Below, piece by piece: positions 1 to 49,149 of a stretch of 49,149 nucleotides of DNA (its first letter is position 1; every line of letters starts with the position of its first letter). A program made the translations under genes and the position numbers. The stretch comes from a virus. The notes beneath the pieces were generated by a model. The model made no database searches and was not told the origin of the DNA. It was given only the letters and a program-made list of their open reading frames with translations. The stretch lies in IMG/VR virus record IMGVR_UViG_3300023220_000261, positions 1-49,149 of that record. The stretch is one strand, 5' to 3'.

Positions 1-27
1 ACATTTATTAATTGAAAAGTAAAAACT

Positions 28-441
28 ATGATAAACATACTTTGGATTTTGGTAGTGGCTGCATCAGTCATAAGCCAGTGGTACATAATTGAGGAAAAGC
101 ACAAGTACCCGAAAAAGAAGATTTGGTTTTTCGCACGTGTGGGAATCGCATCAATCTTCATGTACTTCTATTTGAACAATGGGTATGTGTGGTATTGGTC
201 ATTGTCTTATATGGTGTTCACGTTCTGGTTTCCCTTCAATATTTCATTGAATATATTGCGAGGTAAGACACCATTTTATTTATCGGCAAAGAACAGTGAT
301 CTGGATGGTTTCGCATTAACCGTGTTTAAGGAACCATTCGTTGTATATGCTTTTTCATTTATCCTAATGATTTCTTCAATCGGCATAATGTGGTTTTATG
401 GTGATATGACATATTCAGAAATTGTCAACGCGTCATGGTAA
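28..441 (+). CDS. small integral membrane protein, unknown
   Basis: 137 residues, not recognised. Hydrophobic stretches lie at about residues 1-17, 32-50, 55-75 and 103-125, with a Lys-rich loop (KHKYPKKK) after the first, so about four membrane spans are expected. The ATG at 28 has an AT-rich leader without a Shine-Dalgarno sequence. Its stop codon overlaps the ATG of the next small gene (ATGGTAA), which implies translational coupling. It lies upstream of the packaging genes, but nothing shows its role; an envelope-acting phage protein is only an inference. Confidence 0.6.
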   Translation: MINILWILVVAASVISQWYIIEEKHKYPKKKIWFFARVGIASIFMYFYLNNGYVWYWSLSYMVFTFWFPFNISLNILRGKTPFYLSAKNSDLDGFALTVFKEPFVVYAFSFILMISSIGIMWFYGDMTYSEIVNASW

Positions 442-587
442 TTAAATACGGACAACTTGAGATAGTTAAAATAAAAAGGGCAAACGGAGTTATCGACATT
501 GTGCCGATTGTGATCAATCGCAACGGTGTGTTTTTCGGTGAGACCTTTAAAGAATCAAAAATAAAAAACGGGTCAACTAACAGTTGA
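435..587 (+). CDS. small hypothetical protein
   Basis: 50 residues, starting within the last codons of the preceding membrane-protein gene. The product is basic and beta-rich in appearance (alternating hydrophobics such as VIDIVPIVI), with a Lys-rich start and a Ser/Asn-rich tail. No domain was recognised. The tight overlap with its neighbour is the main reason to believe it is translated. After its stop there are about 70 bases before the small terminase, containing a modest hairpin (arms at 598-604 and 617-623). Confidence 0.45.
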   Translation: MVIKYGQLEIVKIKRANGVIDIVPIVINRNGVFFGETFKESKIKNGSTNS

Positions 588-656
588 TTTTAAAACTCGG
601 GTTTTGGATCAGGTTTAAGCCCGTCCTGGTTGCAAGACATTAATTTACAAAAGTGC

Positions 657-1364
657 ATGGCGTTAAAAACCAAAAAAGAATTTGCAGCAGATTGTGGTAT
701 TTCATCACGACACATTTCAACATATGTTGGCAGGCGTCAAATTGTTCTGACTGAGGAAGGTAAGATTGATGACAAGAACGAAATCAATTATGCATTTCTG
801 ATTGACAAAGGATATAACCAGGTAAAGAAAACCAACGGCCAAGGGAAAAAAGCACCGGCAAAGAAGGCCAAACCGAAACCAAAGCCATCGGTATCCAAGG
901 GTAAAACCGAAAAACCGAAGCCAGAACCAAAACCCGAAGTCAAAAAGCCGAGGGTATTGACAGCGGCCGAGAAAGAAGTGAAGGCTAATGTTGAGTATTT
1001 AGCCTCGTTGGATAAAGCACAAAAGGAACATACCGTTTCAAAAACAAATCATGAAGCCGAGATAAAACGGATTCAGATGGAAAAGTTGCAAGGTAAATTG
1101 ATCCCGACCGATTTGGTCACGTCAGTTATCCAGTTGCAAGCCGAGTCATTAAAGACCGCTTACCATGAAGCCGTTGAGAAACTAATTATCATCATTGGCC
1201 AAAAGAAAAAGTTGTCTAACAAAGACACGGCCGAGATCAGAAAAAAATTAACCGGACAAATTAACGATGCGATCAATTCGGGCCTGGAGGAAAGCCAAAA
1301 AGGAATCAAACGCATTGTCAAAGAATACTCTGAAAGCCGGGGTGTTGGAGAAAGTAAAACATAA
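657..1364 (+). CDS. terminase small subunit, Nu1-like (putative)
   Basis: 235 residues from the ATG at 657; a TTG at 630 would add nine. The N-terminal part (AADCGISSRHISTYVGRR) looks like a helix-turn-helix. A long Lys/Pro-rich linker (about residues 70-105) follows. The C-terminal half is helical and charged with the motif GKLIPTDLVTSVI, which resembles the segment after the DNA-binding domain in lambda Nu1-type small terminases. The protein would recognise phage DNA for packaging and recruit the large subunit, whose gene is 1.5 kb downstream and belongs to the matching GpA family. The call rests on fold-like features and position, not a strong signature. The four small cassette-like genes separating it from the large subunit are unusual. 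Confidence 0.6.
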   Translation: MALKTKKEFAADCGISSRHISTYVGRRQIVLTEEGKIDDKNEINYAFLIDKGYNQVKKTNGQGKKAPAKKAKPKPKPSVSKGKTEKPKPEPKPEVKKPRVLTAAEKEVKANVEYLASLDKAQKEHTVSKTNHEAEIKRIQMEKLQGKLIPTDLVTSVIQLQAESLKTAYHEAVEKLIIIIGQKKKLSNKDTAEIRKKLTGQINDAINSGLEESQKGIKRIVKEYSESRGVGESKT

Positions 1365-1398
1365 ATATGTTTCACATGGAACGTTTAAAGCAGTTATT

Positions 1399-1767
1399 AT
1401 GAACAACCTAGAAGAAATACAATCGAAAATATTGAATGATGATGATTTTGATTTTTATGCTGTCATCATAGAAAACGACATTTTAATTATTGAAGATGAA
1501 TACGAGATGTCAGAGGACGAAAAAAATTCTGATGATTGTTGCGATGTTGCGCGGGAAAATGGCGAAATGATTGTTAGGAAATTCCCGGAATTGGAGGTGT
1601 TCAATTACTACTGTCATAGAAGTAAGTACGCAATAGTTGAATTGAAATCAACCATACACACTACCAGCGACATGTTGCAATTGTGTTATAATTATATTCA
1701 AAAAAATCAAGGTAGTGATGAACGGACATCACTTCTAAACGAACTCGAAAAGATGGGGTGTATATAA
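1399..1767 (+). CDS. acidic hypothetical protein, first cassette-like gene
   Basis: 122 residues from the ATG at 1399; an in-frame extension back to 1267 would overlap the small terminase and is less likely. The product is strongly acidic (runs such as DDDDFDFY and MSEDEKNSDD) and has no recognised domain. Its stop codon is part of the first TAACG-type attC-like sequence, the arrangement seen in integron gene cassettes, where one short gene is followed closely by its recombination site. Function unknown. Confidence 0.6.
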   Translation: MNNLEEIQSKILNDDDFDFYAVIIENDILIIEDEYEMSEDEKNSDDCCDVARENGEMIVRKFPELEVFNYYCHRSKYAIVELKSTIHTTSDMLQLCYNYIQKNQGSDERTSLLNELEKMGCI

Positions 1768-1857
1768 CGGTTTGGCTATGATTATGTAGCCTTGAAATAC
1801 AAAACTTTGAATTAAATATAAACTTTAATAAGGGTATTAATTATAGCCCTTGTTAGC
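1763..1857 (+). repeat. attC-like imperfect palindrome 1
   Basis: TAAC at 1765-1768 faces GTTAGC at 1852-1857. Inside, GGCTAT (1774-1779) pairs with ATAGCC (1843-1848), ATTA with TAAT, and CCTT (1790-1793) with AAGG (1830-1833), leaving an AT-rich centre. The outer AAC/GTT pair plus an inner stem with mismatches is the layout of integron attC sites. It begins at the stop codon of one small gene and ends 13 bases before the next ATG. Confidence 0.55.
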
Positions 1858-1870
1858 AACTTTTAAAATT

Positions 1871-2065
1871 ATGGAATGTGTAGTATGTAAAACAAAAATT
1901 GAACAAGAAGAGGTTTCTCAATACGCTGCTTACGGTGGATTACCTTCGCCTTGTTGTAAAACCTGCTTTGAAGTAAATGATTATAGTATAAAATCTATTG
2001 AGGAATTACAGATTAAAAGTTTAATCCGTAGAGCAAATGATTTAGAGGACAGTAAAAGCGAATAA
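1871..2065 (+). CDS. small zinc-binding-like protein, cassette gene
   Basis: 64 residues from the ATG at 1871; a TTG at 1850 is possible but lies inside the palindrome. Two cysteine clusters, CVVC near the N-terminus and CCKTC near residue 30, suggest one zinc site. The C-terminal half is helical and charged. The leader GTTAGCAACTTTTAAAATT resembles the leader of the 2821 gene, as expected for a shared cassette boundary. Function unknown. Confidence 0.6.
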   Translation: MECVVCKTKIEQEEVSQYAAYGGLPSPCCKTCFEVNDYSIKSIEELQIKSLIRRANDLEDSKSE

Positions 2066-2076
2066 TTTTTATTGTT

Positions 2077-2110
2077 GCTAACGGTCGTGGGTAGTGTTAG
2101 TATTTGCGAC
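2077..2110 (+). repeat. attC-like palindrome 2 (short form)
   Basis: CTAAC (2078-2082) faces GTTAG (2096-2100) as a perfect 5-bp inverted repeat, and GTCG (2084-2087) can pair with CGAC (2107-2110). The TAACGGTCGTGGGTA segment matches the other boundary sequences (TAACGsT followed by GG and TA). It lies 11 bases after the stop of the 1871 gene and is shorter than sites 1 and 4, so it may be degraded. Confidence 0.4.
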
Positions 2111-2127
2111 TTAACTGATAAAATATT

Positions 2128-2400
2128 ATGAAAGCAATAGACAGAAAATTATTATTTCACTTAGTAGATATTGTGTGGGGTGTTGCCCATGAAGACGAAA
2201 GCGTACCATCAACTGAATGGGCTAGAGAAATGATACAAAAAGCAATAGAAAGGAGACGAGGGGAGAAATATTCTAAGCAAAAATTAATTCTACCTGATGT
2301 TATTGTGCCGAAGGGTACGGTTTGCGGTCTATGCAAAGAAACTAGAAGTAAAGATTATATGTGCGAGTATGAAGACTGTGAATGGTATGTAGGCAAATAG
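2128..2400 (+). CDS. hypothetical protein with C-terminal Cys cluster, cassette gene
   Basis: 90 residues. The N-terminal half is predicted helical (AREMIQKAIERRRG). The C-terminus carries CGLC, then two single cysteines (CEYEDC), spaced like a small zinc ribbon. No known family was recognised. The gene stands alone between two TAACG-type boundary sequences and has AT-rich leaders, like its neighbours. Its composition is not obviously different from the phage genes. Confidence 0.6.
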   Translation: MKAIDRKLLFHLVDIVWGVAHEDESVPSTEWAREMIQKAIERRRGEKYSKQKLILPDVIVPKGTVCGLCKETRSKDYMCEYEDCEWYVGK

Positions 2401-2415
2401 CAAACTAATGCACTC

Positions 2416-2436
2416 TAACGCTGTGGCTATATCTAG
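2416..2436 (+). repeat. attC-like half site 3 (degenerate)
   Basis: TAACGCTGTGGCTATATCT begins 15 bases after the stop of the 2128 gene and matches the 5' halves of the other three boundary sequences (compare TAACGGTTTGGCTATGATT at 1765). No GTTAG partner is present downstream, so only one half is recognisable. Confidence 0.35.
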
Positions 2437-2462
2437 TTTTTTAAACGATTAAATAAGGAAAT

Positions 2463-2735
2463 ATGGAATTTTACGAATTTTTAAGAAAAAGAGAAAGCGG
2501 ATTAATTGACGCTATAGGATTAAAAAGCTTCAAGGAGGAAAAAGTATATTTTGTTAATGAAGTTGAAATCTTAGTGGGGCAATATCTTGAGTTTAAAAAA
2601 TTGGATATAGCTGATGTTAGGCAGCAAAGCGAACTGTTGCCTATTGAATTTATTGAGTGGTACTCTGGTATGGAAAAACAAAAGATTTTGAATGCCATCA
2701 AACGGTGGAGGAAAGAGAAAGGCAATAGTGCCTAA
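2463..2735 (+). CDS. hypothetical protein, cassette gene
   Basis: 90 residues, mixed charge, no cysteines and no signal peptide. The C-terminus is a basic amphipathic helix (KILNAIKRWRKEKG). No domain was recognised. The stop codon TAA at 2733-2735 is itself the first half of the fourth attC-like palindrome, so gene and boundary sequence are fused exactly as in a compact gene cassette. Confidence 0.6.
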   Translation: MEFYEFLRKRESGLIDAIGLKSFKEEKVYFVNEVEILVGQYLEFKKLDIADVRQQSELLPIEFIEWYSGMEKQKILNAIKRWRKEKGNSA

Positions 2736-2801
2736 CGCTGAGGTATTCACAAACGTTAAGTGTACCCCGTTTTAGGGGTTGTGTAATTACCGAATGTTAG
2801 C
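2731..2801 (+). repeat. attC-like palindrome 4 (best structured)
   Basis: CCTAAC (2731-2736, fitting RYYYAAC with its preceding G) faces GTTAG (2796-2800). GGTA (2742-2745) pairs with TACC (2788-2791), and a perfect central stem ACCCC (2764-2768) / GGGGT (2775-2779) closes a GTTTTA loop. Outer core, inner box and terminal stem, with unpaired bases between, match the attC architecture. The central hairpin could also act as a weak transcription stop. Confidence 0.55.
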
Positions 2802-2820
2802 ATAAACAAAATTTTAAACA

Positions 2821-2910
2821 ATGTCAATAGTCGTATTTATATATATGGTAGTTGTGTTGGCCTCATACGGTTACCACTTTGCTGAATTATTGTGTCGAAT
2901 AACAGATTAA
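2821..2910 (+). CDS. 29-residue membrane peptide
   Basis: A 29-residue reading frame with a hydrophobic stretch (VVFIYMVVVLASYG) long enough for one membrane span, ending six bases before the terminase ATG. Its leader (GTTAGCATA, then AAAATTTTAAACA, then ATG) resembles the leader of the 1871 gene. Nothing is known about it. The coding call rests on its tight placement and leader only. Confidence 0.4.
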   Translation: MSIVVFIYMVVVLASYGYHFAELLCRITD

Positions 2911-2916
2911 ATATAA

Positions 2917-4935
2917 ATGAGTTATTTAGAAAGAGAAATATCTAAGCTTTTCGAAGCGACAAAGGTCTACATGTCTGACATATCACCATCCGAATGGTAT
3001 GAAAAGAATATGACTATGCCGCGAGGTAGTGCGTTTCCCGGCAAATTTTCCTTTGATTTAACACCTTATTGGCGTGAACCGTTGGATTGTGCGAGCCCAT
3101 TGCACCCGGCGAAAGAGGTGAGTATCATGAAAGGTGCTCAATTAGGTGGGACAGTTGCCGTTTTAAACCCTATTGTTGGTTATACAATAGCCATTCACCC
3201 TGGTAATATCATGTTTTTAACTGGGCATTCGGACCTTTCAGAGGCTTCAATGCTCAAAATTGATACGATGATTGACAATTGCGGCATGCGACCAATGATA
3301 AAATCAAACATCCTACGCGCTAAAAACAGTAGATCCGGTGACACAAACAAGAGTAAAGAGTTTGCCGGCGGTGATTTAAAGTCCGGAAGCGTGACAAATC
3401 ACAACTTATTGCGGCAACATGACGTGATGATTATGATTGTTGATGATTATGATGCTGCACCATCCAGTTCGAAACATGCCGGCGCCACTCGGGAACTAGT
3501 ACAAAAAAGGACATCGGCATTTGCCCACAAGAAAAAAATCTATTGGGTGAGCTCTCCACAAATAAAAGGGTCCTCAAATATCGAAGAGGTTTTTCTATTA
3601 GGTGACCAACGTTACTATCATGTGCCGTGTCCTAAGTGCGGCGACCATATAAGATTGGAATGGATCATTAGCATTGAAGGAACGGACGGCAAAGAAAAGG
3701 GCGGTATCTACTGGAAACGCGACAAACATGGCCGTGTTTTGAAAAATAGTGTTGGTTATGTGTGTCAAAAATGTAGCGGATTCTTTACTGAGGGCCTAAA
3801 ATATGAAATGAATTTGGCTGGAATGTGGGAACCATCGGCAGTTGCGAAGGAAGAGGACCATTATAGTTATCAAATAAGTTCTATTTATGCACCTCCAGGC
3901 ATGGAAAGTTGGGCTCATTACGCGCAACAATACGATAATTGTAACCCTGAAGGTGGTAAACGGCACGAAAAAAAGCACCAAACGTTCATGAATGTGGTGT
4001 TGGGTTTGCCATATAAGCAGAAAGGAAGCGCGGTTGAAGCCAATGTCCTGCAAAAAAACATACGCAATTACGAGATTAACGATATTCCGGACAAGATGAG
4101 TAAGGACGATGGCAATGGACACATTATATTATTAACGTGTGCATGTGACCTTAATGGTAAAGTTGAAGATGCCCGGCTAGATTACGAGGTTGTTGGTTGG
4201 TCTGAAACCGGTGCCAGTTATTCAATAACACATGGAAGCATTGGCACATTCATTCCAAGAGAGGGTGCGAAAAAGAAAAAAGTCGATCGTGAACGCTGGA
4301 CCTATGAACCAAACAAAGAAAATAGTGTTTGGCCGGAATACAATAAAATTCTGGATACAGTCTTTACAACTGCAGACGGTAGGAAAATGAAAATATTCAT
4401 GTCGGGCGTTGATACCGGGTTTTTTACACAGTACGCATATGACTTCATGGATAAATCAAATTTTAGTATTGTTGGATTGAAGGGAAACAAAGAAGAAGAG
4501 TTTGTAAGAGTTGGAATTGATTTGCCGACATTTAAACCGGCACGTGAAAGACGAAATCTGTATTTGGTTGAAGTAAATATGATCAAAGATCAATTGGCGA
4601 ATGATATAGAATTAAAATGGGATAGTGGAAATGATGCTGCGCAACCTCCTGGGTTTCTTAATTTCCCAACGCCATCTGCAGGCCTTTATTTATTCAGCAA
4701 TTTTTTCAGTCATTATGAAGGGGAACACCGGATTGTAGAAATGAAAGATGACAAAACAGTTTCTTCAACCTGGGTAAAGAAAACAAGCACGTCACAAAAT
4801 CACCTTTGGGATTGTCGCGTATATAATATTGTGATGAAACACATAATTACAGGCATGTACGCGAAAGAATTGGGACTAAAAGAATTCACATGGCATGATT
4901 ACGTTAGTATGTTGATGCAATCCGTTAAACAATAG
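2917..4935 (+). CDS. terminase large subunit, GpA family
   Basis: 672 residues, the usual length for lambda gpA-type terminases. It pumps DNA into the prohead using ATP and cuts the concatemer. Visible in order: the GpA-type Walker A (KGAQLGGT, residues 72-79), Walker B (MIVDDYDA, 173-180), a zinc ribbon (CPKC at 238-241, CQKC at 283-286), and the RNase-H-like nuclease with DLNGKVEDARLDYEVVGW (Asp 411) and GVDTGFFTQYAYDF (Asp 499). A C-terminal WDCRVY segment is typical of the family. The usual DE of Walker B is DD here. Its partners are the Nu1-like protein upstream and the lambda-type portal at 19912. Family assignment is secure. Confidence 0.95.
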   Translation: MSYLEREISKLFEATKVYMSDISPSEWYEKNMTMPRGSAFPGKFSFDLTPYWREPLDCASPLHPAKEVSIMKGAQLGGTVAVLNPIVGYTIAIHPGNIMFLTGHSDLSEASMLKIDTMIDNCGMRPMIKSNILRAKNSRSGDTNKSKEFAGGDLKSGSVTNHNLLRQHDVMIMIVDDYDAAPSSSKHAGATRELVQKRTSAFAHKKKIYWVSSPQIKGSSNIEEVFLLGDQRYYHVPCPKCGDHIRLEWIISIEGTDGKEKGGIYWKRDKHGRVLKNSVGYVCQKCSGFFTEGLKYEMNLAGMWEPSAVAKEEDHYSYQISSIYAPPGMESWAHYAQQYDNCNPEGGKRHEKKHQTFMNVVLGLPYKQKGSAVEANVLQKNIRNYEINDIPDKMSKDDGNGHIILLTCACDLNGKVEDARLDYEVVGWSETGASYSITHGSIGTFIPREGAKKKKVDRERWTYEPNKENSVWPEYNKILDTVFTTADGRKMKIFMSGVDTGFFTQYAYDFMDKSNFSIVGLKGNKEEEFVRVGIDLPTFKPARERRNLYLVEVNMIKDQLANDIELKWDSGNDAAQPPGFLNFPTPSAGLYLFSNFFSHYEGEHRIVEMKDDKTVSSTWVKKTSTSQNHLWDCRVYNIVMKHIITGMYAKELGLKEFTWHDYVSMLMQSVKQ

Positions 4936-4968
4936 TCTTACAATTTTACCTTAATATTAGTATTTTTT

Positions 4969-4999
4969 TTTGGTGTAGATTTTAAAATTCATTCATTTG
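4969..4999 (+). promoter_or_regulatory. candidate Bacteroidota-type promoter for tail operon
   Basis: TTTG (4969-4972), 19 bases, then TTCATTTG (4992-4999), which matches the -7 box TAnnTTTG except for one base. Transcription would begin near 5006, giving a leader of about 25 bases before the sheath ATG at 5031. This is the longest untranslated gap in the tail region, consistent with a promoter for the tail genes. Confidence 0.5.
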
Positions 5000-5030
5000 G
5001 TATGAATTCAAAAACCAAAAATCTTTTATT

Positions 5031-6545
5031 ATGGCAAATGACGCTGTTGGACTGGAAAGAATATCCAAAGTTGTTGGATACAAATTAGTAAAAGGCAATT
5101 TCCTTGAAGTAACCCCAAATTTGCCACAGAGGATAGCAATTCTTGCAGAAGCAAACACGGCTAATCAAGGATCTTTAGACTTAACCCCAAAAGAACTTAC
5201 CTCGGCACAAGCCGCCGGTGAACTTTATGGTTTTGGTTCTCCGATATATAATATAATGAGAATTCTTAGACCGAACCAGGGTGTTGGTGTTGGTGGAATT
5301 CCTACTGTTGTTTATCCACAGGCCGTTGCCGGTGGTGCTGTTGCAAATGAAACAGAAGTCACCCCGGTTGGAACAGCCACTAAAAATGGTACACATACAT
5401 TAAAAATTGCCGGCAGAAATGGTGTCGATGGTCTGTTTTATGATATCAATATTGTTGTTGGTGATTCCATTGCAACAGTTTCAACTAAAATTGCCGATGC
5501 AATTCAAGCCGTACTTAGTGCGCCATGTAATGCAGTTGCAACCGCTACAGAAGCAACCTTAACAGCAAAATGGGCAGGTTTGACATCTGAAGAAATGGTT
5601 GTTTCGGTTGATTTGAATGACACCGATCTCGGAATTACTTATGTTGTTGCCGTTACCGATAATGGTCTCGGCACACCTTCAATTGCCGCTGCGCTTGCTT
5701 TATTTGGCAATAATTGGAACACGGTGGTTATCAATTCTTATGGAACGGTTAGTGCCGCTATTGATACGCTCGAAGCGTTCAACGGTATTCCAGATCCTTT
5801 GGTGCCTACTGGTAGATATGTTGGAATTGTATTCAAACCATTCATTGCGTTTACCGGATCTTTGGCAGATGATGATACAACGTTCACAGATGCGAAAAAA
5901 GACGAGGTTACTATTGCACTTTGCCCTGCTCCTTTGAGCACCGGGTTCACGGCTGAGGCCGCTGCAAATATGGCCGCGTTATACGTGAGAGTTGCGCAAG
6001 ATAATCCGCACTTGGATGTTTCAGGTTTATCATATCCGGATATGCCAACGCCAAACACAATTGGAAGTATGGAAACTTACGAAAATCGTGATGCGTTTGT
6101 GAAAAAAGGAAGTTCTACAGTTGAACTTTCGAACGGAGTGTATAAAGTTGCTGATTTCGTAACTACCTACCATCCGGACGGTGAATTGCCTCCACAATTC
6201 AGATATGTGAGAAACTTGAATCTTGATTTCAATATCAGGTTTGGATATTTCTTACTTGAAGAAATTAATGTTGTGGATCATGTAATTGCCAATGATGATG
6301 ATATAGTTACAGCGAGCACCGTTGTTAAACCAAAGCAATGGCGACAAATATTATTTAGATTCGCTCAGGATCTTTCTCAAAGAGCTTTGATTGTTGATCC
6401 TGCATTTATGCAAGATTCAATAACGGTTGATATCAGTACTACCAATCCGGATAGGTTAGAAACCTTTTTCAGATACAAAAGAACTGGTTTTGCAAGAATA
6501 TCCTCCACAATTGCGGAGGCTGGTTTTAATTTTGGAACAGTTTAA
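5031..6545 (+). CDS. contractile tail sheath protein (Mu gpL-like)
   Basis: 504 residues. The start of the protein (segment QAAGELYGFGSPIYNIMRIL near residues 60-80) is characteristic of Mu gpL-type sheath subunits. The C-terminal part, with LNLDFNIRFGYFLLEE and RFAQDLSQRALIVDPAFMQDS, forms the conserved sheath domain of extended and contracted tails. The central part (about 95-200) is Thr/Ala/Val-rich, like an inserted surface domain. It encloses the tube made by the next gene and drives injection by contracting. It shows that the phage has a contractile tail. Confidence 0.92.
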   Translation: MANDAVGLERISKVVGYKLVKGNFLEVTPNLPQRIAILAEANTANQGSLDLTPKELTSAQAAGELYGFGSPIYNIMRILRPNQGVGVGGIPTVVYPQAVAGGAVANETEVTPVGTATKNGTHTLKIAGRNGVDGLFYDINIVVGDSIATVSTKIADAIQAVLSAPCNAVATATEATLTAKWAGLTSEEMVVSVDLNDTDLGITYVVAVTDNGLGTPSIAAALALFGNNWNTVVINSYGTVSAAIDTLEAFNGIPDPLVPTGRYVGIVFKPFIAFTGSLADDDTTFTDAKKDEVTIALCPAPLSTGFTAEAAANMAALYVRVAQDNPHLDVSGLSYPDMPTPNTIGSMETYENRDAFVKKGSSTVELSNGVYKVADFVTTYHPDGELPPQFRYVRNLNLDFNIRFGYFLLEEINVVDHVIANDDDIVTASTVVKPKQWRQILFRFAQDLSQRALIVDPAFMQDSITVDISTTNPDRLETFFRYKRTGFARISSTIAEAGFNFGTV

Positions 6546-6554
6546 AAAACAATT

Positions 6555-6968
6555 ATGTCAGTTATAGGCGGTGATATTTTAGAAGTTACTTTCAACCATC
6601 CAACGTTGGGATCAGGAATAATTTTCCCAAAAGCTGCAGAGGATAGCACTTTTGATCCTGGTGGATTTCGTTCAAATGATGATGACGGTATGATTGATGG
6701 GTCAGGTCAGATGATTGATGAATTAACTCGAATCAGATGGTCTTTAGAATCTACTATTGCATGGGATATGAACAGCAGAGAAGATTTAACAAAGCTAGTT
6801 GCTTTGAATTCAGATCCGGTTCTTGCAGAATGGACGTTTACCCACATCAACGGAACGGTTTGGGGTGGACAAGGCAAACCAGTTGGAGACATGAAAGGAA
6901 ACGGTAAAGCCGCAACTTTCCCATTGAAAATTGCTGGCGGTGGAGTATTGCAAAAAATCATTGGGTAA
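6555..6968 (+). CDS. tail tube protein
   Basis: 137 residues, directly after the sheath (10-base gap), which is the invariant position of the tube gene in Mu-like tails. The product is rich in Gly, Asp and Thr, with SDDDGMIDGSGQMIDELTRIRWSLE and a Gly-rich ending (PLKIAGGGVLQK), fitting a small beta-barrel tube subunit. It would polymerise around the tape measure to form the inner channel for DNA. Assigned from order, size and composition. Confidence 0.8.
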   Translation: MSVIGGDILEVTFNHPTLGSGIIFPKAAEDSTFDPGGFRSNDDDGMIDGSGQMIDELTRIRWSLESTIAWDMNSREDLTKLVALNSDPVLAEWTFTHINGTVWGGQGKPVGDMKGNGKAATFPLKIAGGGVLQKIIG

Positions 6969-7030
6969 CTTTATTGTTACCTTTATTTATATACCTTTTG
7001 AACTAACTATTAATTAAAATTTGAACTACT

Positions 7031-7429
7031 ATGTCAAGGATTAACCCCGAACAAGCGACAAAAGAAATTAATGCATGGCTGGATTCTAAAAAAATCATGC
7101 ATGCAACCAAAGAAGCAAACCAAGATTCAATTGATTTATTAATTGATGGAATGGTTGAAGGACTTTTGACAGTTGAAAAATCAAACGAGATTATTCACAG
7201 TCTGGCTTTCCCGATAGGGGACGATGACAAAATAAAAAATTTGACGTACAAACATAGAATCAATGACAGGATTTTGGAGCCTTATTTGAAGGGCGTTAAA
7301 CCTGCCGATTCAGATGGCAGATTGATTGCTTATATCGCTGCATTAACCGGTCAATTAAAGGCCGTGATTAAAAACATGGATTCTGTTGATAAAAAAATTA
7401 GCTTGGCAATAGCGGTTTTTTTTCTATAA
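7031..7429 (+). CDS. tail assembly chaperone, short form
   Basis: 132 residues, helical, between the tube and tape-measure genes, where all long-tailed phages keep their tail assembly chaperone (lambda gpG, P2 gpE). It would coat the tape measure during tail assembly and is not part of the virion. The gene ends in GCG GTT TTT TTT CTA TAA, an eight-T run that provides a slippery site for making the longer product. No sequence family is obvious beyond the context, which is typical as these chaperones diverge quickly. Confidence 0.8.
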   Translation: MSRINPEQATKEINAWLDSKKIMHATKEANQDSIDLLIDGMVEGLLTVEKSNEIIHSLAFPIGDDDKIKNLTYKHRINDRILEPYLKGVKPADSDGRLIAYIAALTGQLKAVIKNMDSVDKKISLAIAVFFL

Positions 7430-7602
7430 ATAAAGGTTCTCATGACAACATGGTAAAAAGTGTTGTCAGAGAACATCACTGGTCACCAGAAATCATAAAA
7501 GAATTATTTCATGACAACATAGATTATTTAGGGCTTGTATATTGGTATAATGACGTGTGTGAGGTTATTGATGACGTAAAAAATAAGAAACCAAAAACAT
7601 AA
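7423..7602 (+). CDS. tail assembly chaperone extension, made by -1 frameshift
   Basis: The frame one base back is open from the T-run at 7417-7423 to the TAA at 7600-7602 and adds 59 residues (SINKGSHDNMVKSVV, continuing to NKKPKT) to the 132-residue chaperone. The heptamer T TTT TTT is in the correct register for a -1 slip, giving a fusion of about 190 residues like lambda gpGT. The stop TAA at 7600 is two bases before the ATG of the tape measure. An internal ATG at 7450 could alternatively start a 50-residue separate protein. Confidence 0.75.
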   Translation, partial: SINKGSHDNMVKSVVREHHWSPEIIKELFHDNIDYLGLVYWYNDVCEVIDDVKNKKPKT

Positions 7603-9639
7603 ATGGCAGCAGCGTTCACCATACCCTCAATTTTCACAGCAGTAGATAAATTTACCAGACCTGTCAATAAAATGGGCGCGGCCACTCAACGGTTTGCGGC
7701 CAAAGCTCAAGTTGCGGTTTCTCGTAGTGAGCGTGCATTCCGTAGATTGATGGCTCCATTGCGGGGCATAAACAAGTTGCTAGGAGGCTTCGGATTATTA
7801 GTCGGAGGGGCTTTAATTGTTGGTGCTATAACCAACACAATCAATATAATAAAGGATTTCGAACAGGCCAACGCCAATTTGTCGTCAATCATGGCGACCG
7901 CTACAGGTCCACAACTCAAATCGTTAAGTGATGATGCCATAAGATTAGGGGCTACAACTGCCAGATCAGCAATTGAAGTTGTCGGTTTACAGGAAGCTTT
8001 TGCCCGTTTAGGATTCGAAACACCTCAGATATTGAACATGACTGAGGCAACAATTTCCGGTTCTATTGCGATGAATGCCGAATTGGGGCAAACCGCTGAA
8101 TTGGTGGGTGCAATGGTTAGAACATTTAATGATTTTAGTTCGCTTGATACGCCTAAAATCATCGATCAAATGACAACAGCAACGCAAAAATCAGCGTTGA
8201 ATTTCGAAAAATTACAAACATCATTACCAATTGTATCCGGTGCGGCTAATGCTGCAGGAATACCGTTCACTAAATTATTAGCGTTATTAGGTAAACTTTC
8301 AGATGCCGGTATTGATGCATCAAGTTCATCAACGGCCTTGAGAAATATATTCATTGAGAGTGCCGCGCAGGGTTTAAATTATGATCAGATCCTTCAAAAA
8401 ATTGTCAAGGACCAGGACAAACTTACAGCGGCAAATGATGAATTTGGCAAACGTGCGGCCGTGTCTGCAAGTATTCTTGCAAATAACATTGCTCAAACAG
8501 CCGAACTTGATAAAACAATACAAGGTGCCGCCGGAAGTGCAAAAATTGCTGCAGACAAACAATTGAAAACGCTTAATGGTGCATTGACCATTTTGAGTAG
8601 TTCATATGAGGGTTTCATTCTCAGTTTAGAAAATGGAACAGGTCCTTTTGCTAAAACTCTAACTACAATAGTTCAAGTCACCTCGCAAATGTTAAGTTTG
8701 GCGAGCGGTTCGGCAGTTGCAACTTCTGAATTGGATGACCAACAAAAGAAAATACGTTCCATGGCCGAAACTGGATTGTTTTGGTTGAAAGTATTAGGTT
8801 CCGTTATTGCTGCAATTGTTGCTTTTAAAATTGCGATAGTTGCAACTAAAATTGCACTAGTTGTTTATAATATTGCGCTCGGTGTTATGGGCGCGTTGAG
8901 TGGAACAGCAAGTATTGCTATTGGTGGGAACGCCATTGCATTGGGCGCATACAAAGTTGCGGCTTTCATTGCGGCAGGTGCCACTAAATTGTTTAGTGCG
9001 GCTCAATTTATTTTGAATATCGCGTTGAACGCCAACCCTATTGGATTAGTTGTCATTGCAATTGCAGCATTGGTTGGAATTGTTGCATTAGTGATCAATA
9101 AATATGATGAATGGGGTGCCGCTTTGACCTTGATTTTAGGTCCTTTGGGTATAATAATCAATTTGGTTCAAGCATTTAGACGAAATTGGGAGGCTATCAG
9201 CAATGCATTCACAAGTCAAGGAATAATTGCCGGGTTGAAAGCCATCGGTTTAACGATACTCGATGCATTATTATTTCCTTTAGAACAGGTACTTGGATTA
9301 ATGACTGCAATACCAGGAGTCGGGAAACTAGCTGAAAACGCTTTGAAAGGTGTTGCTTTGGGTAGGAAAATTATTGAATTCAAATTGAATGAAAACAATG
9401 TTGATAAGTTTGCCAATGAAACAGCCGGTGCCGTAACTAATACCGGTGAAAATGAATCTCAAGTGCCTCTTGTAAATCCGGAATCGGCCAAACAAGAGTC
9501 ATTCAAAGAATCGATACTTGAACAACGACAAAACGTATCAATTGATATAAATGATAATACCAACGGCAGGGCATCCGTTGAAAGTGATAATGATTTTGTG
9601 CCTGTTAAATTAACATCGACATTTGCATTTGGAGGATAA
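7603..9639 (+). CDS. tail tape measure protein (TP901-type core)
   Basis: 678 residues. Residues about 85-330 form the conserved phage tape-measure domain (FEQANANLSSIMATATG, then ARSAIEVVGLQEAFARLGF and SASILANNIAQTAELD). A hydrophobic, Ala/Ile-rich region at about 390-530 would form the membrane-active part used during DNA entry. The start is amphipathic and basic, and the end is polar. Tape-measure length sets tail length: at about 0.15 nm per residue a tail near 100 nm is expected, an inference. It directly follows the frameshifting chaperone gene that serves it. Confidence 0.92.
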   Translation: MAAAFTIPSIFTAVDKFTRPVNKMGAATQRFAAKAQVAVSRSERAFRRLMAPLRGINKLLGGFGLLVGGALIVGAITNTINIIKDFEQANANLSSIMATATGPQLKSLSDDAIRLGATTARSAIEVVGLQEAFARLGFETPQILNMTEATISGSIAMNAELGQTAELVGAMVRTFNDFSSLDTPKIIDQMTTATQKSALNFEKLQTSLPIVSGAANAAGIPFTKLLALLGKLSDAGIDASSSSTALRNIFIESAAQGLNYDQILQKIVKDQDKLTAANDEFGKRAAVSASILANNIAQTAELDKTIQGAAGSAKIAADKQLKTLNGALTILSSSYEGFILSLENGTGPFAKTLTTIVQVTSQMLSLASGSAVATSELDDQQKKIRSMAETGLFWLKVLGSVIAAIVAFKIAIVATKIALVVYNIALGVMGALSGTASIAIGGNAIALGAYKVAAFIAAGATKLFSAAQFILNIALNANPIGLVVIAIAALVGIVALVINKYDEWGAALTLILGPLGIIINLVQAFRRNWEAISNAFTSQGIIAGLKAIGLTILDALLFPLEQVLGLMTAIPGVGKLAENALKGVALGRKIIEFKLNENNVDKFANETAGAVTNTGENESQVPLVNPESAKQESFKESILEQRQNVSIDINDNTNGRASVESDNDFVPVKLTSTFAFGG

Positions 9640-10199
9640 TGGATTTAAAAGTAGTAGAAACCGGCAATGGTGGTGATTTGGTTAAAATGCCAAAGGACCT
9701 TGAAGTATTAAGAGGATTTCAAAACATGCCATATTTGGCAATGTTTGGTGGTAACCCTGGGTTTTCAACACCCGCTGAAAGGCCTCAAAATATTCAGGCG
9801 TTTGATTGGTGGGGCAATAGCCTGTTTTTTCAAGACAACGCGAGTTTACAATTCAATTCGTTGACAGAACAAGTTTTAATGGATGTTGCTTTGAACAGTT
9901 CGGGCGCGGCAACCATACAACAGGCGGTTACCGATGACCTTGATTTCATGACTGAATTTGCAAATGTATCTGTTGATGTCAATATTGTTTCAGATGATAA
10001 ATTATTGATCGGTATTGTATTACAAGAGCCGGAAAATGAACAAAATAAAGCGTTCGTTTTTATCTGGGATGCTACCAAAGACGAATTGAACGCGGCACCG
10101 GATATACCTGGAGGAGGGGAATTGATTGATTTATTTGTACTGACACCAGAAGGTAATTTTATTTTAACGCCTGAAAGTGATAAATTACTATTCATATGA
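9639..10199 (+). CDS. baseplate protein, Mu gp46-like
   Basis: 186 residues, starting on the last base of the tape-measure stop codon. The N-terminal half (QAFDWWGNSLFF, then SLTEQVLMDVALNSSGAATIQQAVTDDL) follows the Mu gp46 / T4 gp25-like pattern of a small baseplate wedge protein that starts sheath assembly. A C-terminal extension (after about residue 130) includes FIWDATKDELN. It overlaps the gp47-like gene by four bases, and the 46-47-48 order is preserved from Mu. Confidence 0.75.
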   Translation: MDLKVVETGNGGDLVKMPKDLEVLRGFQNMPYLAMFGGNPGFSTPAERPQNIQAFDWWGNSLFFQDNASLQFNSLTEQVLMDVALNSSGAATIQQAVTDDLDFMTEFANVSVDVNIVSDDKLLIGIVLQEPENEQNKAFVFIWDATKDELNAAPDIPGGGELIDLFVLTPEGNFILTPESDKLLFI

Positions 10200-11377
10200 T
10201 AATTATACCAACCATAGCAGAACTCAAGACAGCCATTTTAGCGGATCTTGAAGCAACATACGGTGAAAACGTGCCTTTGTTCGGTAAAATCTTTTTGAAT
10301 GCGTTGGCAGCTGTGCAAGCCGCTAAGTTGAAAGTGTATTATTTGGCGGTAGCCTCAACACAGAAAAATATATTTGTTGACACCGCTGACACAGAAGCCA
10401 GTGGTGGAACACTCGAACGTTTCGGGCGTGTTAAACTTGGTAGGAATCCTTTTCCAGCAACGGCCGGACAATATACCGTTGATGTGACTGGTACAATTGG
10501 CGCGATCATTCCAGCATCACAAACATTCAAAAGTAATGATGATAGTTTGAGCCCACGTAAATTATATATACTTGATAACGCATTCACGTTGACGGCAACA
10601 ACCGATTCAATTACGCTACGTGCTTTAGAATCAGGCCTTGATAGTCAATTGATCGTAAATGATGAATTAACGGCAACATCCCCAATTGCAAATGTCAATT
10701 CTGTTGCAATTGTCACCGCTGAAATAGTTGAACCATTGAGTGCGGAAGATATTGAACAATATAGAGCGCGGGCATTAGCCTCATATAGGTTGGAAGCACA
10801 AGGGGGAGCGGCAACAGATTATAGACTTTGGTCTTTAGATGCTCAAGGTGTTCAACAAACTTACCCATATGCAACAACAGGACAAGCCAACGAAGTTGAT
10901 GTATTTGTTGAAGCAACTATTGCCGATAGTACCGATGGCAAAGGAACGCCAACTGCAGGTTTAATAAGTGATGTTGAAGATGTAATTGAATTCAATCCAG
11001 ATGTAAGTTTGCCTTTAAATGAAAGGGGTCGCCGGCCATTAGCGGTTTTTGCCGTGAATGTGCAAGCTATTACAGTACAAGAAATTGACATAACCATTGA
11101 TTCATTTATTGGTTTAACAGCGACAATTGAAACATTGATATTCACCGCGCTAGAAGCTGAAATTAATTTGATTCGTCCGTTCATTGGCGCGGCTGATATT
11201 TTGAGTGATCAAAATGATATTCTGGATATAAATAAAATAATCAGCACAATTTTAAGCGCACGCCCTGGTAGTTTATTTGGAGATGTCATTCTCGAAGTTG
11301 ATTCTGTTCCGGTCACCACCGTAACATTCATAAACGGTGATATTCCACACTTAAATTCAGTTGTTTATACACCATGA
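10196..11377 (+). CDS. baseplate wedge protein, Baseplate J family (Mu gp47-like)
   Basis: 393 residues, the family's usual size. The N-terminus (PTIAELKTAILADLEATYG) and the segment DTADTEASGGTLERFGRVKLGR match the Baseplate J / gp47 / T4 gp6 pattern; the middle has DIEQYRARALASYRLEAQGGAATDYRLWS, strongly typical of the family. It joins wedges around the hub. The gene is translationally coupled on both sides, by four-base overlaps with its gp46-like and gp48-like neighbours. Confidence 0.92.
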   Translation: MIIIPTIAELKTAILADLEATYGENVPLFGKIFLNALAAVQAAKLKVYYLAVASTQKNIFVDTADTEASGGTLERFGRVKLGRNPFPATAGQYTVDVTGTIGAIIPASQTFKSNDDSLSPRKLYILDNAFTLTATTDSITLRALESGLDSQLIVNDELTATSPIANVNSVAIVTAEIVEPLSAEDIEQYRARALASYRLEAQGGAATDYRLWSLDAQGVQQTYPYATTGQANEVDVFVEATIADSTDGKGTPTAGLISDVEDVIEFNPDVSLPLNERGRRPLAVFAVNVQAITVQEIDITIDSFIGLTATIETLIFTALEAEINLIRPFIGAADILSDQNDILDINKIISTILSARPGSLFGDVILEVDSVPVTTVTFINGDIPHLNSVVYTP

Positions 11378-12081
11378 GTACTTTAGATAGAATCATAAAA
11401 TTAGCAGATCAACTTTACCCAAAAGGTAGGGCGTTCAAGTTCTTTACCGGTAGTGAATTTACATTGTTAAACACTGCGTTGGGGTTGAGTGAAGGTCGCG
11501 CGTATGATGATGCATTGGCGATTTTAGATGCTATTATACCGGATAACGACAACTTTACAGTCGATGACGCTGATGATTGGGAACGTAGGCTTGGAATGAT
11601 AACAAACCCAAGTGTTTCTTTGGATGACAGAAAAACGGCCATACTCCGTAAAATGAACCATCCTGGTACTATTCCAGCAAGACAACATTTTTTGTACCTT
11701 GAAGGACAATTGCAAGCCGCCGGTTTCAATGTCTTTGTATTTGAAAATAAATTTCCTGATGGTTCGGGAGGTATTGAAACACGCGATCCTATTACAGTAA
11801 GTGGAGGGGTTGGCGCCGATCAAAACCAACTTGGTGAAGCGCAACTCGGTGACGCTCAACTTGGCGGGGGATTTGGCAACATAATTGTAAACTACATCGA
11901 TGAAACACAAGATTTATTGTTTAATGTAGGTGACAATTTAAGGTCAACATTTTTTATTGGTGCAGATCCGGTTGGCGATTTTGCCGATGTTGATTTGGAC
12001 AGAAAAGACGAGTTTAGGAAATTGATTCTGACAATTAAACCGGCACAAAGTGTTGGTTATTTATTCATTAACTATATTTGA
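11374..12081 (+). CDS. baseplate protein, Mu gp48 / YmfQ-like (DUF2313)
   Basis: 235 residues, overlapping the stop of the gp47-like gene. Segments LADQLYPKGRAF, DDWERRLGM and DDRKTAILRKMNHPGTIPARQHFLYLEGQLQAAGF are the hallmark of the YmfQ/gp48 family, the tail protein between the baseplate wedge and the fibres (T4 gp53/gp7-like position). A short internal repeat (LGEAQLGDAQLGGG, near residue 150) forms a flexible loop. The stop is followed at once by the fibre gene. Confidence 0.88.
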   Translation: MSTLDRIIKLADQLYPKGRAFKFFTGSEFTLLNTALGLSEGRAYDDALAILDAIIPDNDNFTVDDADDWERRLGMITNPSVSLDDRKTAILRKMNHPGTIPARQHFLYLEGQLQAAGFNVFVFENKFPDGSGGIETRDPITVSGGVGADQNQLGEAQLGDAQLGGGFGNIIVNYIDETQDLLFNVGDNLRSTFFIGADPVGDFADVDLDRKDEFRKLILTIKPAQSVGYLFINYI

Positions 12082-12083
12082 TC

Positions 12084-13061
12084 ATGATTTTATTAGCGAA
12101 TAAACAAAATGTAACAGCACCGGCAGGTGATTTCCCATTTGGGAATGTTAATGATAATACCGGTTCAAATAACGGCACGCCTGTTAACAGAGCGGTAATG
12201 TCTGATTATTTTCAGTTTTTCGAAAAAATGTTTGACTCGTCAACCGTTGTTGCAAATGGTTTGTTGGATGACGACAATAATGGTTTTCAACTTTTTGATG
12301 CGCTAATTTCCAATGTAAGATTAACAACGGCAACAACGACATTGGCCGGAACCGTTGAGCGTGCAACTCAAACTGAAGTAAACTCCGGAACAGATACAAC
12401 CAGACATTTAACACCGGCCTTAATAGCGGGTGCAACTGATATAATTACCCTTGCAGCAATGCAAGATAATAGCGTTGATTCTGGACAATATGTCAACGGT
12501 TCTATTGACTTAATACATATGTCAGTGAATTCTGTTGATTCACCTCAATATGTTGATGGATCTATTGACCTTATTCATATGTCAGTCGATAGCGTAGATG
12601 GCACAAAGATAGCTGACGAATCCATTAATTCAGAACATTATGTTGACGGTAGCATTGATTTAATCCACATGTCTGATAATTCTGTTGATTCAAACCAATA
12701 CGTTGACGGTAGTATTGATGATGAACATTTATCAGAGGCCAGGGTTAAATCTGTAGGTAGTCAGATACTTATCAAGAAAATTGATATAGGCGATTGGAAC
12801 ATGGATACTACGGCAAATGTTAGTATTACTCATAGCCTTACGTTTGATAAGATTATTGCTGTAACTGTTATGATACGTCACGATACTTTAAGTTCAAAGT
12901 TTGATATCAATTATTCACTTGATTCAACATTATCAGGTGGTGTTTCTGCTAATTCAACCGATATATTTATATTTAGAGTGACTTCAGGATTCTTTGACGC
13001 TACTACTTTTGATGCAACGTCATTTAACAGGGGGTTTATAACTATTACTTATGAAGCTTAA
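12084..13061 (+). CDS. tail fibre protein with YVDGSID repeats
   Basis: 325 residues from the ATG at 12084; a TTG at 12078 overlapping the previous stop is an alternative. The N-terminal part carries GTVERATQTEVNSGTDTTRHLTP, a widespread phage-fibre motif also present in the 15594 gene. Then follow repeats of about 20 residues built on NSVDSxQYVDGSIDLIHMS (DNA 12465-12734, one unit expanded to 30). The C-terminal 90 residues look like a beta-rich tip domain. It sits directly after gp46-47-48, where Mu-like phages keep a fibre gene, so it probably attaches to the baseplate and contacts the host. Confidence 0.82.
   Translation: MILLANKQNVTAPAGDFPFGNVNDNTGSNNGTPVNRAVMSDYFQFFEKMFDSSTVVANGLLDDDNNGFQLFDALISNVRLTTATTTLAGTVERATQTEVNSGTDTTRHLTPALIAGATDIITLAAMQDNSVDSGQYVNGSIDLIHMSVNSVDSPQYVDGSIDLIHMSVDSVDGTKIADESINSEHYVDGSIDLIHMSDNSVDSNQYVDGSIDDEHLSEARVKSVGSQILIKKIDIGDWNMDTTANVSITHSLTFDKIIAVTVMIRHDTLSSKFDINYSLDSTLSGGVSANSTDIFIFRVTSGFFDATTFDATSFNRGFITITYEA
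12465..12734 (+). repeat. in-frame tandem repeats coding for SVDS-YVDGSID units
   Basis: Four imperfect units start at 12465, 12525, 12585 and 12675 (60, 60, 90 and 60 bases). They differ at many third positions while the protein pattern (VDGSID and HMS) is kept, so they are old and under selection for protein structure. Such units probably form a regular coiled or beta-solenoid shaft. Confidence 0.8.
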
Positions 13062-13524
13062 AACACTTTTAATATTGTCGATAATTGTTTTATTGTCGTG
13101 TGAGCGTGAAAACACTTACCACGCTGAAAGGAAATTTGTTCCTTATGTGGAGGAATTTAAATATCAGGCTTCGATCAGGGGTGTTAAGATTAGTTTTGAC
13201 GGTCTTGTCATTCAATTTAAAGAAATGGGAGGTAATCCAGATGCATACTACGATCCTAATACACATAAAATCTATGTAGATACAACTACCTTTAAATGGA
13301 GGGTGAACGCAGAGGAATTAATGATGCATGAATTAGGTCATGCCGTGTTGAACAGAGAACATCTATATGATTTCATGGCGGGTGATCCATGGTTGAAAAA
13401 GTCCGTAATGGGATATTTAACAAAACCTATATTTTCCACTCAAAAAATCCTAATGCATAGGGAAGAATATTACTATGATGAACTATTTGACATTGATACC
13501 CCGGTTCCAGATTGGGCAAATTAG
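13051..13524 (+). CDS. lipoprotein with HExxH metalloprotease motif
   Basis: 157 residues. A signal peptide (KLKTLLILSIIVLL) ends in a lipobox with Cys 17 (LLSC), so the mature protein should be lipid-anchored. MMHELGHAVLNREH places HELGH at residues 93-97, a zinc-protease signature, with another His at 104 and a Glu-rich tail. It could be a membrane-anchored metallopeptidase acting on host envelope proteins or a superinfection-exclusion lipoprotein. The ATG lies inside the end of the fibre gene, so the two are co-translated. Function beyond the motif is inference. Confidence 0.7.
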   Translation: MKLKTLLILSIIVLLSCERENTYHAERKFVPYVEEFKYQASIRGVKISFDGLVIQFKEMGGNPDAYYDPNTHKIYVDTTTFKWRVNAEELMMHELGHAVLNREHLYDFMAGDPWLKKSVMGYLTKPIFSTQKILMHREEYYYDELFDIDTPVPDWAN

Positions 13525-13580
13525 CGCTTCATATGGAATTATAAATTATATCGAAAAAAAATGATTGATGACCTATTCAA

Positions 13581-14312
13581 ATGAGACTCAATATAAATAC
13601 GGCAGCCGTTGTAAGCTACACCAATAAGCTTGAAAAAATGCATAGGTCCGCATTGCCGGTTGCAATACGTGGAGCATTAAACAGCGCGGCATTCGATGTC
13701 AAACAAAAGACTATGCCTTTTACTGCAAAGGCTGAATTTGAACAACGGAACAGAACATTTTTCAAAGCCAACAGCCGGGTTGTAATGGCCAAAGGATTCA
13801 ACACCAAAACAATGAAATCATTGGTTGGATTCACTGAAAACAAATTGAAGGGTGGAGACAATTTTGCGGTCAAAGATTTAGCGCAACAAGAACATGGAGG
13901 GAAGATTGATAAAAAATCGTTTATCCCAACGGATGAAGCGCGTGGTGGAAGCGCCACAAAGGCCGTCAGGCCGATGAATAGGTTATCACGGATAAACAAG
14001 GTGGTCAACGCCTCAAAGTCATCTGGAGGGTCGCTAAAACAGCGTTTCTTGAAGGCTGCAATTAGGGCCGGCAAAGGTGGTCATGTACTAGGTAATTTTC
14101 CAAATCAGAAATTATATAAGATTACCAGCATACAAAAACGAGCAGGTAAATTAAAAATAAGGACAAAAGCACTATATTCATTTAAACCCGGTCGATCAGT
14201 TAGGGTAAAAGCTACGCATTTCATGCGAACGGCTTCGCTAATGTCGGGCAACAAAATTGACCAGTTTTTTATTAAGGAAGCAACACGACAATTTGAAAGA
14301 TTAAGAAGATGA
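13581..14312 (+). CDS. basic tail-completion-like protein (tentative)
   Basis: 243 residues, very basic (many Lys/Arg). The start (PVAIRGALNSAAFDVKQKTM) resembles phage tail-completion / HK97 gp10-type proteins, which begin with a similar Ala-rich helix, but similarity is weak. It overlaps the DNA-circularisation-like gene by four bases and sits among tail genes, so a neck or tail assembly role is reasonable. It starts 56 bases after the lipoprotein gene, in a short gap with no visible signal. Confidence 0.5.
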   Translation: MRLNINTAAVVSYTNKLEKMHRSALPVAIRGALNSAAFDVKQKTMPFTAKAEFEQRNRTFFKANSRVVMAKGFNTKTMKSLVGFTENKLKGGDNFAVKDLAQQEHGGKIDKKSFIPTDEARGGSATKAVRPMNRLSRINKVVNASKSSGGSLKQRFLKAAIRAGKGGHVLGNFPNQKLYKITSIQKRAGKLKIRTKALYSFKPGRSVRVKATHFMRTASLMSGNKIDQFFIKEATRQFERLRR

Positions 14313-15568
14313 GTTGGATTGAAAGAATCAGTAACCGTTTAACAATTACATGTGGTGAAGGAAGTGTATTCTCTCCGGAATGGAAAAACGCCGTGAAGTT
14401 GAAAGAATACAATGTGTCACAATTTGAATTTCCAGAAATCTCCGGAACCCTGGTTAAAAGGCAATTGCCCAAAGGGACTAAATACGGTATTGAGTTTTAT
14501 TTTCAAGGTTTAAATAATATTGATACATCCAACGCATTTGAAACCGCTGCAGACGATCCCCGGCCATGGGTGATTTCTCATCCGCTTTATGATCGATTGG
14601 TTGTGCAACCATTGTCGTTGAATTTTGACAACACAAAACAAAACGTCACGAAAATAACGGGAACAGTGATTGAAACGATCAGCGATGCAAACCCGCGTAG
14701 TAGTATTGATCCAATTGACAAAATTGTAAATGATCAAATTGCACTAAACGAACAATTATCTTTGGACTATGCAAATAATGTTGCTCCGGATGTTACCGAT
14801 ATTAATCAAATGATTGAAAACAACGTGACGTTGTTTAATGAGGGGATCGGAATAATCACTGAAAATGATGATTTTGAAAATTATTTTAATGCATTCAACA
14901 CGGCAAATTCCGCAATATTACAAGCTACCTCAGCACCATTATTAGCGATTAGAACGCTACAAGCGGTGATCAATGCCCCAGCTCTTTTCATTCAAGGCGT
15001 AAAAGAAAGATTTAACACGTTAACATCACAGTTGAACAAATTGAGACAATCGTTCACAGGTATTGCCGATGTTGATGGTGTGCCGCAACCAATTACATCG
15101 ATCGCCGATGTTTCATTGAAAAGGTTATTTGAAAACAATTCAGCGGCCGTACTTTCTGCAATTTCATTGGCGTTGGTTACCGATGCAGTATATACCACAA
15201 GGTCTGAGGTTGTTGCGGTAATGGACGAGTTTCTTAATGTATATAATAATTATATATCTGAAATAGACAGTATTCAAAATGACAATTCCAATTCACCAGA
15301 AAGTTATGTTCCATCATTTCGATCTCAAAATCAACTTAATGACCTGGTGAATTTCACCGTTTCAAAATTGTTTGAAATATCGATTGACTCCAGGCAAGAA
15401 AGATCAATAATTTTAGAGGAAGATGACAATGTAGTGAATTTGGCTCATCGTTTTTATGGGCTCGCACAAGACGATTCAACGATTTCTGAATTGATTACAA
15501 CCAATGATATTGGATTGAATGAATATTTGGGTTTGAAAAAAGGTAGAAAAGTGGTATATTTCGTTTAA
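14309..15568 (+). CDS. DNA-circularisation / tail protein (Mu gpN-like) with LysM end
   Basis: 419 residues. Residues about 1-125 follow the DNA-circularisation N-terminal pattern of Mu gpN and P22 gp26-like proteins (WVISHPLYDRLVVQPLSL and ITGTVIETISD). The middle is helical. The C-terminus (ILEEDDNVVNLAHRFYGLAQD, ending GLKKGRKVVYFV) is a LysM or tail-X-like module that can bind peptidoglycan or the hub. In Mu, gpN lies just before the hub gene; here the 15594 and 17565 genes are inserted between them. It would link the tape measure to the hub at the tail tip. Confidence 0.75.
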   Translation: MSWIERISNRLTITCGEGSVFSPEWKNAVKLKEYNVSQFEFPEISGTLVKRQLPKGTKYGIEFYFQGLNNIDTSNAFETAADDPRPWVISHPLYDRLVVQPLSLNFDNTKQNVTKITGTVIETISDANPRSSIDPIDKIVNDQIALNEQLSLDYANNVAPDVTDINQMIENNVTLFNEGIGIITENDDFENYFNAFNTANSAILQATSAPLLAIRTLQAVINAPALFIQGVKERFNTLTSQLNKLRQSFTGIADVDGVPQPITSIADVSLKRLFENNSAAVLSAISLALVTDAVYTTRSEVVAVMDEFLNVYNNYISEIDSIQNDNSNSPESYVPSFRSQNQLNDLVNFTVSKLFEISIDSRQERSIILEEDDNVVNLAHRFYGLAQDDSTISELITTNDIGLNEYLGLKKGRKVVYFV

Positions 15569-15593
15569 CAGTTTAACGGGTAAATATGAAGAG

Positions 15594-17492
15594 ATGAATA
15601 CTAATCAGCTAGTTGATGTAATCAAAACATCAAAAAAAACAGAACTTGTCTTTGATGACGGGGACAAATTAAGAGTTGGGAAATCAGATATTGAAATTGA
15701 AGATCCCGGTGGGAATGAATTGATTTTAATTACTCCACAAATTGGAGAAAAACAGTATCGAGTTTTATTCAGTTCTGCCACATTGAATAAACAAGGACAG
15801 TCAACCGCAACTGAACTTGTTGATTTCTGGGAGACCAACGGTTTTTTTTTTGATGATGGCGCTGTAAGTCAAAACTTACAACAAGTTACAGACCAAGGAA
15901 ATACTACTACTAATGACATAGTTCAATTAGGGGGGAAAATAGTGTCTCCTGAATTTGAAACCTCGGGTGCATCTTTACAATTATCTCAAAGAATAAGAAT
16001 TATTGCAATGGGTAATTCTCCTGCCTTTGAAGATATTGCGATGGAAACCAAAAGTTTGTATATAAAAATACCATATACACTTGCAGGTACATCAGCACCA
16101 ATAAAACAAATATTAGGTGTCAGAGTTCATGTTGAAATTCAAAATGTTGATTCAGATGTATTTACTGGTGATACTCTTGTATCTCCTGATGATATTGGGG
16201 CTGGTGATTTTAACACTGAAATTTTAGGTTATAAATTTCAAGATGCAGGAAAGCCTATAAGAGTTAGAATTATCGGGGATAATGGTACTGAGACATTTGA
16301 TCTATTCGGAACAAGCGAAGATCCATTTTTATATTTTACTAGTTTAGCCGGACTAACTTCAATAACACTTCCAAGCCCAATATCTAGTAATACAGGAGTT
16401 ACTTATTCAAGTACAATTAGTACAGTTGATGGTTCGGATTTAAATATATTAGGAGATAATTCAGGACCATCATTTGACCCATACTTAGAAGTTGATGGTT
16501 ACCCTTATTCTGAATCACCTCTTAATAGTGATGATGTTGAAAATAGTTCAAGTGTAACTGGAGCAACTATATCAGATGCATTAGACACATTGAATACTGG
16601 TGCTGGAGATATGACTAAAGCTGTATATGATCCTAATACTGTTGAAGGAGATGCTTTTGATATGGATAAAATGGCAGAGAGTGCTACTGCTAAAGTATTA
16701 TCTGATACTGAACGAACTAAATTAGGTGGAATTGAAGCTTTGGCAGAAGTAAATCAAACTGATTCTGAAATTAAAACTCAGTATGAAAATAATGCTAATA
16801 CAAATGCTTTTACAGATACAGAAAAAACAACTGTAGGTAATCAATCTGGAACGAATACAGGAGATCAAGATTTATCAGGAAAGCAAGATATTCTTTCTGA
16901 GGGGGAGTTTGTAGATGGAGATAAGACTAACTTGGACAATCAATCAAATACCAATACAGGAGATGAACCAGATGCTAGTGAGACTGTGAAAGGTATAGTT
17001 GAAAGAGCTACAGACGCAGAAGCAACAGCGGGCACAGATACAACAAGATATATCACCCCAAAACAACTTAAAGATAATGCTAGTATAGATATTTCATGTA
17101 AACTTACCAACACATCAGACCAAAGTATCCCTCATAATACGACAACTATGGTTACATGGAACACAGAAGAATATGACACAGACAACATGCATACGTCTGG
17201 TTCGGTAATCACCATTAAGACAGCAGGTAAGTATCAAGTAACTGCTCAAAGTATTTGGGAAAACAACAACTCCAATAGTAGGTTTATAGCGATCTTTGTG
17301 AATGGTAGTAGAGTAGGTACTTCTAGGAGGCAAGCTGCAACAACTTCTGAGGATTCTTTAACCTACAGTGGAGAATTTGCAGTTAATGACACTATTCAGT
17401 TGCAGGTATATCAAGATAGTGGTGCAGCTAGGGATTTTGCAAATAGTTCAGGAACTACAAAACCTTATTTAGAAGCACATAAGACAGCTTAA
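15594..17492 (+). CDS. tail fibre / receptor-binding protein with C1q-like tip
   Basis: 632 residues. The N-terminal 100 residues (TSKKTELVFDDGDKLRVG) look like an attachment domain. A long Thr/Asn/Asp-rich beta region follows, with the common fibre motifs NTGDQDLSGKQD and GIVERATDAEATAGTDTTRYITP (shared with the 12084 gene). The last 130 residues (TMVTWNTEEYDTD, then TAGKYQVTAQSIW) resemble a C1q/TNF-like jelly roll that could bind a receptor. Codon choice is more A/T-rich than in the flanking baseplate genes, which suggests recent exchange. It lies between the gpN-like and hub genes. Confidence 0.78.
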   Translation: MNTNQLVDVIKTSKKTELVFDDGDKLRVGKSDIEIEDPGGNELILITPQIGEKQYRVLFSSATLNKQGQSTATELVDFWETNGFFFDDGAVSQNLQQVTDQGNTTTNDIVQLGGKIVSPEFETSGASLQLSQRIRIIAMGNSPAFEDIAMETKSLYIKIPYTLAGTSAPIKQILGVRVHVEIQNVDSDVFTGDTLVSPDDIGAGDFNTEILGYKFQDAGKPIRVRIIGDNGTETFDLFGTSEDPFLYFTSLAGLTSITLPSPISSNTGVTYSSTISTVDGSDLNILGDNSGPSFDPYLEVDGYPYSESPLNSDDVENSSSVTGATISDALDTLNTGAGDMTKAVYDPNTVEGDAFDMDKMAESATAKVLSDTERTKLGGIEALAEVNQTDSEIKTQYENNANTNAFTDTEKTTVGNQSGTNTGDQDLSGKQDILSEGEFVDGDKTNLDNQSNTNTGDEPDASETVKGIVERATDAEATAGTDTTRYITPKQLKDNASIDISCKLTNTSDQSIPHNTTTMVTWNTEEYDTDNMHTSGSVITIKTAGKYQVTAQSIWENNNSNSRFIAIFVNGSRVGTSRRQAATTSEDSLTYSGEFAVNDTIQLQVYQDSGAARDFANSSGTTKPYLEAHKTA

Positions 17493-17564
17493 TGAAGAAC
17501 CACCAATACCAAATAGTATAGTAGCACCTTAATAAAATAAATTTTAACCTTTAAAAACTACCTT

Positions 17565-18002
17565 ATGAAAAATTTCAGACAAGTTCGTGAATTCAACATG
17601 GCAGCACATGTTTTTTTGAATTCCAACGGCAACAATTCAAAAACAAAATTGGGTTATGCCATTCAAAAAGTTACAAAACAAAGCATCAAAAAAGTCGTTG
17701 AAGATTACAATTTTGATAAAGAATTCTTAAACATTGAACATTGCCACACTGATGAAAACGATGTGATCGTTTACGATCTGGTGAAAGATCATCTTGGTAA
17801 CGACCAACAGAGATATCGATTCAGTAAAAAAGGTTTGAAAGCAAAAATGCAAGCCGAAAAGAAATTTGTCAGTGAATACGATGAAAAAACTTTTGAAATT
17901 AAAAGTCATATTGTGAAAGATGTTCCTGCCGGAATAAGTGAAGAACATTTGGAGGCTTTTGATGGGTTTGTGATAACATTACCAAAGAAATCTGAAAATT
18001 GA
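17565..18002 (+). CDS. hypothetical protein in baseplate operon
   Basis: 145 residues, rich in Lys, Asp and Glu, no cysteine cluster and no signal peptide. Segments such as KSIKKVVEDYNFDKEFLNIEH look like a helix-strand mix without a recognised family. Its TGA overlaps the TTG start of the hub gene, so the two are made together and a baseplate or hub-associated role is likely. The 72 bases before it contain no obvious promoter or terminator. Confidence 0.6.
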   Translation: MKNFRQVREFNMAAHVFLNSNGNNSKTKLGYAIQKVTKQSIKKVVEDYNFDKEFLNIEHCHTDENDVIVYDLVKDHLGNDQQRYRFSKKGLKAKMQAEKKFVSEYDEKTFEIKSHIVKDVPAGISEEHLEAFDGFVITLPKKSEN

Positions 18003-19054
18003 TACTTAAAATAAATGATAGGATAAGGAACAGGAAGGTGGAGTTTTTCAACAACTTCACCCTTCAATTGAAATATGATGCTATTGCATCGTCTTTCTCC
18101 TTTTCCTTTCTTTATAATCCGGATAACCAGGAACATGTTGAATTGGGTGTTATCGGTCATTACCACATTGGAACCTTGATCCATAACGGTGAATTATTAA
18201 TGACCGGATCTATTTTATCAACCGGGTTTAAAGATGAATCAATAAAATCACTTGCAACATTTAGCGGTTATTCATTGACCGGTGTTTTGGAAGATGCAAA
18301 CATTCCTGTTGAATTATACCCATTGCAATTTGATGGGCTCACGTTGAGACAAATAGCAACACGATTAATTTCCAAATTTGATTTTTCAATTGTTGTTGAT
18401 CCTGCAGTTGCATCAAAAATGAATGAAATATATGATGTGTCCACGGCCAACGAAAAACAATCAATCAAACAGTATTTATCAGAATTAGCTTCTCAGAAAA
18501 ATATCATTGTCAGTCATGATGAAAATGGCAATTTGTTATTCACTCAGGCAAACACCGATTCAGACCCTATATTGAATTTTGATGGTGGAATACCATTCAC
18601 CTCAATGCAATTGCAGTTCAATGGACAACAAATGCATTCAGACATTACCGTTATAAAACAAGCTAATTCACGTGGAGGAAATGCCGGGCAATCTACCGTT
18701 AAAAACCCATATGTACCGTTTGTATTCAGGCCCCGCACGGTTGTTCAAAACTCAGGTGACGACAACGATACTGAATTTACAGCCAAAATGATATTGGCAC
18801 AAGAATTAAAAAACCTTAAATTGATCATTGTAACTGATAGATGGGAAATAGACGGAAAAATAATAAAACCGAATAATATAATTTCTGTTAAGAATCCGAA
18901 AATATCTTTGATTAACAAGACTGAATGGTTCATACAATCGGTTTCGTTGGTCGGGAATGAAAAGAAAACAACGGCAACATTGGAATGCGTATTGCCGGAA
19001 GTTTACAACGGACAAACACCAGAATATATATTTAAGGGCATAAACCTTCATTAA
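17999..19054 (+). CDS. baseplate hub protein, Mu gpP-like (T4 gp27 fold)
   Basis: 351 residues from a TTG that overlaps the previous stop; no better in-frame ATG is nearby. The order of short beta segments and the conserved stretch FSGYSLTGVLEDANIPVELYP, followed by LRQIATRLISKF, is typical of Mu gpP/gp44 hub proteins. The late part (NGQQMHSDITVIKQANSRGG) is also family-like. It forms the central ring that holds the spike, whose gene begins on the next base, and is the entry point of DNA from the tube. Confidence 0.82.
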   Translation: MILKINDRIRNRKVEFFNNFTLQLKYDAIASSFSFSFLYNPDNQEHVELGVIGHYHIGTLIHNGELLMTGSILSTGFKDESIKSLATFSGYSLTGVLEDANIPVELYPLQFDGLTLRQIATRLISKFDFSIVVDPAVASKMNEIYDVSTANEKQSIKQYLSELASQKNIIVSHDENGNLLFTQANTDSDPILNFDGGIPFTSMQLQFNGQQMHSDITVIKQANSRGGNAGQSTVKNPYVPFVFRPRTVVQNSGDDNDTEFTAKMILAQELKNLKLIIVTDRWEIDGKIIKPNNIISVKNPKISLINKTEWFIQSVSLVGNEKKTTATLECVLPEVYNGQTPEYIFKGINLH

Positions 19055-19588
19055 ATGAATTTAGTAAAAATAATTTCAGCGGAACTTGATTCACTTAAAA
19101 GCCGCGTAGTAAAGTTTTTACGGCTCGGGTTGAATGATGTACAAACTTCTGTGCAAATCAATCCATATGGGGTTGATGCAAACCCCATTGCTGATATGAT
19201 CGCGTTGTATTCTCCAACAGAAGAAAAAGGAAAAACGGTTATTATCGGATATATCAATGTGAATCAAATAGCTGCACCTGGGGAACACCGGATATTTTCA
19301 ACCGATGCTGATGGAAACGTTGTCATGGCTTTACATCTGAAAAATGATGGAACGGCAGAATTTGGAGGTAACAATGATTTCATGGTTAGATATTCAGCAC
19401 TTGAAACAGCATTCAACGAATTGAAAGCCGATCATAATAGTTTGGCTTCCAAATGGAGCACTTTTGCGGCTGCTTATGTAGCTGGAGGGCCTTCGGTTCA
19501 AGGCTTGCCGCCAACGGCATCATCGGAAGCGGCATCAACCGCAGATATTTCAGGTGCTAAAATCGATGAAATAAAAACTTTGTCATAG
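19055..19588 (+). CDS. baseplate spike protein, Mu gp45-like
   Basis: 177 residues, starting directly after the hub stop. It has an OB-like start and the characteristic repeat pattern APGEHRIFSTDADGNVVMALHLKNDGTAEFGG, seen in Mu gp45/P2 gpV-type spikes. The last 60 residues (Ala/Ser-rich, ending in SGAKIDEIKTLS) are an extended tip. The trimer would sit on the hub and puncture the outer membrane. No His-x-His iron-binding motif was noticed at the end, unlike P2 gpV. Confidence 0.85.
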   Translation: MNLVKIISAELDSLKSRVVKFLRLGLNDVQTSVQINPYGVDANPIADMIALYSPTEEKGKTVIIGYINVNQIAAPGEHRIFSTDADGNVVMALHLKNDGTAEFGGNNDFMVRYSALETAFNELKADHNSLASKWSTFAAAYVAGGPSVQGLPPTASSEAASTADISGAKIDEIKTLS

Positions 19589-19607
19589 AAATTAATTACT
19601 TTGCAAT

Positions 19608-19925
19608 ATGGTAGTATATGATTCAGCGGCAATATTTGTAGATTCTGCAGCAGATAATTGCGCAAAAATAGCTTGTATAGATTTAATACTTGAGGCATTG
19701 TTGACAACGGCCATGAAATCGGCCGGCACTGATAACATTGAGGAATATTCGTTGAATGATGGTCAAACCATTATCAGAACCGAATACAAGGGGACTGATG
19801 GCGTAATGAAATCATATAAATCTTGGCAGCAAATAAGACAAATTTACGTCAATCGTTTGAATGGCAGAATGGTTAGATTGGTTGACAGTGGCAGCATAAA
19901 CACCGGAAGAAATGGCGGACGTTAA
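19608..19925 (+). CDS. gpW-like head-tail joining protein (putative)
   Basis: 105 residues between the spike and the portal genes, overlapping the portal start by 14 bases. In lambda the gpW gene sits immediately before the portal gene. The sequence starts with a helix (CAKIACIDLILEALLTTAMK), then a short beta pair (EEYSLNDGQTIIRTEYKG) and a helix (SYKSWQQIRQIYVNRLNG), an order that fits the gpW alpha-beta-beta-alpha fold. The protein is longer than lambda gpW (68 residues). Assigned by gene order and fold-like pattern. Confidence 0.65.
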   Translation: MVVYDSAAIFVDSAADNCAKIACIDLILEALLTTAMKSAGTDNIEEYSLNDGQTIIRTEYKGTDGVMKSYKSWQQIRQIYVNRLNGRMVRLVDSGSINTGRNGGR

Positions 19926-21534
19926 AGAAAGACTCAAAAACTTCATTCAAGCTGGAAAAGATTTGCTTTCCAATAGTGATAATGAAAAAATGGAAGCACA
20001 CATCACAAGTACAAGTGGCCTTTCAAATACAATATTTTCAGTTCCTTTTGATGGCGAAAAGAATCTGGGTGAAATAGGTCCGATAAAGGATTATTACCTT
20101 GAATATGATTTATTACGGTTAAGGTCATGGCAATCATATTTGGAAAGTGAAATTACTCAAACTGTATTAGGTAAATTCAGCAAATGGATAATTGGAGCCG
20201 GGTTAAAATTGCAATCAGAACCGAACAAACATGTATTGAATTCTGAAGGCATAACCGCTGATTTGACTAGATTCTCGAAAGATGTTGAATCAAGATTTGG
20301 ATTGTATGTGAAATCAAAGAACTCAGATTTTTCCGGAATGAACACATTGAATTCATTGGCAGCCACAGCGTTTTTAAATGCAAAAATTGGTGGTGATGTA
20401 CTCGTTGTATTGCGGTTGATCGATGGCATTGTAAAAGTCCAATTAATTGACGGTGAATTTGTGAGGGGCAAATCATTTTCAAATCAATTCATTTCTGAAG
20501 TGTTGCCGAATAAAAACAAATTATTGAACGGCATTGAATTTGGTAAAAATGGTGAACACGTTGCATATCACGTAATGGAAAGAAATCAAGAAACTACCAG
20601 GATCAAAGCCAAATTAAAAAACGGACTGACACAAGCGTTTTTGGTGTATGGTTTCAGATACCGTTTAAGCAATGACCGCGGAATTCCTTTGATTTCTGCC
20701 GTACTTGAGACATTGAAAAAAATGGAAAGGTACAAGGAAGCAACCGTTGGAAGTGCTGAAGAAAGACAGAAAATAGCGTATTTCATCAAACATGGTGCTT
20801 CATCAACCGGTGAAAATCCTTTGGCCAAACAAATGGCAAAAGCCTTTGACGTTGGTGCAGTTGATTCGAATTTACCGAAAGATGTTAATGGTAAAGACTT
20901 AGCCAATACAATTGCGGCATCAACAAACAAAGCAGTGTTTAACATGCCAAATGATTCGGAATTGCAACAATTGGAAAGCAAAAACGAATTGCATTTTAAG
21001 GAGTTTTACAGCGTTAATATTGATTTGATATGTGCATCACTTGGAATACCTCCAGAAGTTGCTATGTCCAAATACGATAGCAATTTTTCGGCATCACGTG
21101 CCGCGCTTAAGGATTGGGAACACACTATATTAATTGAGCGTGAAAAATTCAAGGATGAGTTTTATCAAAACATATACAATTTTTGGTTGGAAATAAACGT
21201 GATGCAAAATAACGTTAGTGCGCCGGGGTATGTTACTTCAAAAAGAAATAGTGCTGTTGTTCAATCATATCAAAATTCAAGGTTCATAGGTGCCGGTGTG
21301 CCTCACATCGACCCATTGAAAGAAGTGATGGCCGAACGTGCGAAATTAGGTGAAGCAGGTGCGCAAATACCATTGACAACTGTTGAAAAATCAACGGAAG
21401 CATTGAACACCGGTGATTCAGAACAAAATTTAGATACATTCAATGAAGAGGTAATTGCTTTTAGGGCTCTTGATATCGAGGTTAAAGAACCAGTACTGCC
21501 AAATGATGACAATGATGATGATGACGAAAATTAA
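19912..21534 (+). CDS. portal protein, lambda gpB family
   Basis: 540 residues, the usual size. The pattern YYLEYDLLRLRSWQSYLESEI, then FSKWIIGAGLKLQSEP and KIGGDVLVVLRL matches lambda-type portals, as does LICASLGIPPEVAMSKYDSNFSASRAALKDWE in the C-terminal half, the best conserved segment. A short acidic tail ends the protein (DDNDDDDEN). It forms the dodecameric ring at the vertex through which the GpA terminase pumps DNA. It is separated from the terminase by the whole tail module, which is unusual. Confidence 0.93.
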   Translation: MADVKERLKNFIQAGKDLLSNSDNEKMEAHITSTSGLSNTIFSVPFDGEKNLGEIGPIKDYYLEYDLLRLRSWQSYLESEITQTVLGKFSKWIIGAGLKLQSEPNKHVLNSEGITADLTRFSKDVESRFGLYVKSKNSDFSGMNTLNSLAATAFLNAKIGGDVLVVLRLIDGIVKVQLIDGEFVRGKSFSNQFISEVLPNKNKLLNGIEFGKNGEHVAYHVMERNQETTRIKAKLKNGLTQAFLVYGFRYRLSNDRGIPLISAVLETLKKMERYKEATVGSAEERQKIAYFIKHGASSTGENPLAKQMAKAFDVGAVDSNLPKDVNGKDLANTIAASTNKAVFNMPNDSELQQLESKNELHFKEFYSVNIDLICASLGIPPEVAMSKYDSNFSASRAALKDWEHTILIEREKFKDEFYQNIYNFWLEINVMQNNVSAPGYVTSKRNSAVVQSYQNSRFIGAGVPHIDPLKEVMAERAKLGEAGAQIPLTTVEKSTEALNTGDSEQNLDTFNEEVIAFRALDIEVKEPVLPNDDNDDDDEN

Positions 21535-21539
21535 TAATT

Positions 21540-22142
21540 ATGACAGGTTTAGATTTTAGCACATTATATAAAGTGTACAACAAGAAGGGTTATCCATTTT
21601 ATGATTCTGGAAGATTCAACGTTAATCTTGGTGCAATCAGAAATGATGATGTAACGGTTGACGAATTCAACGACATATTGTTTTTGACTTATATTGATGA
21701 TTTTGGCCGTCCAAACGTACTTACTATTAAAGGTACAACCAAACCCGGTGCGTATTGGTTAGGTCAAAAAATGGGCAATAAAAACGGCACGTTTGTACTT
21801 GCTGAAGGTTATTATAAACGGTGCTTCGTTGAAGGTTTACACCGTGGAATATATCAATGTTTGGTACAAGCTGGCATGGGAATATTCGAAGGTTACCGAG
21901 ATAATAATAAAAATGGGATCATAGATTATCAAGGTAAATTGTACGATGATGTAACCGGATTAAACTTCCATACTACCAGTTTTATCAATGATAAAGAAAA
22001 AGTTGGTGCTTATTCTGCAGGTTGTCAAGTTTCGCAAGATGATAAAGATCATTTAACGTTCATGCCAATACTCATGAAAAGCATGGAGATTTATGGTCCT
22101 TCAGTGAGTTATGCGCTGTTTAATCAGAAAGACTTTTTTTAG
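21540..22142 (+). CDS. putative peptidoglycan-acting enzyme (SAGCQV protein)
   Basis: 200 residues. The C-terminal half contains GLHRGIYQCLVQ, a second His in LNFHTT (144) and VGAYSAGCQVSQ with Cys 162. The H plus S-x-G-C arrangement resembles the active site of YkuD-type L,D-transpeptidases, and similar SAGCQ proteins are seen in phage lysis regions. No signal peptide, so release would depend on a holin. The next genes are membrane and coiled-coil proteins, so an endolysin role is plausible but is inference; a transpeptidase-fold protein with another task is the alternative. Confidence 0.5.
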   Translation: MTGLDFSTLYKVYNKKGYPFYDSGRFNVNLGAIRNDDVTVDEFNDILFLTYIDDFGRPNVLTIKGTTKPGAYWLGQKMGNKNGTFVLAEGYYKRCFVEGLHRGIYQCLVQAGMGIFEGYRDNNKNGIIDYQGKLYDDVTGLNFHTTSFINDKEKVGAYSAGCQVSQDDKDHLTFMPILMKSMEIYGPSVSYALFNQKDFF

Positions 22143-22146
22143 TCAA

Positions 22147-22231
22147 CAGTTTTCCGTGTTTTGGACTAGCTGTTTCACATGATTTTATTCACGGTTTTCC
22201 GTTTTGAAATTCACGGTTTTCGGGGTTGACT
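22147..22231 (+). repeat. direct repeats before lysis cassette
   Basis: TTCACGGTTTTC occurs at 22188 and 22210 with an exact 22-bp period, and a related CAGTTTTCCGTG lies at 22147. They occupy the 131-base gap between the SAGCQV gene and the 22274 gene. Two helical turns between copies fits binding of a protein on one face of DNA just upstream of a promoter. A TTGACT and TATACA pair at 22225-22251 is only 15 bases apart. Confidence 0.45.
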
Positions 22232-22273
22232 TTTTGCATAATTTGTTATACAATGCACTTATAATAAATTATT

Positions 22274-22537
22274 ATGTGGGAATTGACAGACAGCTTTCTA
22301 ATTTCGATTATTTTATTAATCACATTACCATTGATATTAAGTTTATCACGTGGGTTGGCAAATGTGCGGAATCATAATAAACATTTGGTGTCTGACAACT
22401 ATGAACTTGTAAAAGAAAATACTGAATTAAGATCAAAACACGTTGTCATAATGCGCAGGATTACCGATATTAAAGAAAAATTTGAAAATCATGGGAAAGC
22501 AATCGAAAGACAAATCGGAAAAACAAGAGGTAAATAA
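22274..22537 (+). CDS. spanin/holin-like protein: one TM plus coiled coil
   Basis: 87 residues with one N-terminal membrane span (FLISIILLITLPLILSL, residues 8-24) followed by a charged helical region (LVKENTELRSKHVVIMRRI, continuing with KEKFENHGK) of coiled-coil type. The topology is that of an inner-membrane spanin (Rz-like) or a pinholin helper. It is the first gene after the repeat-containing gap. No lipoprotein partner with a lipobox was found directly nested in it. Confidence 0.5.
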   Translation: MWELTDSFLISIILLITLPLILSLSRGLANVRNHNKHLVSDNYELVKENTELRSKHVVIMRRITDIKEKFENHGKAIERQIGKTRGK

Positions 22538-22628
22538 AGATGAAAAACTTCAAAAATCTCAAGAAACAACTTCTGAAAACGGTGAAGATGATGGACCTAA
22601 TCCTCCAGCAGGCGAAGACGTTCCTTAA
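22491..22628 (+). CDS. overlapping 45-residue polar protein
   Basis: 45 residues, all polar: Lys/Glu/Gln/Asp-rich start, then a Pro-rich end (GPNPPAGEDVP). It overlaps the 3' end of the 22274 gene in a different frame and the 5' end of the 22540 gene in a third frame. Overlapping genes are common in lysis cassettes, yet either this frame or the first 15 codons of the 22540 gene may be non-coding. If the 22540 protein really starts at 22588, the overlap is shorter. Confidence 0.4.
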   Translation: MGKQSKDKSEKQEVNKDEKLQKSQETTSENGEDDGPNPPAGEDVP

Positions 22629-23103
22629 ATCAATACCGAATTTGGCATATGGCCAATGGGTTTTGTTTAAAATATTAATTAATGAATTCATAGCCCTTGT
22701 TAAAGAAACAAGGGTTTTTTGGCTGTTGTTTGCTGTTTCGGGCATTATGCTAGTGTATCAAATTCCTGAATATATACCAGGTGTCACACCTCGACTTTCA
22801 TATTTTGTTTTGAATCCTGAAAAGCTGATGACCTCACGAAATGCACTTTGGCATTTGGGAAACAAAATCAGTTGGTGTGTTTACATGTATTGTATATGGT
22901 ATTTGAGCCCGTCCAATCATAAACCATATATGAAGTTATTTCTAGTCATGCAGATTTCACTGTTAGTTGAATTTTGTTTGTTTTACAATGCCGCGTGGTT
23001 TATGCTCATGGGTTACAAAGTTGGGTTTTCTCAGTTTTTCACTATATTTAACGCGTTAATCTTAACTCACGTAACATGCAGGAACAAGCCGCTCAAGCCG
23101 TAG
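22540..23103 (+). CDS. multi-span membrane protein of lysis region
   Basis: 187 residues from the ATG at 22540; starts at 22588/22591 (MMDLILQQAK) are also possible. Hydrophobic stretches at about 62-80, 109-123 and 132-175 suggest three or four membrane spans, separated by loops with GVTPRLSYFV and SPSNHKPY. No known holin signature was recognised. Its last 28 bases overlap the start of the next gene. A holin or holin-partner role is a reasonable guess from position and topology. Confidence 0.5.
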   Translation: MKNFKNLKKQLLKTVKMMDLILQQAKTFLKSIPNLAYGQWVLFKILINEFIALVKETRVFWLLFAVSGIMLVYQIPEYIPGVTPRLSYFVLNPEKLMTSRNALWHLGNKISWCVYMYCIWYLSPSNHKPYMKLFLVMQISLLVEFCLFYNAAWFMLMGYKVGFSQFFTIFNALILTHVTCRNKPLKP

Positions 23104-23444
23104 AACAAGCGCAATTGATCGCTTTATTATTCAAAATTTTACAATTTGTCATTCTTTTAGTTTTCTCCGTCTTTGGTTGGTGGGTTAGAAATGAATTCAG
23201 GAAATCCGAGGAAAAGGAAAAAATAGCAACAAAAGAGAGACAGGAAAACGCGGATAAATTCGTTAAATACAAAGAAGAACAAGCTAAAATAATTGCCGAT
23301 ATGCAAAGTGATTTAAGGAGTAACACTGAATCAGACGGTAATATTAGTAACATTCTTGAAGACTTTAAAGGTTGGTTTGACGACATGAAAAAAACAATGG
23401 ATCAACTTGTTGTTGATGTCCAAATTTTATTAACCAAAAAATAA
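23076..23444 (+). CDS. one-TM protein with coiled coil, spanin/holin-like
   Basis: 122 residues. One membrane span (IALLFKILQFVILLVFSVFGWW, residues 15-36) is followed by a long charged helix (KSEEKEKIATKERQENADKF) and a second amphipathic segment. Topology resembles the 22274 product, so this phage has two single-span coiled-coil proteins in one lysis region. They may form a pair or be alternatives. It is tightly linked to its neighbours by overlap at 5' and a five-base gap at 3'. Confidence 0.5.
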   Translation: MQEQAAQAVEQAQLIALLFKILQFVILLVFSVFGWWVRNEFRKSEEKEKIATKERQENADKFVKYKEEQAKIIADMQSDLRSNTESDGNISNILEDFKGWFDDMKKTMDQLVVDVQILLTKK

Positions 23445-23449
23445 CTACC

Positions 23450-24007
23450 ATGCCCACACATAAAGAAAGAACTGGAAAAACACGATTCGGCATGTTGCTG
23501 AAAAAAGTGATGACTGAAATACCTGAATTGGCCGGTGATGTGATGGAAGTGTTTTTATCACCCAATCCATTGGGATCGGTATTGAATACCGTAAAAGAAA
23601 AATTGGCTGGAACTGCAACCGGTGCAATTGGTGATCATCTATTAAAAGAAATCAACGATATTCCGGAAGATGATTTGAAATCATTCGAAATGAGTTTGGC
23701 CGATATTCAAGGTGCAAGAAAAATGTACACTGAAACCGGACACGAACAAGCTGATAAAATTGCTGAAAGAATAATGAAGGTGAATTTACCATACATCATT
23801 GTCATGGCATCGGTCAACGTGGTAGCCCTACTTGTTGCCGATACGTTTAATTTATCAACCGCTGTTGTTTTGGCCGTTGGTAATGTAATTGGTATGGTGA
23901 TACAAAGTTTAATCAATGAACGGGCTCAGGTTGTCGGTTTTTATATGGGTAGTTCCATTGGCAGCAAACTCAAAGACAAAGCCAAATCATTGTTTAGTAA
24001 TAAATAA
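23450..24007 (+). CDS. 3TM holin-like protein
   Basis: 185 residues. A polar helical N-terminal half (KSFEMSLADIQGARKMYTET) is followed by hydrophobic stretches IIVMASVNVVALLVAD and TAVVLAVGNVIGMVIQSL, and a Lys-rich tail. The order resembles the 3TM holins of gene transfer agents and many environmental phages. It would permit release of the lytic enzyme. The phrase INERAQVVGFYMGSSIGSK before the tail is typical of that family. A lysis role is well supported by position, the exact family less so. Confidence 0.6.
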   Translation: MPTHKERTGKTRFGMLLKKVMTEIPELAGDVMEVFLSPNPLGSVLNTVKEKLAGTATGAIGDHLLKEINDIPEDDLKSFEMSLADIQGARKMYTETGHEQADKIAERIMKVNLPYIIVMASVNVVALLVADTFNLSTAVVLAVGNVIGMVIQSLINERAQVVGFYMGSSIGSKLKDKAKSLFSNK

Positions 24008-24023
24008 TCATTACATTTAGTTC

Positions 24024-24443
24024 ATGAAAAGACTGATAATCTTATTGCTTGGTCTCCTGGTAGCCGGGGGATCTTATGCGTTTACCGATTTAGGAACGGT
24101 AGATGTGAAAGCTGAGGTATTCAATGTTGCTGATTACCATTCGCAAGATGTGTATGAAGTGACTGTTTTCGATTCCAAAACCTTTGTGAATATTGATCAT
24201 GATTATTTGACGGTTAAACCCGTTGATGTATTATCATCATACGTTTATAAAGTTGAAGGGCGGGAACGCGGATCACCCGAATTGACTATAAACATTCCTA
24301 AGACTAATAATTACGAAAAGGACTCATTCGAGAATCTAACCAAATCACGATATTGGCGTCACCGAACGAGTGAAACTAAGTATTCAATCGTTGTTGATTA
24401 CTTTGCAAGCAATTGGTACATACAACATGTATTAATCGCGTAA
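24024..24443 (+). CDS. secreted hypothetical protein of lysis region
   Basis: 139 residues with a Sec signal peptide (KRLIILLLGLLVAGGSYA, cleavage likely after residue 19). The mature part is beta-rich (DVKAEVFNVADY, VKPVDVLSSYVYKV) with no cysteines and no recognised motif. It would be exported to the periplasm, where an outer spanin-like or envelope-modifying role is possible, although it has no lipobox. It is the last + strand gene before the terminator. Confidence 0.6.
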   Translation: MKRLIILLLGLLVAGGSYAFTDLGTVDVKAEVFNVADYHSQDVYEVTVFDSKTFVNIDHDYLTVKPVDVLSSYVYKVEGRERGSPELTINIPKTNNYEKDSFENLTKSRYWRHRTSETKYSIVVDYFASNWYIQHVLIA

Positions 24444-24467
24444 TTGACACGATGAAAAACGAATTAG

Positions 24468-24495
24468 AAAGGACCGCAAATGTGGTCCTTTTTTT
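24468..24495. terminator. bidirectional intrinsic terminator
   Basis: AAAGGACC (24468-24475) and GGTCCTTT (24484-24491) form an 8-bp stem with an 8-base loop, followed on the + strand by a run of seven T. It ends the lysis operon. On the minus strand it lies just past the stop of the convergent ribbon-helix-helix gene, where the following T-tract is weaker. Confidence 0.85.
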
Positions 24496-24670
24496 ATTCC
24501 TGCATTCTATGGTGTGGGAATTCTCTATAATACGATTCAATTATTGACGCGATGTTGTCTTTCACAAAGTTGGCCATTGATTTGCCTGTGTGGGCTTTAA
24601 TGTTGGCCAAATTTGTCATGTCATTTAACGGAACCCTTTGAATTCTTATTTCTCTTTTAGGATCTGGCAT
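24494..24670 (-). CDS. ribbon-helix-helix (Arc-like) regulator
   Basis: 58 residues on the minus strand, starting at 24670. The sequence REIRIQRVPLNDMTNLANIK, then HTGKSMANFVKDNIASIIE follows the ribbon-helix-helix pattern: a beta strand with alternating residues, a helix, a Gly turn and a second helix. Such proteins bind DNA as dimers. This is the only convincing minus-strand gene of the window. It is convergent with the lysis operon (sharing its terminator) and divergent from the capsid operon, with a perfect palindrome over its own promoter, so it probably represses itself and perhaps the capsid genes. Confidence 0.7.
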   Translation of the reverse strand: MPDPKREIRIQRVPLNDMTNLANIKAHTGKSMANFVKDNIASIIESYYREFPHHRMQE

Positions 24671-24686
24671 AAGGATGTTTTTACCT

Positions 24687-24717
24687 TAAAAATAGGGTTC
24701 ATTTTTGAATTGAGCAA
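24687..24717 (-). promoter_or_regulatory. candidate promoter of ribbon-helix-helix gene
   Basis: On the minus strand TTG (24717-24715), 20 bases, then TATTTTTA (24694-24687), matching TAnnTTTG except for the last base. A transcript would start near 24680 and reach the ATG at 24670 after about 10 bases. The TTG element lies inside the palindrome at 24707-24723. Confidence 0.5.
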
Positions 24718-24723
24718 CAATTC
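24707..24723. promoter_or_regulatory. palindromic operator GAATTG-N5-CAATTC
   Basis: Perfect 6-bp arms GAATTG (24707-24712) and CAATTC (24718-24723) around AGCAA. It covers the minus-strand -33 element and is 16 bases before the + strand ATG at 24740, an ideal place for a dimeric ribbon-helix-helix repressor acting on both divergent genes. Confidence 0.55.
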
Positions 24724-24739
24724 CACATAATTTGTGTAG

Positions 24740-25771
24740 ATGGCAAAACAAGTATTAATATACGGTGAGATTTTCACGTTCTCCTCAGAGATGTTTCTTT
24801 CTGAAATGGAAGCGTTAAAAGATGATGACATTGTATTGAGAATGGACACCGTTGGCGGTGATCCAGAAGCCGGTTTTGGCATGATAAGCAAGTTTCAAGA
24901 ACATCAAGGGGCTAAAACTATTAAAGTTGATGGCCGAGCGTTTTCAATGGGAGCGTTTTTTCTTGCTTATGTTGATTTTGCAGAGGCGCTTGACGTGTCT
25001 TCTTTTGTTTTACATAGAGCCGCGTTTCCTGAATTCATGGAAGCCAACGAACAGTTTTTTAATGAAAACAGACGTTCAAGACTCGAAAATGTAAACAAGT
25101 CTTTAAGAAAGGCACTTGAAGCGAAAGTTGATGTTGCCAAATTTGAGAAGATAACGAAAGTCACAATGGATCAATTATTTTCCATGGAAGGACGCGTTGA
25201 AGTTACATTGAACGCAAAGCAAGCGAAATCAATAGGATTGATTGACAAGATCAACGCAATCACACCGGAAATTAAAGCATCCATTGACACTTACAAAGGT
25301 GAGAGTATTAAAATGGCGGCTAAATTTGTTGGTGATTCACATGTTGAAGATGTCGTTCCAAAAGCAAATTTAAACGAAAATAAAATTACCGATATGGATT
25401 TGAACAAATTGAAAACCGAACACCCTTCGATATATGCACTAGCTTTAGAGGAAGGGAAAAAATTGGGCGTATCTCAAGAGAAAGAGAGAATTGGCGCTTG
25501 GATGGTGTTTGCGGATGTTGATATCAAAGGTGTCACCGAAGCTATCAAGGCTGACAAATCCATGACGGCCATGGACATGGCAGAGTTGACGCGTAAAGGC
25601 ATATCTGCAAAATTGATTGGCAACATTGAAGAAGAAGCACCGGGCACACTCGATACCGCTGAAACTAAGGATAAAGGAACCAAAGATAATGCGGAAACAA
25701 TCAAGGCGAAAGCTGAATTGAGTGAATTTGAAAAAGAAGTAGCAGGGAATCTTAATTTAAAAACTGAATAA
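24740..25771 (+). CDS. prohead protease, ClpP/S49 fold, with scaffold-like tail
   Basis: 343 residues. Residues 1-180 follow the ClpP/S49 fold of lambda gpC-type proteases: DTVGGDPEAGFGM, then DGRAFSMGAFF with the nucleophile Ser 69 and LHRAAF with His 92. The rest (from about 200) is charged and helical, like a fused scaffold; an ATG at 25313 (residue 192, MAAKFVGDS) could start a separate scaffold protein, as Nu3 does in lambda. The enzyme matures the prohead. It starts the capsid operon and is followed three bases later by the decoration protein. Confidence 0.88.
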   Translation: MAKQVLIYGEIFTFSSEMFLSEMEALKDDDIVLRMDTVGGDPEAGFGMISKFQEHQGAKTIKVDGRAFSMGAFFLAYVDFAEALDVSSFVLHRAAFPEFMEANEQFFNENRRSRLENVNKSLRKALEAKVDVAKFEKITKVTMDQLFSMEGRVEVTLNAKQAKSIGLIDKINAITPEIKASIDTYKGESIKMAAKFVGDSHVEDVVPKANLNENKITDMDLNKLKTEHPSIYALALEEGKKLGVSQEKERIGAWMVFADVDIKGVTEAIKADKSMTAMDMAELTRKGISAKLIGNIEEEAPGTLDTAETKDKGTKDNAETIKAKAELSEFEKEVAGNLNLKTE

Positions 25772-25773
25772 TT

Positions 25774-26220
25774 ATGAGCACTAAAACTATAGTGTTGAAC
25801 AATGGCCAACAAGCCATTATTAACACAGACACCTCGAAAATATTTATATGGCAACCACGCTCTATTGAAGCGAACTATACAAATAATTCAGGTGGGCAAA
25901 AAGTATTGGCAGCCGGAACATTATTCGGCAGGATTTCAGCAACGCAAATTTTGTTACCGTTGGTAGCCGCTGCGGTTGATGGTAGTCAATTTCCTTTAGG
26001 GGTATTGATGCAGGATATCACTGTTGAAGATACTGATTCTGCTGTTTTGACATTGGCGGTTTCCGGTGATGTTGCTGAAGAGCAAGTAATAATTGCTGGA
26101 GCAGACAACCTTGATACATCTGTGATCAGTGGTCGTACTTTGCGTGATCGTATTGGTGCCGACACGGTTGGGATCATATTGGTTACTGCAGACGAATTAA
26201 CTGGATTTGATAACGTTTAA
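25774..26220 (+). CDS. head decoration protein, lambda gpD-like
   Basis: 148 residues between protease and major capsid genes, the lambda gpD position. The beta-rich sequence with KVLAAGTLFGRISA, then FPLGVLMQDITVED and GRTLRDRIGADTVGI matches the head-decoration family, which forms trimers on the mature capsid and stabilises it. It is somewhat longer than lambda gpD (110 residues), with extra residues at the N-terminus. Confidence 0.85.
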   Translation: MSTKTIVLNNGQQAIINTDTSKIFIWQPRSIEANYTNNSGGQKVLAAGTLFGRISATQILLPLVAAAVDGSQFPLGVLMQDITVEDTDSAVLTLAVSGDVAEEQVIIAGADNLDTSVISGRTLRDRIGADTVGIILVTADELTGFDNV

Positions 26221-26231
26221 AAACTAATAAA

Positions 26232-27278
26232 ATGGGAAGTATATCAACAACCGATGCGAAAGCATTATTCACGAAAATGATGGTCGCTCAATATATTGAA
26301 AGACCTCAGGTGATGGGTTTTTTAAGATCGTTTTTCGCTGACAAAATTGAATCGACCAAAGAACTTTCAATCGAAGTACAACGAGGAACCGAAAAGGTTG
26401 CTGTTGATGTAATTCGTGGTTCTATTGGTAATAGAAATAATTTCACCAGGAGTACGGAGAAAATATTTATTCCACCTTATCACAGGGAGTATTTTGATGC
26501 AACTGATTTGTCATTGTATGACAGGTTGTTTGCTGATGACAGAATTGGTGCCGGTGTGTTCACAAGATTTTTAGAGCAAGTCACTGAAAAAATGGGCTTG
26601 GTTCAAGATAAAATCGAACGGGCTCACGAAGTTCAATGCGCAGAAGTGTTGTTAACTGGTATTGTGACTTTACAAAAAGGAATCAACATTGATTTCAAGC
26701 GTAAAGCGTTGTCATTGGTTGACCTGGGTGGTGGTAACTATTGGACAACTGGCACGGTTGATCCATACGCGACACTTGAAACTGCAGGTGAATTTATCAG
26801 AACAGCTGGTAAAGCACAAGGCGGTGTGTACAATGTTATTTTAGGTTCTGATGCGTTAAGCGCTTTCCTTAATAACGACATTGTTAAAGGACGTTCTGAC
26901 ATTCGTAACTTCTTTATGGATGAAGTTTTGATGCCTCAAAGAAATGCAACGGGTGCAACATCTCATGGTGAAGTTTCTTCCGGATCTTACAGATTCAGAT
27001 TGTGGAGTTATCCAGAATTCAGAGACGTTTCCGGTGTAAGCACTCCGTACATTGATCCTAAAAGCATTATTGTGTTGCCGTTGGCACCGCGTTTTGTAAT
27101 GGGATTTGCCGCGGTTCCTCAGTTGGCAACAATTGGTGGAGGCATAAGAAAAGGTAAATTCATCTTCGGTGATTACATCGATGAAAGAAATTCCGCACAT
27201 GATTTTGACGTGAAATCTGCCGGTCTTGCAATTCCTGTTGGAATTGATCAAATAGCCACTGTTCAAGTTGTAGCGTAA
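26232..27278 (+). CDS. major capsid protein, lambda gpE family
   Basis: 348 residues, close to lambda gpE (341). The segment KELSIEVQRGTEKVAVDVIRG, then FIPPYHREYFDATDL and LFADDRIGAGVF are typical of the family, as is the C-terminal VLPLAPRFVMGFAAVPQLATIGGG. Its product forms the icosahedral shell through the HK97 fold. The stop codon overlaps the ATG of the small gene after it. Together with protease and decoration protein it forms a lambda-type capsid set. Confidence 0.93.
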   Translation: MGSISTTDAKALFTKMMVAQYIERPQVMGFLRSFFADKIESTKELSIEVQRGTEKVAVDVIRGSIGNRNNFTRSTEKIFIPPYHREYFDATDLSLYDRLFADDRIGAGVFTRFLEQVTEKMGLVQDKIERAHEVQCAEVLLTGIVTLQKGINIDFKRKALSLVDLGGGNYWTTGTVDPYATLETAGEFIRTAGKAQGGVYNVILGSDALSAFLNNDIVKGRSDIRNFFMDEVLMPQRNATGATSHGEVSSGSYRFRLWSYPEFRDVSGVSTPYIDPKSIIVLPLAPRFVMGFAAVPQLATIGGGIRKGKFIFGDYIDERNSAHDFDVKSAGLAIPVGIDQIATVQVVA

Positions 27279-27508
27279 TGGAAAAGGAAGATAAAAAATA
27301 TATAGTCAAAGCTTATTCAGTTGGAGGGCGAAACAATCGCGTTTACCGTTCCAAAGAAGAAGTTTTGGCGAGCAACTTTCCAGACGGGAATGCTGAAAAG
27401 TTGGAAGAGCAAGGTTTTTTAGTTGCGGTTAAATCCAAAGCAAAATCACAAGATAAATCGGATGATTCAAAATCAGATGATTCAAAAAAATCAGCTAAAG
27501 GGAAGTAG
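27278..27508 (+). CDS. small Lys/Ser/Asp-rich protein after capsid gene
   Basis: 76 residues. The first half is globular (YIVKAYSVGGRNNRVYRSKEEVLASNF), and the second is a low-complexity tail of Lys, Ser and Asp (DDSKSDDSKK). Its position after the capsid gene is that of lambda FI, a packaging helper with a charged tail, but no sequence match can be claimed. It overlaps the capsid stop codon by one base. Confidence 0.55.
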   Translation: MEKEDKKYIVKAYSVGGRNNRVYRSKEEVLASNFPDGNAEKLEEQGFLVAVKSKAKSQDKSDDSKSDDSKKSAKGK

Positions 27509-27537
27509 TTCATAGTTGATAATGGTAGTTCAAGGTG

Positions 27538-27567
27538 ATCCCCTCCCCTAATGGGGTGGGGATTTTT
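27538..27567 (+). terminator. strong hairpin terminator after capsid genes
   Basis: ATCCCCTCCCC (27538-27548) and GGGGTGGGGAT (27553-27563) form an 11-bp stem with one T-T mismatch and a TAAT loop, followed by TTTTT. The next ATG (27572) comes five bases after the T-run, so it probably reduces rather than blocks reading into the completion genes. Confidence 0.8.
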
Positions 27568-27571
27568 GGTT

Positions 27572-27949
27572 ATGGGAATAATAGACACGATAAAATCAGA
27601 CATTCAAGACATCACCACGAACCTGGACGGTTTTGGTGTGGCCATCAACATTACGACTCCGGACAATGTTACCAGTGTTGATGTGGTTGGTGTGCATACT
27701 AAACACCATTTGGGAATTGATACAGAAGGCAATCAAGTGAATTCAAAAAACGCTCACATCGGTATAAGTGAACAAGTTTTGATTGATGCCGGTTACCCGG
27801 TTAGAAATGCCGGCGGTGAAGTTTCGTTAAAGGACCATAAAATCATTGTAAAAGACAGTACGACTTTTGATAAAAATTATGTGGTTGATCAATGGTTTCC
27901 GGATGAAACAATTGGTTTGATAGTGTGTATATTAAGTGATTATGCCTAA
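27572..27949 (+). CDS. head completion / attachment protein (lambda FII-like)
   Basis: 125 residues from the ATG at 27572; an ATG at 27551 lies inside the terminator hairpin and is unlikely. The order of beta segments (HAHIGISEQ-like start, then SLKDHKIIVKDSTTFDKNYVVDQWFPDETIGLIVCIL) fits the FII/head-tail attachment pattern, in which a short barrel ends in a hydrophobic strand. It lies between capsid and tail-terminator-like genes, as in lambda. Assigned from order and pattern only. Confidence 0.55.
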   Translation: MGIIDTIKSDIQDITTNLDGFGVAINITTPDNVTSVDVVGVHTKHHLGIDTEGNQVNSKNAHIGISEQVLIDAGYPVRNAGGEVSLKDHKIIVKDSTTFDKNYVVDQWFPDETIGLIVCILSDYA

Positions 27950-28544
27950 GATAAACGGAATTATAGCGACATCATCATTTGAGTTGGTTAGAGACCAAAT
28001 AGGGGCGATATTGGCCGATGAAATATCCAATCAATTTACATTGAGTGCTGAAGAGGCTTTGAATTTATCCGGTGTATTCATTGAAAGGGTTGTGCCATTT
28101 GATAAAACAGAAATGCCGGCCGTGAATGTAAGCGTTGCACGTTTGGATTTAGATGGACAAGTTGCGGTTAATACAGACAACAATGCAACATATAATATTG
28201 ATTGTTACCAGGCTGCGAAATCCGGCGATGGTGTTCAAGGAGATGTGTTATCAAGATTTCAATTGTTTAGGTTGATGGCCGTTGTCCGGTCAATCTTGGA
28301 AGATCCACAATATATAACACTTGATTTTGCAAGGCCATTTATAATGAACAGGCACGTGGTATCAATAGAACCGGCACCTGCCATTGATCAAGATGGAATT
28401 AATACGGCAATGGGCAGGGTTGTATTATCTGTAAAAGTTGCAGAAAATACAGATTTAGTTCCGACCACTATTTTAGGTCGTTCTGACACAACAGTAAAAT
28501 TAGAGTTAACCGATAAAGGTTATAGATTCATAATAGACGCTTAA
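27942..28544 (+). CDS. tail terminator / neck-like protein
   Basis: 200 residues from the ATG at 27942 (a GTG at 27936 is also possible). Segments MPAVNVSVARLDLDGQ, then FQLFRLMAVVRSIL and FIMNRHVVSIEPAP follow the pattern of tail-terminator proteins (lambda gpU-like). It lies directly after the attachment protein and before the large fibre gene. It would cap the tail tube before it joins the head. Confidence 0.55.
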   Translation: MPKINGIIATSSFELVRDQIGAILADEISNQFTLSAEEALNLSGVFIERVVPFDKTEMPAVNVSVARLDLDGQVAVNTDNNATYNIDCYQAAKSGDGVQGDVLSRFQLFRLMAVVRSILEDPQYITLDFARPFIMNRHVVSIEPAPAIDQDGINTAMGRVVLSVKVAENTDLVPTTILGRSDTTVKLELTDKGYRFIIDA

Positions 28545-28548
28545 AATC

Positions 28549-31200
28549 ATGGCAGACGAAAACATCTCACTAGCAACCGTAATTACCGAATTCACAGATG
28601 ACATGTATTGCTGGATAATAGATCCTGCAGGATTGCCAACTCAAACAAGACGGTTTTTCTTTCCAAAAATAATACAAGAACAACGCATGACATACGGTGT
28701 TGATACCGGCGCGCTGAATGCAGCTGCCCTGGTGTTGAAATCACCTATTACATCTTACGTTGAAGGCCTTGTTTTATATTTCAAGGGTGGATTTACCAAT
28801 ACAGGCGCGATGACCATGGCGGTTGATGCATTAGGTCCTGTTGCCATTGTCAACCGTGATGGTTCGCCATTGTCGGCCGGTGACATTCCACTTGATTCAT
28901 TGAACACCATTCAATATGATGGAAATAAGTTTCAATTAATGGTGTCCGCTGGAGGTGGAGGAAATTTTTGGAACATTACAGGGCCAACTACTTTAACCGG
29001 AAATATAACAATTGATAATGATGGCAACAATGCGGAATATACTGGAACAGGTAGTATCACATGGGGCGATCTAATAAATCCTTCTAATATAGTTGGCCCT
29101 ACGTTAATGAGGGCATATACTGAAAAATTTGAAGTCCAAACTGGAGCAAGTCTTTCTGACACAACTAATACTAGATTTACTATTGATCATAGTGATGGGA
29201 TTGATATAGAAGGTGGTCAAGGTATGAGTATGCTTTTTCATAATGGGTTATCTACTATGGATTTCACTAAAAGGTCTTCTACCATTAATGGTGAAATGGG
29301 GCAAATTACCCTAGAAGCTAGTGGGGATATTAGTGGTAGTGCAAAAATAATCATAGGACATTCTGGAGACTCAAACTCCGATGATCAAGAAATACAGTTA
29401 GAATTAAACGATGGTAGTCGTTTTACAATGACTACAAATGTCGATACACTAAATCAATATCATACATTTAGAGATGGAAAAACAGGTGTTAATCAAACTG
29501 GATTAGAATATAGTGCTGAATATGGCCCTAATTTTAGGCAGTTTTCATTAATACATAAAGGTTATGGTGACAGTCATATAGGTGGACAAGATGTAGATTC
29601 TTTAATAATAACCCCTGGAGTTGGACAAGATGGATTTGTTATCTCATGGAATGATACTAATGATGAATATGAATTAGTAGCAAGTGGAGGGGGAGGAACG
29701 TGGGTATCTTCACTTACTCCTACAAATGTAAATACTATACAAAATTTTGTTACTACTGATTTAACAGCATTATCAACTGCTGATTTTGATGGTATTAATT
29801 GGAATATAACTGATTTCACTGGTTCTGGTGCAGTTAATTTCTTGAACTTTAATAAGGATGGTACTGAGAAGTTTAAAGTAGATGTAGATGGGAATACTAC
29901 AATTACTGGTGATTTAATTATATCAACAATTGGTAAAGGTTTTTTTCTTGGTGATGGTGATACAGGGTTTAAAGAAAGTTCAGATGATAATTTAATGTTT
30001 GTAGTTTCTGGGGATGATAAATTTGAATTAACCACAACAAATTTCAAAGGAGTTACCACCGGTACAGCATCAATGGCGTCATTTCCTTCTACGTCTAATC
30101 TTGCCTATGCCTTTACGGGCGATCCCGATACTGGACTATTGAGAAATACCACTAACGATTTTAGTGTTATAAATCTCAAAATTGAAACAATGAACTTTGA
30201 CGCGTCCAATAATGTAAATATTCCTAATGGAACTCTTACAGTATCTTCAGATACAGACGCTACTACAATATTAGGTAGAATTAGAATTCATTCCGCTATT
30301 ACTGATATAGCTTATTTTAGTCATTTTGATATGACAACGTCCACTCAGTTCGCTATAAGACAAAATGCTGTGGGATTAACAATGGTAAACGGAGTAGGTT
30401 TTTTATTGCTTGCAATTAATGGCAGTACTAAATGGAAATTAGATGGTGTTGGTAATTTAATAGCAGATGCAGCAGGAGTCAATTTAAACCTAACCGACAC
30501 TTCTGAAATACAATTTGATGGTGTCTCTCATATTGAAGGAGATGGATCAGGTAATGTAACTATACCTAATGGTGATTTAGATGTAACGGGGCAAGTATTT
30601 GCAGTAGGAAGTAGTCAAACAACCCCCGCTTTCGGAAACTCCACAGGGGTTAGCGGGTTATATTTTTCCGGTCTTTCGCCTGTAATGACAGTTAATGATG
30701 TAGCTACTATTTCATGGGGGTCTACAAATATAGCTCCCGTAACTGCGGCCATAGATTTAGGCGAGGAGGTAAATCCTTTTAGAGATTTATATTTAAGTGG
30801 AGGGCTACAGCTAGACACAACCCAAACAATAAAAACTGTACATTTACAATTAACACAGGCTCAAATACAAGCGTTAAACACGACCCCTATTGAAATTATT
30901 GCAGCACAGGGCGCGGGTAAATACATTCAGCTTATTAGTTCAAGCGCATTTTTAGACCATAATGGCACTAATTACGCAGCGGCTAGCTTACTTAGACTTA
31001 GGGTCGGTTCTGTTAATTTAGCAACCACACCCTCTTTTATAGGGTCAGGAGGGGATACATCTAAAAGCTTAACGGCGGTAACTGTAGACGGGGATATAAC
31101 TCATAATACAGCCATGGTAATTCAAGCAGATGTAGACGCAACCGGTAACGGTGGAACGATAGACGTATATATTCAGTATGTAATAATTGATACTAACTAA
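28549..31200 (+). CDS. large tail fibre protein
   Basis: 883 residues. The N-terminus (EFTDDMYCWIIDP, then FTNTGAMTMAVDALGPVAIVNRDGSPL) is typical of fibres attached to phage baseplates. The central 500 residues are Gly/Asn/Asp/Thr-rich and repetitive (NITIDNDGN, NVNIPNGTLTVSS, NVTIPNGDLDVTGQ), fitting a beta-helical shaft. The last 120 residues (LQLTQAQIQALNTTPIEIIAA, then GTIDVYIQYVIID) form a compact beta tip seen in Bacteroidota phages, a likely receptor binder. The middle has more A/T-rich third positions than the ends, a sign of mosaic exchange. Confidence 0.82.
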   Translation: MADENISLATVITEFTDDMYCWIIDPAGLPTQTRRFFFPKIIQEQRMTYGVDTGALNAAALVLKSPITSYVEGLVLYFKGGFTNTGAMTMAVDALGPVAIVNRDGSPLSAGDIPLDSLNTIQYDGNKFQLMVSAGGGGNFWNITGPTTLTGNITIDNDGNNAEYTGTGSITWGDLINPSNIVGPTLMRAYTEKFEVQTGASLSDTTNTRFTIDHSDGIDIEGGQGMSMLFHNGLSTMDFTKRSSTINGEMGQITLEASGDISGSAKIIIGHSGDSNSDDQEIQLELNDGSRFTMTTNVDTLNQYHTFRDGKTGVNQTGLEYSAEYGPNFRQFSLIHKGYGDSHIGGQDVDSLIITPGVGQDGFVISWNDTNDEYELVASGGGGTWVSSLTPTNVNTIQNFVTTDLTALSTADFDGINWNITDFTGSGAVNFLNFNKDGTEKFKVDVDGNTTITGDLIISTIGKGFFLGDGDTGFKESSDDNLMFVVSGDDKFELTTTNFKGVTTGTASMASFPSTSNLAYAFTGDPDTGLLRNTTNDFSVINLKIETMNFDASNNVNIPNGTLTVSSDTDATTILGRIRIHSAITDIAYFSHFDMTTSTQFAIRQNAVGLTMVNGVGFLLLAINGSTKWKLDGVGNLIADAAGVNLNLTDTSEIQFDGVSHIEGDGSGNVTIPNGDLDVTGQVFAVGSSQTTPAFGNSTGVSGLYFSGLSPVMTVNDVATISWGSTNIAPVTAAIDLGEEVNPFRDLYLSGGLQLDTTQTIKTVHLQLTQAQIQALNTTPIEIIAAQGAGKYIQLISSSAFLDHNGTNYAAASLLRLRVGSVNLATTPSFIGSGGDTSKSLTAVTVDGDITHNTAMVIQADVDATGNGGTIDVYIQYVIIDTN

Positions 31201-31216
31201 AATAAAAATTAAAACA

Positions 31217-31447
31217 ATGGCAAAAATAACATTTACAATATCAGACACTAATATCCCTTATTTTGTATCCTTTTACGGGCTGGACTATGAGGCATTGGTA
31301 AGTGCAGGTGAAATTGACGGAGATGTGGTAACTAAAGCACAGTATGCTCACGGTGAAGCTTTTAAGTTTATGGCAGCTCCTGTGAGAAAATGGCACAAAC
31401 AACAATTAGCCAACGAATTACCAAAGATAGATATCACAGCACAATAA
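31217..31447 (+). CDS. small protein after fibre gene
   Basis: 76 residues from the ATG at 31217; an in-frame start at 31187 would overlap the fibre gene. It shows alpha/beta character (ITFTISDTNIPYFVSFYGLDY) and ends in a basic helix (VRKWHKQQLANELPK). No known family. Its position after the fibre gene fits a fibre chaperone or tip protein; this is inference. Confidence 0.55.
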   Translation: MAKITFTISDTNIPYFVSFYGLDYEALVSAGEIDGDVVTKAQYAHGEAFKFMAAPVRKWHKQQLANELPKIDITAQ

Positions 31448-31482
31448 TTAATAAATATGCAAATAATTTATTACCCCTATTA

Positions 31483-31512
31483 TTGATTATTCAAGAATCT
31501 TTTCTATCTTTA
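31483..31512 (+). promoter_or_regulatory. promoter of small HTH-like gene
   Basis: TTG (31483-31485), 19 bases, then TATCTTTA (31505-31512), seven of eight positions of TAnnTTTG. The spacer holds an AGAA-N4-TTCT operator, and a second one overlies the start of transcription, so this promoter looks tightly controlled. Confidence 0.6.
31494..31505. promoter_or_regulatory. operator AGAA-TCTT-TTCT, site A
   Basis: Inverted repeat between the -33 and -7 elements of the promoter at 31483. One of seven copies of AGAA-N4-TTCT found in promoter regions of this window. Confidence 0.55.
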
Positions 31513-31524
31513 AGAAAAATTTCT
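31513..31524. promoter_or_regulatory. operator AGAA-AAAT-TTCT, site B
   Basis: Second copy, 19 bp after site A and just downstream of the -7 box, seven bases before the ATG at 31531. A dimer bound here would block transcription start. Confidence 0.55.
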
Positions 31525-31530
31525 AATGAT

Positions 31531-31749
31531 ATGGCCAGCAATAAAGAAAAAAAGTCTTATGACCCTTTTGAACCTCACAAGATTTTCAGTTTGAACAGGA
31601 TTGCGAAATTGGCCGGAATAAATAATGATAGGCTTTACAACAACGCTAAAGGTTCGAGAGTATCTAAAGCGTTGACCGATGACGAAAAATCAACGGTAAA
31701 GAAAATTATCATCGATGCACAAAAGGATTTCTTTGAACTACTTGATTAA
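31531..31749 (+). CDS. small HTH-like protein, candidate phage regulator
   Basis: 72 residues from the ATG at 31531. The centre (IFSLNRIAKLAGINNDRLYNNAKG) looks like a helix-turn-helix, with the pattern A-x-x-x-G-I typical of the turn, followed by a charged helix (DDEKSTVKKIIIDAQKDFF). It has its own promoter with two AGAA-N4-TTCT operators and is followed by a strong terminator, so it forms a single-gene unit between late and early regions. This suggests an autoregulated repressor of the early operons. The 68-residue HTH protein at 38382 is the alternative. Confidence 0.55.
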   Translation: MASNKEKKSYDPFEPHKIFSLNRIAKLAGINNDRLYNNAKGSRVSKALTDDEKSTVKKIIIDAQKDFFELLD

Positions 31750-31777
31750 CCATTAAAAAATTGAATATCGTTTTTGG

Positions 31778-31805
31778 GCCTCAGCTTTATAGTTGGGGCT
31801 TTTTT
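31778..31805 (+). terminator. intrinsic terminator after HTH-like gene
   Basis: GCCTCAGCT (31778-31786) pairs with AGTTGGGGC (31791-31799) through nine pairs including two G-T, with a TTAT loop, followed by TTTTTT at 31800-31805. Confidence 0.8.
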
Positions 31806-31818
31806 ATTGCACGTGTTT

Positions 31819-31830
31819 AGAAAATATTCT
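31819..31830. promoter_or_regulatory. operator AGAA-AATA-TTCT, site C
   Basis: Copy upstream of the recT promoter, 29 bp before site D (start to start), near three helical turns, so two bound dimers could cooperate on one face. Confidence 0.55.
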
Positions 31831-31838
31831 GACTATCG

Positions 31839-31868
31839 TTTGTTTTTAGAAAATATTCTGTAAATTAG
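31839..31868 (+). promoter_or_regulatory. promoter of recombination operon
   Basis: TTTG (31839-31842), 18 bases, then TAAATTAG (31861-31868), one mismatch to TAnnTTTG. Transcription would start near 31875, giving a short leader before the recT ATG at 31892. Site D fills the spacer. Confidence 0.6.
31848..31859. promoter_or_regulatory. operator AGAA-AATA-TTCT, site D
   Basis: Lies within the spacer of the recT promoter, ending one base before the -7 box. The 16 bases from TTTAGAAAATATTCTG are identical to those of site C. Confidence 0.6.
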
Positions 31869-31891
31869 CGTTGTATTAAAAAACAAAAAAC

Positions 31892-32827
31892 ATGAGCACA
31901 AACAAATTAGCTCTTACCAAATCGTTATTGGAAGAGCCTGAAAAACTGTCTGGAATTTTTGAACTTGTTCCATTCAAAGAAAGTTTCATTACGAATTATG
32001 AAAACGTCACCGGTTTGAAAAACGGTGCAATGTTTTGGGAACGCGAGAAAATTGCATTCCTTCAAAAGTTGGCTAGTGATCCAAAAGTTTCAAAATGCAC
32101 ACGAATGTCTGTTTATGGAGCGTTTACCCAATTGGCAACATCCGGTTTAAGTTTGGTGGATGACAATGCATATTTGATACCATACAAAGAGGTGTTACAA
32201 TTTCAAATTGGTTGGAAAGGTCGATTGGAACAAATGTCGAGAATGGACGGTATTGTTTCGATGAACGAACCAATGGTTGTTTATAGTTCAGATGACTTCG
32301 ATTATACGTTGGCACCCGATCCGGCCATATTAAAACACAAACGTAAACGTGAACGTCCGGACGATGACAAAATTACTCACGTGTATATTTCATACAAAAG
32401 TTCACATGGTCCTAAATGCTTTATCATGGAAGCTCACGAAATTTATAAAATCAGAGACCAATTTTCTGAGAGTTATAAATATTATAAATCTAAGGGTGGT
32501 GAATGGAAACCAGGGCAACCAATGGATTTGCCTTTTGCACTCGGATTTCCGGAAAAGTATTTCAAGAAAACATGTGTGAAAACACTTTATAATTCATTGC
32601 CAAAATCACCAGCCATGAAAGAACTCGACAGTGCTATCAAAATGAATGCTGATGTGGAGGAAATTCGACCTGTTCAAGATGTCACCCATGAGGTTGAAAC
32701 GCCTAAATCGGATGAAAATGTTGAATATCAAGAACCGGAAATTGTAATTTCACCGGAAAAGGTGGAAGCGCAAACCGACACATCAAAAAAACCATTTGAT
32801 AAAAGTGAATCAGGCCAAGAACTTTAA
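31892..32827 (+). CDS. recT: RecT-family single-strand annealing protein
   Basis: 311 residues. The first 230 match RecT: KCTRMSVYGAFTQLATSGLSLVD, then YLIPYKEVLQFQIGWKGRLEQMSR and the end of the core FALGFPEKYFKKTCVKTLYNSLP. A flexible acidic tail follows (about 250-311). The protein binds single-stranded DNA and anneals complementary strands during phage recombination and replication. The matching nuclease is at 34397, separated by two genes of the same operon. It is the first gene behind a promoter with two operators. Confidence 0.92.
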   Translation: MSTNKLALTKSLLEEPEKLSGIFELVPFKESFITNYENVTGLKNGAMFWEREKIAFLQKLASDPKVSKCTRMSVYGAFTQLATSGLSLVDDNAYLIPYKEVLQFQIGWKGRLEQMSRMDGIVSMNEPMVVYSSDDFDYTLAPDPAILKHKRKRERPDDDKITHVYISYKSSHGPKCFIMEAHEIYKIRDQFSESYKYYKSKGGEWKPGQPMDLPFALGFPEKYFKKTCVKTLYNSLPKSPAMKELDSAIKMNADVEEIRPVQDVTHEVETPKSDENVEYQEPEIVISPEKVEAQTDTSKKPFDKSESGQEL

Positions 32828-32836
32828 ATAAAGACT

Positions 32837-34096
32837 ATGGAACTACAAGAACAAAAACAAAAAATGGGATTGGCGGTCAAAACGTTTGAAGCAAACGTTG
32901 CGATCATGGACGAAAAAACAACCAAAGCATTGGTTGTATTGTCTGGAATCAAAAAGATTGATTCTGCAGATGATGAAGAGAAAGCGCGCCATTGGTTGGG
33001 GCGTGTTCGTCCAACATTTGAAACCGTTCAAAAATTAAGGAAAGAAATTACCGATCCTTTGGACGTGATCAAAAAAGAATTGATGGAATACGAAAAGAAA
33101 ATTTCAACGACCAAAGGTTCTGGTTCTGAATATGCGCGTGTTAAAACGTTGTTGGATCAATACGCCAATAAAAAGGCGGCTGAAGCCAAAATTGAACAAG
33201 ATCGTATTGAACATGAAAAGAACGTGAAACTTGAAACCGCTGACATCAAATCCAAGTTGATCAAATCCATTGAATTGGGAACGTTCGACTTGATCAAAAA
33301 CGGTGAAGTTCAGTTGACTAAATACGTTGCTGAAATGACACTTGAAAACTTTGATGAAAAATTGGGTAAATTGAATTATAAACCAAAAATGTCACCGGAT
33401 GCATTCAAGAAATTGATGACCGTTTCATATAATCCCACATTGATTAGTTCTGAAGATTATCAAAAAATCATTACGGACTTTGGTGAAAAATTCGAATACA
33501 AAAACATCAATGATTCGTATTGCGAACAATCAAGTATAATATTGGAGCGTGTGAAATTGAAAGATATTCCCGAACACAAAGCGGAACTGGACAAACTTGC
33601 TGCTGCAGTTGAAACTGGCATGTTGGATAATGCTGCGGTTGATCCTGAAAAGTTGAAAGAAAAACTTGCTGCAATCGATAATACATATGCCATAGAGAAA
33701 CAGGCCGTTGAAGAAAAAGCGGATGACGTTGCCGGTGAAGCGAAAATTGATGCTGAATTTGAAGCACAAGTAAGCAAACAATCGATTGAACAACAGACAG
33801 GTATTAGAAAAAACATTTCATATGCGTTCGATGATAAAGCGATTGGTAAGATGACGAAAGTGATTGAAACAATGGCCAAAGTAATCACGCACGTTTTGGC
33901 TGATGCCAAATATAAAGGCATTATCAAAAAGGATTCTCAAGGTTTTCCAAAAATGGATTCTGATGGCAAAATTCAATATGTCGATGGAATCAATTATTGG
34001 TTGAAAGAAATGGCCAAACTGAATATTGACACCGATGAAGTCAACATTCCTAACCTGGTCAAAACTGAGGATGTAAGCACTATTGTACGCGCGTGA
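32837..34096 (+). CDS. coiled-coil protein of recombination operon
   Basis: 419 residues, highly charged and mainly helical. The N-terminal half has long heptad-like stretches (FETVQKLRKEITDPLDVIKKELMEYEKKI), the middle is Glu/Lys/Ala-rich, and the C-terminus is more globular (DGINYWLKEMAKLNIDTDE). Proteins of this shape lie between recT and a RecE/YqaJ-type nuclease in many phages (DUF1351-like position), but the sequence match is not certain. It probably assists the nuclease-annealase pair. Its stop overlaps the GTG of the next gene. Confidence 0.6.
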   Translation: MELQEQKQKMGLAVKTFEANVAIMDEKTTKALVVLSGIKKIDSADDEEKARHWLGRVRPTFETVQKLRKEITDPLDVIKKELMEYEKKISTTKGSGSEYARVKTLLDQYANKKAAEAKIEQDRIEHEKNVKLETADIKSKLIKSIELGTFDLIKNGEVQLTKYVAEMTLENFDEKLGKLNYKPKMSPDAFKKLMTVSYNPTLISSEDYQKIITDFGEKFEYKNINDSYCEQSSIILERVKLKDIPEHKAELDKLAAAVETGMLDNAAVDPEKLKEKLAAIDNTYAIEKQAVEEKADDVAGEAKIDAEFEAQVSKQSIEQQTGIRKNISYAFDDKAIGKMTKVIETMAKVITHVLADAKYKGIIKKDSQGFPKMDSDGKIQYVDGINYWLKEMAKLNIDTDEVNIPNLVKTEDVSTIVRA

Positions 34097-34413
34097 TAGT
34101 TAATCAACAAACAACCCGCGAAATTTGCCCATTGGCATGGAAAGAGTTTCAAGCGTGGTTGACGTTACCGGCAAATAAAGAGGTGCAAAAAGTGATGGCG
34201 CGTGATACTGATTTCAGGGTGCAAATCGGTTGTTATTATGATTTCTTTGTGAAGTACACAAGGCAAGATGATGATATCAAACGCACGTTGATGAAGCATT
34301 CCGCGATTGATCCGCGTGATGTTCAAAAGAATACACTTTACAAGTTATTCGTACAATTGGAAGCATTGATTAGAAGAACTGAAAACTGGTGTTATCGTGG
34401 TCGATTACTTTGA
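34093..34413 (+). CDS. small hypothetical protein of recombination operon
   Basis: 106 residues from a GTG that overlaps the previous stop; no closer ATG fits. Helical, with aromatic patches (PLAWKEFQAWLTLP and YYDFFVKYTRQ). No known family. It overlaps the start of the RecE-like nuclease gene by 17 bases, so all four genes of the operon are linked by translation. Confidence 0.55.
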   Translation: MIVNQQTTREICPLAWKEFQAWLTLPANKEVQKVMARDTDFRVQIGCYYDFFVKYTRQDDDIKRTLMKHSAIDPRDVQKNTLYKLFVQLEALIRRTENWCYRGRLL

Positions 34414-35035
34414 ATTACCATTCGTTTCGAATAGTGACTTGGGCGCATTGCGCAAAGAGATTTATGGCATTGTTGAGATACCCAATTTACAATTTCATTT
34501 TGCTTTTGGTAGTTTGGTTGATGCGATGTTGACCGAACCACCTGAAGTAATTGAATTCTGTCGTAATGATTATGATTTCACCAAAGATCATTTGGACATG
34601 GCCGATAAGATGGTTGATTATTGTCTCAAAGATCCATTGATACCATTGGTGTTGAAAAAAATGGTTGGCCAACATGTTTATATAAGGACCATGGATTTTG
34701 AACATGATGGTTTTGAATTCAAAATGAAATGCCGATGCAAATTTGATTTGTATTCGAAGTTGATGAAAATGGCATTGGATTTTAAAACGTTGAGCGTATC
34801 AACACACAACGCATTCATTGCGTCAATCGATCATTTCGATTATGACAGACAAGCGGCTTTTTATATGGACCTCGCGCGAATTGATAGGTTTTGGATCGTT
34901 GGAATTAGTAAATTGAACAACAAGATATTCAAACTTGCAATTGAACGTGATGACGACACTTATAAAAGCGGTCGTGATAAATACATGTATTGGGGTAAAA
35001 AATACTTTGATATGGTTTACAACTTAAAATTATAA
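34397..35035 (+). CDS. RecE-like exonuclease, PD-(D/E)XK fold
   Basis: 212 residues from a GTG. Visible core: GSLVDAML (residues 38-45, the GxxxDxxL helix that carries a His in many relatives), then KFDLYS with Asp 117, the metal-binding DFK at 128-130, and DRQAAFYMD with Gln 152 and Tyr 156. This order is that of the PDDEXK_12/RecE C-terminal nuclease domain. It would chew back double-stranded ends for RecT. The recT - coiled coil - small - nuclease order is one operon. Confidence 0.82.
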   Translation: MVDYFELPFVSNSDLGALRKEIYGIVEIPNLQFHFAFGSLVDAMLTEPPEVIEFCRNDYDFTKDHLDMADKMVDYCLKDPLIPLVLKKMVGQHVYIRTMDFEHDGFEFKMKCRCKFDLYSKLMKMALDFKTLSVSTHNAFIASIDHFDYDRQAAFYMDLARIDRFWIVGISKLNNKIFKLAIERDDDTYKSGRDKYMYWGKKYFDMVYNLKL

Positions 35036-35037
35036 TT

Positions 35038-35184
35038 ATGCTTAGAACTTACATTAAATTGACTAAGAATGAATTGACATCAATCAAGCAAGAACACATG
35101 GCTGTTGGTTTCAAAGTTGGGTTGATTGCTGGATTTATGGCGGCAATGATAATTTGCACTTTATACATTAAATACGTTCAATAA
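35038..35184 (+). CDS. 48-residue membrane protein
   Basis: 48 residues with a polar start (MLRTYIKLTKNELTSIKQE) and a single membrane span near the end (VGFKVGLIAGFMAAMIICTLYI). It lies two bases after the nuclease stop, and its TAA shares a base with the next ATG, so the coding call is good despite its size. Function unknown. Confidence 0.6.
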   Translation: MLRTYIKLTKNELTSIKQEHMAVGFKVGLIAGFMAAMIICTLYIKYVQ

Positions 35185-35552
35185 TGGCTAAAATCAGAAT
35201 CAAACGTGTTCCGGAAACGACCAACAACATCACTAAGGCAATAATAAGTTATTTGCTCAATGAAGGCCATTCAGCAAGCCGCGTGAACGTTCAAGGCCAA
35301 TACGATCCATCAATACCAGGTTGGCGGCCTTCGGGATCTCGTAAAGGATTTTTTGATGTTGCGGCATGTATTAAAGATTCAAACGGTGTTGGCCGGTTTT
35401 GTGCTTTCGATGTGAAAACTGGAAACGACACACTGAGCCCGGCACAAAGGAAATTTATCAAAGAAGTGGAAGCCGCTGGTGGTATTGCCATTGAAATTGA
35501 AAAGTATGCTGATTTTATCGAATGGTACCTTAACTATATAAAAACGATATGA
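35184..35552 (+). CDS. VRR-NUC-like nuclease
   Basis: 122 residues. The motifs of the small VRR-NUC/phage nuclease family are in place: SRKGFFDVAA with Asp 58, AFDVKTG with Asp 76 and Lys 78, and SPAQRKFIKEVEAAGG with Gln 88. Such enzymes cut branched DNA (Holliday-junction-like) in phages. It follows the RecT/RecE-like operon, so processing of recombination intermediates is likely. The N-terminus is basic. Confidence 0.82.
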   Translation: MAKIRIKRVPETTNNITKAIISYLLNEGHSASRVNVQGQYDPSIPGWRPSGSRKGFFDVAACIKDSNGVGRFCAFDVKTGNDTLSPAQRKFIKEVEAAGGIAIEIEKYADFIEWYLNYIKTI

Positions 35553-35746
35553 AAAACCTATGTGATAATTGTGAACATTGTTTGTTCACCACACCAATGA
35601 GCCCACTCAGTAAGAGTCATATGATTGTTGAAAAAGTGGATCAAAAACCGGTGAGTTGGTACATGATACCAGGAGCACTTTGCACAAAAATATTCGTGCA
35701 TATGAATGACGTTGTTAAATGTTCACAATTTAAACAAAAACCATAA
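35549..35746 (+). CDS. small Cys-rich protein
   Basis: 65 residues. CDNCEHC at residues 5-11 and later single cysteines (ALCTK and VKCSQF) suggest a zinc site. The order of these cysteines around SWYMIPGALC, ending CSQF, is common in small phage proteins of unknown role. It overlaps the stop of the VRR-NUC gene by four bases. Confidence 0.65.
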   Translation: MKNLCDNCEHCLFTTPMSPLSKSHMIVEKVDQKPVSWYMIPGALCTKIFVHMNDVVKCSQFKQKP

Positions 35747-35747
35747 C

Positions 35748-35951
35748 ATGGCTGAATTAACAGATGAAAGCGTTATGACCTTTGGCAAATACAAAGGCGT
35801 ACAAATGGTAATGGTTCCGGATGGTTGGTTTATGTGGTATTGGAAAGAAAACAAACATCATCTTGCTAAAAAGGGCCGTTATCCGAACAGCGTTCCAATA
35901 CTAGAATATATAAAAGATTCATTTGACGAAAAAGAACTATCATGCAACTAA
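35748..35951 (+). CDS. DUF3820-like small protein
   Basis: 67 residues from the ATG at 35748. MTFGKYKGVQMVMVPDGWFMWYW matches the start of DUF3820 (FGKYKG, then L or M, then P and an aromatic segment), a small domain often coupled to exonucleases. It overlaps the following DEDDh exonuclease gene by 10 bases, consistent with a nuclease partner role, though this is inference. Confidence 0.7.
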   Translation: MAELTDESVMTFGKYKGVQMVMVPDGWFMWYWKENKHHLAKKGRYPNSVPILEYIKDSFDEKELSCN

Positions 35952-36526
35952 GACTATTTTTCGATACCGAAACAACCGGGTTGCCAGACAATTATAAGGC
36001 ATCTTACACAAACGTCAGTAATTGGCCGCGACTTGTTCAATTAGCCTGGGTATTGTATAACGGTGACACAGAAGTTTCAAGCGGTGATTATCTGGTTAAA
36101 CCTCATGGTTTTATTATTCCGGAAGCCGCTTCTGACATACACGACCATGATCATGAAAAATGCATGAAACTTGGCGTTGATTTGAAACATGCGCTAAATG
36201 AATTTTATGGTGATTTCTTACAATGTGATGGGTTGTTTGCCCACAACATTGATTTCGATAATCATATTGTTGCATCTGAATTACACAGATCCGGCGCCAT
36301 TGGCCATGCCAAATTGTTCATGACTAAACCCATGTTTTGCACAATGAAATCATCCACCGAATATTGCAAATTACCTGGTAAGTACGGATTCAAATGGCCG
36401 AAACTCGGTGAAATGTACCAAGTGCTTTTTGATGAAGTATTGGAAAACACGCATGACGCTGTTGTTGATATTCGAGCCACAGCCAAATGTTATTTTGAAC
36501 TTAAAAAACGGGGCGTATTCCCATAA
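35942..36526 (+). CDS. DEDDh 3'-5' exonuclease (DnaQ-like)
   Basis: 194 residues. All four motifs are visible: FDTETTGLP with Asp 8 and Glu 10, AHNIDFDN with Asp 104, and HDAVVDI with His 171 and Asp 176. The protein removes 3' nucleotides, as in proofreading or repair. No DNA polymerase gene is visible in the window, so it may act with the host polymerase or in recombination. It overlaps the DUF3820-like gene at its start. Confidence 0.88.
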   Translation: MQLRLFFDTETTGLPDNYKASYTNVSNWPRLVQLAWVLYNGDTEVSSGDYLVKPHGFIIPEAASDIHDHDHEKCMKLGVDLKHALNEFYGDFLQCDGLFAHNIDFDNHIVASELHRSGAIGHAKLFMTKPMFCTMKSSTEYCKLPGKYGFKWPKLGEMYQVLFDEVLENTHDAVVDIRATAKCYFELKKRGVFP

Positions 36527-36539
36527 ACCCGTTTCATAA

Positions 36540-36674
36540 ATGAATGTCATGGAACAACGTTTTTTGGTACACAGAAGAATTATAAAACACGCTTTGATTT
36601 ACCTCTTCACTTTGAATCTGGTTCATTGGTATGAAGTGGAACATTACTACTACATGAAAACTTTTAAATCTTAA
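36540..36674 (+). CDS. 44-residue hypothetical protein
   Basis: 44 residues with a basic start (QRFLVHRRIIKHA) and an aromatic-rich end (VHWYEVEHYYYMK). It starts 13 bases after the exonuclease stop, and its stop codon is followed by the first, weaker copy of the CGAAC leader motif (TTAATACGAACATT). Coding is likely from the packing, function unknown. Confidence 0.45.
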   Translation: MNVMEQRFLVHRRIIKHALIYLFTLNLVHWYEVEHYYYMKTFKS

Positions 36675-36691
36675 TACGAACATTAAACAAC

Positions 36692-36910
36692 ATGGAAATA
36701 TCACAAATGAATTTTGAAATTGATCAGAAGCAACAATGCAAAGAAGTGTATTTGGAGAATCTGCCAATTTTTGGAGATAAAATGGCTTTGATAGTTTCAG
36801 GGTCACCATCAAAGAAAGGGTATTGGATTGAATCAACTTCTTCAGCTCACTTTCTTTTGGATGGTCAGATAGCCTACATAGGTGAGAAAGCCTTAAGTAT
36901 TTTAAAATGA
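36692..36910 (+). CDS. small hypothetical protein
   Basis: 72 residues, alpha/beta mix (PIFGDKMALIVSGS, then YWIESTSSAHFLLDGQIAYIG), no cysteine pair or membrane span. First of a cluster of very small genes that runs to 39115. Leader TACGAACATTAAACAAC resembles the shared motif but is further from the ATG. Confidence 0.6.
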   Translation: MEISQMNFEIDQKQQCKEVYLENLPIFGDKMALIVSGSPSKKGYWIESTSSAHFLLDGQIAYIGEKALSILK

Positions 36911-36923
36911 ACAATCACAGACT

Positions 36924-37265
36924 ATGAAAATATTAACACAAGAAGTATTCGAAGGACAGCCTAACAATGTTGACTGGGTTGGTGTCGATTATGATGGACT
37001 AATGAGCTTTGGTCATTTAACCAATCCAAGATACACTCACGCTTCAGAAAGATGGAGAGGATTTGATTTGGTAGGACTTAGAGTTGAAAATAGTGGGTAC
37101 ATACCATTGACATCATTGAAGAGAAATACATTGAGAGAAAGGATAGCAATTGGTGAATGTGTTTCGCCACTCACTACTGATCGATGTCCTGTATGTGTTG
37201 ATAGCTGCGAGGCATCACATCATAAGAACGAGGTCAATGAGTTAAAGAAAATAATTGAATCTTAA
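36924..37265 (+). CDS. hypothetical protein with C-terminal Cys motif
   Basis: 113 residues. The first 75 look globular (NNVDWVGVDYDGLMSFGHL, then RGFDLVGLRVENSG). The C-terminus has CPVCVDSC and a His pair (ASHH), which could bind zinc, followed by a charged helix. Unknown family. Followed at 37263 by the clearest copy of the start-associated motif. Confidence 0.65.
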   Translation: MKILTQEVFEGQPNNVDWVGVDYDGLMSFGHLTNPRYTHASERWRGFDLVGLRVENSGYIPLTSLKRNTLRERIAIGECVSPLTTDRCPVCVDSCEASHHKNEVNELKKIIES

Positions 37266-37267
37266 TT

Positions 37268-37275
37268 CGAACGAT
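37268..37275 (+). promoter_or_regulatory. start-associated motif CGAACGAT, copy 1
   Basis: TTAATTCGAACGATT directly before the ATG at 37277, overlapping the end of the previous gene's flank. Confidence 0.55.
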
Positions 37276-37276
37276 T

Positions 37277-37435
37277 ATGAAGACTACATTTAATTATACA
37301 GCGAAAACCCACAAAGGAAATCACATTAGTGGGAAAGTTTTAGCAGAGAGTCATGAAGATGCTCACGATTATCTATCTGATCAAAACTATATAGAGATTA
37401 ATGTCAAGAGACATTTTGAAGTAGATGAACTTTAA
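37277..37435 (+). CDS. 52-residue protein, GspF-leader-like pattern
   Basis: 52 residues. FNYTAKTHKGNHISGKVLAE followed by a helix with SHEDAHDYL resembles the short leader domain of GspF/PilC proteins (aromatic-x-Ala, Gly, Gly, then Ala-x-x-x-L), but no other part of such proteins is present. It is probably a free small domain. Begins after motif copy 1 and ends at copy 2. Confidence 0.55.
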   Translation: MKTTFNYTAKTHKGNHISGKVLAESHEDAHDYLSDQNYIEINVKRHFEVDEL

Positions 37436-37437
37436 TT

Positions 37438-37445
37438 CGAACGAT
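37438..37445 (+). promoter_or_regulatory. start-associated motif CGAACGAT, copy 2
   Basis: TTAATTCGAACGATT before the ATG at 37447, identical to copy 1 over 15 bases and using the stop codon of the previous gene as its first bases. Confidence 0.55.
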
Positions 37446-37446
37446 T

Positions 37447-37644
37447 ATGGAGAATTACATCGTAAGGCAAAACATAATGGGTAAAAGAAATTATACCCCC
37501 TATTGTGGCAATGTGAATTGCACCAAAGGAATGCCAAGAACTGAATGGAGTAAGAAGGTGGATCAGTTCACTTGTCTATGTGGTTGGGTGTCTTCATTCC
37601 CTGCAAACTTCATCAAGGAATACAAAAACAAATGGTTTAATTAA
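37447..37644 (+). CDS. small zinc-ribbon-like protein
   Basis: 65 residues. CGNVNC near residue 20 and CLCGW near 45 form two cysteine pairs of zinc-ribbon type. A start at 37480 (MGKRNY) is possible but would leave the leader motif far from the ATG, so 37447 is preferred. Function unknown. Confidence 0.6.
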   Translation: MENYIVRQNIMGKRNYTPYCGNVNCTKGMPRTEWSKKVDQFTCLCGWVSSFPANFIKEYKNKWFN

Positions 37645-37645
37645 A

Positions 37646-37653
37646 CGAACGAT
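37646..37653 (+). promoter_or_regulatory. start-associated motif CGAACGAT, copy 3
   Basis: TTAAACGAACGAT immediately before the ATG at 37654. Confidence 0.5.
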
Positions 37654-37830
37654 ATGGAGGAATCAAAAGATATCATCATTAAAGGATTTGAGAAACAAAT
37701 CAAACTTCTTGAGAATCGCAAAAGTGAATACTGGAATGGAGTAAGAGATGGATATATAACGTCACTTGAGTTTATCCAGAAACATGAACCTTTCAAAAAA
37801 TCAACTAATGAAGAAGCCTCGAAAAATTGA
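37654..37830 (+). CDS. 58-residue hypothetical protein
   Basis: 58 residues, helical and charged (IIIKGFEKQIKLLENRKSEYW), short enough to be missed by length filters. The start is fixed by the leader motif. Its 3' end overlaps the next gene in another frame by 47 bases. Unknown function. Confidence 0.55.
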   Translation: MEESKDIIIKGFEKQIKLLENRKSEYWNGVRDGYITSLEFIQKHEPFKKSTNEEASKN

Positions 37831-37936
37831 GTTTGAGTTTCATGGATTTAAGGAAGATGAGACTTACGTGTATTGGAAACAATATTCAGAAGAGCTTGAA
37901 AAGTACATTCAACATTTAGAATCAAAGTCAAATTAA
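37784..37936 (+). CDS. 50-residue hypothetical protein
   Basis: 50 residues from 37784, or 42 from the ATG at 37808. It overlaps the previous gene in a different frame and has no leader motif of its own, unlike most neighbours. Charged, with aromatic residues (YVYWKQYSEELEKYIQHLE). Its stop codon starts the next copy of the motif, which supports it being a real gene. Confidence 0.5.
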   Translation: MNLSKNQLMKKPRKIEFEFHGFKEDETYVYWKQYSEELEKYIQHLESKSN

Positions 37937-37937
37937 A

Positions 37938-37945
37938 CGAACGAA
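37938..37945 (+). promoter_or_regulatory. start-associated motif CGAACGAA, copy 4
   Basis: TTAAACGAACGAACT before the ATG at 37948; one base differs from copies 1-3. Confidence 0.5.
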
Positions 37946-37947
37946 CT

Positions 37948-38178
37948 ATGAAACTATACTTATTAACAACTAAAGGGCTTGGAGATTTCTATTTAGTCTC
38001 TGAAAGTCCAAATGAAGCACAAGATAAATTGACTGAATTATTGGTTAAGGCTGACTACGGTTTTACTGACAGAAGAAAAGTCACAAATATCAAATGGTTG
38101 ACTGATGAAATTAGCGAGTTCCCAAAAGGAAAGCCAAACTTCTCTAATGATGGCAACTTGATTTTACCAACTTCTTAA
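37948..38178 (+). CDS. small hypothetical protein
   Basis: 76 residues, alpha/beta (KLYLLTTKGLGDFYLVSESP, then EAQDKLTELLVKADYGF), resembling a compact single domain without catalytic signature. Flanked by motif copies 4 and 5. Function unknown. Confidence 0.6.
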   Translation: MKLYLLTTKGLGDFYLVSESPNEAQDKLTELLVKADYGFTDRRKVTNIKWLTDEISEFPKGKPNFSNDGNLILPTS

Positions 38179-38180
38179 TT

Positions 38181-38188
38181 CGAACGAA
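38181..38188 (+). promoter_or_regulatory. start-associated motif CGAACGAA, copy 5
   Basis: TTAATTCGAACGAATC before the ATG at 38191. Confidence 0.5.
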
Positions 38189-38190
38189 TC

Positions 38191-38370
38191 ATGAAAGCAA
38201 TAATACAGCAAAACGGAAATTTACAATTAACGCCTGAGACAGAATTAGAAAATTATGCTTTAGATAAATGGTATGAAGGACATAACAAAAAAGGAAAAGA
38301 GACATTAACTATCAACCTATTTGTAGTCGATCATTCCAAGCCTTGTCAATCTGATGAATCACATCCCTAA
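38191..38370 (+). CDS. 59-residue hypothetical protein
   Basis: 59 residues (KAIIQQNGNLQLTPETELE, then ETLTINLFVVDHS), likely a small beta-alpha domain. The start is fixed by motif copy 5 and the stop is followed by copy 6. No family recognised. Confidence 0.55.
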   Translation: MKAIIQQNGNLQLTPETELENYALDKWYEGHNKKGKETLTINLFVVDHSKPCQSDESHP

Positions 38371-38373
38371 ATA

Positions 38374-38381
38374 CGAACGAT
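38374..38381 (+). promoter_or_regulatory. start-associated motif CGAACGAT, copy 6
   Basis: TAAATACGAACGAT directly before the ATG at 38382 of the HTH gene. Confidence 0.5.
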
Positions 38382-38588
38382 ATGCAATACAATGAATTGA
38401 AATTTGGAATAAAACTAAAGCAACTCAGATTGTCAGCAAATTTATCACAATCTAAGTTGGCAGAAAACTCAGGTTTTCATAAAGCTGCCATCAATCGATG
38501 GGAATCGAAGGGAGGCAATCCAAGCATTAAAACATTGAACAAGCTTGCAAAAGCATTGGATATTGATTTTGTAGAATTTTTTAAATAA
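38382..38588 (+). CDS. HTH (XRE/Cro-CI type) DNA-binding protein
   Basis: 68 residues, a single XRE helix-turn-helix: IKLKQLRLSANLSQSKLAENSGFHKAAINRWESKGGNP, then LNKLAKALDIDFVEFF, the complete five-helix pattern. It binds an operator as a dimer, likely as Cro-like regulator. Target unknown; the AGAA-N4-TTCT sites are candidates, but no copy lies before this gene itself. It is translated from the shared leader motif like its neighbours. Confidence 0.85.
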   Translation: MQYNELKFGIKLKQLRLSANLSQSKLAENSGFHKAAINRWESKGGNPSIKTLNKLAKALDIDFVEFFK

Positions 38589-38595
38589 CGAACCT

Positions 38596-38799
38596 ATGAT
38601 GACATTATCAAAATTATTTAAGATGGAATGTGTGACCTGTGAAAGTGAGTTTAACAGCCTTTCCTCAAGTTGTGGAACAGGATATTCATGGACTTTACAC
38701 AAATGCCCTAACTGCGGACAATTACACGCTAAAGCTTTAGGAGATACTGGTTATGTACCAAGTCAAGTTAAAAATGACAAAAAAGTTATATGTATTTAA
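38596..38799 (+). CDS. small zinc-finger-like protein
   Basis: 67 residues. CVTC near residue 11 and CPNC near residue 36 form a likely zinc site, with SCGTGYSWTLHKCPNCGQLHA resembling a zinc ribbon. The leader AACGAACCT is a partial copy of the motif. Function unknown. Confidence 0.6.
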   Translation: MMTLSKLFKMECVTCESEFNSLSSSCGTGYSWTLHKCPNCGQLHAKALGDTGYVPSQVKNDKKVICI

Positions 38800-38823
38800 A
38801 TATGAACCTTAATTAAAACGATA

Positions 38824-39009
38824 ATGAATAAATACGACAAAATAGTTGAAGATACCCCGGCATTGAAACGCGGAAAAGTTTGGTGCAGATCATGTGGAAA
38901 TGAACAGGACGTTGATTCTGCGCAGGCTTTAGAACACGGTTGGCCAAAATGTTGCGGTTACACAATGACCATTGACGAACCTAAAAAATCGAACGATGTT
39001 GCAAAGTGA
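38824..39009 (+). CDS. small zinc-ribbon-like protein
   Basis: 61 residues. CRSC near residue 21 and CCGY near residue 42 form a likely zinc ribbon (WCRSCGNEQDVDSAQALEHGWPKCCG). The leader has AACGAT six bases before the ATG region. It overlaps the next small gene, whose motif copy lies inside this coding sequence. Confidence 0.6.
   Translation: MNKYDKIVEDTPALKRGKVWCRSCGNEQDVDSAQALEHGWPKCCGYTMTIDEPKKSNDVAK
38990..38997 (+). promoter_or_regulatory. start-associated motif CGAACGAT, copy 7
   Basis: TCGAACGATG, in which the AT belongs to the ATG at 38996. This copy is inside the coding sequence of the 38824 gene, which argues for a role in translation rather than transcription. Confidence 0.45.
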
Positions 39010-39115
39010 TTTACAGAATTTACATGATTCATGGATATCGCTTGTTGAAGCAACATACAAAGCATTGAAAATCCCTGAAATTTTAAGTTGGATGACTAAA
39101 CAAATGACTAAATGA
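38996..39115 (+). CDS. 39-residue hypothetical protein
   Basis: 39 residues, helical (HDSWISLVEATYKALKIPEILSW). It starts at a motif copy and its stop overlaps the helicase ATG (ATGA), so it is probably a translational coupler for the helicase. Function otherwise unknown. Confidence 0.45.
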   Translation: MLQSDLQNLHDSWISLVEATYKALKIPEILSWMTKQMTK

Positions 39116-40791
39116 AGTTAAGACCGTACCAAGAAAAAGCCGAAACTGAAATTCATGATGCATGGGAAAAAGAACAATCCATAATGTTCCAACTTACCAC
39201 CGGTGGAGGTAAAACAGTCATATTCGTTGACATCATTAAACATTTCCTGAAACGTGGCCAACGTGTGATGTTGGTTGCACACCGGCAAGAACTCATAACT
39301 CAAGCATGGAACACCCTATATAAAAACAAAATATATGGCGGTATCATCAAAGGTGATTATCCAACGAATTACAGTTTACCCTGTCAAGTGGCGAGCATTC
39401 AAACATTAGCCAGGCGTTCAGAATTACCCGAAGCCGATGTCATCATATTTGATGAAGGACACCATTGCCAGATTGATAACAGTTATGGTGATGTGATGAA
39501 AGAACATTATTCAAAGGCCAAAATGTTGGCAGTCACGGCCACACCATACCGGTTAAGTGGTCAAGGATTCGGTAACATGTTTGATCAATTAATAACCTCA
39601 GCAAATTATTCCGATTTACGTGATGACGGTTATTTGGTTCCATATCGTTACATGGTCGGTAGTTTTCCGGACCTGAAAGGTTTGAAGCTTTCGAAAGGTG
39701 ATTACAAAGACGTTGACGCGGCCAAAGCCATGGGCATGGCACCTTTAGTTGAATCTTACATTGAACATTGTAACGGCAAAAGCGGTGTTGTATTCGCGGT
39801 GAATGTCCAACATTCAATCAAAGTGGCCGAACAATATAATGCGCGTGGTATTGCTGCAGCGCATTTGGACGGCACGACACCCGATGAACAACGGAAACAA
39901 ATATTGGAAGATTTCAGAACACATGAAATACTAATCATTGTCAATGTCGGTATCATTACAGAAGGTTTTGATTTTCCAGATATGGATTTTGTCCAGTTAG
40001 CCCGACCAACCAAATCATTGTCAATGTTCTTGCAAATGGTTGGCCGTTGTTTTAGGGTTCATGATGATACTATCAGAGGCCTTTTCACGGCTGAAGAAAG
40101 AATGAATGCCATTGCCAACAGTATTAAACCTAATGCGATCATTCTTGATAATTCCGGATGTTGGGAGGAACACGGCATGCCAGATCAAGAGTTTGATTGG
40201 CAGATGTATTTCAAGGGCATTAGTAATAAACAGATGAAAGAGGCGGTTGAATACATTGAGCTAATTGAGTTCGTTGCTGAAGATGGTGACGGTAATATTG
40301 TTAAAACCAAAAACCCAAAGGAAATTGAAGGGATGAAATTAGTGGAGGTGAACAAACAGATTCGCCAACGTGTGTTGAACGTGACATCAATCAAGAAATT
40401 TGATCAATACTACCAACAACACAAATTCATCAAAAACATCAAAAAGAAAGGTTGGACAACATTCTTTAAATTCAGGGATTACTGCAAAAAGAACTTTATT
40501 GAAATGGGGCCTGAAGTGTGGGATTACATTATCAAACAATTGTACCATACGCCAAAGGACGAAATGAATCAAGCCGAGGCATACAAAGCCAAAACATTGG
40601 AAGGGATAAAAGAACAATACCAGCATAATCCATCCGAAATGAGGAATTTGATTAATGGTTTGGAAATTCAATTTACCAAAAAGATGGTCAAAGCCGAACA
40701 ATATTTTGTGCCACTCCGGGCGTTGAAAGCCGAACGCATGAAATATGAAAGTTCAAAATCATATGTACCTCAAATGCCTGTTAAGGTTTAA
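39112..40791 (+). CDS. SF2 DNA helicase (DEAH/XPB-like)
   Basis: 559 residues. Two RecA-like domains with motifs I (TTGGGKT, residues 29-35), II (DEGHH, 114-118), III (TATP, 142-145) and VI (QMVGRCFR, 308-315). The C-terminal 200 residues are helical and basic with no known domain. Proteins of this type unwind DNA in phage replication or recombination. The ATG overlaps the previous stop, and the gene is followed two bases later by the next gene. It belongs to the phage replication set with the RepA-like ATPase downstream. Confidence 0.9.
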   Translation: MKLRPYQEKAETEIHDAWEKEQSIMFQLTTGGGKTVIFVDIIKHFLKRGQRVMLVAHRQELITQAWNTLYKNKIYGGIIKGDYPTNYSLPCQVASIQTLARRSELPEADVIIFDEGHHCQIDNSYGDVMKEHYSKAKMLAVTATPYRLSGQGFGNMFDQLITSANYSDLRDDGYLVPYRYMVGSFPDLKGLKLSKGDYKDVDAAKAMGMAPLVESYIEHCNGKSGVVFAVNVQHSIKVAEQYNARGIAAAHLDGTTPDEQRKQILEDFRTHEILIIVNVGIITEGFDFPDMDFVQLARPTKSLSMFLQMVGRCFRVHDDTIRGLFTAEERMNAIANSIKPNAIILDNSGCWEEHGMPDQEFDWQMYFKGISNKQMKEAVEYIELIEFVAEDGDGNIVKTKNPKEIEGMKLVEVNKQIRQRVLNVTSIKKFDQYYQQHKFIKNIKKKGWTTFFKFRDYCKKNFIEMGPEVWDYIIKQLYHTPKDEMNQAEAYKAKTLEGIKEQYQHNPSEMRNLINGLEIQFTKKMVKAEQYFVPLRALKAERMKYESSKSYVPQMPVKV

Positions 40792-40793
40792 AT

Positions 40794-41144
40794 ATGACTG
40801 ATTTCGAAAAGGCGTTAAAAGCGTTAAAAAAGATGTCAGATGACATTGATGCATTAGAATTGAAATACGGTAAAACTGCGAAATGGGTGGTTGAAAAGCG
40901 GGATACATTGCAAACTATATTGAACTTTTATGATGATGTCATTGATGAATTAGATGAGAAAGACCATATCATTGAATTAATGACCGTGAATTATAAAGCA
41001 ATGAACATGATACTTTATCAAAAAGAAATGGCGTTGCCATGGGCTAAAGTCGGGTTGGCAACAGGTCAAAAACTATTTGATACGCCCGAATTGATTGAAA
41101 TTATTGAAAAGGACCTTGAAAAACTAATATCTACCGATGGCTAA
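40794..41144 (+). CDS. coiled-coil hypothetical protein
   Basis: 116 residues, helical and acidic (LKKMSDDIDALELKYGKTAKWVVEKRD, then IDELDEKDHIIELM). It overlaps the ATPase gene by eight bases and follows the helicase, so it could be a loader or adaptor between them, an inference from position. No family recognised. Confidence 0.6.
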   Translation: MTDFEKALKALKKMSDDIDALELKYGKTAKWVVEKRDTLQTILNFYDDVIDELDEKDHIIELMTVNYKAMNMILYQKEMALPWAKVGLATGQKLFDTPELIEIIEKDLEKLISTDG

Positions 41145-42312
41145 AGAAAAACGTGAAAAACGAATGAAAATTTCAGAAGCATTGTCAAACGGCAATGATC
41201 GAAATTCAATGCAAGCATTATACGAAGCGGCGTTATTGTCACCAATGGAAGATGTGCCAAAACCCGAACCGGTATTTGCTGTTTCAGATCCACGACATGG
41301 AAACGTTTTCGTTGGAACAAAAGGCAACATTTCGTTATTCAAAGGATCGAAGAAAGCCCGAAAAACATTTGCGATATCTGCCATTGCTGCAGTTGTGTCC
41401 GGAGAAAAGGAAATCATACAATTCAAATCAATGTTGGGCAGAAAAGGAAAGTTGTTGTATGTCGATACGGAACAAGGAAAATACGATTGTCAAAAAGTAT
41501 TGTACCGTGAACTAAATATGTCGGGAATCGACATAAAAGACTTTTCAAAGCACTTGACATTCATAACGCTACGGGAACACAATCCGGAAACGCGCAGGAA
41601 AATAATTGAATATGCGATTGAGAAAGACAAAGACAATCTTGATATGGTGATCATTGACGGTATCCGTGATTTGATAACGTCCATCAACGATGAAGAACAG
41701 GCAACTGATATTGTAACGGACCTAATGAGATGGTCGGGAAGTTTCAACATACATATTCTGAGCATATTGCATGAAAACAAAAGCAACTCCAGTTCCCGTG
41801 GTCACATAGGCACCGAACTTGAAAACAAATGTGAAGCCGTTGTGAGAATCGTTAAATATGAGGGTGATGACACTTGTTCTGCAATCGAAGCGGAAGCCAT
41901 GCGCGGCCATAGTTTTGACCCTTATTTGTTTACGATCGATGATGAAGGATTTCCGATCATGGCCGATGGTGTCGAATACGAAGCATCCAAAAACAAAAGC
42001 GGCAAAAAAGAAACGCCTAAACCAGGGCCAAAATCATTTGAATATAGTGACATAGATATTGAAACACATAATGAATTGATCAAGTCATGTTATATAAATG
42101 AACAAGGTATGTTCGATGATGTCACACCGCTATCAGCACGGGAATTTTACAAACGGATCAAAACGGCATTCGCCGAACGCAAACATAAAATTGGTGATCA
42201 TAAAGTAAGGGAATTCACAACCAAGTATTTGGATGCCGGAATGTTGAAAGATATAAACGAAGATGACAACGGACATAAAAAACTTGTTCCGGACAATGAT
42301 ATGCCGTTTTAG
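41137..42312 (+). CDS. RepA-like / AAA_25 ATPase
   Basis: 391 residues. The P-loop is FKGSKKARKTF (residues 68-78, the unusual KKARKT form found in RepA-type ATPases of Bacteroidota elements), followed by LLYVDTEQGKYD, Walker B MVIIDGIRDL (170-179) and a HENKSN segment after the core. The last 100 residues look like a DNA-binding region. It probably acts as a hexameric replicative helicase or recombinase. A promoter operator (site E) begins at its last codons. Confidence 0.82.
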   Translation: MAKEKREKRMKISEALSNGNDRNSMQALYEAALLSPMEDVPKPEPVFAVSDPRHGNVFVGTKGNISLFKGSKKARKTFAISAIAAVVSGEKEIIQFKSMLGRKGKLLYVDTEQGKYDCQKVLYRELNMSGIDIKDFSKHLTFITLREHNPETRRKIIEYAIEKDKDNLDMVIIDGIRDLITSINDEEQATDIVTDLMRWSGSFNIHILSILHENKSNSSSRGHIGTELENKCEAVVRIVKYEGDDTCSAIEAEAMRGHSFDPYLFTIDDEGFPIMADGVEYEASKNKSGKKETPKPGPKSFEYSDIDIETHNELIKSCYINEQGMFDDVTPLSAREFYKRIKTAFAERKHKIGDHKVREFTTKYLDAGMLKDINEDDNGHKKLVPDNDMPF

Positions 42313-42322
42313 AATGTTTTCT
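42311..42322. promoter_or_regulatory. operator AGAA-TGTT-TTCT, site E
   Basis: Copy at the stop codon of the ATPase gene. A TATAATGG element at 42328-42335 follows, and TTTT lies before it, so the operator would again occupy a promoter spacer. It precedes the 42388 gene by 66 bases. Confidence 0.5.
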
Positions 42323-42387
42323 TCCAATATAATGGAAATAGTTGCATAAATGTTTGGTGGTTGCCAATATCAGTTGTATTATTGCAT

Positions 42388-42552
42388 ATGACAAAACAAC
42401 AACTACAAATCGAAATCGAAAATTTAGCCAAAGAAATGAATTGTACTTTCATTGAGGCGTGTTCTTCAATGCAAGCGGCATCCGCTATGGCTGGAGACGA
42501 AAGTTTGATTCCGGTGATTGGCGAATTGAAACTTGAATCATTAGGACTTTAA
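42388..42552 (+). CDS. 54-residue hypothetical protein
   Basis: 54 residues from the ATG at 42388; an upstream in-frame start at 42361 is possible. Helical, Gln/Glu/Ala-rich (KQQLQIEIENLAKEMNC, then CSSMQAASAMAGD). Follows a gap of 75 bases with operator site E and two possible -7 boxes (42328-42335 and 42377-42384), so it opens a transcription unit. Confidence 0.6.
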   Translation: MTKQQLQIEIENLAKEMNCTFIEACSSMQAASAMAGDESLIPVIGELKLESLGL

Positions 42553-42571
42553 TATAAAACCAAAAACGAAC

Positions 42572-43093
42572 ATGAAAAATTTATCAGTAGAAATCGAATT
42601 AAAAAATTTCAAATCATTTAACGGCCATGACGGCGCGCCCGCATTCAACGCCGATTTATTTATTAATAAACGATGTATTGCATCCATTTATGATGATGCG
42701 CGTGGTGGTGAATTTGAATACCGTTGTTATGGTGACATCAATTCACAACATCGTGAAGAAACTAAATTGGCATTTGACAAATTGGAAAAAGAAATTACAA
42801 AACTCCAATACAAATGTGAATTCGGTGGTGGTATGGTGAATCATTCAATGGATACGTACATTGGTGAATTAACGGAAGTTTGTTTGCGCAAAAAAGATGA
42901 GAAAAAAGGAATTTTGATCAAATCACAAAGTGGTTATCAAATTTCGGGTGCAAAAGTATCCATACCAACATTTTTAAAGAAATACAAAAATGGATTGGAA
43001 GTATTGCAAACGTGGGTGAACGAATGTATCAATGATGGTGATGAAATATTGAACATCGATTATTTGAAATCAGTTGGTGTAAAATTCGCATAA
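42572..43093 (+). CDS. hypothetical protein
   Basis: 173 residues. The first half has beta character (SVEIELKNFKSFNGHDGAPAFNADLFINKRCIASIYDDA); the second is a helix-rich region with Lys (LEKEITKLQYKCEFGGG). No family recognised. The leader AAAACGAACATG carries the CGAAC core of the start-associated motif. Probably an early protein of unknown task. Confidence 0.6.
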   Translation: MKNLSVEIELKNFKSFNGHDGAPAFNADLFINKRCIASIYDDARGGEFEYRCYGDINSQHREETKLAFDKLEKEITKLQYKCEFGGGMVNHSMDTYIGELTEVCLRKKDEKKGILIKSQSGYQISGAKVSIPTFLKKYKNGLEVLQTWVNECINDGDEILNIDYLKSVGVKFA

Positions 43094-43105
43094 TCAAAAA
43101 CAACC

Positions 43106-43366
43106 ATGACAAGTATCAAAACATCCGGAATCATCAAATCAATGATAAAATCAGATTTTGGAATGACATTCACAGAATTGAAAAAAGAAATCATGAAAAC
43201 ACTCGATTGTGCCGGTTCATCATCGGATCATTTCAAAAGCAAAAGAGGATATTCAATATTTTATACTGACAATGACAACTATATGCAAGGCGAATGGAAT
43301 GGCGGCGGCAAAGGTTTTTATGCATCAGTGCAAGGCGTTGGATCATCAAAATATGTCAAACTATAA
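43106..43366 (+). CDS. small hypothetical protein
   Basis: 86 residues, with a Lys-rich helical start (IIKSMIKSDFGMTFTELKKEIMK) and a Gly/Tyr/Asn-rich end (NDNYMQGEWNGGGKGFYASVQG), suggesting a small soluble domain. No family recognised. Confidence 0.6.
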   Translation: MTSIKTSGIIKSMIKSDFGMTFTELKKEIMKTLDCAGSSSDHFKSKRGYSIFYTDNDNYMQGEWNGGGKGFYASVQGVGSSKYVKL

Positions 43367-43379
43367 ATGGGTATAAATA

Positions 43380-43565
43380 ATGAAAAGACAATCAATAATA
43401 ATCGTAACACACGAAATCAAAGATCCTGAAGCATGGGGAAACCTTAAAGAAGCGTGTGGCGTTCACGGATGGTCCTATTGGACTTTAGTAAAGAAACCGT
43501 TTCCAATTTATATGGATGGTCACACCATTCATAAAACACCATTTAAACAAAAGGCTGATGATTAA
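43380..43565 (+). CDS. small hypothetical protein
   Basis: 61 residues with several aromatics (SYWTLVKKPFPIYMDGHTIHK). Its stop overlaps the start of the MmcB-like nuclease gene (ATGATTAA), so the two are co-translated. No family recognised; a small partner of the nuclease is possible. Confidence 0.6.
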   Translation: MKRQSIIIVTHEIKDPEAWGNLKEACGVHGWSYWTLVKKPFPIYMDGHTIHKTPFKQKADD

Positions 43566-44124
43566 AAAACACACCGAAAAATCAATTTTGGATTTACTAA
43601 ATGGTTTTTACATTTCAACGGCCAAATACAGCGTCAACAATTCTTACATTTTCAATTGGGAATCTGACTTTTTCATATTGCAACGCCAATCCGGTTACAG
43701 TTATGAAATCGAAGTGAAAATAAGCCGTTCCGATTTCTTCAAAGACAAATCCAAAAAGGAAAAGCACATGATATTGAGGACTGGCAAACGGATCAAAAAA
43801 ACGCGCGATGAAAACAATGATCGTCACGACACGTTGGTTGACCACGATTTTAGACCCAATAAATTCTTTTATTGTGTTCCGGAAGATATGGTTCAACCCC
43901 ATGAAGTTCCGGATTATGCCGGATTGATGTACGTTGATAATGTTGGTGTATCAACGATCAAAAAAGCGCCATTCCTCCACCGCAATAAATTGGAATACAG
44001 AACCATTTTGTGCGATAAGTTTTATGCCTATTGGAACAATGTTCAATCAGGAAATAGGATGCTTCAAATGGAAATTAATGGGCTCAAAACCGAACTATTC
44101 AATTTAAAAACTACAGAAAAATAA
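43558..44124 (+). CDS. MmcB-like PD-(D/E)XK nuclease
   Basis: 188 residues from the ATG at 43558, overlapping the previous stop. The key segment YEIEVKISRSDFFKDKSKKEKH carries the E-x-K catalytic pair followed by S/T-x-x-D, and KFFYCVPEDMVQPHEVPDYAGLMYVD, then IKKAP match the end of MmcB and related nucleases, enzymes of DNA repair or restriction. It is 24 bases before a cytosine methyltransferase gene. Confidence 0.75.
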   Translation: MIKKHTEKSILDLLNGFYISTAKYSVNNSYIFNWESDFFILQRQSGYSYEIEVKISRSDFFKDKSKKEKHMILRTGKRIKKTRDENNDRHDTLVDHDFRPNKFFYCVPEDMVQPHEVPDYAGLMYVDNVGVSTIKKAPFLHRNKLEYRTILCDKFYAYWNNVQSGNRMLQMEINGLKTELFNLKTTEK

Positions 44125-44148
44125 CTTGAACTAAAAACGATAAAAACG

Positions 44149-45228
44149 ATGTACGAAACACACTTATTCCCATGGCGTTGGACATTGGCCGACACCATAT
44201 TTACTAAAGACAAAGGCAAAGCATTTAGCACATTCGCATGTGGTGGAGGTTCCACCATGGGCATGAAACTCGCGGGCATGGATGTCATCGGATGCAATGA
44301 AATAGATCCAAAAATGAATAAAACGTATGTGAAAAACCACAAACCGAAATTCAATTTCCTTGAATCGATACAAACATTCAAACTGCGTACCGATTTACCA
44401 CCCGAATTATACAATCTGGATTTATTGGATGGTTCGCCGCCATGCTCCAGTTTCAGCATGTCCGGAAACCGCGAAAAAGATTGGGGCAAAGAAAAGAAAT
44501 TCCGTGAAGGTCAATCCGAACAAATACTTGACAACCTGTTTTTCGACTTCATTGATTTGGCCGAGAAACTACAACCGAAAGTGGCCGTTGCCGAAAACGT
44601 CACTGGCCTAATGAAAGGCAATGCAATTGAATATGTACGCCGAATATATAGGGCATTCGATAAAGCCGGTTATTATTGTCAACATTGGATATTGGACTCA
44701 TCAAAAATGGGCGTTCCACAAAAGCGTGAACGAGTGTTTTTCATTTGTCTCAGGAAGGATCTGGCCGAACCGTTTTTATATCAAAAGGATTTGTTCACGG
44801 TTGCACCGTATTTAGACCTCACATTTAAAGAACGACCAATTACATTTGGTGAAGCACGTGGCGAACATGGCCTTGATAAATCCGAACTTGAACGCGGTAA
44901 ATTGATGAAAAGCGCTATCAAAAGCGATGGTTCGATAAACGACATCAATATGAGGTTGCACGACAAAAATAGCGGGTTCAACGCCATGATCCGGCACGAT
45001 CATAAAGTTTGCGGAACGATTACGGCCGGTGAAATGGATTGGAGGTTTTACGATAAAATGGCGTGTACCGATTATGATTATACAGTGTGCAGCACCTTTC
45101 CATTGGATTATGATTTTGTATCAGATGCCAATTCAGCGGTGAAGTACATGGTTGGAATGAGTGTGCCGCCGGTGATGACCGCGCAAATCACTACAAAAAT
45201 ATGGGAACAATGGCTATCAAAACTTTAA
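44149..45228 (+). CDS. C5 cytosine DNA methyltransferase
   Basis: 359 residues. All main motifs are seen: I (STFACGGGSTMGMKLAGM), IV (GSPPCSSFS with catalytic Cys 99), VI (ENV, 149-151), VIII (QKRERVF, 191-197) and a C-terminal motif X region (AVKYMVGMSVPPVMTAQI). It transfers a methyl group to C5 of cytosine at a target set by the region between VIII and X. It could protect phage DNA against host restriction, or act with the nuclease upstream. Length is normal, nothing is missing. Confidence 0.93.
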   Translation: MYETHLFPWRWTLADTIFTKDKGKAFSTFACGGGSTMGMKLAGMDVIGCNEIDPKMNKTYVKNHKPKFNFLESIQTFKLRTDLPPELYNLDLLDGSPPCSSFSMSGNREKDWGKEKKFREGQSEQILDNLFFDFIDLAEKLQPKVAVAENVTGLMKGNAIEYVRRIYRAFDKAGYYCQHWILDSSKMGVPQKRERVFFICLRKDLAEPFLYQKDLFTVAPYLDLTFKERPITFGEARGEHGLDKSELERGKLMKSAIKSDGSINDINMRLHDKNSGFNAMIRHDHKVCGTITAGEMDWRFYDKMACTDYDYTVCSTFPLDYDFVSDANSAVKYMVGMSVPPVMTAQITTKIWEQWLSKL

Positions 45229-45239
45229 AAACTACAATT

Positions 45240-45443
45240 ATGAAAGATGAACGATATTTTCACGACAAAATGGATGAATTGACTGTAATAGGACAAAACA
45301 ACACGCCTATGCAAGCAGTACTTAAAACCATTGAATTATTCAAAACAATGTATAAAGATGGCCATGCAGACGGCAAAGAGGAAGGATTTGGAATCGGATA
45401 TCAAGAAGGCGTAAACATTAAAGTCGATGGTAATGGAAATTAG
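45240..45443 (+). CDS. small hypothetical protein
   Basis: 67 residues from the ATG at 45240; a start at 45201 overlapping the methyltransferase is less likely. A helical start (KMDELTVIGQNNTPMQAVLK) and a Gly-rich end (DGHADGKEEGFGIGYQEG). No family recognised. Linked by overlap to the next gene. Confidence 0.55.
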   Translation: MKDERYFHDKMDELTVIGQNNTPMQAVLKTIELFKTMYKDGHADGKEEGFGIGYQEGVNIKVDGNGN

Positions 45444-45696
45444 ATACATCAAAGTAAATGGCAAATATTTCCATCCACAGAAACCAGGTGTACAACATCC
45501 GGACAAAATCAAAGGATGTTTTTTCCCCATTTGCATTATCACAAAACTTTGGTTTGGCAGATTTCAAATTGATTTTCACGATGATATGCATTGGATTGGC
45601 TATGCTACTGATGATCAAAAACCTAACACACGTTTGATTGTATATCCAAACGGAATTGAAGAAATATCATACAACGTAAACCACACAGAACCATGA
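45427..45696 (+). CDS. small hypothetical protein
   Basis: 89 residues, beta-rich (EIRYIKVNGKYFHP, then GRFQIDFHDDMHWIGYATD) with a surface-rich end. Overlaps neighbours on both sides (17 and 4 bases). No family recognised. Confidence 0.6.
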   Translation: MVMEIRYIKVNGKYFHPQKPGVQHPDKIKGCFFPICIITKLWFGRFQIDFHDDMHWIGYATDDQKPNTRLIVYPNGIEEISYNVNHTEP

Positions 45697-46079
45697 ACGA
45701 TCAACGAGAAAGGCGCAAATCAGCCGGCAGAATGATGAAGAAACCAGCAGGACCATTCAAACAAATAGATTTGTCTGATATTCCTTTTGTACCTGGAGGA
45801 CTTACACGTGCATACAGCAACAACCGGTATGTCATTATGATACATGACGAAACCCCAACAAGTATGGGCAAAGCGACCAAAGTATTGATACAAAATCACT
45901 TTGACAAACCGATCATCAATCATTGGTCGGAATTACAAAAAATCAAAAACGAAATTTTCGGGCTCGAAACGACTGCAGTTGAATATTATCCAGCTGAATC
46001 CGAATTGATCAACGACCACAATATTTATTGGTTATGGATCTTCCCAAATGAAGCATTACCACGAACTAACCAAAAATAA
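45693..46079 (+). CDS. DUF7694-like protein
   Basis: 128 residues. PFVPGGLTRAYSNNRYVIMIHDE, followed by KIKNEIFGLETTAVEYYPAESELIN and IYWLWIF, follows the DUF7694 pattern found in many phages, including the final aromatic segment. The N-terminus is basic. Function of the family is not known. Overlaps the previous gene. Confidence 0.7.
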   Translation: MNDQRERRKSAGRMMKKPAGPFKQIDLSDIPFVPGGLTRAYSNNRYVIMIHDETPTSMGKATKVLIQNHFDKPIINHWSELQKIKNEIFGLETTAVEYYPAESELINDHNIYWLWIFPNEALPRTNQK

Positions 46080-46081
46080 TC

Positions 46082-46528
46082 ATGAAAGACAAACAAACAA
46101 TTTTCAAGGCAATCACCCTTTATGAACCCTGGGCATCATGGGTTATCATGGGATATAAAACGATTGAAACACGGACACATGACCGTTTAAAGAATTTGAA
46201 AGGTCAAACCATCATAATTCATGCCGGGCAGAAAATAGATAAAAGTGATGCTGCATTCAATAATCCATATTTGAAAAAATTTGAAATCGAAGCAACGTAT
46301 GACATATATATGAAACCAGGGCATGTGCTAGGAACTGCGTTTGTCGCTGATGTAGGGATGTTGACTCACGACCATTCAAAAGAGGCCATGATTGATTGTG
46401 AAGAGGTCCTACGTTTCGGCCTTAGATTAACGGACATAGATATGTTCAACGAGCCCGTTCCGGTTAAAGGTGGATTGGGAATTTGGTATTATGATGTAAT
46501 TAAAAAACAAAAAGTTAAGAAACCATGA
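46082..46528 (+). CDS. ASCH-domain protein
   Basis: 148 residues. FKAITLYEPWASWVIMGYKTIETRTHDR is the ASCH signature (PWA, then G-x-K-x-I-E-x-R), and the end EPVPVKGGLGIWYYD also fits. ASCH domains bind RNA or nucleotides and are frequent in phages, probably as regulators or nucleases. Overlaps the start of the next gene by four bases. Confidence 0.85.
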   Translation: MKDKQTIFKAITLYEPWASWVIMGYKTIETRTHDRLKNLKGQTIIIHAGQKIDKSDAAFNNPYLKKFEIEATYDIYMKPGHVLGTAFVADVGMLTHDHSKEAMIDCEEVLRFGLRLTDIDMFNEPVPVKGGLGIWYYDVIKKQKVKKP

Positions 46529-47181
46529 AAGACAATTTCAAATTGGACGCAATACTCAAAACGTTTTGCGATCCGGAACACGCCAAAAAATTCATGCACG
46601 AACCTTACACACAACACGAATTCGTTTATGCCGCCGATGGTCATGCATGTGCAATCTTAGATTTAGCGCGCTCACCTAAAGCATATCTAACGTTCGATGC
46701 GCCATTGATGTCACAATACATACCAGACTATAAAGGCTGTGAAACGAGGGTAATCAATGTGCAAGAGGCATTGCAATTCATTAATGAAAATGCATCGTTG
46801 AAAAAAGAAACGGTGAAAGTCCTCAAACCGTGCCATGTGTGCCATGGTAAATTAGTTCAAACGTGTGATCTGAAACATCAACATGATTGCATGGAATGTA
46901 ATTGCACTGGTGGAGTTGAGGCTGATGAATTCACAGGTAAGAAAGTTATTGATACCAGGAGCATGTTCAATGATGGCACCGGTGTATTCAATTACCGCCA
47001 ATTCAAACGTATATTACAAACGGCCATTGACATGGGATGTGATGAAATAACGTATCAACATGGCCTTGAATATCAAGCTTATTTGGTTCAAATTGACTTC
47101 CTTAAAGTGGCGTTTATGCCCTGTCAATACCTCGGTGATATGTTCGATTGTTCACCAACAATACCGTTCGTAACACTATGA
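46525..47181 (+). CDS. hypothetical protein with DnaJ-like zinc segment
   Basis: 218 residues. The centre holds CHVCHG and CMECNCTGG, a four-cysteine pattern like the CxxCxGxG repeats of DnaJ, with TCDLKHQHDC between. N- and C-terminal parts (HEFVYAADGHACAIL and VAFMPCQYLGDMF) look like one alpha/beta domain split by this zinc segment. Family unknown. It is the last gene before the repeat-rich gap. Confidence 0.6.
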   Translation: MKDNFKLDAILKTFCDPEHAKKFMHEPYTQHEFVYAADGHACAILDLARSPKAYLTFDAPLMSQYIPDYKGCETRVINVQEALQFINENASLKKETVKVLKPCHVCHGKLVQTCDLKHQHDCMECNCTGGVEADEFTGKKVIDTRSMFNDGTGVFNYRQFKRILQTAIDMGCDEITYQHGLEYQAYLVQIDFLKVAFMPCQYLGDMFDCSPTIPFVTL

Positions 47182-47198
47182 AATCACCATGCATTTCA

Positions 47199-47403
47199 AG
47201 GTGTGTCAAATTCATCTTGACACACCTATCTTGACACACTGACACACCTCGGTATAAGTGTGTCAATATAGGGGCGTGTCAGGTTATTAATACCCCCCTC
47301 TATAGAGGGGGTATATATATAACAACCCGACACACTCCCCAATTATAAAACACACGCTTTACCATGTTTGTTGTATTAGGGTAAAAATATTAAACTTGAC
47401 ACG
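47199..47403. repeat. TTGACACACC repeat region, candidate origin or operator array
   Basis: A 224-base gene-free stretch. TGACACA or its complement TGTGTCA occurs at 47202, 47218, 47232, 47240 and 47259, and one-mismatch copies at 47275, 47328 and 47397. The first two form a perfect 11-bp inverted repeat (AGGTGTGTCAA, seven bases, TTGACACACCT; 47199-47227). An AT-rich segment (TATATATATAA) and a hairpin lie within. Iteron-type origins and repressor arrays both look like this; replication genes are nearby. Confidence 0.6.
47290..47314. terminator. hairpin in repeat region
   Basis: ATACCCCCCTCTA and TAGAGGGGGTAT form a nearly perfect palindrome with one extra C. It is followed by TATATATAA rather than a T-run, so it may be a structural element of an origin instead of a terminator. 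Confidence 0.4.
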
Positions 47404-47405
47404 TT

Positions 47406-47831
47406 ATGACATTACAAAATATATTCGATAGGGTTACTGATGATATTGATGATATATCGGAAATTGATTTGATCATCAAGATCCAAGAATTCACTCAATA
47501 CAGTTTTGATAGATCATGCTCCGGATACAGAATGATGAGAGCCAACGGCATCATCAATGACAAAATACAGAAATGGACTATTGGCCAATTGGAAACATTA
47601 GAATCCAACACCGGTATCATGTTAGTCATAAGCAAATTCGATTGCATACCAACCAACATACAAATCAAGAAGCTTAACACTAAGGTCCTCAAGAAAGCAA
47701 TTGAATGTGAACGTCATGAACTAGTGCCGTTGATGAACATGACCAGACTTCAAATTGCAATATGGATATGTAAACCAAATAAGCCCACAGATTCACAGAT
47801 GTATGCCGAATTTAAACGATTGTATGACTAA
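47406..47831 (+). CDS. hypothetical protein
   Basis: 141 residues, helical (LIIKIQEFTQYSFDRSCSGYRMMR, then LETLESNTGIMLVIS), ending in an aromatic-poor charged region (DSQMYAEFKRLYD). A helix-turn-helix is possible but not clear. It starts two bases after the last repeat copy of the gap, so its promoter and the repeats probably overlap. Confidence 0.6.
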   Translation: MTLQNIFDRVTDDIDDISEIDLIIKIQEFTQYSFDRSCSGYRMMRANGIINDKIQKWTIGQLETLESNTGIMLVISKFDCIPTNIQIKKLNTKVLKKAIECERHELVPLMNMTRLQIAIWICKPNKPTDSQMYAEFKRLYD

Positions 47832-47899
47832 TGGGTGTTTGTATCACTTTGATGTAATAATTGATTACAAGCGATTTAAAAGCCCTAATAAAAATAATT

Positions 47900-47911
47900 A
47901 GAAAAGATTCT
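47900..47911. promoter_or_regulatory. operator AGAA-AAGA-TTCT, site F
   Basis: Upstream copy of a pair 30 bp apart (start to start), mirroring sites C and D before recT. Confidence 0.55.
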
Positions 47912-47921
47912 TAATATATTG

Positions 47922-47951
47922 TTGTAATTAGAAAATATTCTAATACATTTG
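47922..47951 (+). promoter_or_regulatory. promoter with exact TAnnTTTG box
   Basis: TTG (47922-47924), 19 bases, then TACATTTG (47944-47951), an exact match to the Bacteroidota -7 box. A transcript would start near 47958 and reach the ATG at 47975. Operator site G lies between the two boxes. Confidence 0.7.
47930..47941. promoter_or_regulatory. operator AGAA-AATA-TTCT, site G
   Basis: Same 12 bases as sites C and D, two bases before the -7 box of the promoter at 47922. Confidence 0.6.
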
Positions 47952-47974
47952 GATAAACAAAAACGAAAAACATC

Positions 47975-48148
47975 ATGGCACATCCAGAAATTAGAACCCA
48001 AATAAGAGAATATGTTTTTGAAGAATGCGCAAATGGCAATCAGTCAAAATCAAAAATATACGATCAACTTACGTCAAACGGAATAAAGGTAAAAATTGGT
48101 ATAATATCAGTTGCCGTTGACGAATACATTGATTCATTATATAATTAA
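47975..48148 (+). CDS. 57-residue HTH-like protein
   Basis: 57 residues. The pattern IREYVFEECANGNQSKSKIYDQLTSNGIKVKIGIISVAVDEYI looks like a winged-helix or helix-turn-helix core of two or three helices. It is the first gene of a transcription unit that carries operators F and G, so a regulator role is likely. Confirmed family not recognised. Confidence 0.55.
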   Translation: MAHPEIRTQIREYVFEECANGNQSKSKIYDQLTSNGIKVKIGIISVAVDEYIDSLYN

Positions 48149-48162
48149 CAAAAACAAAAACG

Positions 48163-48369
48163 ATGAATAATTCAATCACAAAAACAGAACGTCAGTTAAT
48201 GGATGCCGAAATTAAAAGGCTTAATGATATATTTTGCCAACAAGTTTTGGACAATCGCACAATCGACAAATGCAATGCATCACAAAAAAAAATGGTTATG
48301 CATTACGCATTTGGTGGTGAATTCATGGCATCAAACGATAAAGGTTCGAAAAAAACTTATATAAATTGA
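48163..48369 (+). CDS. small hypothetical protein
   Basis: 68 residues, Lys/Asn-rich, helical (RQLMDAEIKRLNDIFCQQVLDN). The leader CAAAAACAAAAACG resembles those of neighbouring early genes. Its stop lies three bases before the next ATG. Function unknown. Confidence 0.55.
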   Translation: MNNSITKTERQLMDAEIKRLNDIFCQQVLDNRTIDKCNASQKKMVMHYAFGGEFMASNDKGSKKTYIN

Positions 48370-48371
48370 TC

Positions 48372-48548
48372 ATGGACGTATCAATGCAAAACTTCGTTGT
48401 CAAAGTCAAAGACATGCGAACGGCACAAAAAGAATACTTTCGAACAAGTGACCAACAATTTCTGTTGACATCAAAACGGTTGGAATCACACGTTGACCAA
48501 CTTGTTAAACAATTAGAATCACCAACTTTATTTGATCAAAATGAATAA
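48372..48548 (+). CDS. small hypothetical protein
   Basis: 58 residues from the ATG at 48372; a TTG at 48366 overlapping the previous stop is possible. Helical and charged with a Gln-rich middle (RTAQKEYFRTSDQQFLLTSKRLESHVDQLVKQLE). No family recognised. Confidence 0.5.
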   Translation: MDVSMQNFVVKVKDMRTAQKEYFRTSDQQFLLTSKRLESHVDQLVKQLESPTLFDQNE

Positions 48549-48753
48549 AACTATAATACAATGGTTCGAATCGGTAGCCGATGACGAACTAAGAAAGAAA
48601 CTTTTGAAAGCATATGATCCAAAGTTTATGAGTTCACACACGGCATCCGATTTATCCGATGCATTATTGATCGGATTCAATTGGGGTGATGATGATGACT
48701 ATTGGAATGAAATATATCTCGATATGTACAACAATAAAATTGAAACAAAGTAA
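48541..48753 (+). CDS. acidic small hypothetical protein
   Basis: 70 residues from the ATG at 48541, overlapping the previous gene by eight bases. Acidic, with DALLIGFNWGDDDDYWNEIYLDMY near the end, a pattern of small phage proteins without known role. Belongs to the same operon as its neighbours. Confidence 0.55.
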   Translation: MNKTIIQWFESVADDELRKKLLKAYDPKFMSSHTASDLSDALLIGFNWGDDDDYWNEIYLDMYNNKIETK

Positions 48754-48755
48754 TT

Positions 48756-48923
48756 ATGAAAAATATTAAACAATTACTCAACGATTGGCAAAACGATGAT
48801 ATTCAATTAAATGCGATAAAATTCGCCAATGCATCTGAATTGGCAGCATTCATCCATTATGCTTTTAATGCATTAGGTGATTCTGAATTTTGCATATTAA
48901 TGGAAGATTTACAAACTATTTAA
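48756..48923 (+). CDS. 55-residue hypothetical protein
   Basis: 55 residues, helical (KQLLNDWQNDDIQLNAIKF, then SELAAFIHYAFNALGDSEFC). It begins two bases after the previous stop, supporting it as part of the operon. Function unknown. Confidence 0.5.
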   Translation: MKNIKQLLNDWQNDDIQLNAIKFANASELAAFIHYAFNALGDSEFCILMEDLQTI

Positions 48924-48933
48924 AACCTTAATT

Positions 48934-49149
48934 ATGGGAGTATTAATTAACATGCCCATGTGGGCGATCATATGCGTGTGCATATGGATGACATTAAATA
49001 GCATCAATATATTGCTAGACTTTTATTTGAAGTACTTACAATGGCGCATCAAGCGATTGAATAAGCAAATGAGCATCAACATACGCATCGTTGATAGATT
49101 CAGCGCAGCATTGAGAAGATTGAAAGCACGTGTGTCCAATAAGAAGGAT
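48934..49149 (+). CDS. membrane protein, open at window end
   Basis: 72 codons are visible with no stop. One membrane span (WAIICVCIWMTLNSINILL) is followed by a basic, helical region (LKYLQWRIKRLNKQMS, then RRLKARVSNKKD). If the window is circular the frame continues into bases 1-15 with four codons and a TGA, giving 76 residues and ending 12 bases before the gene at 28. Small membrane-associated phage protein of unknown role. Confidence 0.55.
   Translation, partial: MGVLINMPMWAIICVCIWMTLNSINILLDFYLKYLQWRIKRLNKQMSINIRIVDRFSAALRRLKARVSNKKD

Follow-up and report, generated by a model that had tools for sequence, protein, structure and literature searches.

A small, partly decayed cluster of attC-type sites and single genes between the terminase genes of a tailed phage

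Four small genes, each followed by a TAACG motif, lie between the terminase small subunit (TerS) and large subunit (TerL) genes of a contractile-tailed phage, which raises the question of whether they are cassettes that enter and leave a packaging operon. The window analysed is the whole IMG/VR record of this phage (49,149 bases). All four genes and motifs named in the original prediction, which was made from the letters of the DNA, were present (Table 1). Among named phages, TerL is closest to that of Flavobacterium phages (37% identity), so the host is probably a Bacteroidota bacterium. Family searches with genes 1 to 4 gave no match to any family. Searches for relatives yielded almost nothing beyond a resemblance of the N-terminal half of gene 3 to a protein from two Klebsiella phages: gene 1 had no relative in phages and none was found for genes 2 and 4, so that none of genes 1, 2 and 4 could be shown at another place. 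Gene 1 is either a resident gene or an older cassette. The 29-aa ORF is probably resident, because relatives L002 and L005 also carry a small hydrophobic ORF at this place. We consider it likely that positions 1764-2802 represent a small, partly decayed integron-type cassette cluster whose genes are moved by a recombinase acting in trans.

Table 1. Features of the window at and around the terminase genes.
Feature	Position	Strand	Basis
Terminase small subunit (TerS), left flank of the array	657..1364	+	phrog_5193 4.5e-26; phrog_57 1.1e-4
Gene 1, 122 aa; stop codon TAA forms the first 3 bases of site A	1399..1767	+	ORF
Site A, intact attC-type site	1764..1857	+	R1 68.1 bits, R2 71.2 bits
Gene 2, 64 aa, cysteine-rich	1871..2065	+	ORF
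Site B, collapsed remnant	2078..2099	+	sequence; score at background
Gene 3, 90 aa	2128..2400	+	tblastn E 1e-3
Site C, 5' half only (TAACGCTGTGGCTATA)	2415..2430	+	sequence; score at background
Gene 4, 90 aa; stop codon TAA inside site D	2463..2735	+	ORF
Site D, probable attC-type site	2732..2802	+	anatomy; shuffles; R1 16.3 bits, R2 11.3 bits
Hydrophobic ORF, 29 aa, just 5' of TerL	2821..2910	+	ORF
Terminase large subunit (TerL), GpA type, right flank	2917..4935	+	PF05876 2e-50; PF20454 6.5e-39
Tail sheath gene	5031-6545		family search

Site A (1765 TAACGGTTTGGCTATG...TATAGCCCTTGTTAGC 1857) contains R boxes (TAAC/GTTA), L boxes (GGCTAT/ATAGCC), a G·T mismatch and an inner stem. It was scored with two covariance models, R1, built from the sites of other phages only, with the window sequence held out, and R2, built from 109 sites. 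Its R1 match had an E-value of 5.3e-13, and the next best R1 match in the 49 kb window was at background level. The outer-box part of the R1 score is partly circular, because most of the early training sites were collected with a pattern copied from the outer boxes of site A; the sites from L001, from P12002L and from the later GTRTATG sets were fetched without these boxes. Inverted R''/R' and L''/L' repeats, two unpaired spacers and a variable loop are present in site A and its family, in site D by anatomy only, and are lacking in sites B and C. For the R' box, defined as GTTRRRY, site A reads GTTATAT and site D GTTAGGC on the canonical strand. By score and anatomy, site A is thus best taken as a true attC-type site, and it is the sole proven one in the window. 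Free folding of A or D gave no clear gain over shuffled sequences and CTAACG and GTTAGCA, counted alone, were not enriched in the window, so that the support for the sites is comparative. Nor did our own hairpin score single out A and D across the whole window, since coding stretches near 39.5 kb reach equal values. A search of Rfam gave no match.

Site D (2733 TAACGCTGAGGTATTCACAA...TTGTGTAATTACCGAATGTTAGC 2801) has the anatomy expected of such a site, with an 11-bp L stem (GGT-ATT-CACAA) and, on its 3' arm, two one-base bulges of the kind known from canonical attC sites; the A-type family has the conserved G·T mismatch in place of these bulged bases. Its scores were at background with R1 (E 0.32) and with R2 (E 4.1), the larger training set having failed to rescue it (11.3 bits). 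When the TerS-TerL gap was shuffled with its dinucleotide composition preserved, a pair of non-overlapping TAAC...GTTA hairpins equal in quality to A and D arose in 0.3% of cases and a single one in 10%, and we regard D as a probable attC-type site. In site B (TAACGGTCGTGGGTA-GTGTTAG), TAACG and an L-like half are joined directly and the inner arm with its hairpin is gone, whereas in site C the 3' half is missing at the point where gene 4 starts. Both score at background and look like decayed remnants that retain the 5' boxes only. Of the two full hairpins first proposed, A was upheld and D has the right form with a background score, while the other two, described as shorter or degenerate, are remnants. 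The stop codons at 1765 and 2733 were correctly placed within sites (A and D, respectively). A covariance search, as suggested at that time, returned A strongly with R1 and R2 and left B, C and D at background. The similar leaders said to follow GTTAGC share GTTAGCA and are otherwise just A/T-rich. A cassette array without an integrase remains the best reading of the locus, with A alone proven, D probable, and B and C as remnants.

The first pattern, taken from the outer boxes of site A, matched six IMG/VR contigs, and relaxed forms added more. The matches retained are intergenic hairpins of 81-92 nt with a common layout, in which TAACG is followed by four unpaired bases, a paired stretch of six (GGCTAT or similar), the G·T mismatch, an inner stem, the partner boxes and TGTTAGC. 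Matches in L023, L025, L027, L029, L030 and L031 look like chance occurrences within coding sequence and were dropped. The inner stem was absent from the search pattern, and inner arms paired better with their own partner (7.5) than with the partners from other sites (2.6; permutation p < 5e-5). Among 12 sites from other phages, 99.4% of the cells pair, and 7 of the 13 pairs have changed on both sides. For the 109 viral sites, the pairing was 97.8%, with 296 double-sided changes as against 82 in shuffles; this alignment was made by fitting to the model and is biased in its favour. The family occurs in about 80 contigs of IMG/VR as well as in Bacteroidota chromosomal arrays. An initial view of the sites as phage-only was wrong, as R1 finds chromosomal sites in 21 of the 296 genomes searched from the phylum, to which the Chryseobacterium assembly G001 belongs. 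Strict A-type patterns gave nothing real in 84,980 genomes, because the loops of the chromosomal sites are mostly longer (about 130 nt); a pattern with a gap of 80-110 nt had no match in 198 genomes. Among the genomes checked, G227 (L160, L099) had the most R1 sites, 33 over several chromosomal places.

The orientation of the sites differs between chromosomes and phages. In arrays with IntI from this phylum (L054, L060, L068, L070), the cassette genes run against the TAACG...GTTAG strand, and so they do in the R1-type chromosomal arrays (L098-L109, excluding L105). Over all chromosomal loci, 41 sites were opposite and 6 were in the same direction, four of the latter in L105, which holds phage replication genes. 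In the first set of phage sites (41), 38 had the same direction as the genes, none was opposite, 2 were mixed and 1 was without neighbours; in a later set of contigs, fetched without regard to genes, the corresponding numbers were 125, 5, 6 and 8. Pooling of the clear cases gave 163 of 168 in the same direction. Duplicate contigs inflate these site counts; by locus, the later set comprised 53 same, 3 opposite and 5 unclear. The sites of the window phage are, correspondingly, inverted relative to the polarity of integron cassettes, and its genes do not point with attC polarity. One idea is that insertion behind stop codons (TAAC being GTTA on the other strand) sets the direction of the site, and that selection then keeps those genes that run with the operon. 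Because of the inversion, the mobile unit is not a gene plus the site after it, as had been assumed, but a site plus the following gene. Site A and gene 2 would make one such unit, with a boundary placed by analogy to unit differences in other phages.

The comparison with related phages that had been proposed showed that the contents of the TerS-TerL gap differ in every relative compared, the closest included. In the nearest relative, L001 (TerL 78% identical), the gap contains a C5-methyltransferase-like gene (3273-4358) and none of the attC-type sites. Directly 3' of TerL, L001 instead carries three sites between small ORFs (22.9, 51.2 and 50.4 bits with R1). The first of them overlaps the stop codon of TerL, and a second C5-methyltransferase-like gene (7493-7846) comes after the sites at the contig end. 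Variable gap contents and an array behind TerL in L001 indicate that the cluster is not constant in the lineage. The combination of background scores and identical relatives that had been named as speaking against the cassette reading did not arise, with site A at 68.1 bits and varying gaps. No near-identical relative of the window phage was found, and no empty site was seen. In two relatives at 66% TerL identity (L003:3233-4153, L004:2693-3613), a distant tyrosine recombinase is encoded upstream of the terminase gene; as it scores only 27.6 bits with the array-type profile described below, these phages may be temperate.

Exact differences were found in another group of phages, whose members L016, L017, L018, L020, L021, L024 and L151 are nearly identical. 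In L016, a site (S1) and its gene, about 1.25 kb in all, precede a second site (S2). Exactly the S1 unit is lacking from L017, L020 and L021; the L020 junction reads TTGTGTACAAC|GTGCTAG, with the crossover within a shared ACAAC. L151 and L024 retain the S1 unit, which is joined there to a stray GTT within the gene upstream (L151 junction, GAGCAATTAAC|TTATTTG). Both crossovers (L020, L151) fall at the AAC end (G|TT when read from the opposite strand), a position that matches the prediction from integron chemistry if the TAACG...GTTAGC strand is the one that recombines. Integron integrases can insert at non-classical attG sites (GTT). The L151 junction resembles such an insertion, since a site is fused there to a stray GTT within a coding sequence, but it occurs in a phage, and only a candidate enzyme can be named for it. 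Segments that differ at a second place (L018:1895-3816 versus L020:4568-5596) have GTT and TAAC at their edges. Mobility, originally offered as inference, is thus more than that for the site family, since near-identical phages differ by exact units; for the window phage, the earlier caution stands.

These observations bear on the possibility that the cluster is dead cargo, imported once from a bacterial integron array by illegitimate recombination, with no site-specific recombination in the phage. The lack of an integrase in the record and the decay of two of the four sites would fit such an event, and a similar route was proposed for other phages in PMC9892861. However, exact units come and go among near-identical phages, and the polarity of phage sites is opposite to that of bacterial cassettes, which argues that they are not simply copied bacterial arrays. 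We judge this origin unlikely and favour a cluster whose genes are moved in trans.

No integron integrase or other recombinase is encoded in the 49,149-base record, so that the cluster is not a complete integron, which would have an intI gene with the IntI-specific domain plus attI. Of 10 array-bearing genomes examined, 8 encode an IntI-related tyrosine recombinase about 1-6 kb from an array. In each case it lies to the 3' side of the site strand, where IntI also stands in true integrons. All ten array recombinases lack the IntI-specific insert and, with 171-228 bits, stay below the TIGR02249 cut-off of 265 that marks integron integrases. In a tree, they fell outside the IntI clade (100/100) and outside the Xer-like group, and may form more than one clade. 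Most viral records were searched for recombinases in part, and at least five array-type enzymes were found 0.2-0.4 kb from the 3' side of a site in viral contigs: two in G412 and one each in L193 (8428-9234), L204 (6288-7121) and L224 (10072-10878), at a distance of 0.26-0.39 kb in the last three. The four of these enzymes that were not part of the profile scored 272-310 bits with the array-type profile (IntI at most 233, Xer-like at most 183). G412 is a phage-like sequence of 246 kb with about a dozen sites, two recombinases (L145:13342-14157 and L147:3721-4524), both with a site at a distance of a few hundred bases, and genes for a phage-type topoisomerase II, a DNA polymerase and SbcC; it is possibly a complete viral integron-like platform.

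The recombinase adjoining the site family is not the integron integrase first suggested, IntI proper, but a relative without the IntI-specific domain. It could still be argued that canonical IntI of the host acts on phage cassettes and that the array-type recombinase is a bystander, given that 105 of 395 genomes of the phylum carry IntI proper (over the cut-off) and that IntI1 works on phage attC sites in E. coli (PMC9892861). Yet it is the domain-less enzyme that adjoins the arrays, and in the two array genomes that also encode IntI (G039, G153), it is located on another contig. IntI proper was in none of the phage records tested. Such a role for IntI appears quite improbable to us. An action of the hairpins in RNA, as terminators, processing signals or translational control elements of the operon, would fit sites between co-directional genes and the G·T mismatch, which the sense RNA can accommodate as a wobble. 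Against this stand the occurrence of the same sites, with the same G·T strand, antisense to the genes in chromosomes, the unit boundaries at the R box rather than at the stem, and the proximity of the sites to recombinases, and we give this reading hardly any credence.

The mechanism we favour is a shuffling of cassettes by a tyrosine recombinase supplied in trans, either by the host or by a co-infecting phage. The mobile unit would consist of a folded-DNA recombination site and one short gene, reaching from AAC| of one site to the next AAC|. The likeliest enzyme would be the IntI-related recombinase without the IntI-specific domain that is found beside the sites in Bacteroidota chromosomes and a few phages; it would connect the G|TT of a folded site with that of a second site or with a stray phage GTT. 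Single genes could thus come or go without harm to the packaging operon, and may be of benefit to the phage in certain hosts or in the face of host defences. With the hairpins of two sites lost, genes 2 to 4 would be partly locked in. Which enzyme acts, and that it acted on the window phage, we infer from sequence. On a wider scale, the chances seem to us even that Bacteroidota and their phages share a non-IntI integron-like system, built on a distinct group of tyrosine recombinases that lack the IntI domain and on an attC family of its own, in which phages hold their own cassette pool of inverted polarity. This polarity would let genes drop in co-directionally, for instance behind phage stop codons, and a few phages would also carry the recombinase.

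Clusters of attC sites lacking an integrase (CALINs) were already reported for virulent phages by Qi et al. (2023; PMC9892861), in whose work five of six phage attC sites tested were active with IntI1. Two attC sites from the cluster of Polaribacter phage P12002L were tested there, and attC2 (numbering of that paper) recombined. In our analysis, two P12002L sites (NC_028924, 38031-38091 and 38875-38937), which may correspond to those of the paper, flank a methyltransferase gene and score 46.7 and 39.2 bits with R1, although they are among its training sites. The window cluster is like the P12002L CALIN in combining attC-type sites with small or methyltransferase genes in a tailed phage without an integrase. 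Measured against the CALIN definition (at least two attC sites by IntegronFinder, no IntI nearby), it has no IntI and, as scored with R1 and R2, one strong plus one weak site. It is probably a small, decaying CALIN, already a known feature of phages. What is new is the inverted polarity, the exact exchange of units between phages and the candidate recombinase. For P12002L, the available sections of PMC9892861 note divergent directions and describe no family-wide inverted polarity, unit exchange or recombinase. With chromosomal integrons (TIGR02249), the system shares folded sites in a single orientation, single-gene cassettes, a recombinase at one end and G|TT junctions; it differs in that the adjoining recombinase lacks the IntI-specific domain and that the phage genes run the opposite way relative to the site. 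A survey with IntegronFinder 2.0 listed one complete integron in Bacteroidetes proper, besides Chlorobi and Ignavibacteriae (PMC9024848), and a study of attC sources selected IntI by its additional domain (PMC8352920). As surveys define integrases by this domain, arrays with a domain-less recombinase would be counted as orphan clusters or missed. Our literature search, of incomplete coverage, found no report that links attC arrays to a domain-less recombinase. The shuffling of small accessory genes is well known in phages, but site-specific mechanisms behind it have seldom been observed; in the present case, units of one gene come and go at defined hairpins of phage genomes, and the candidate enzyme makes the question directly testable. 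Near the end of the record, the window also contains a strong inverted repeat (47220-47277; 26-nt arms, 81% complementary) that is unrelated to the attC-type sites.
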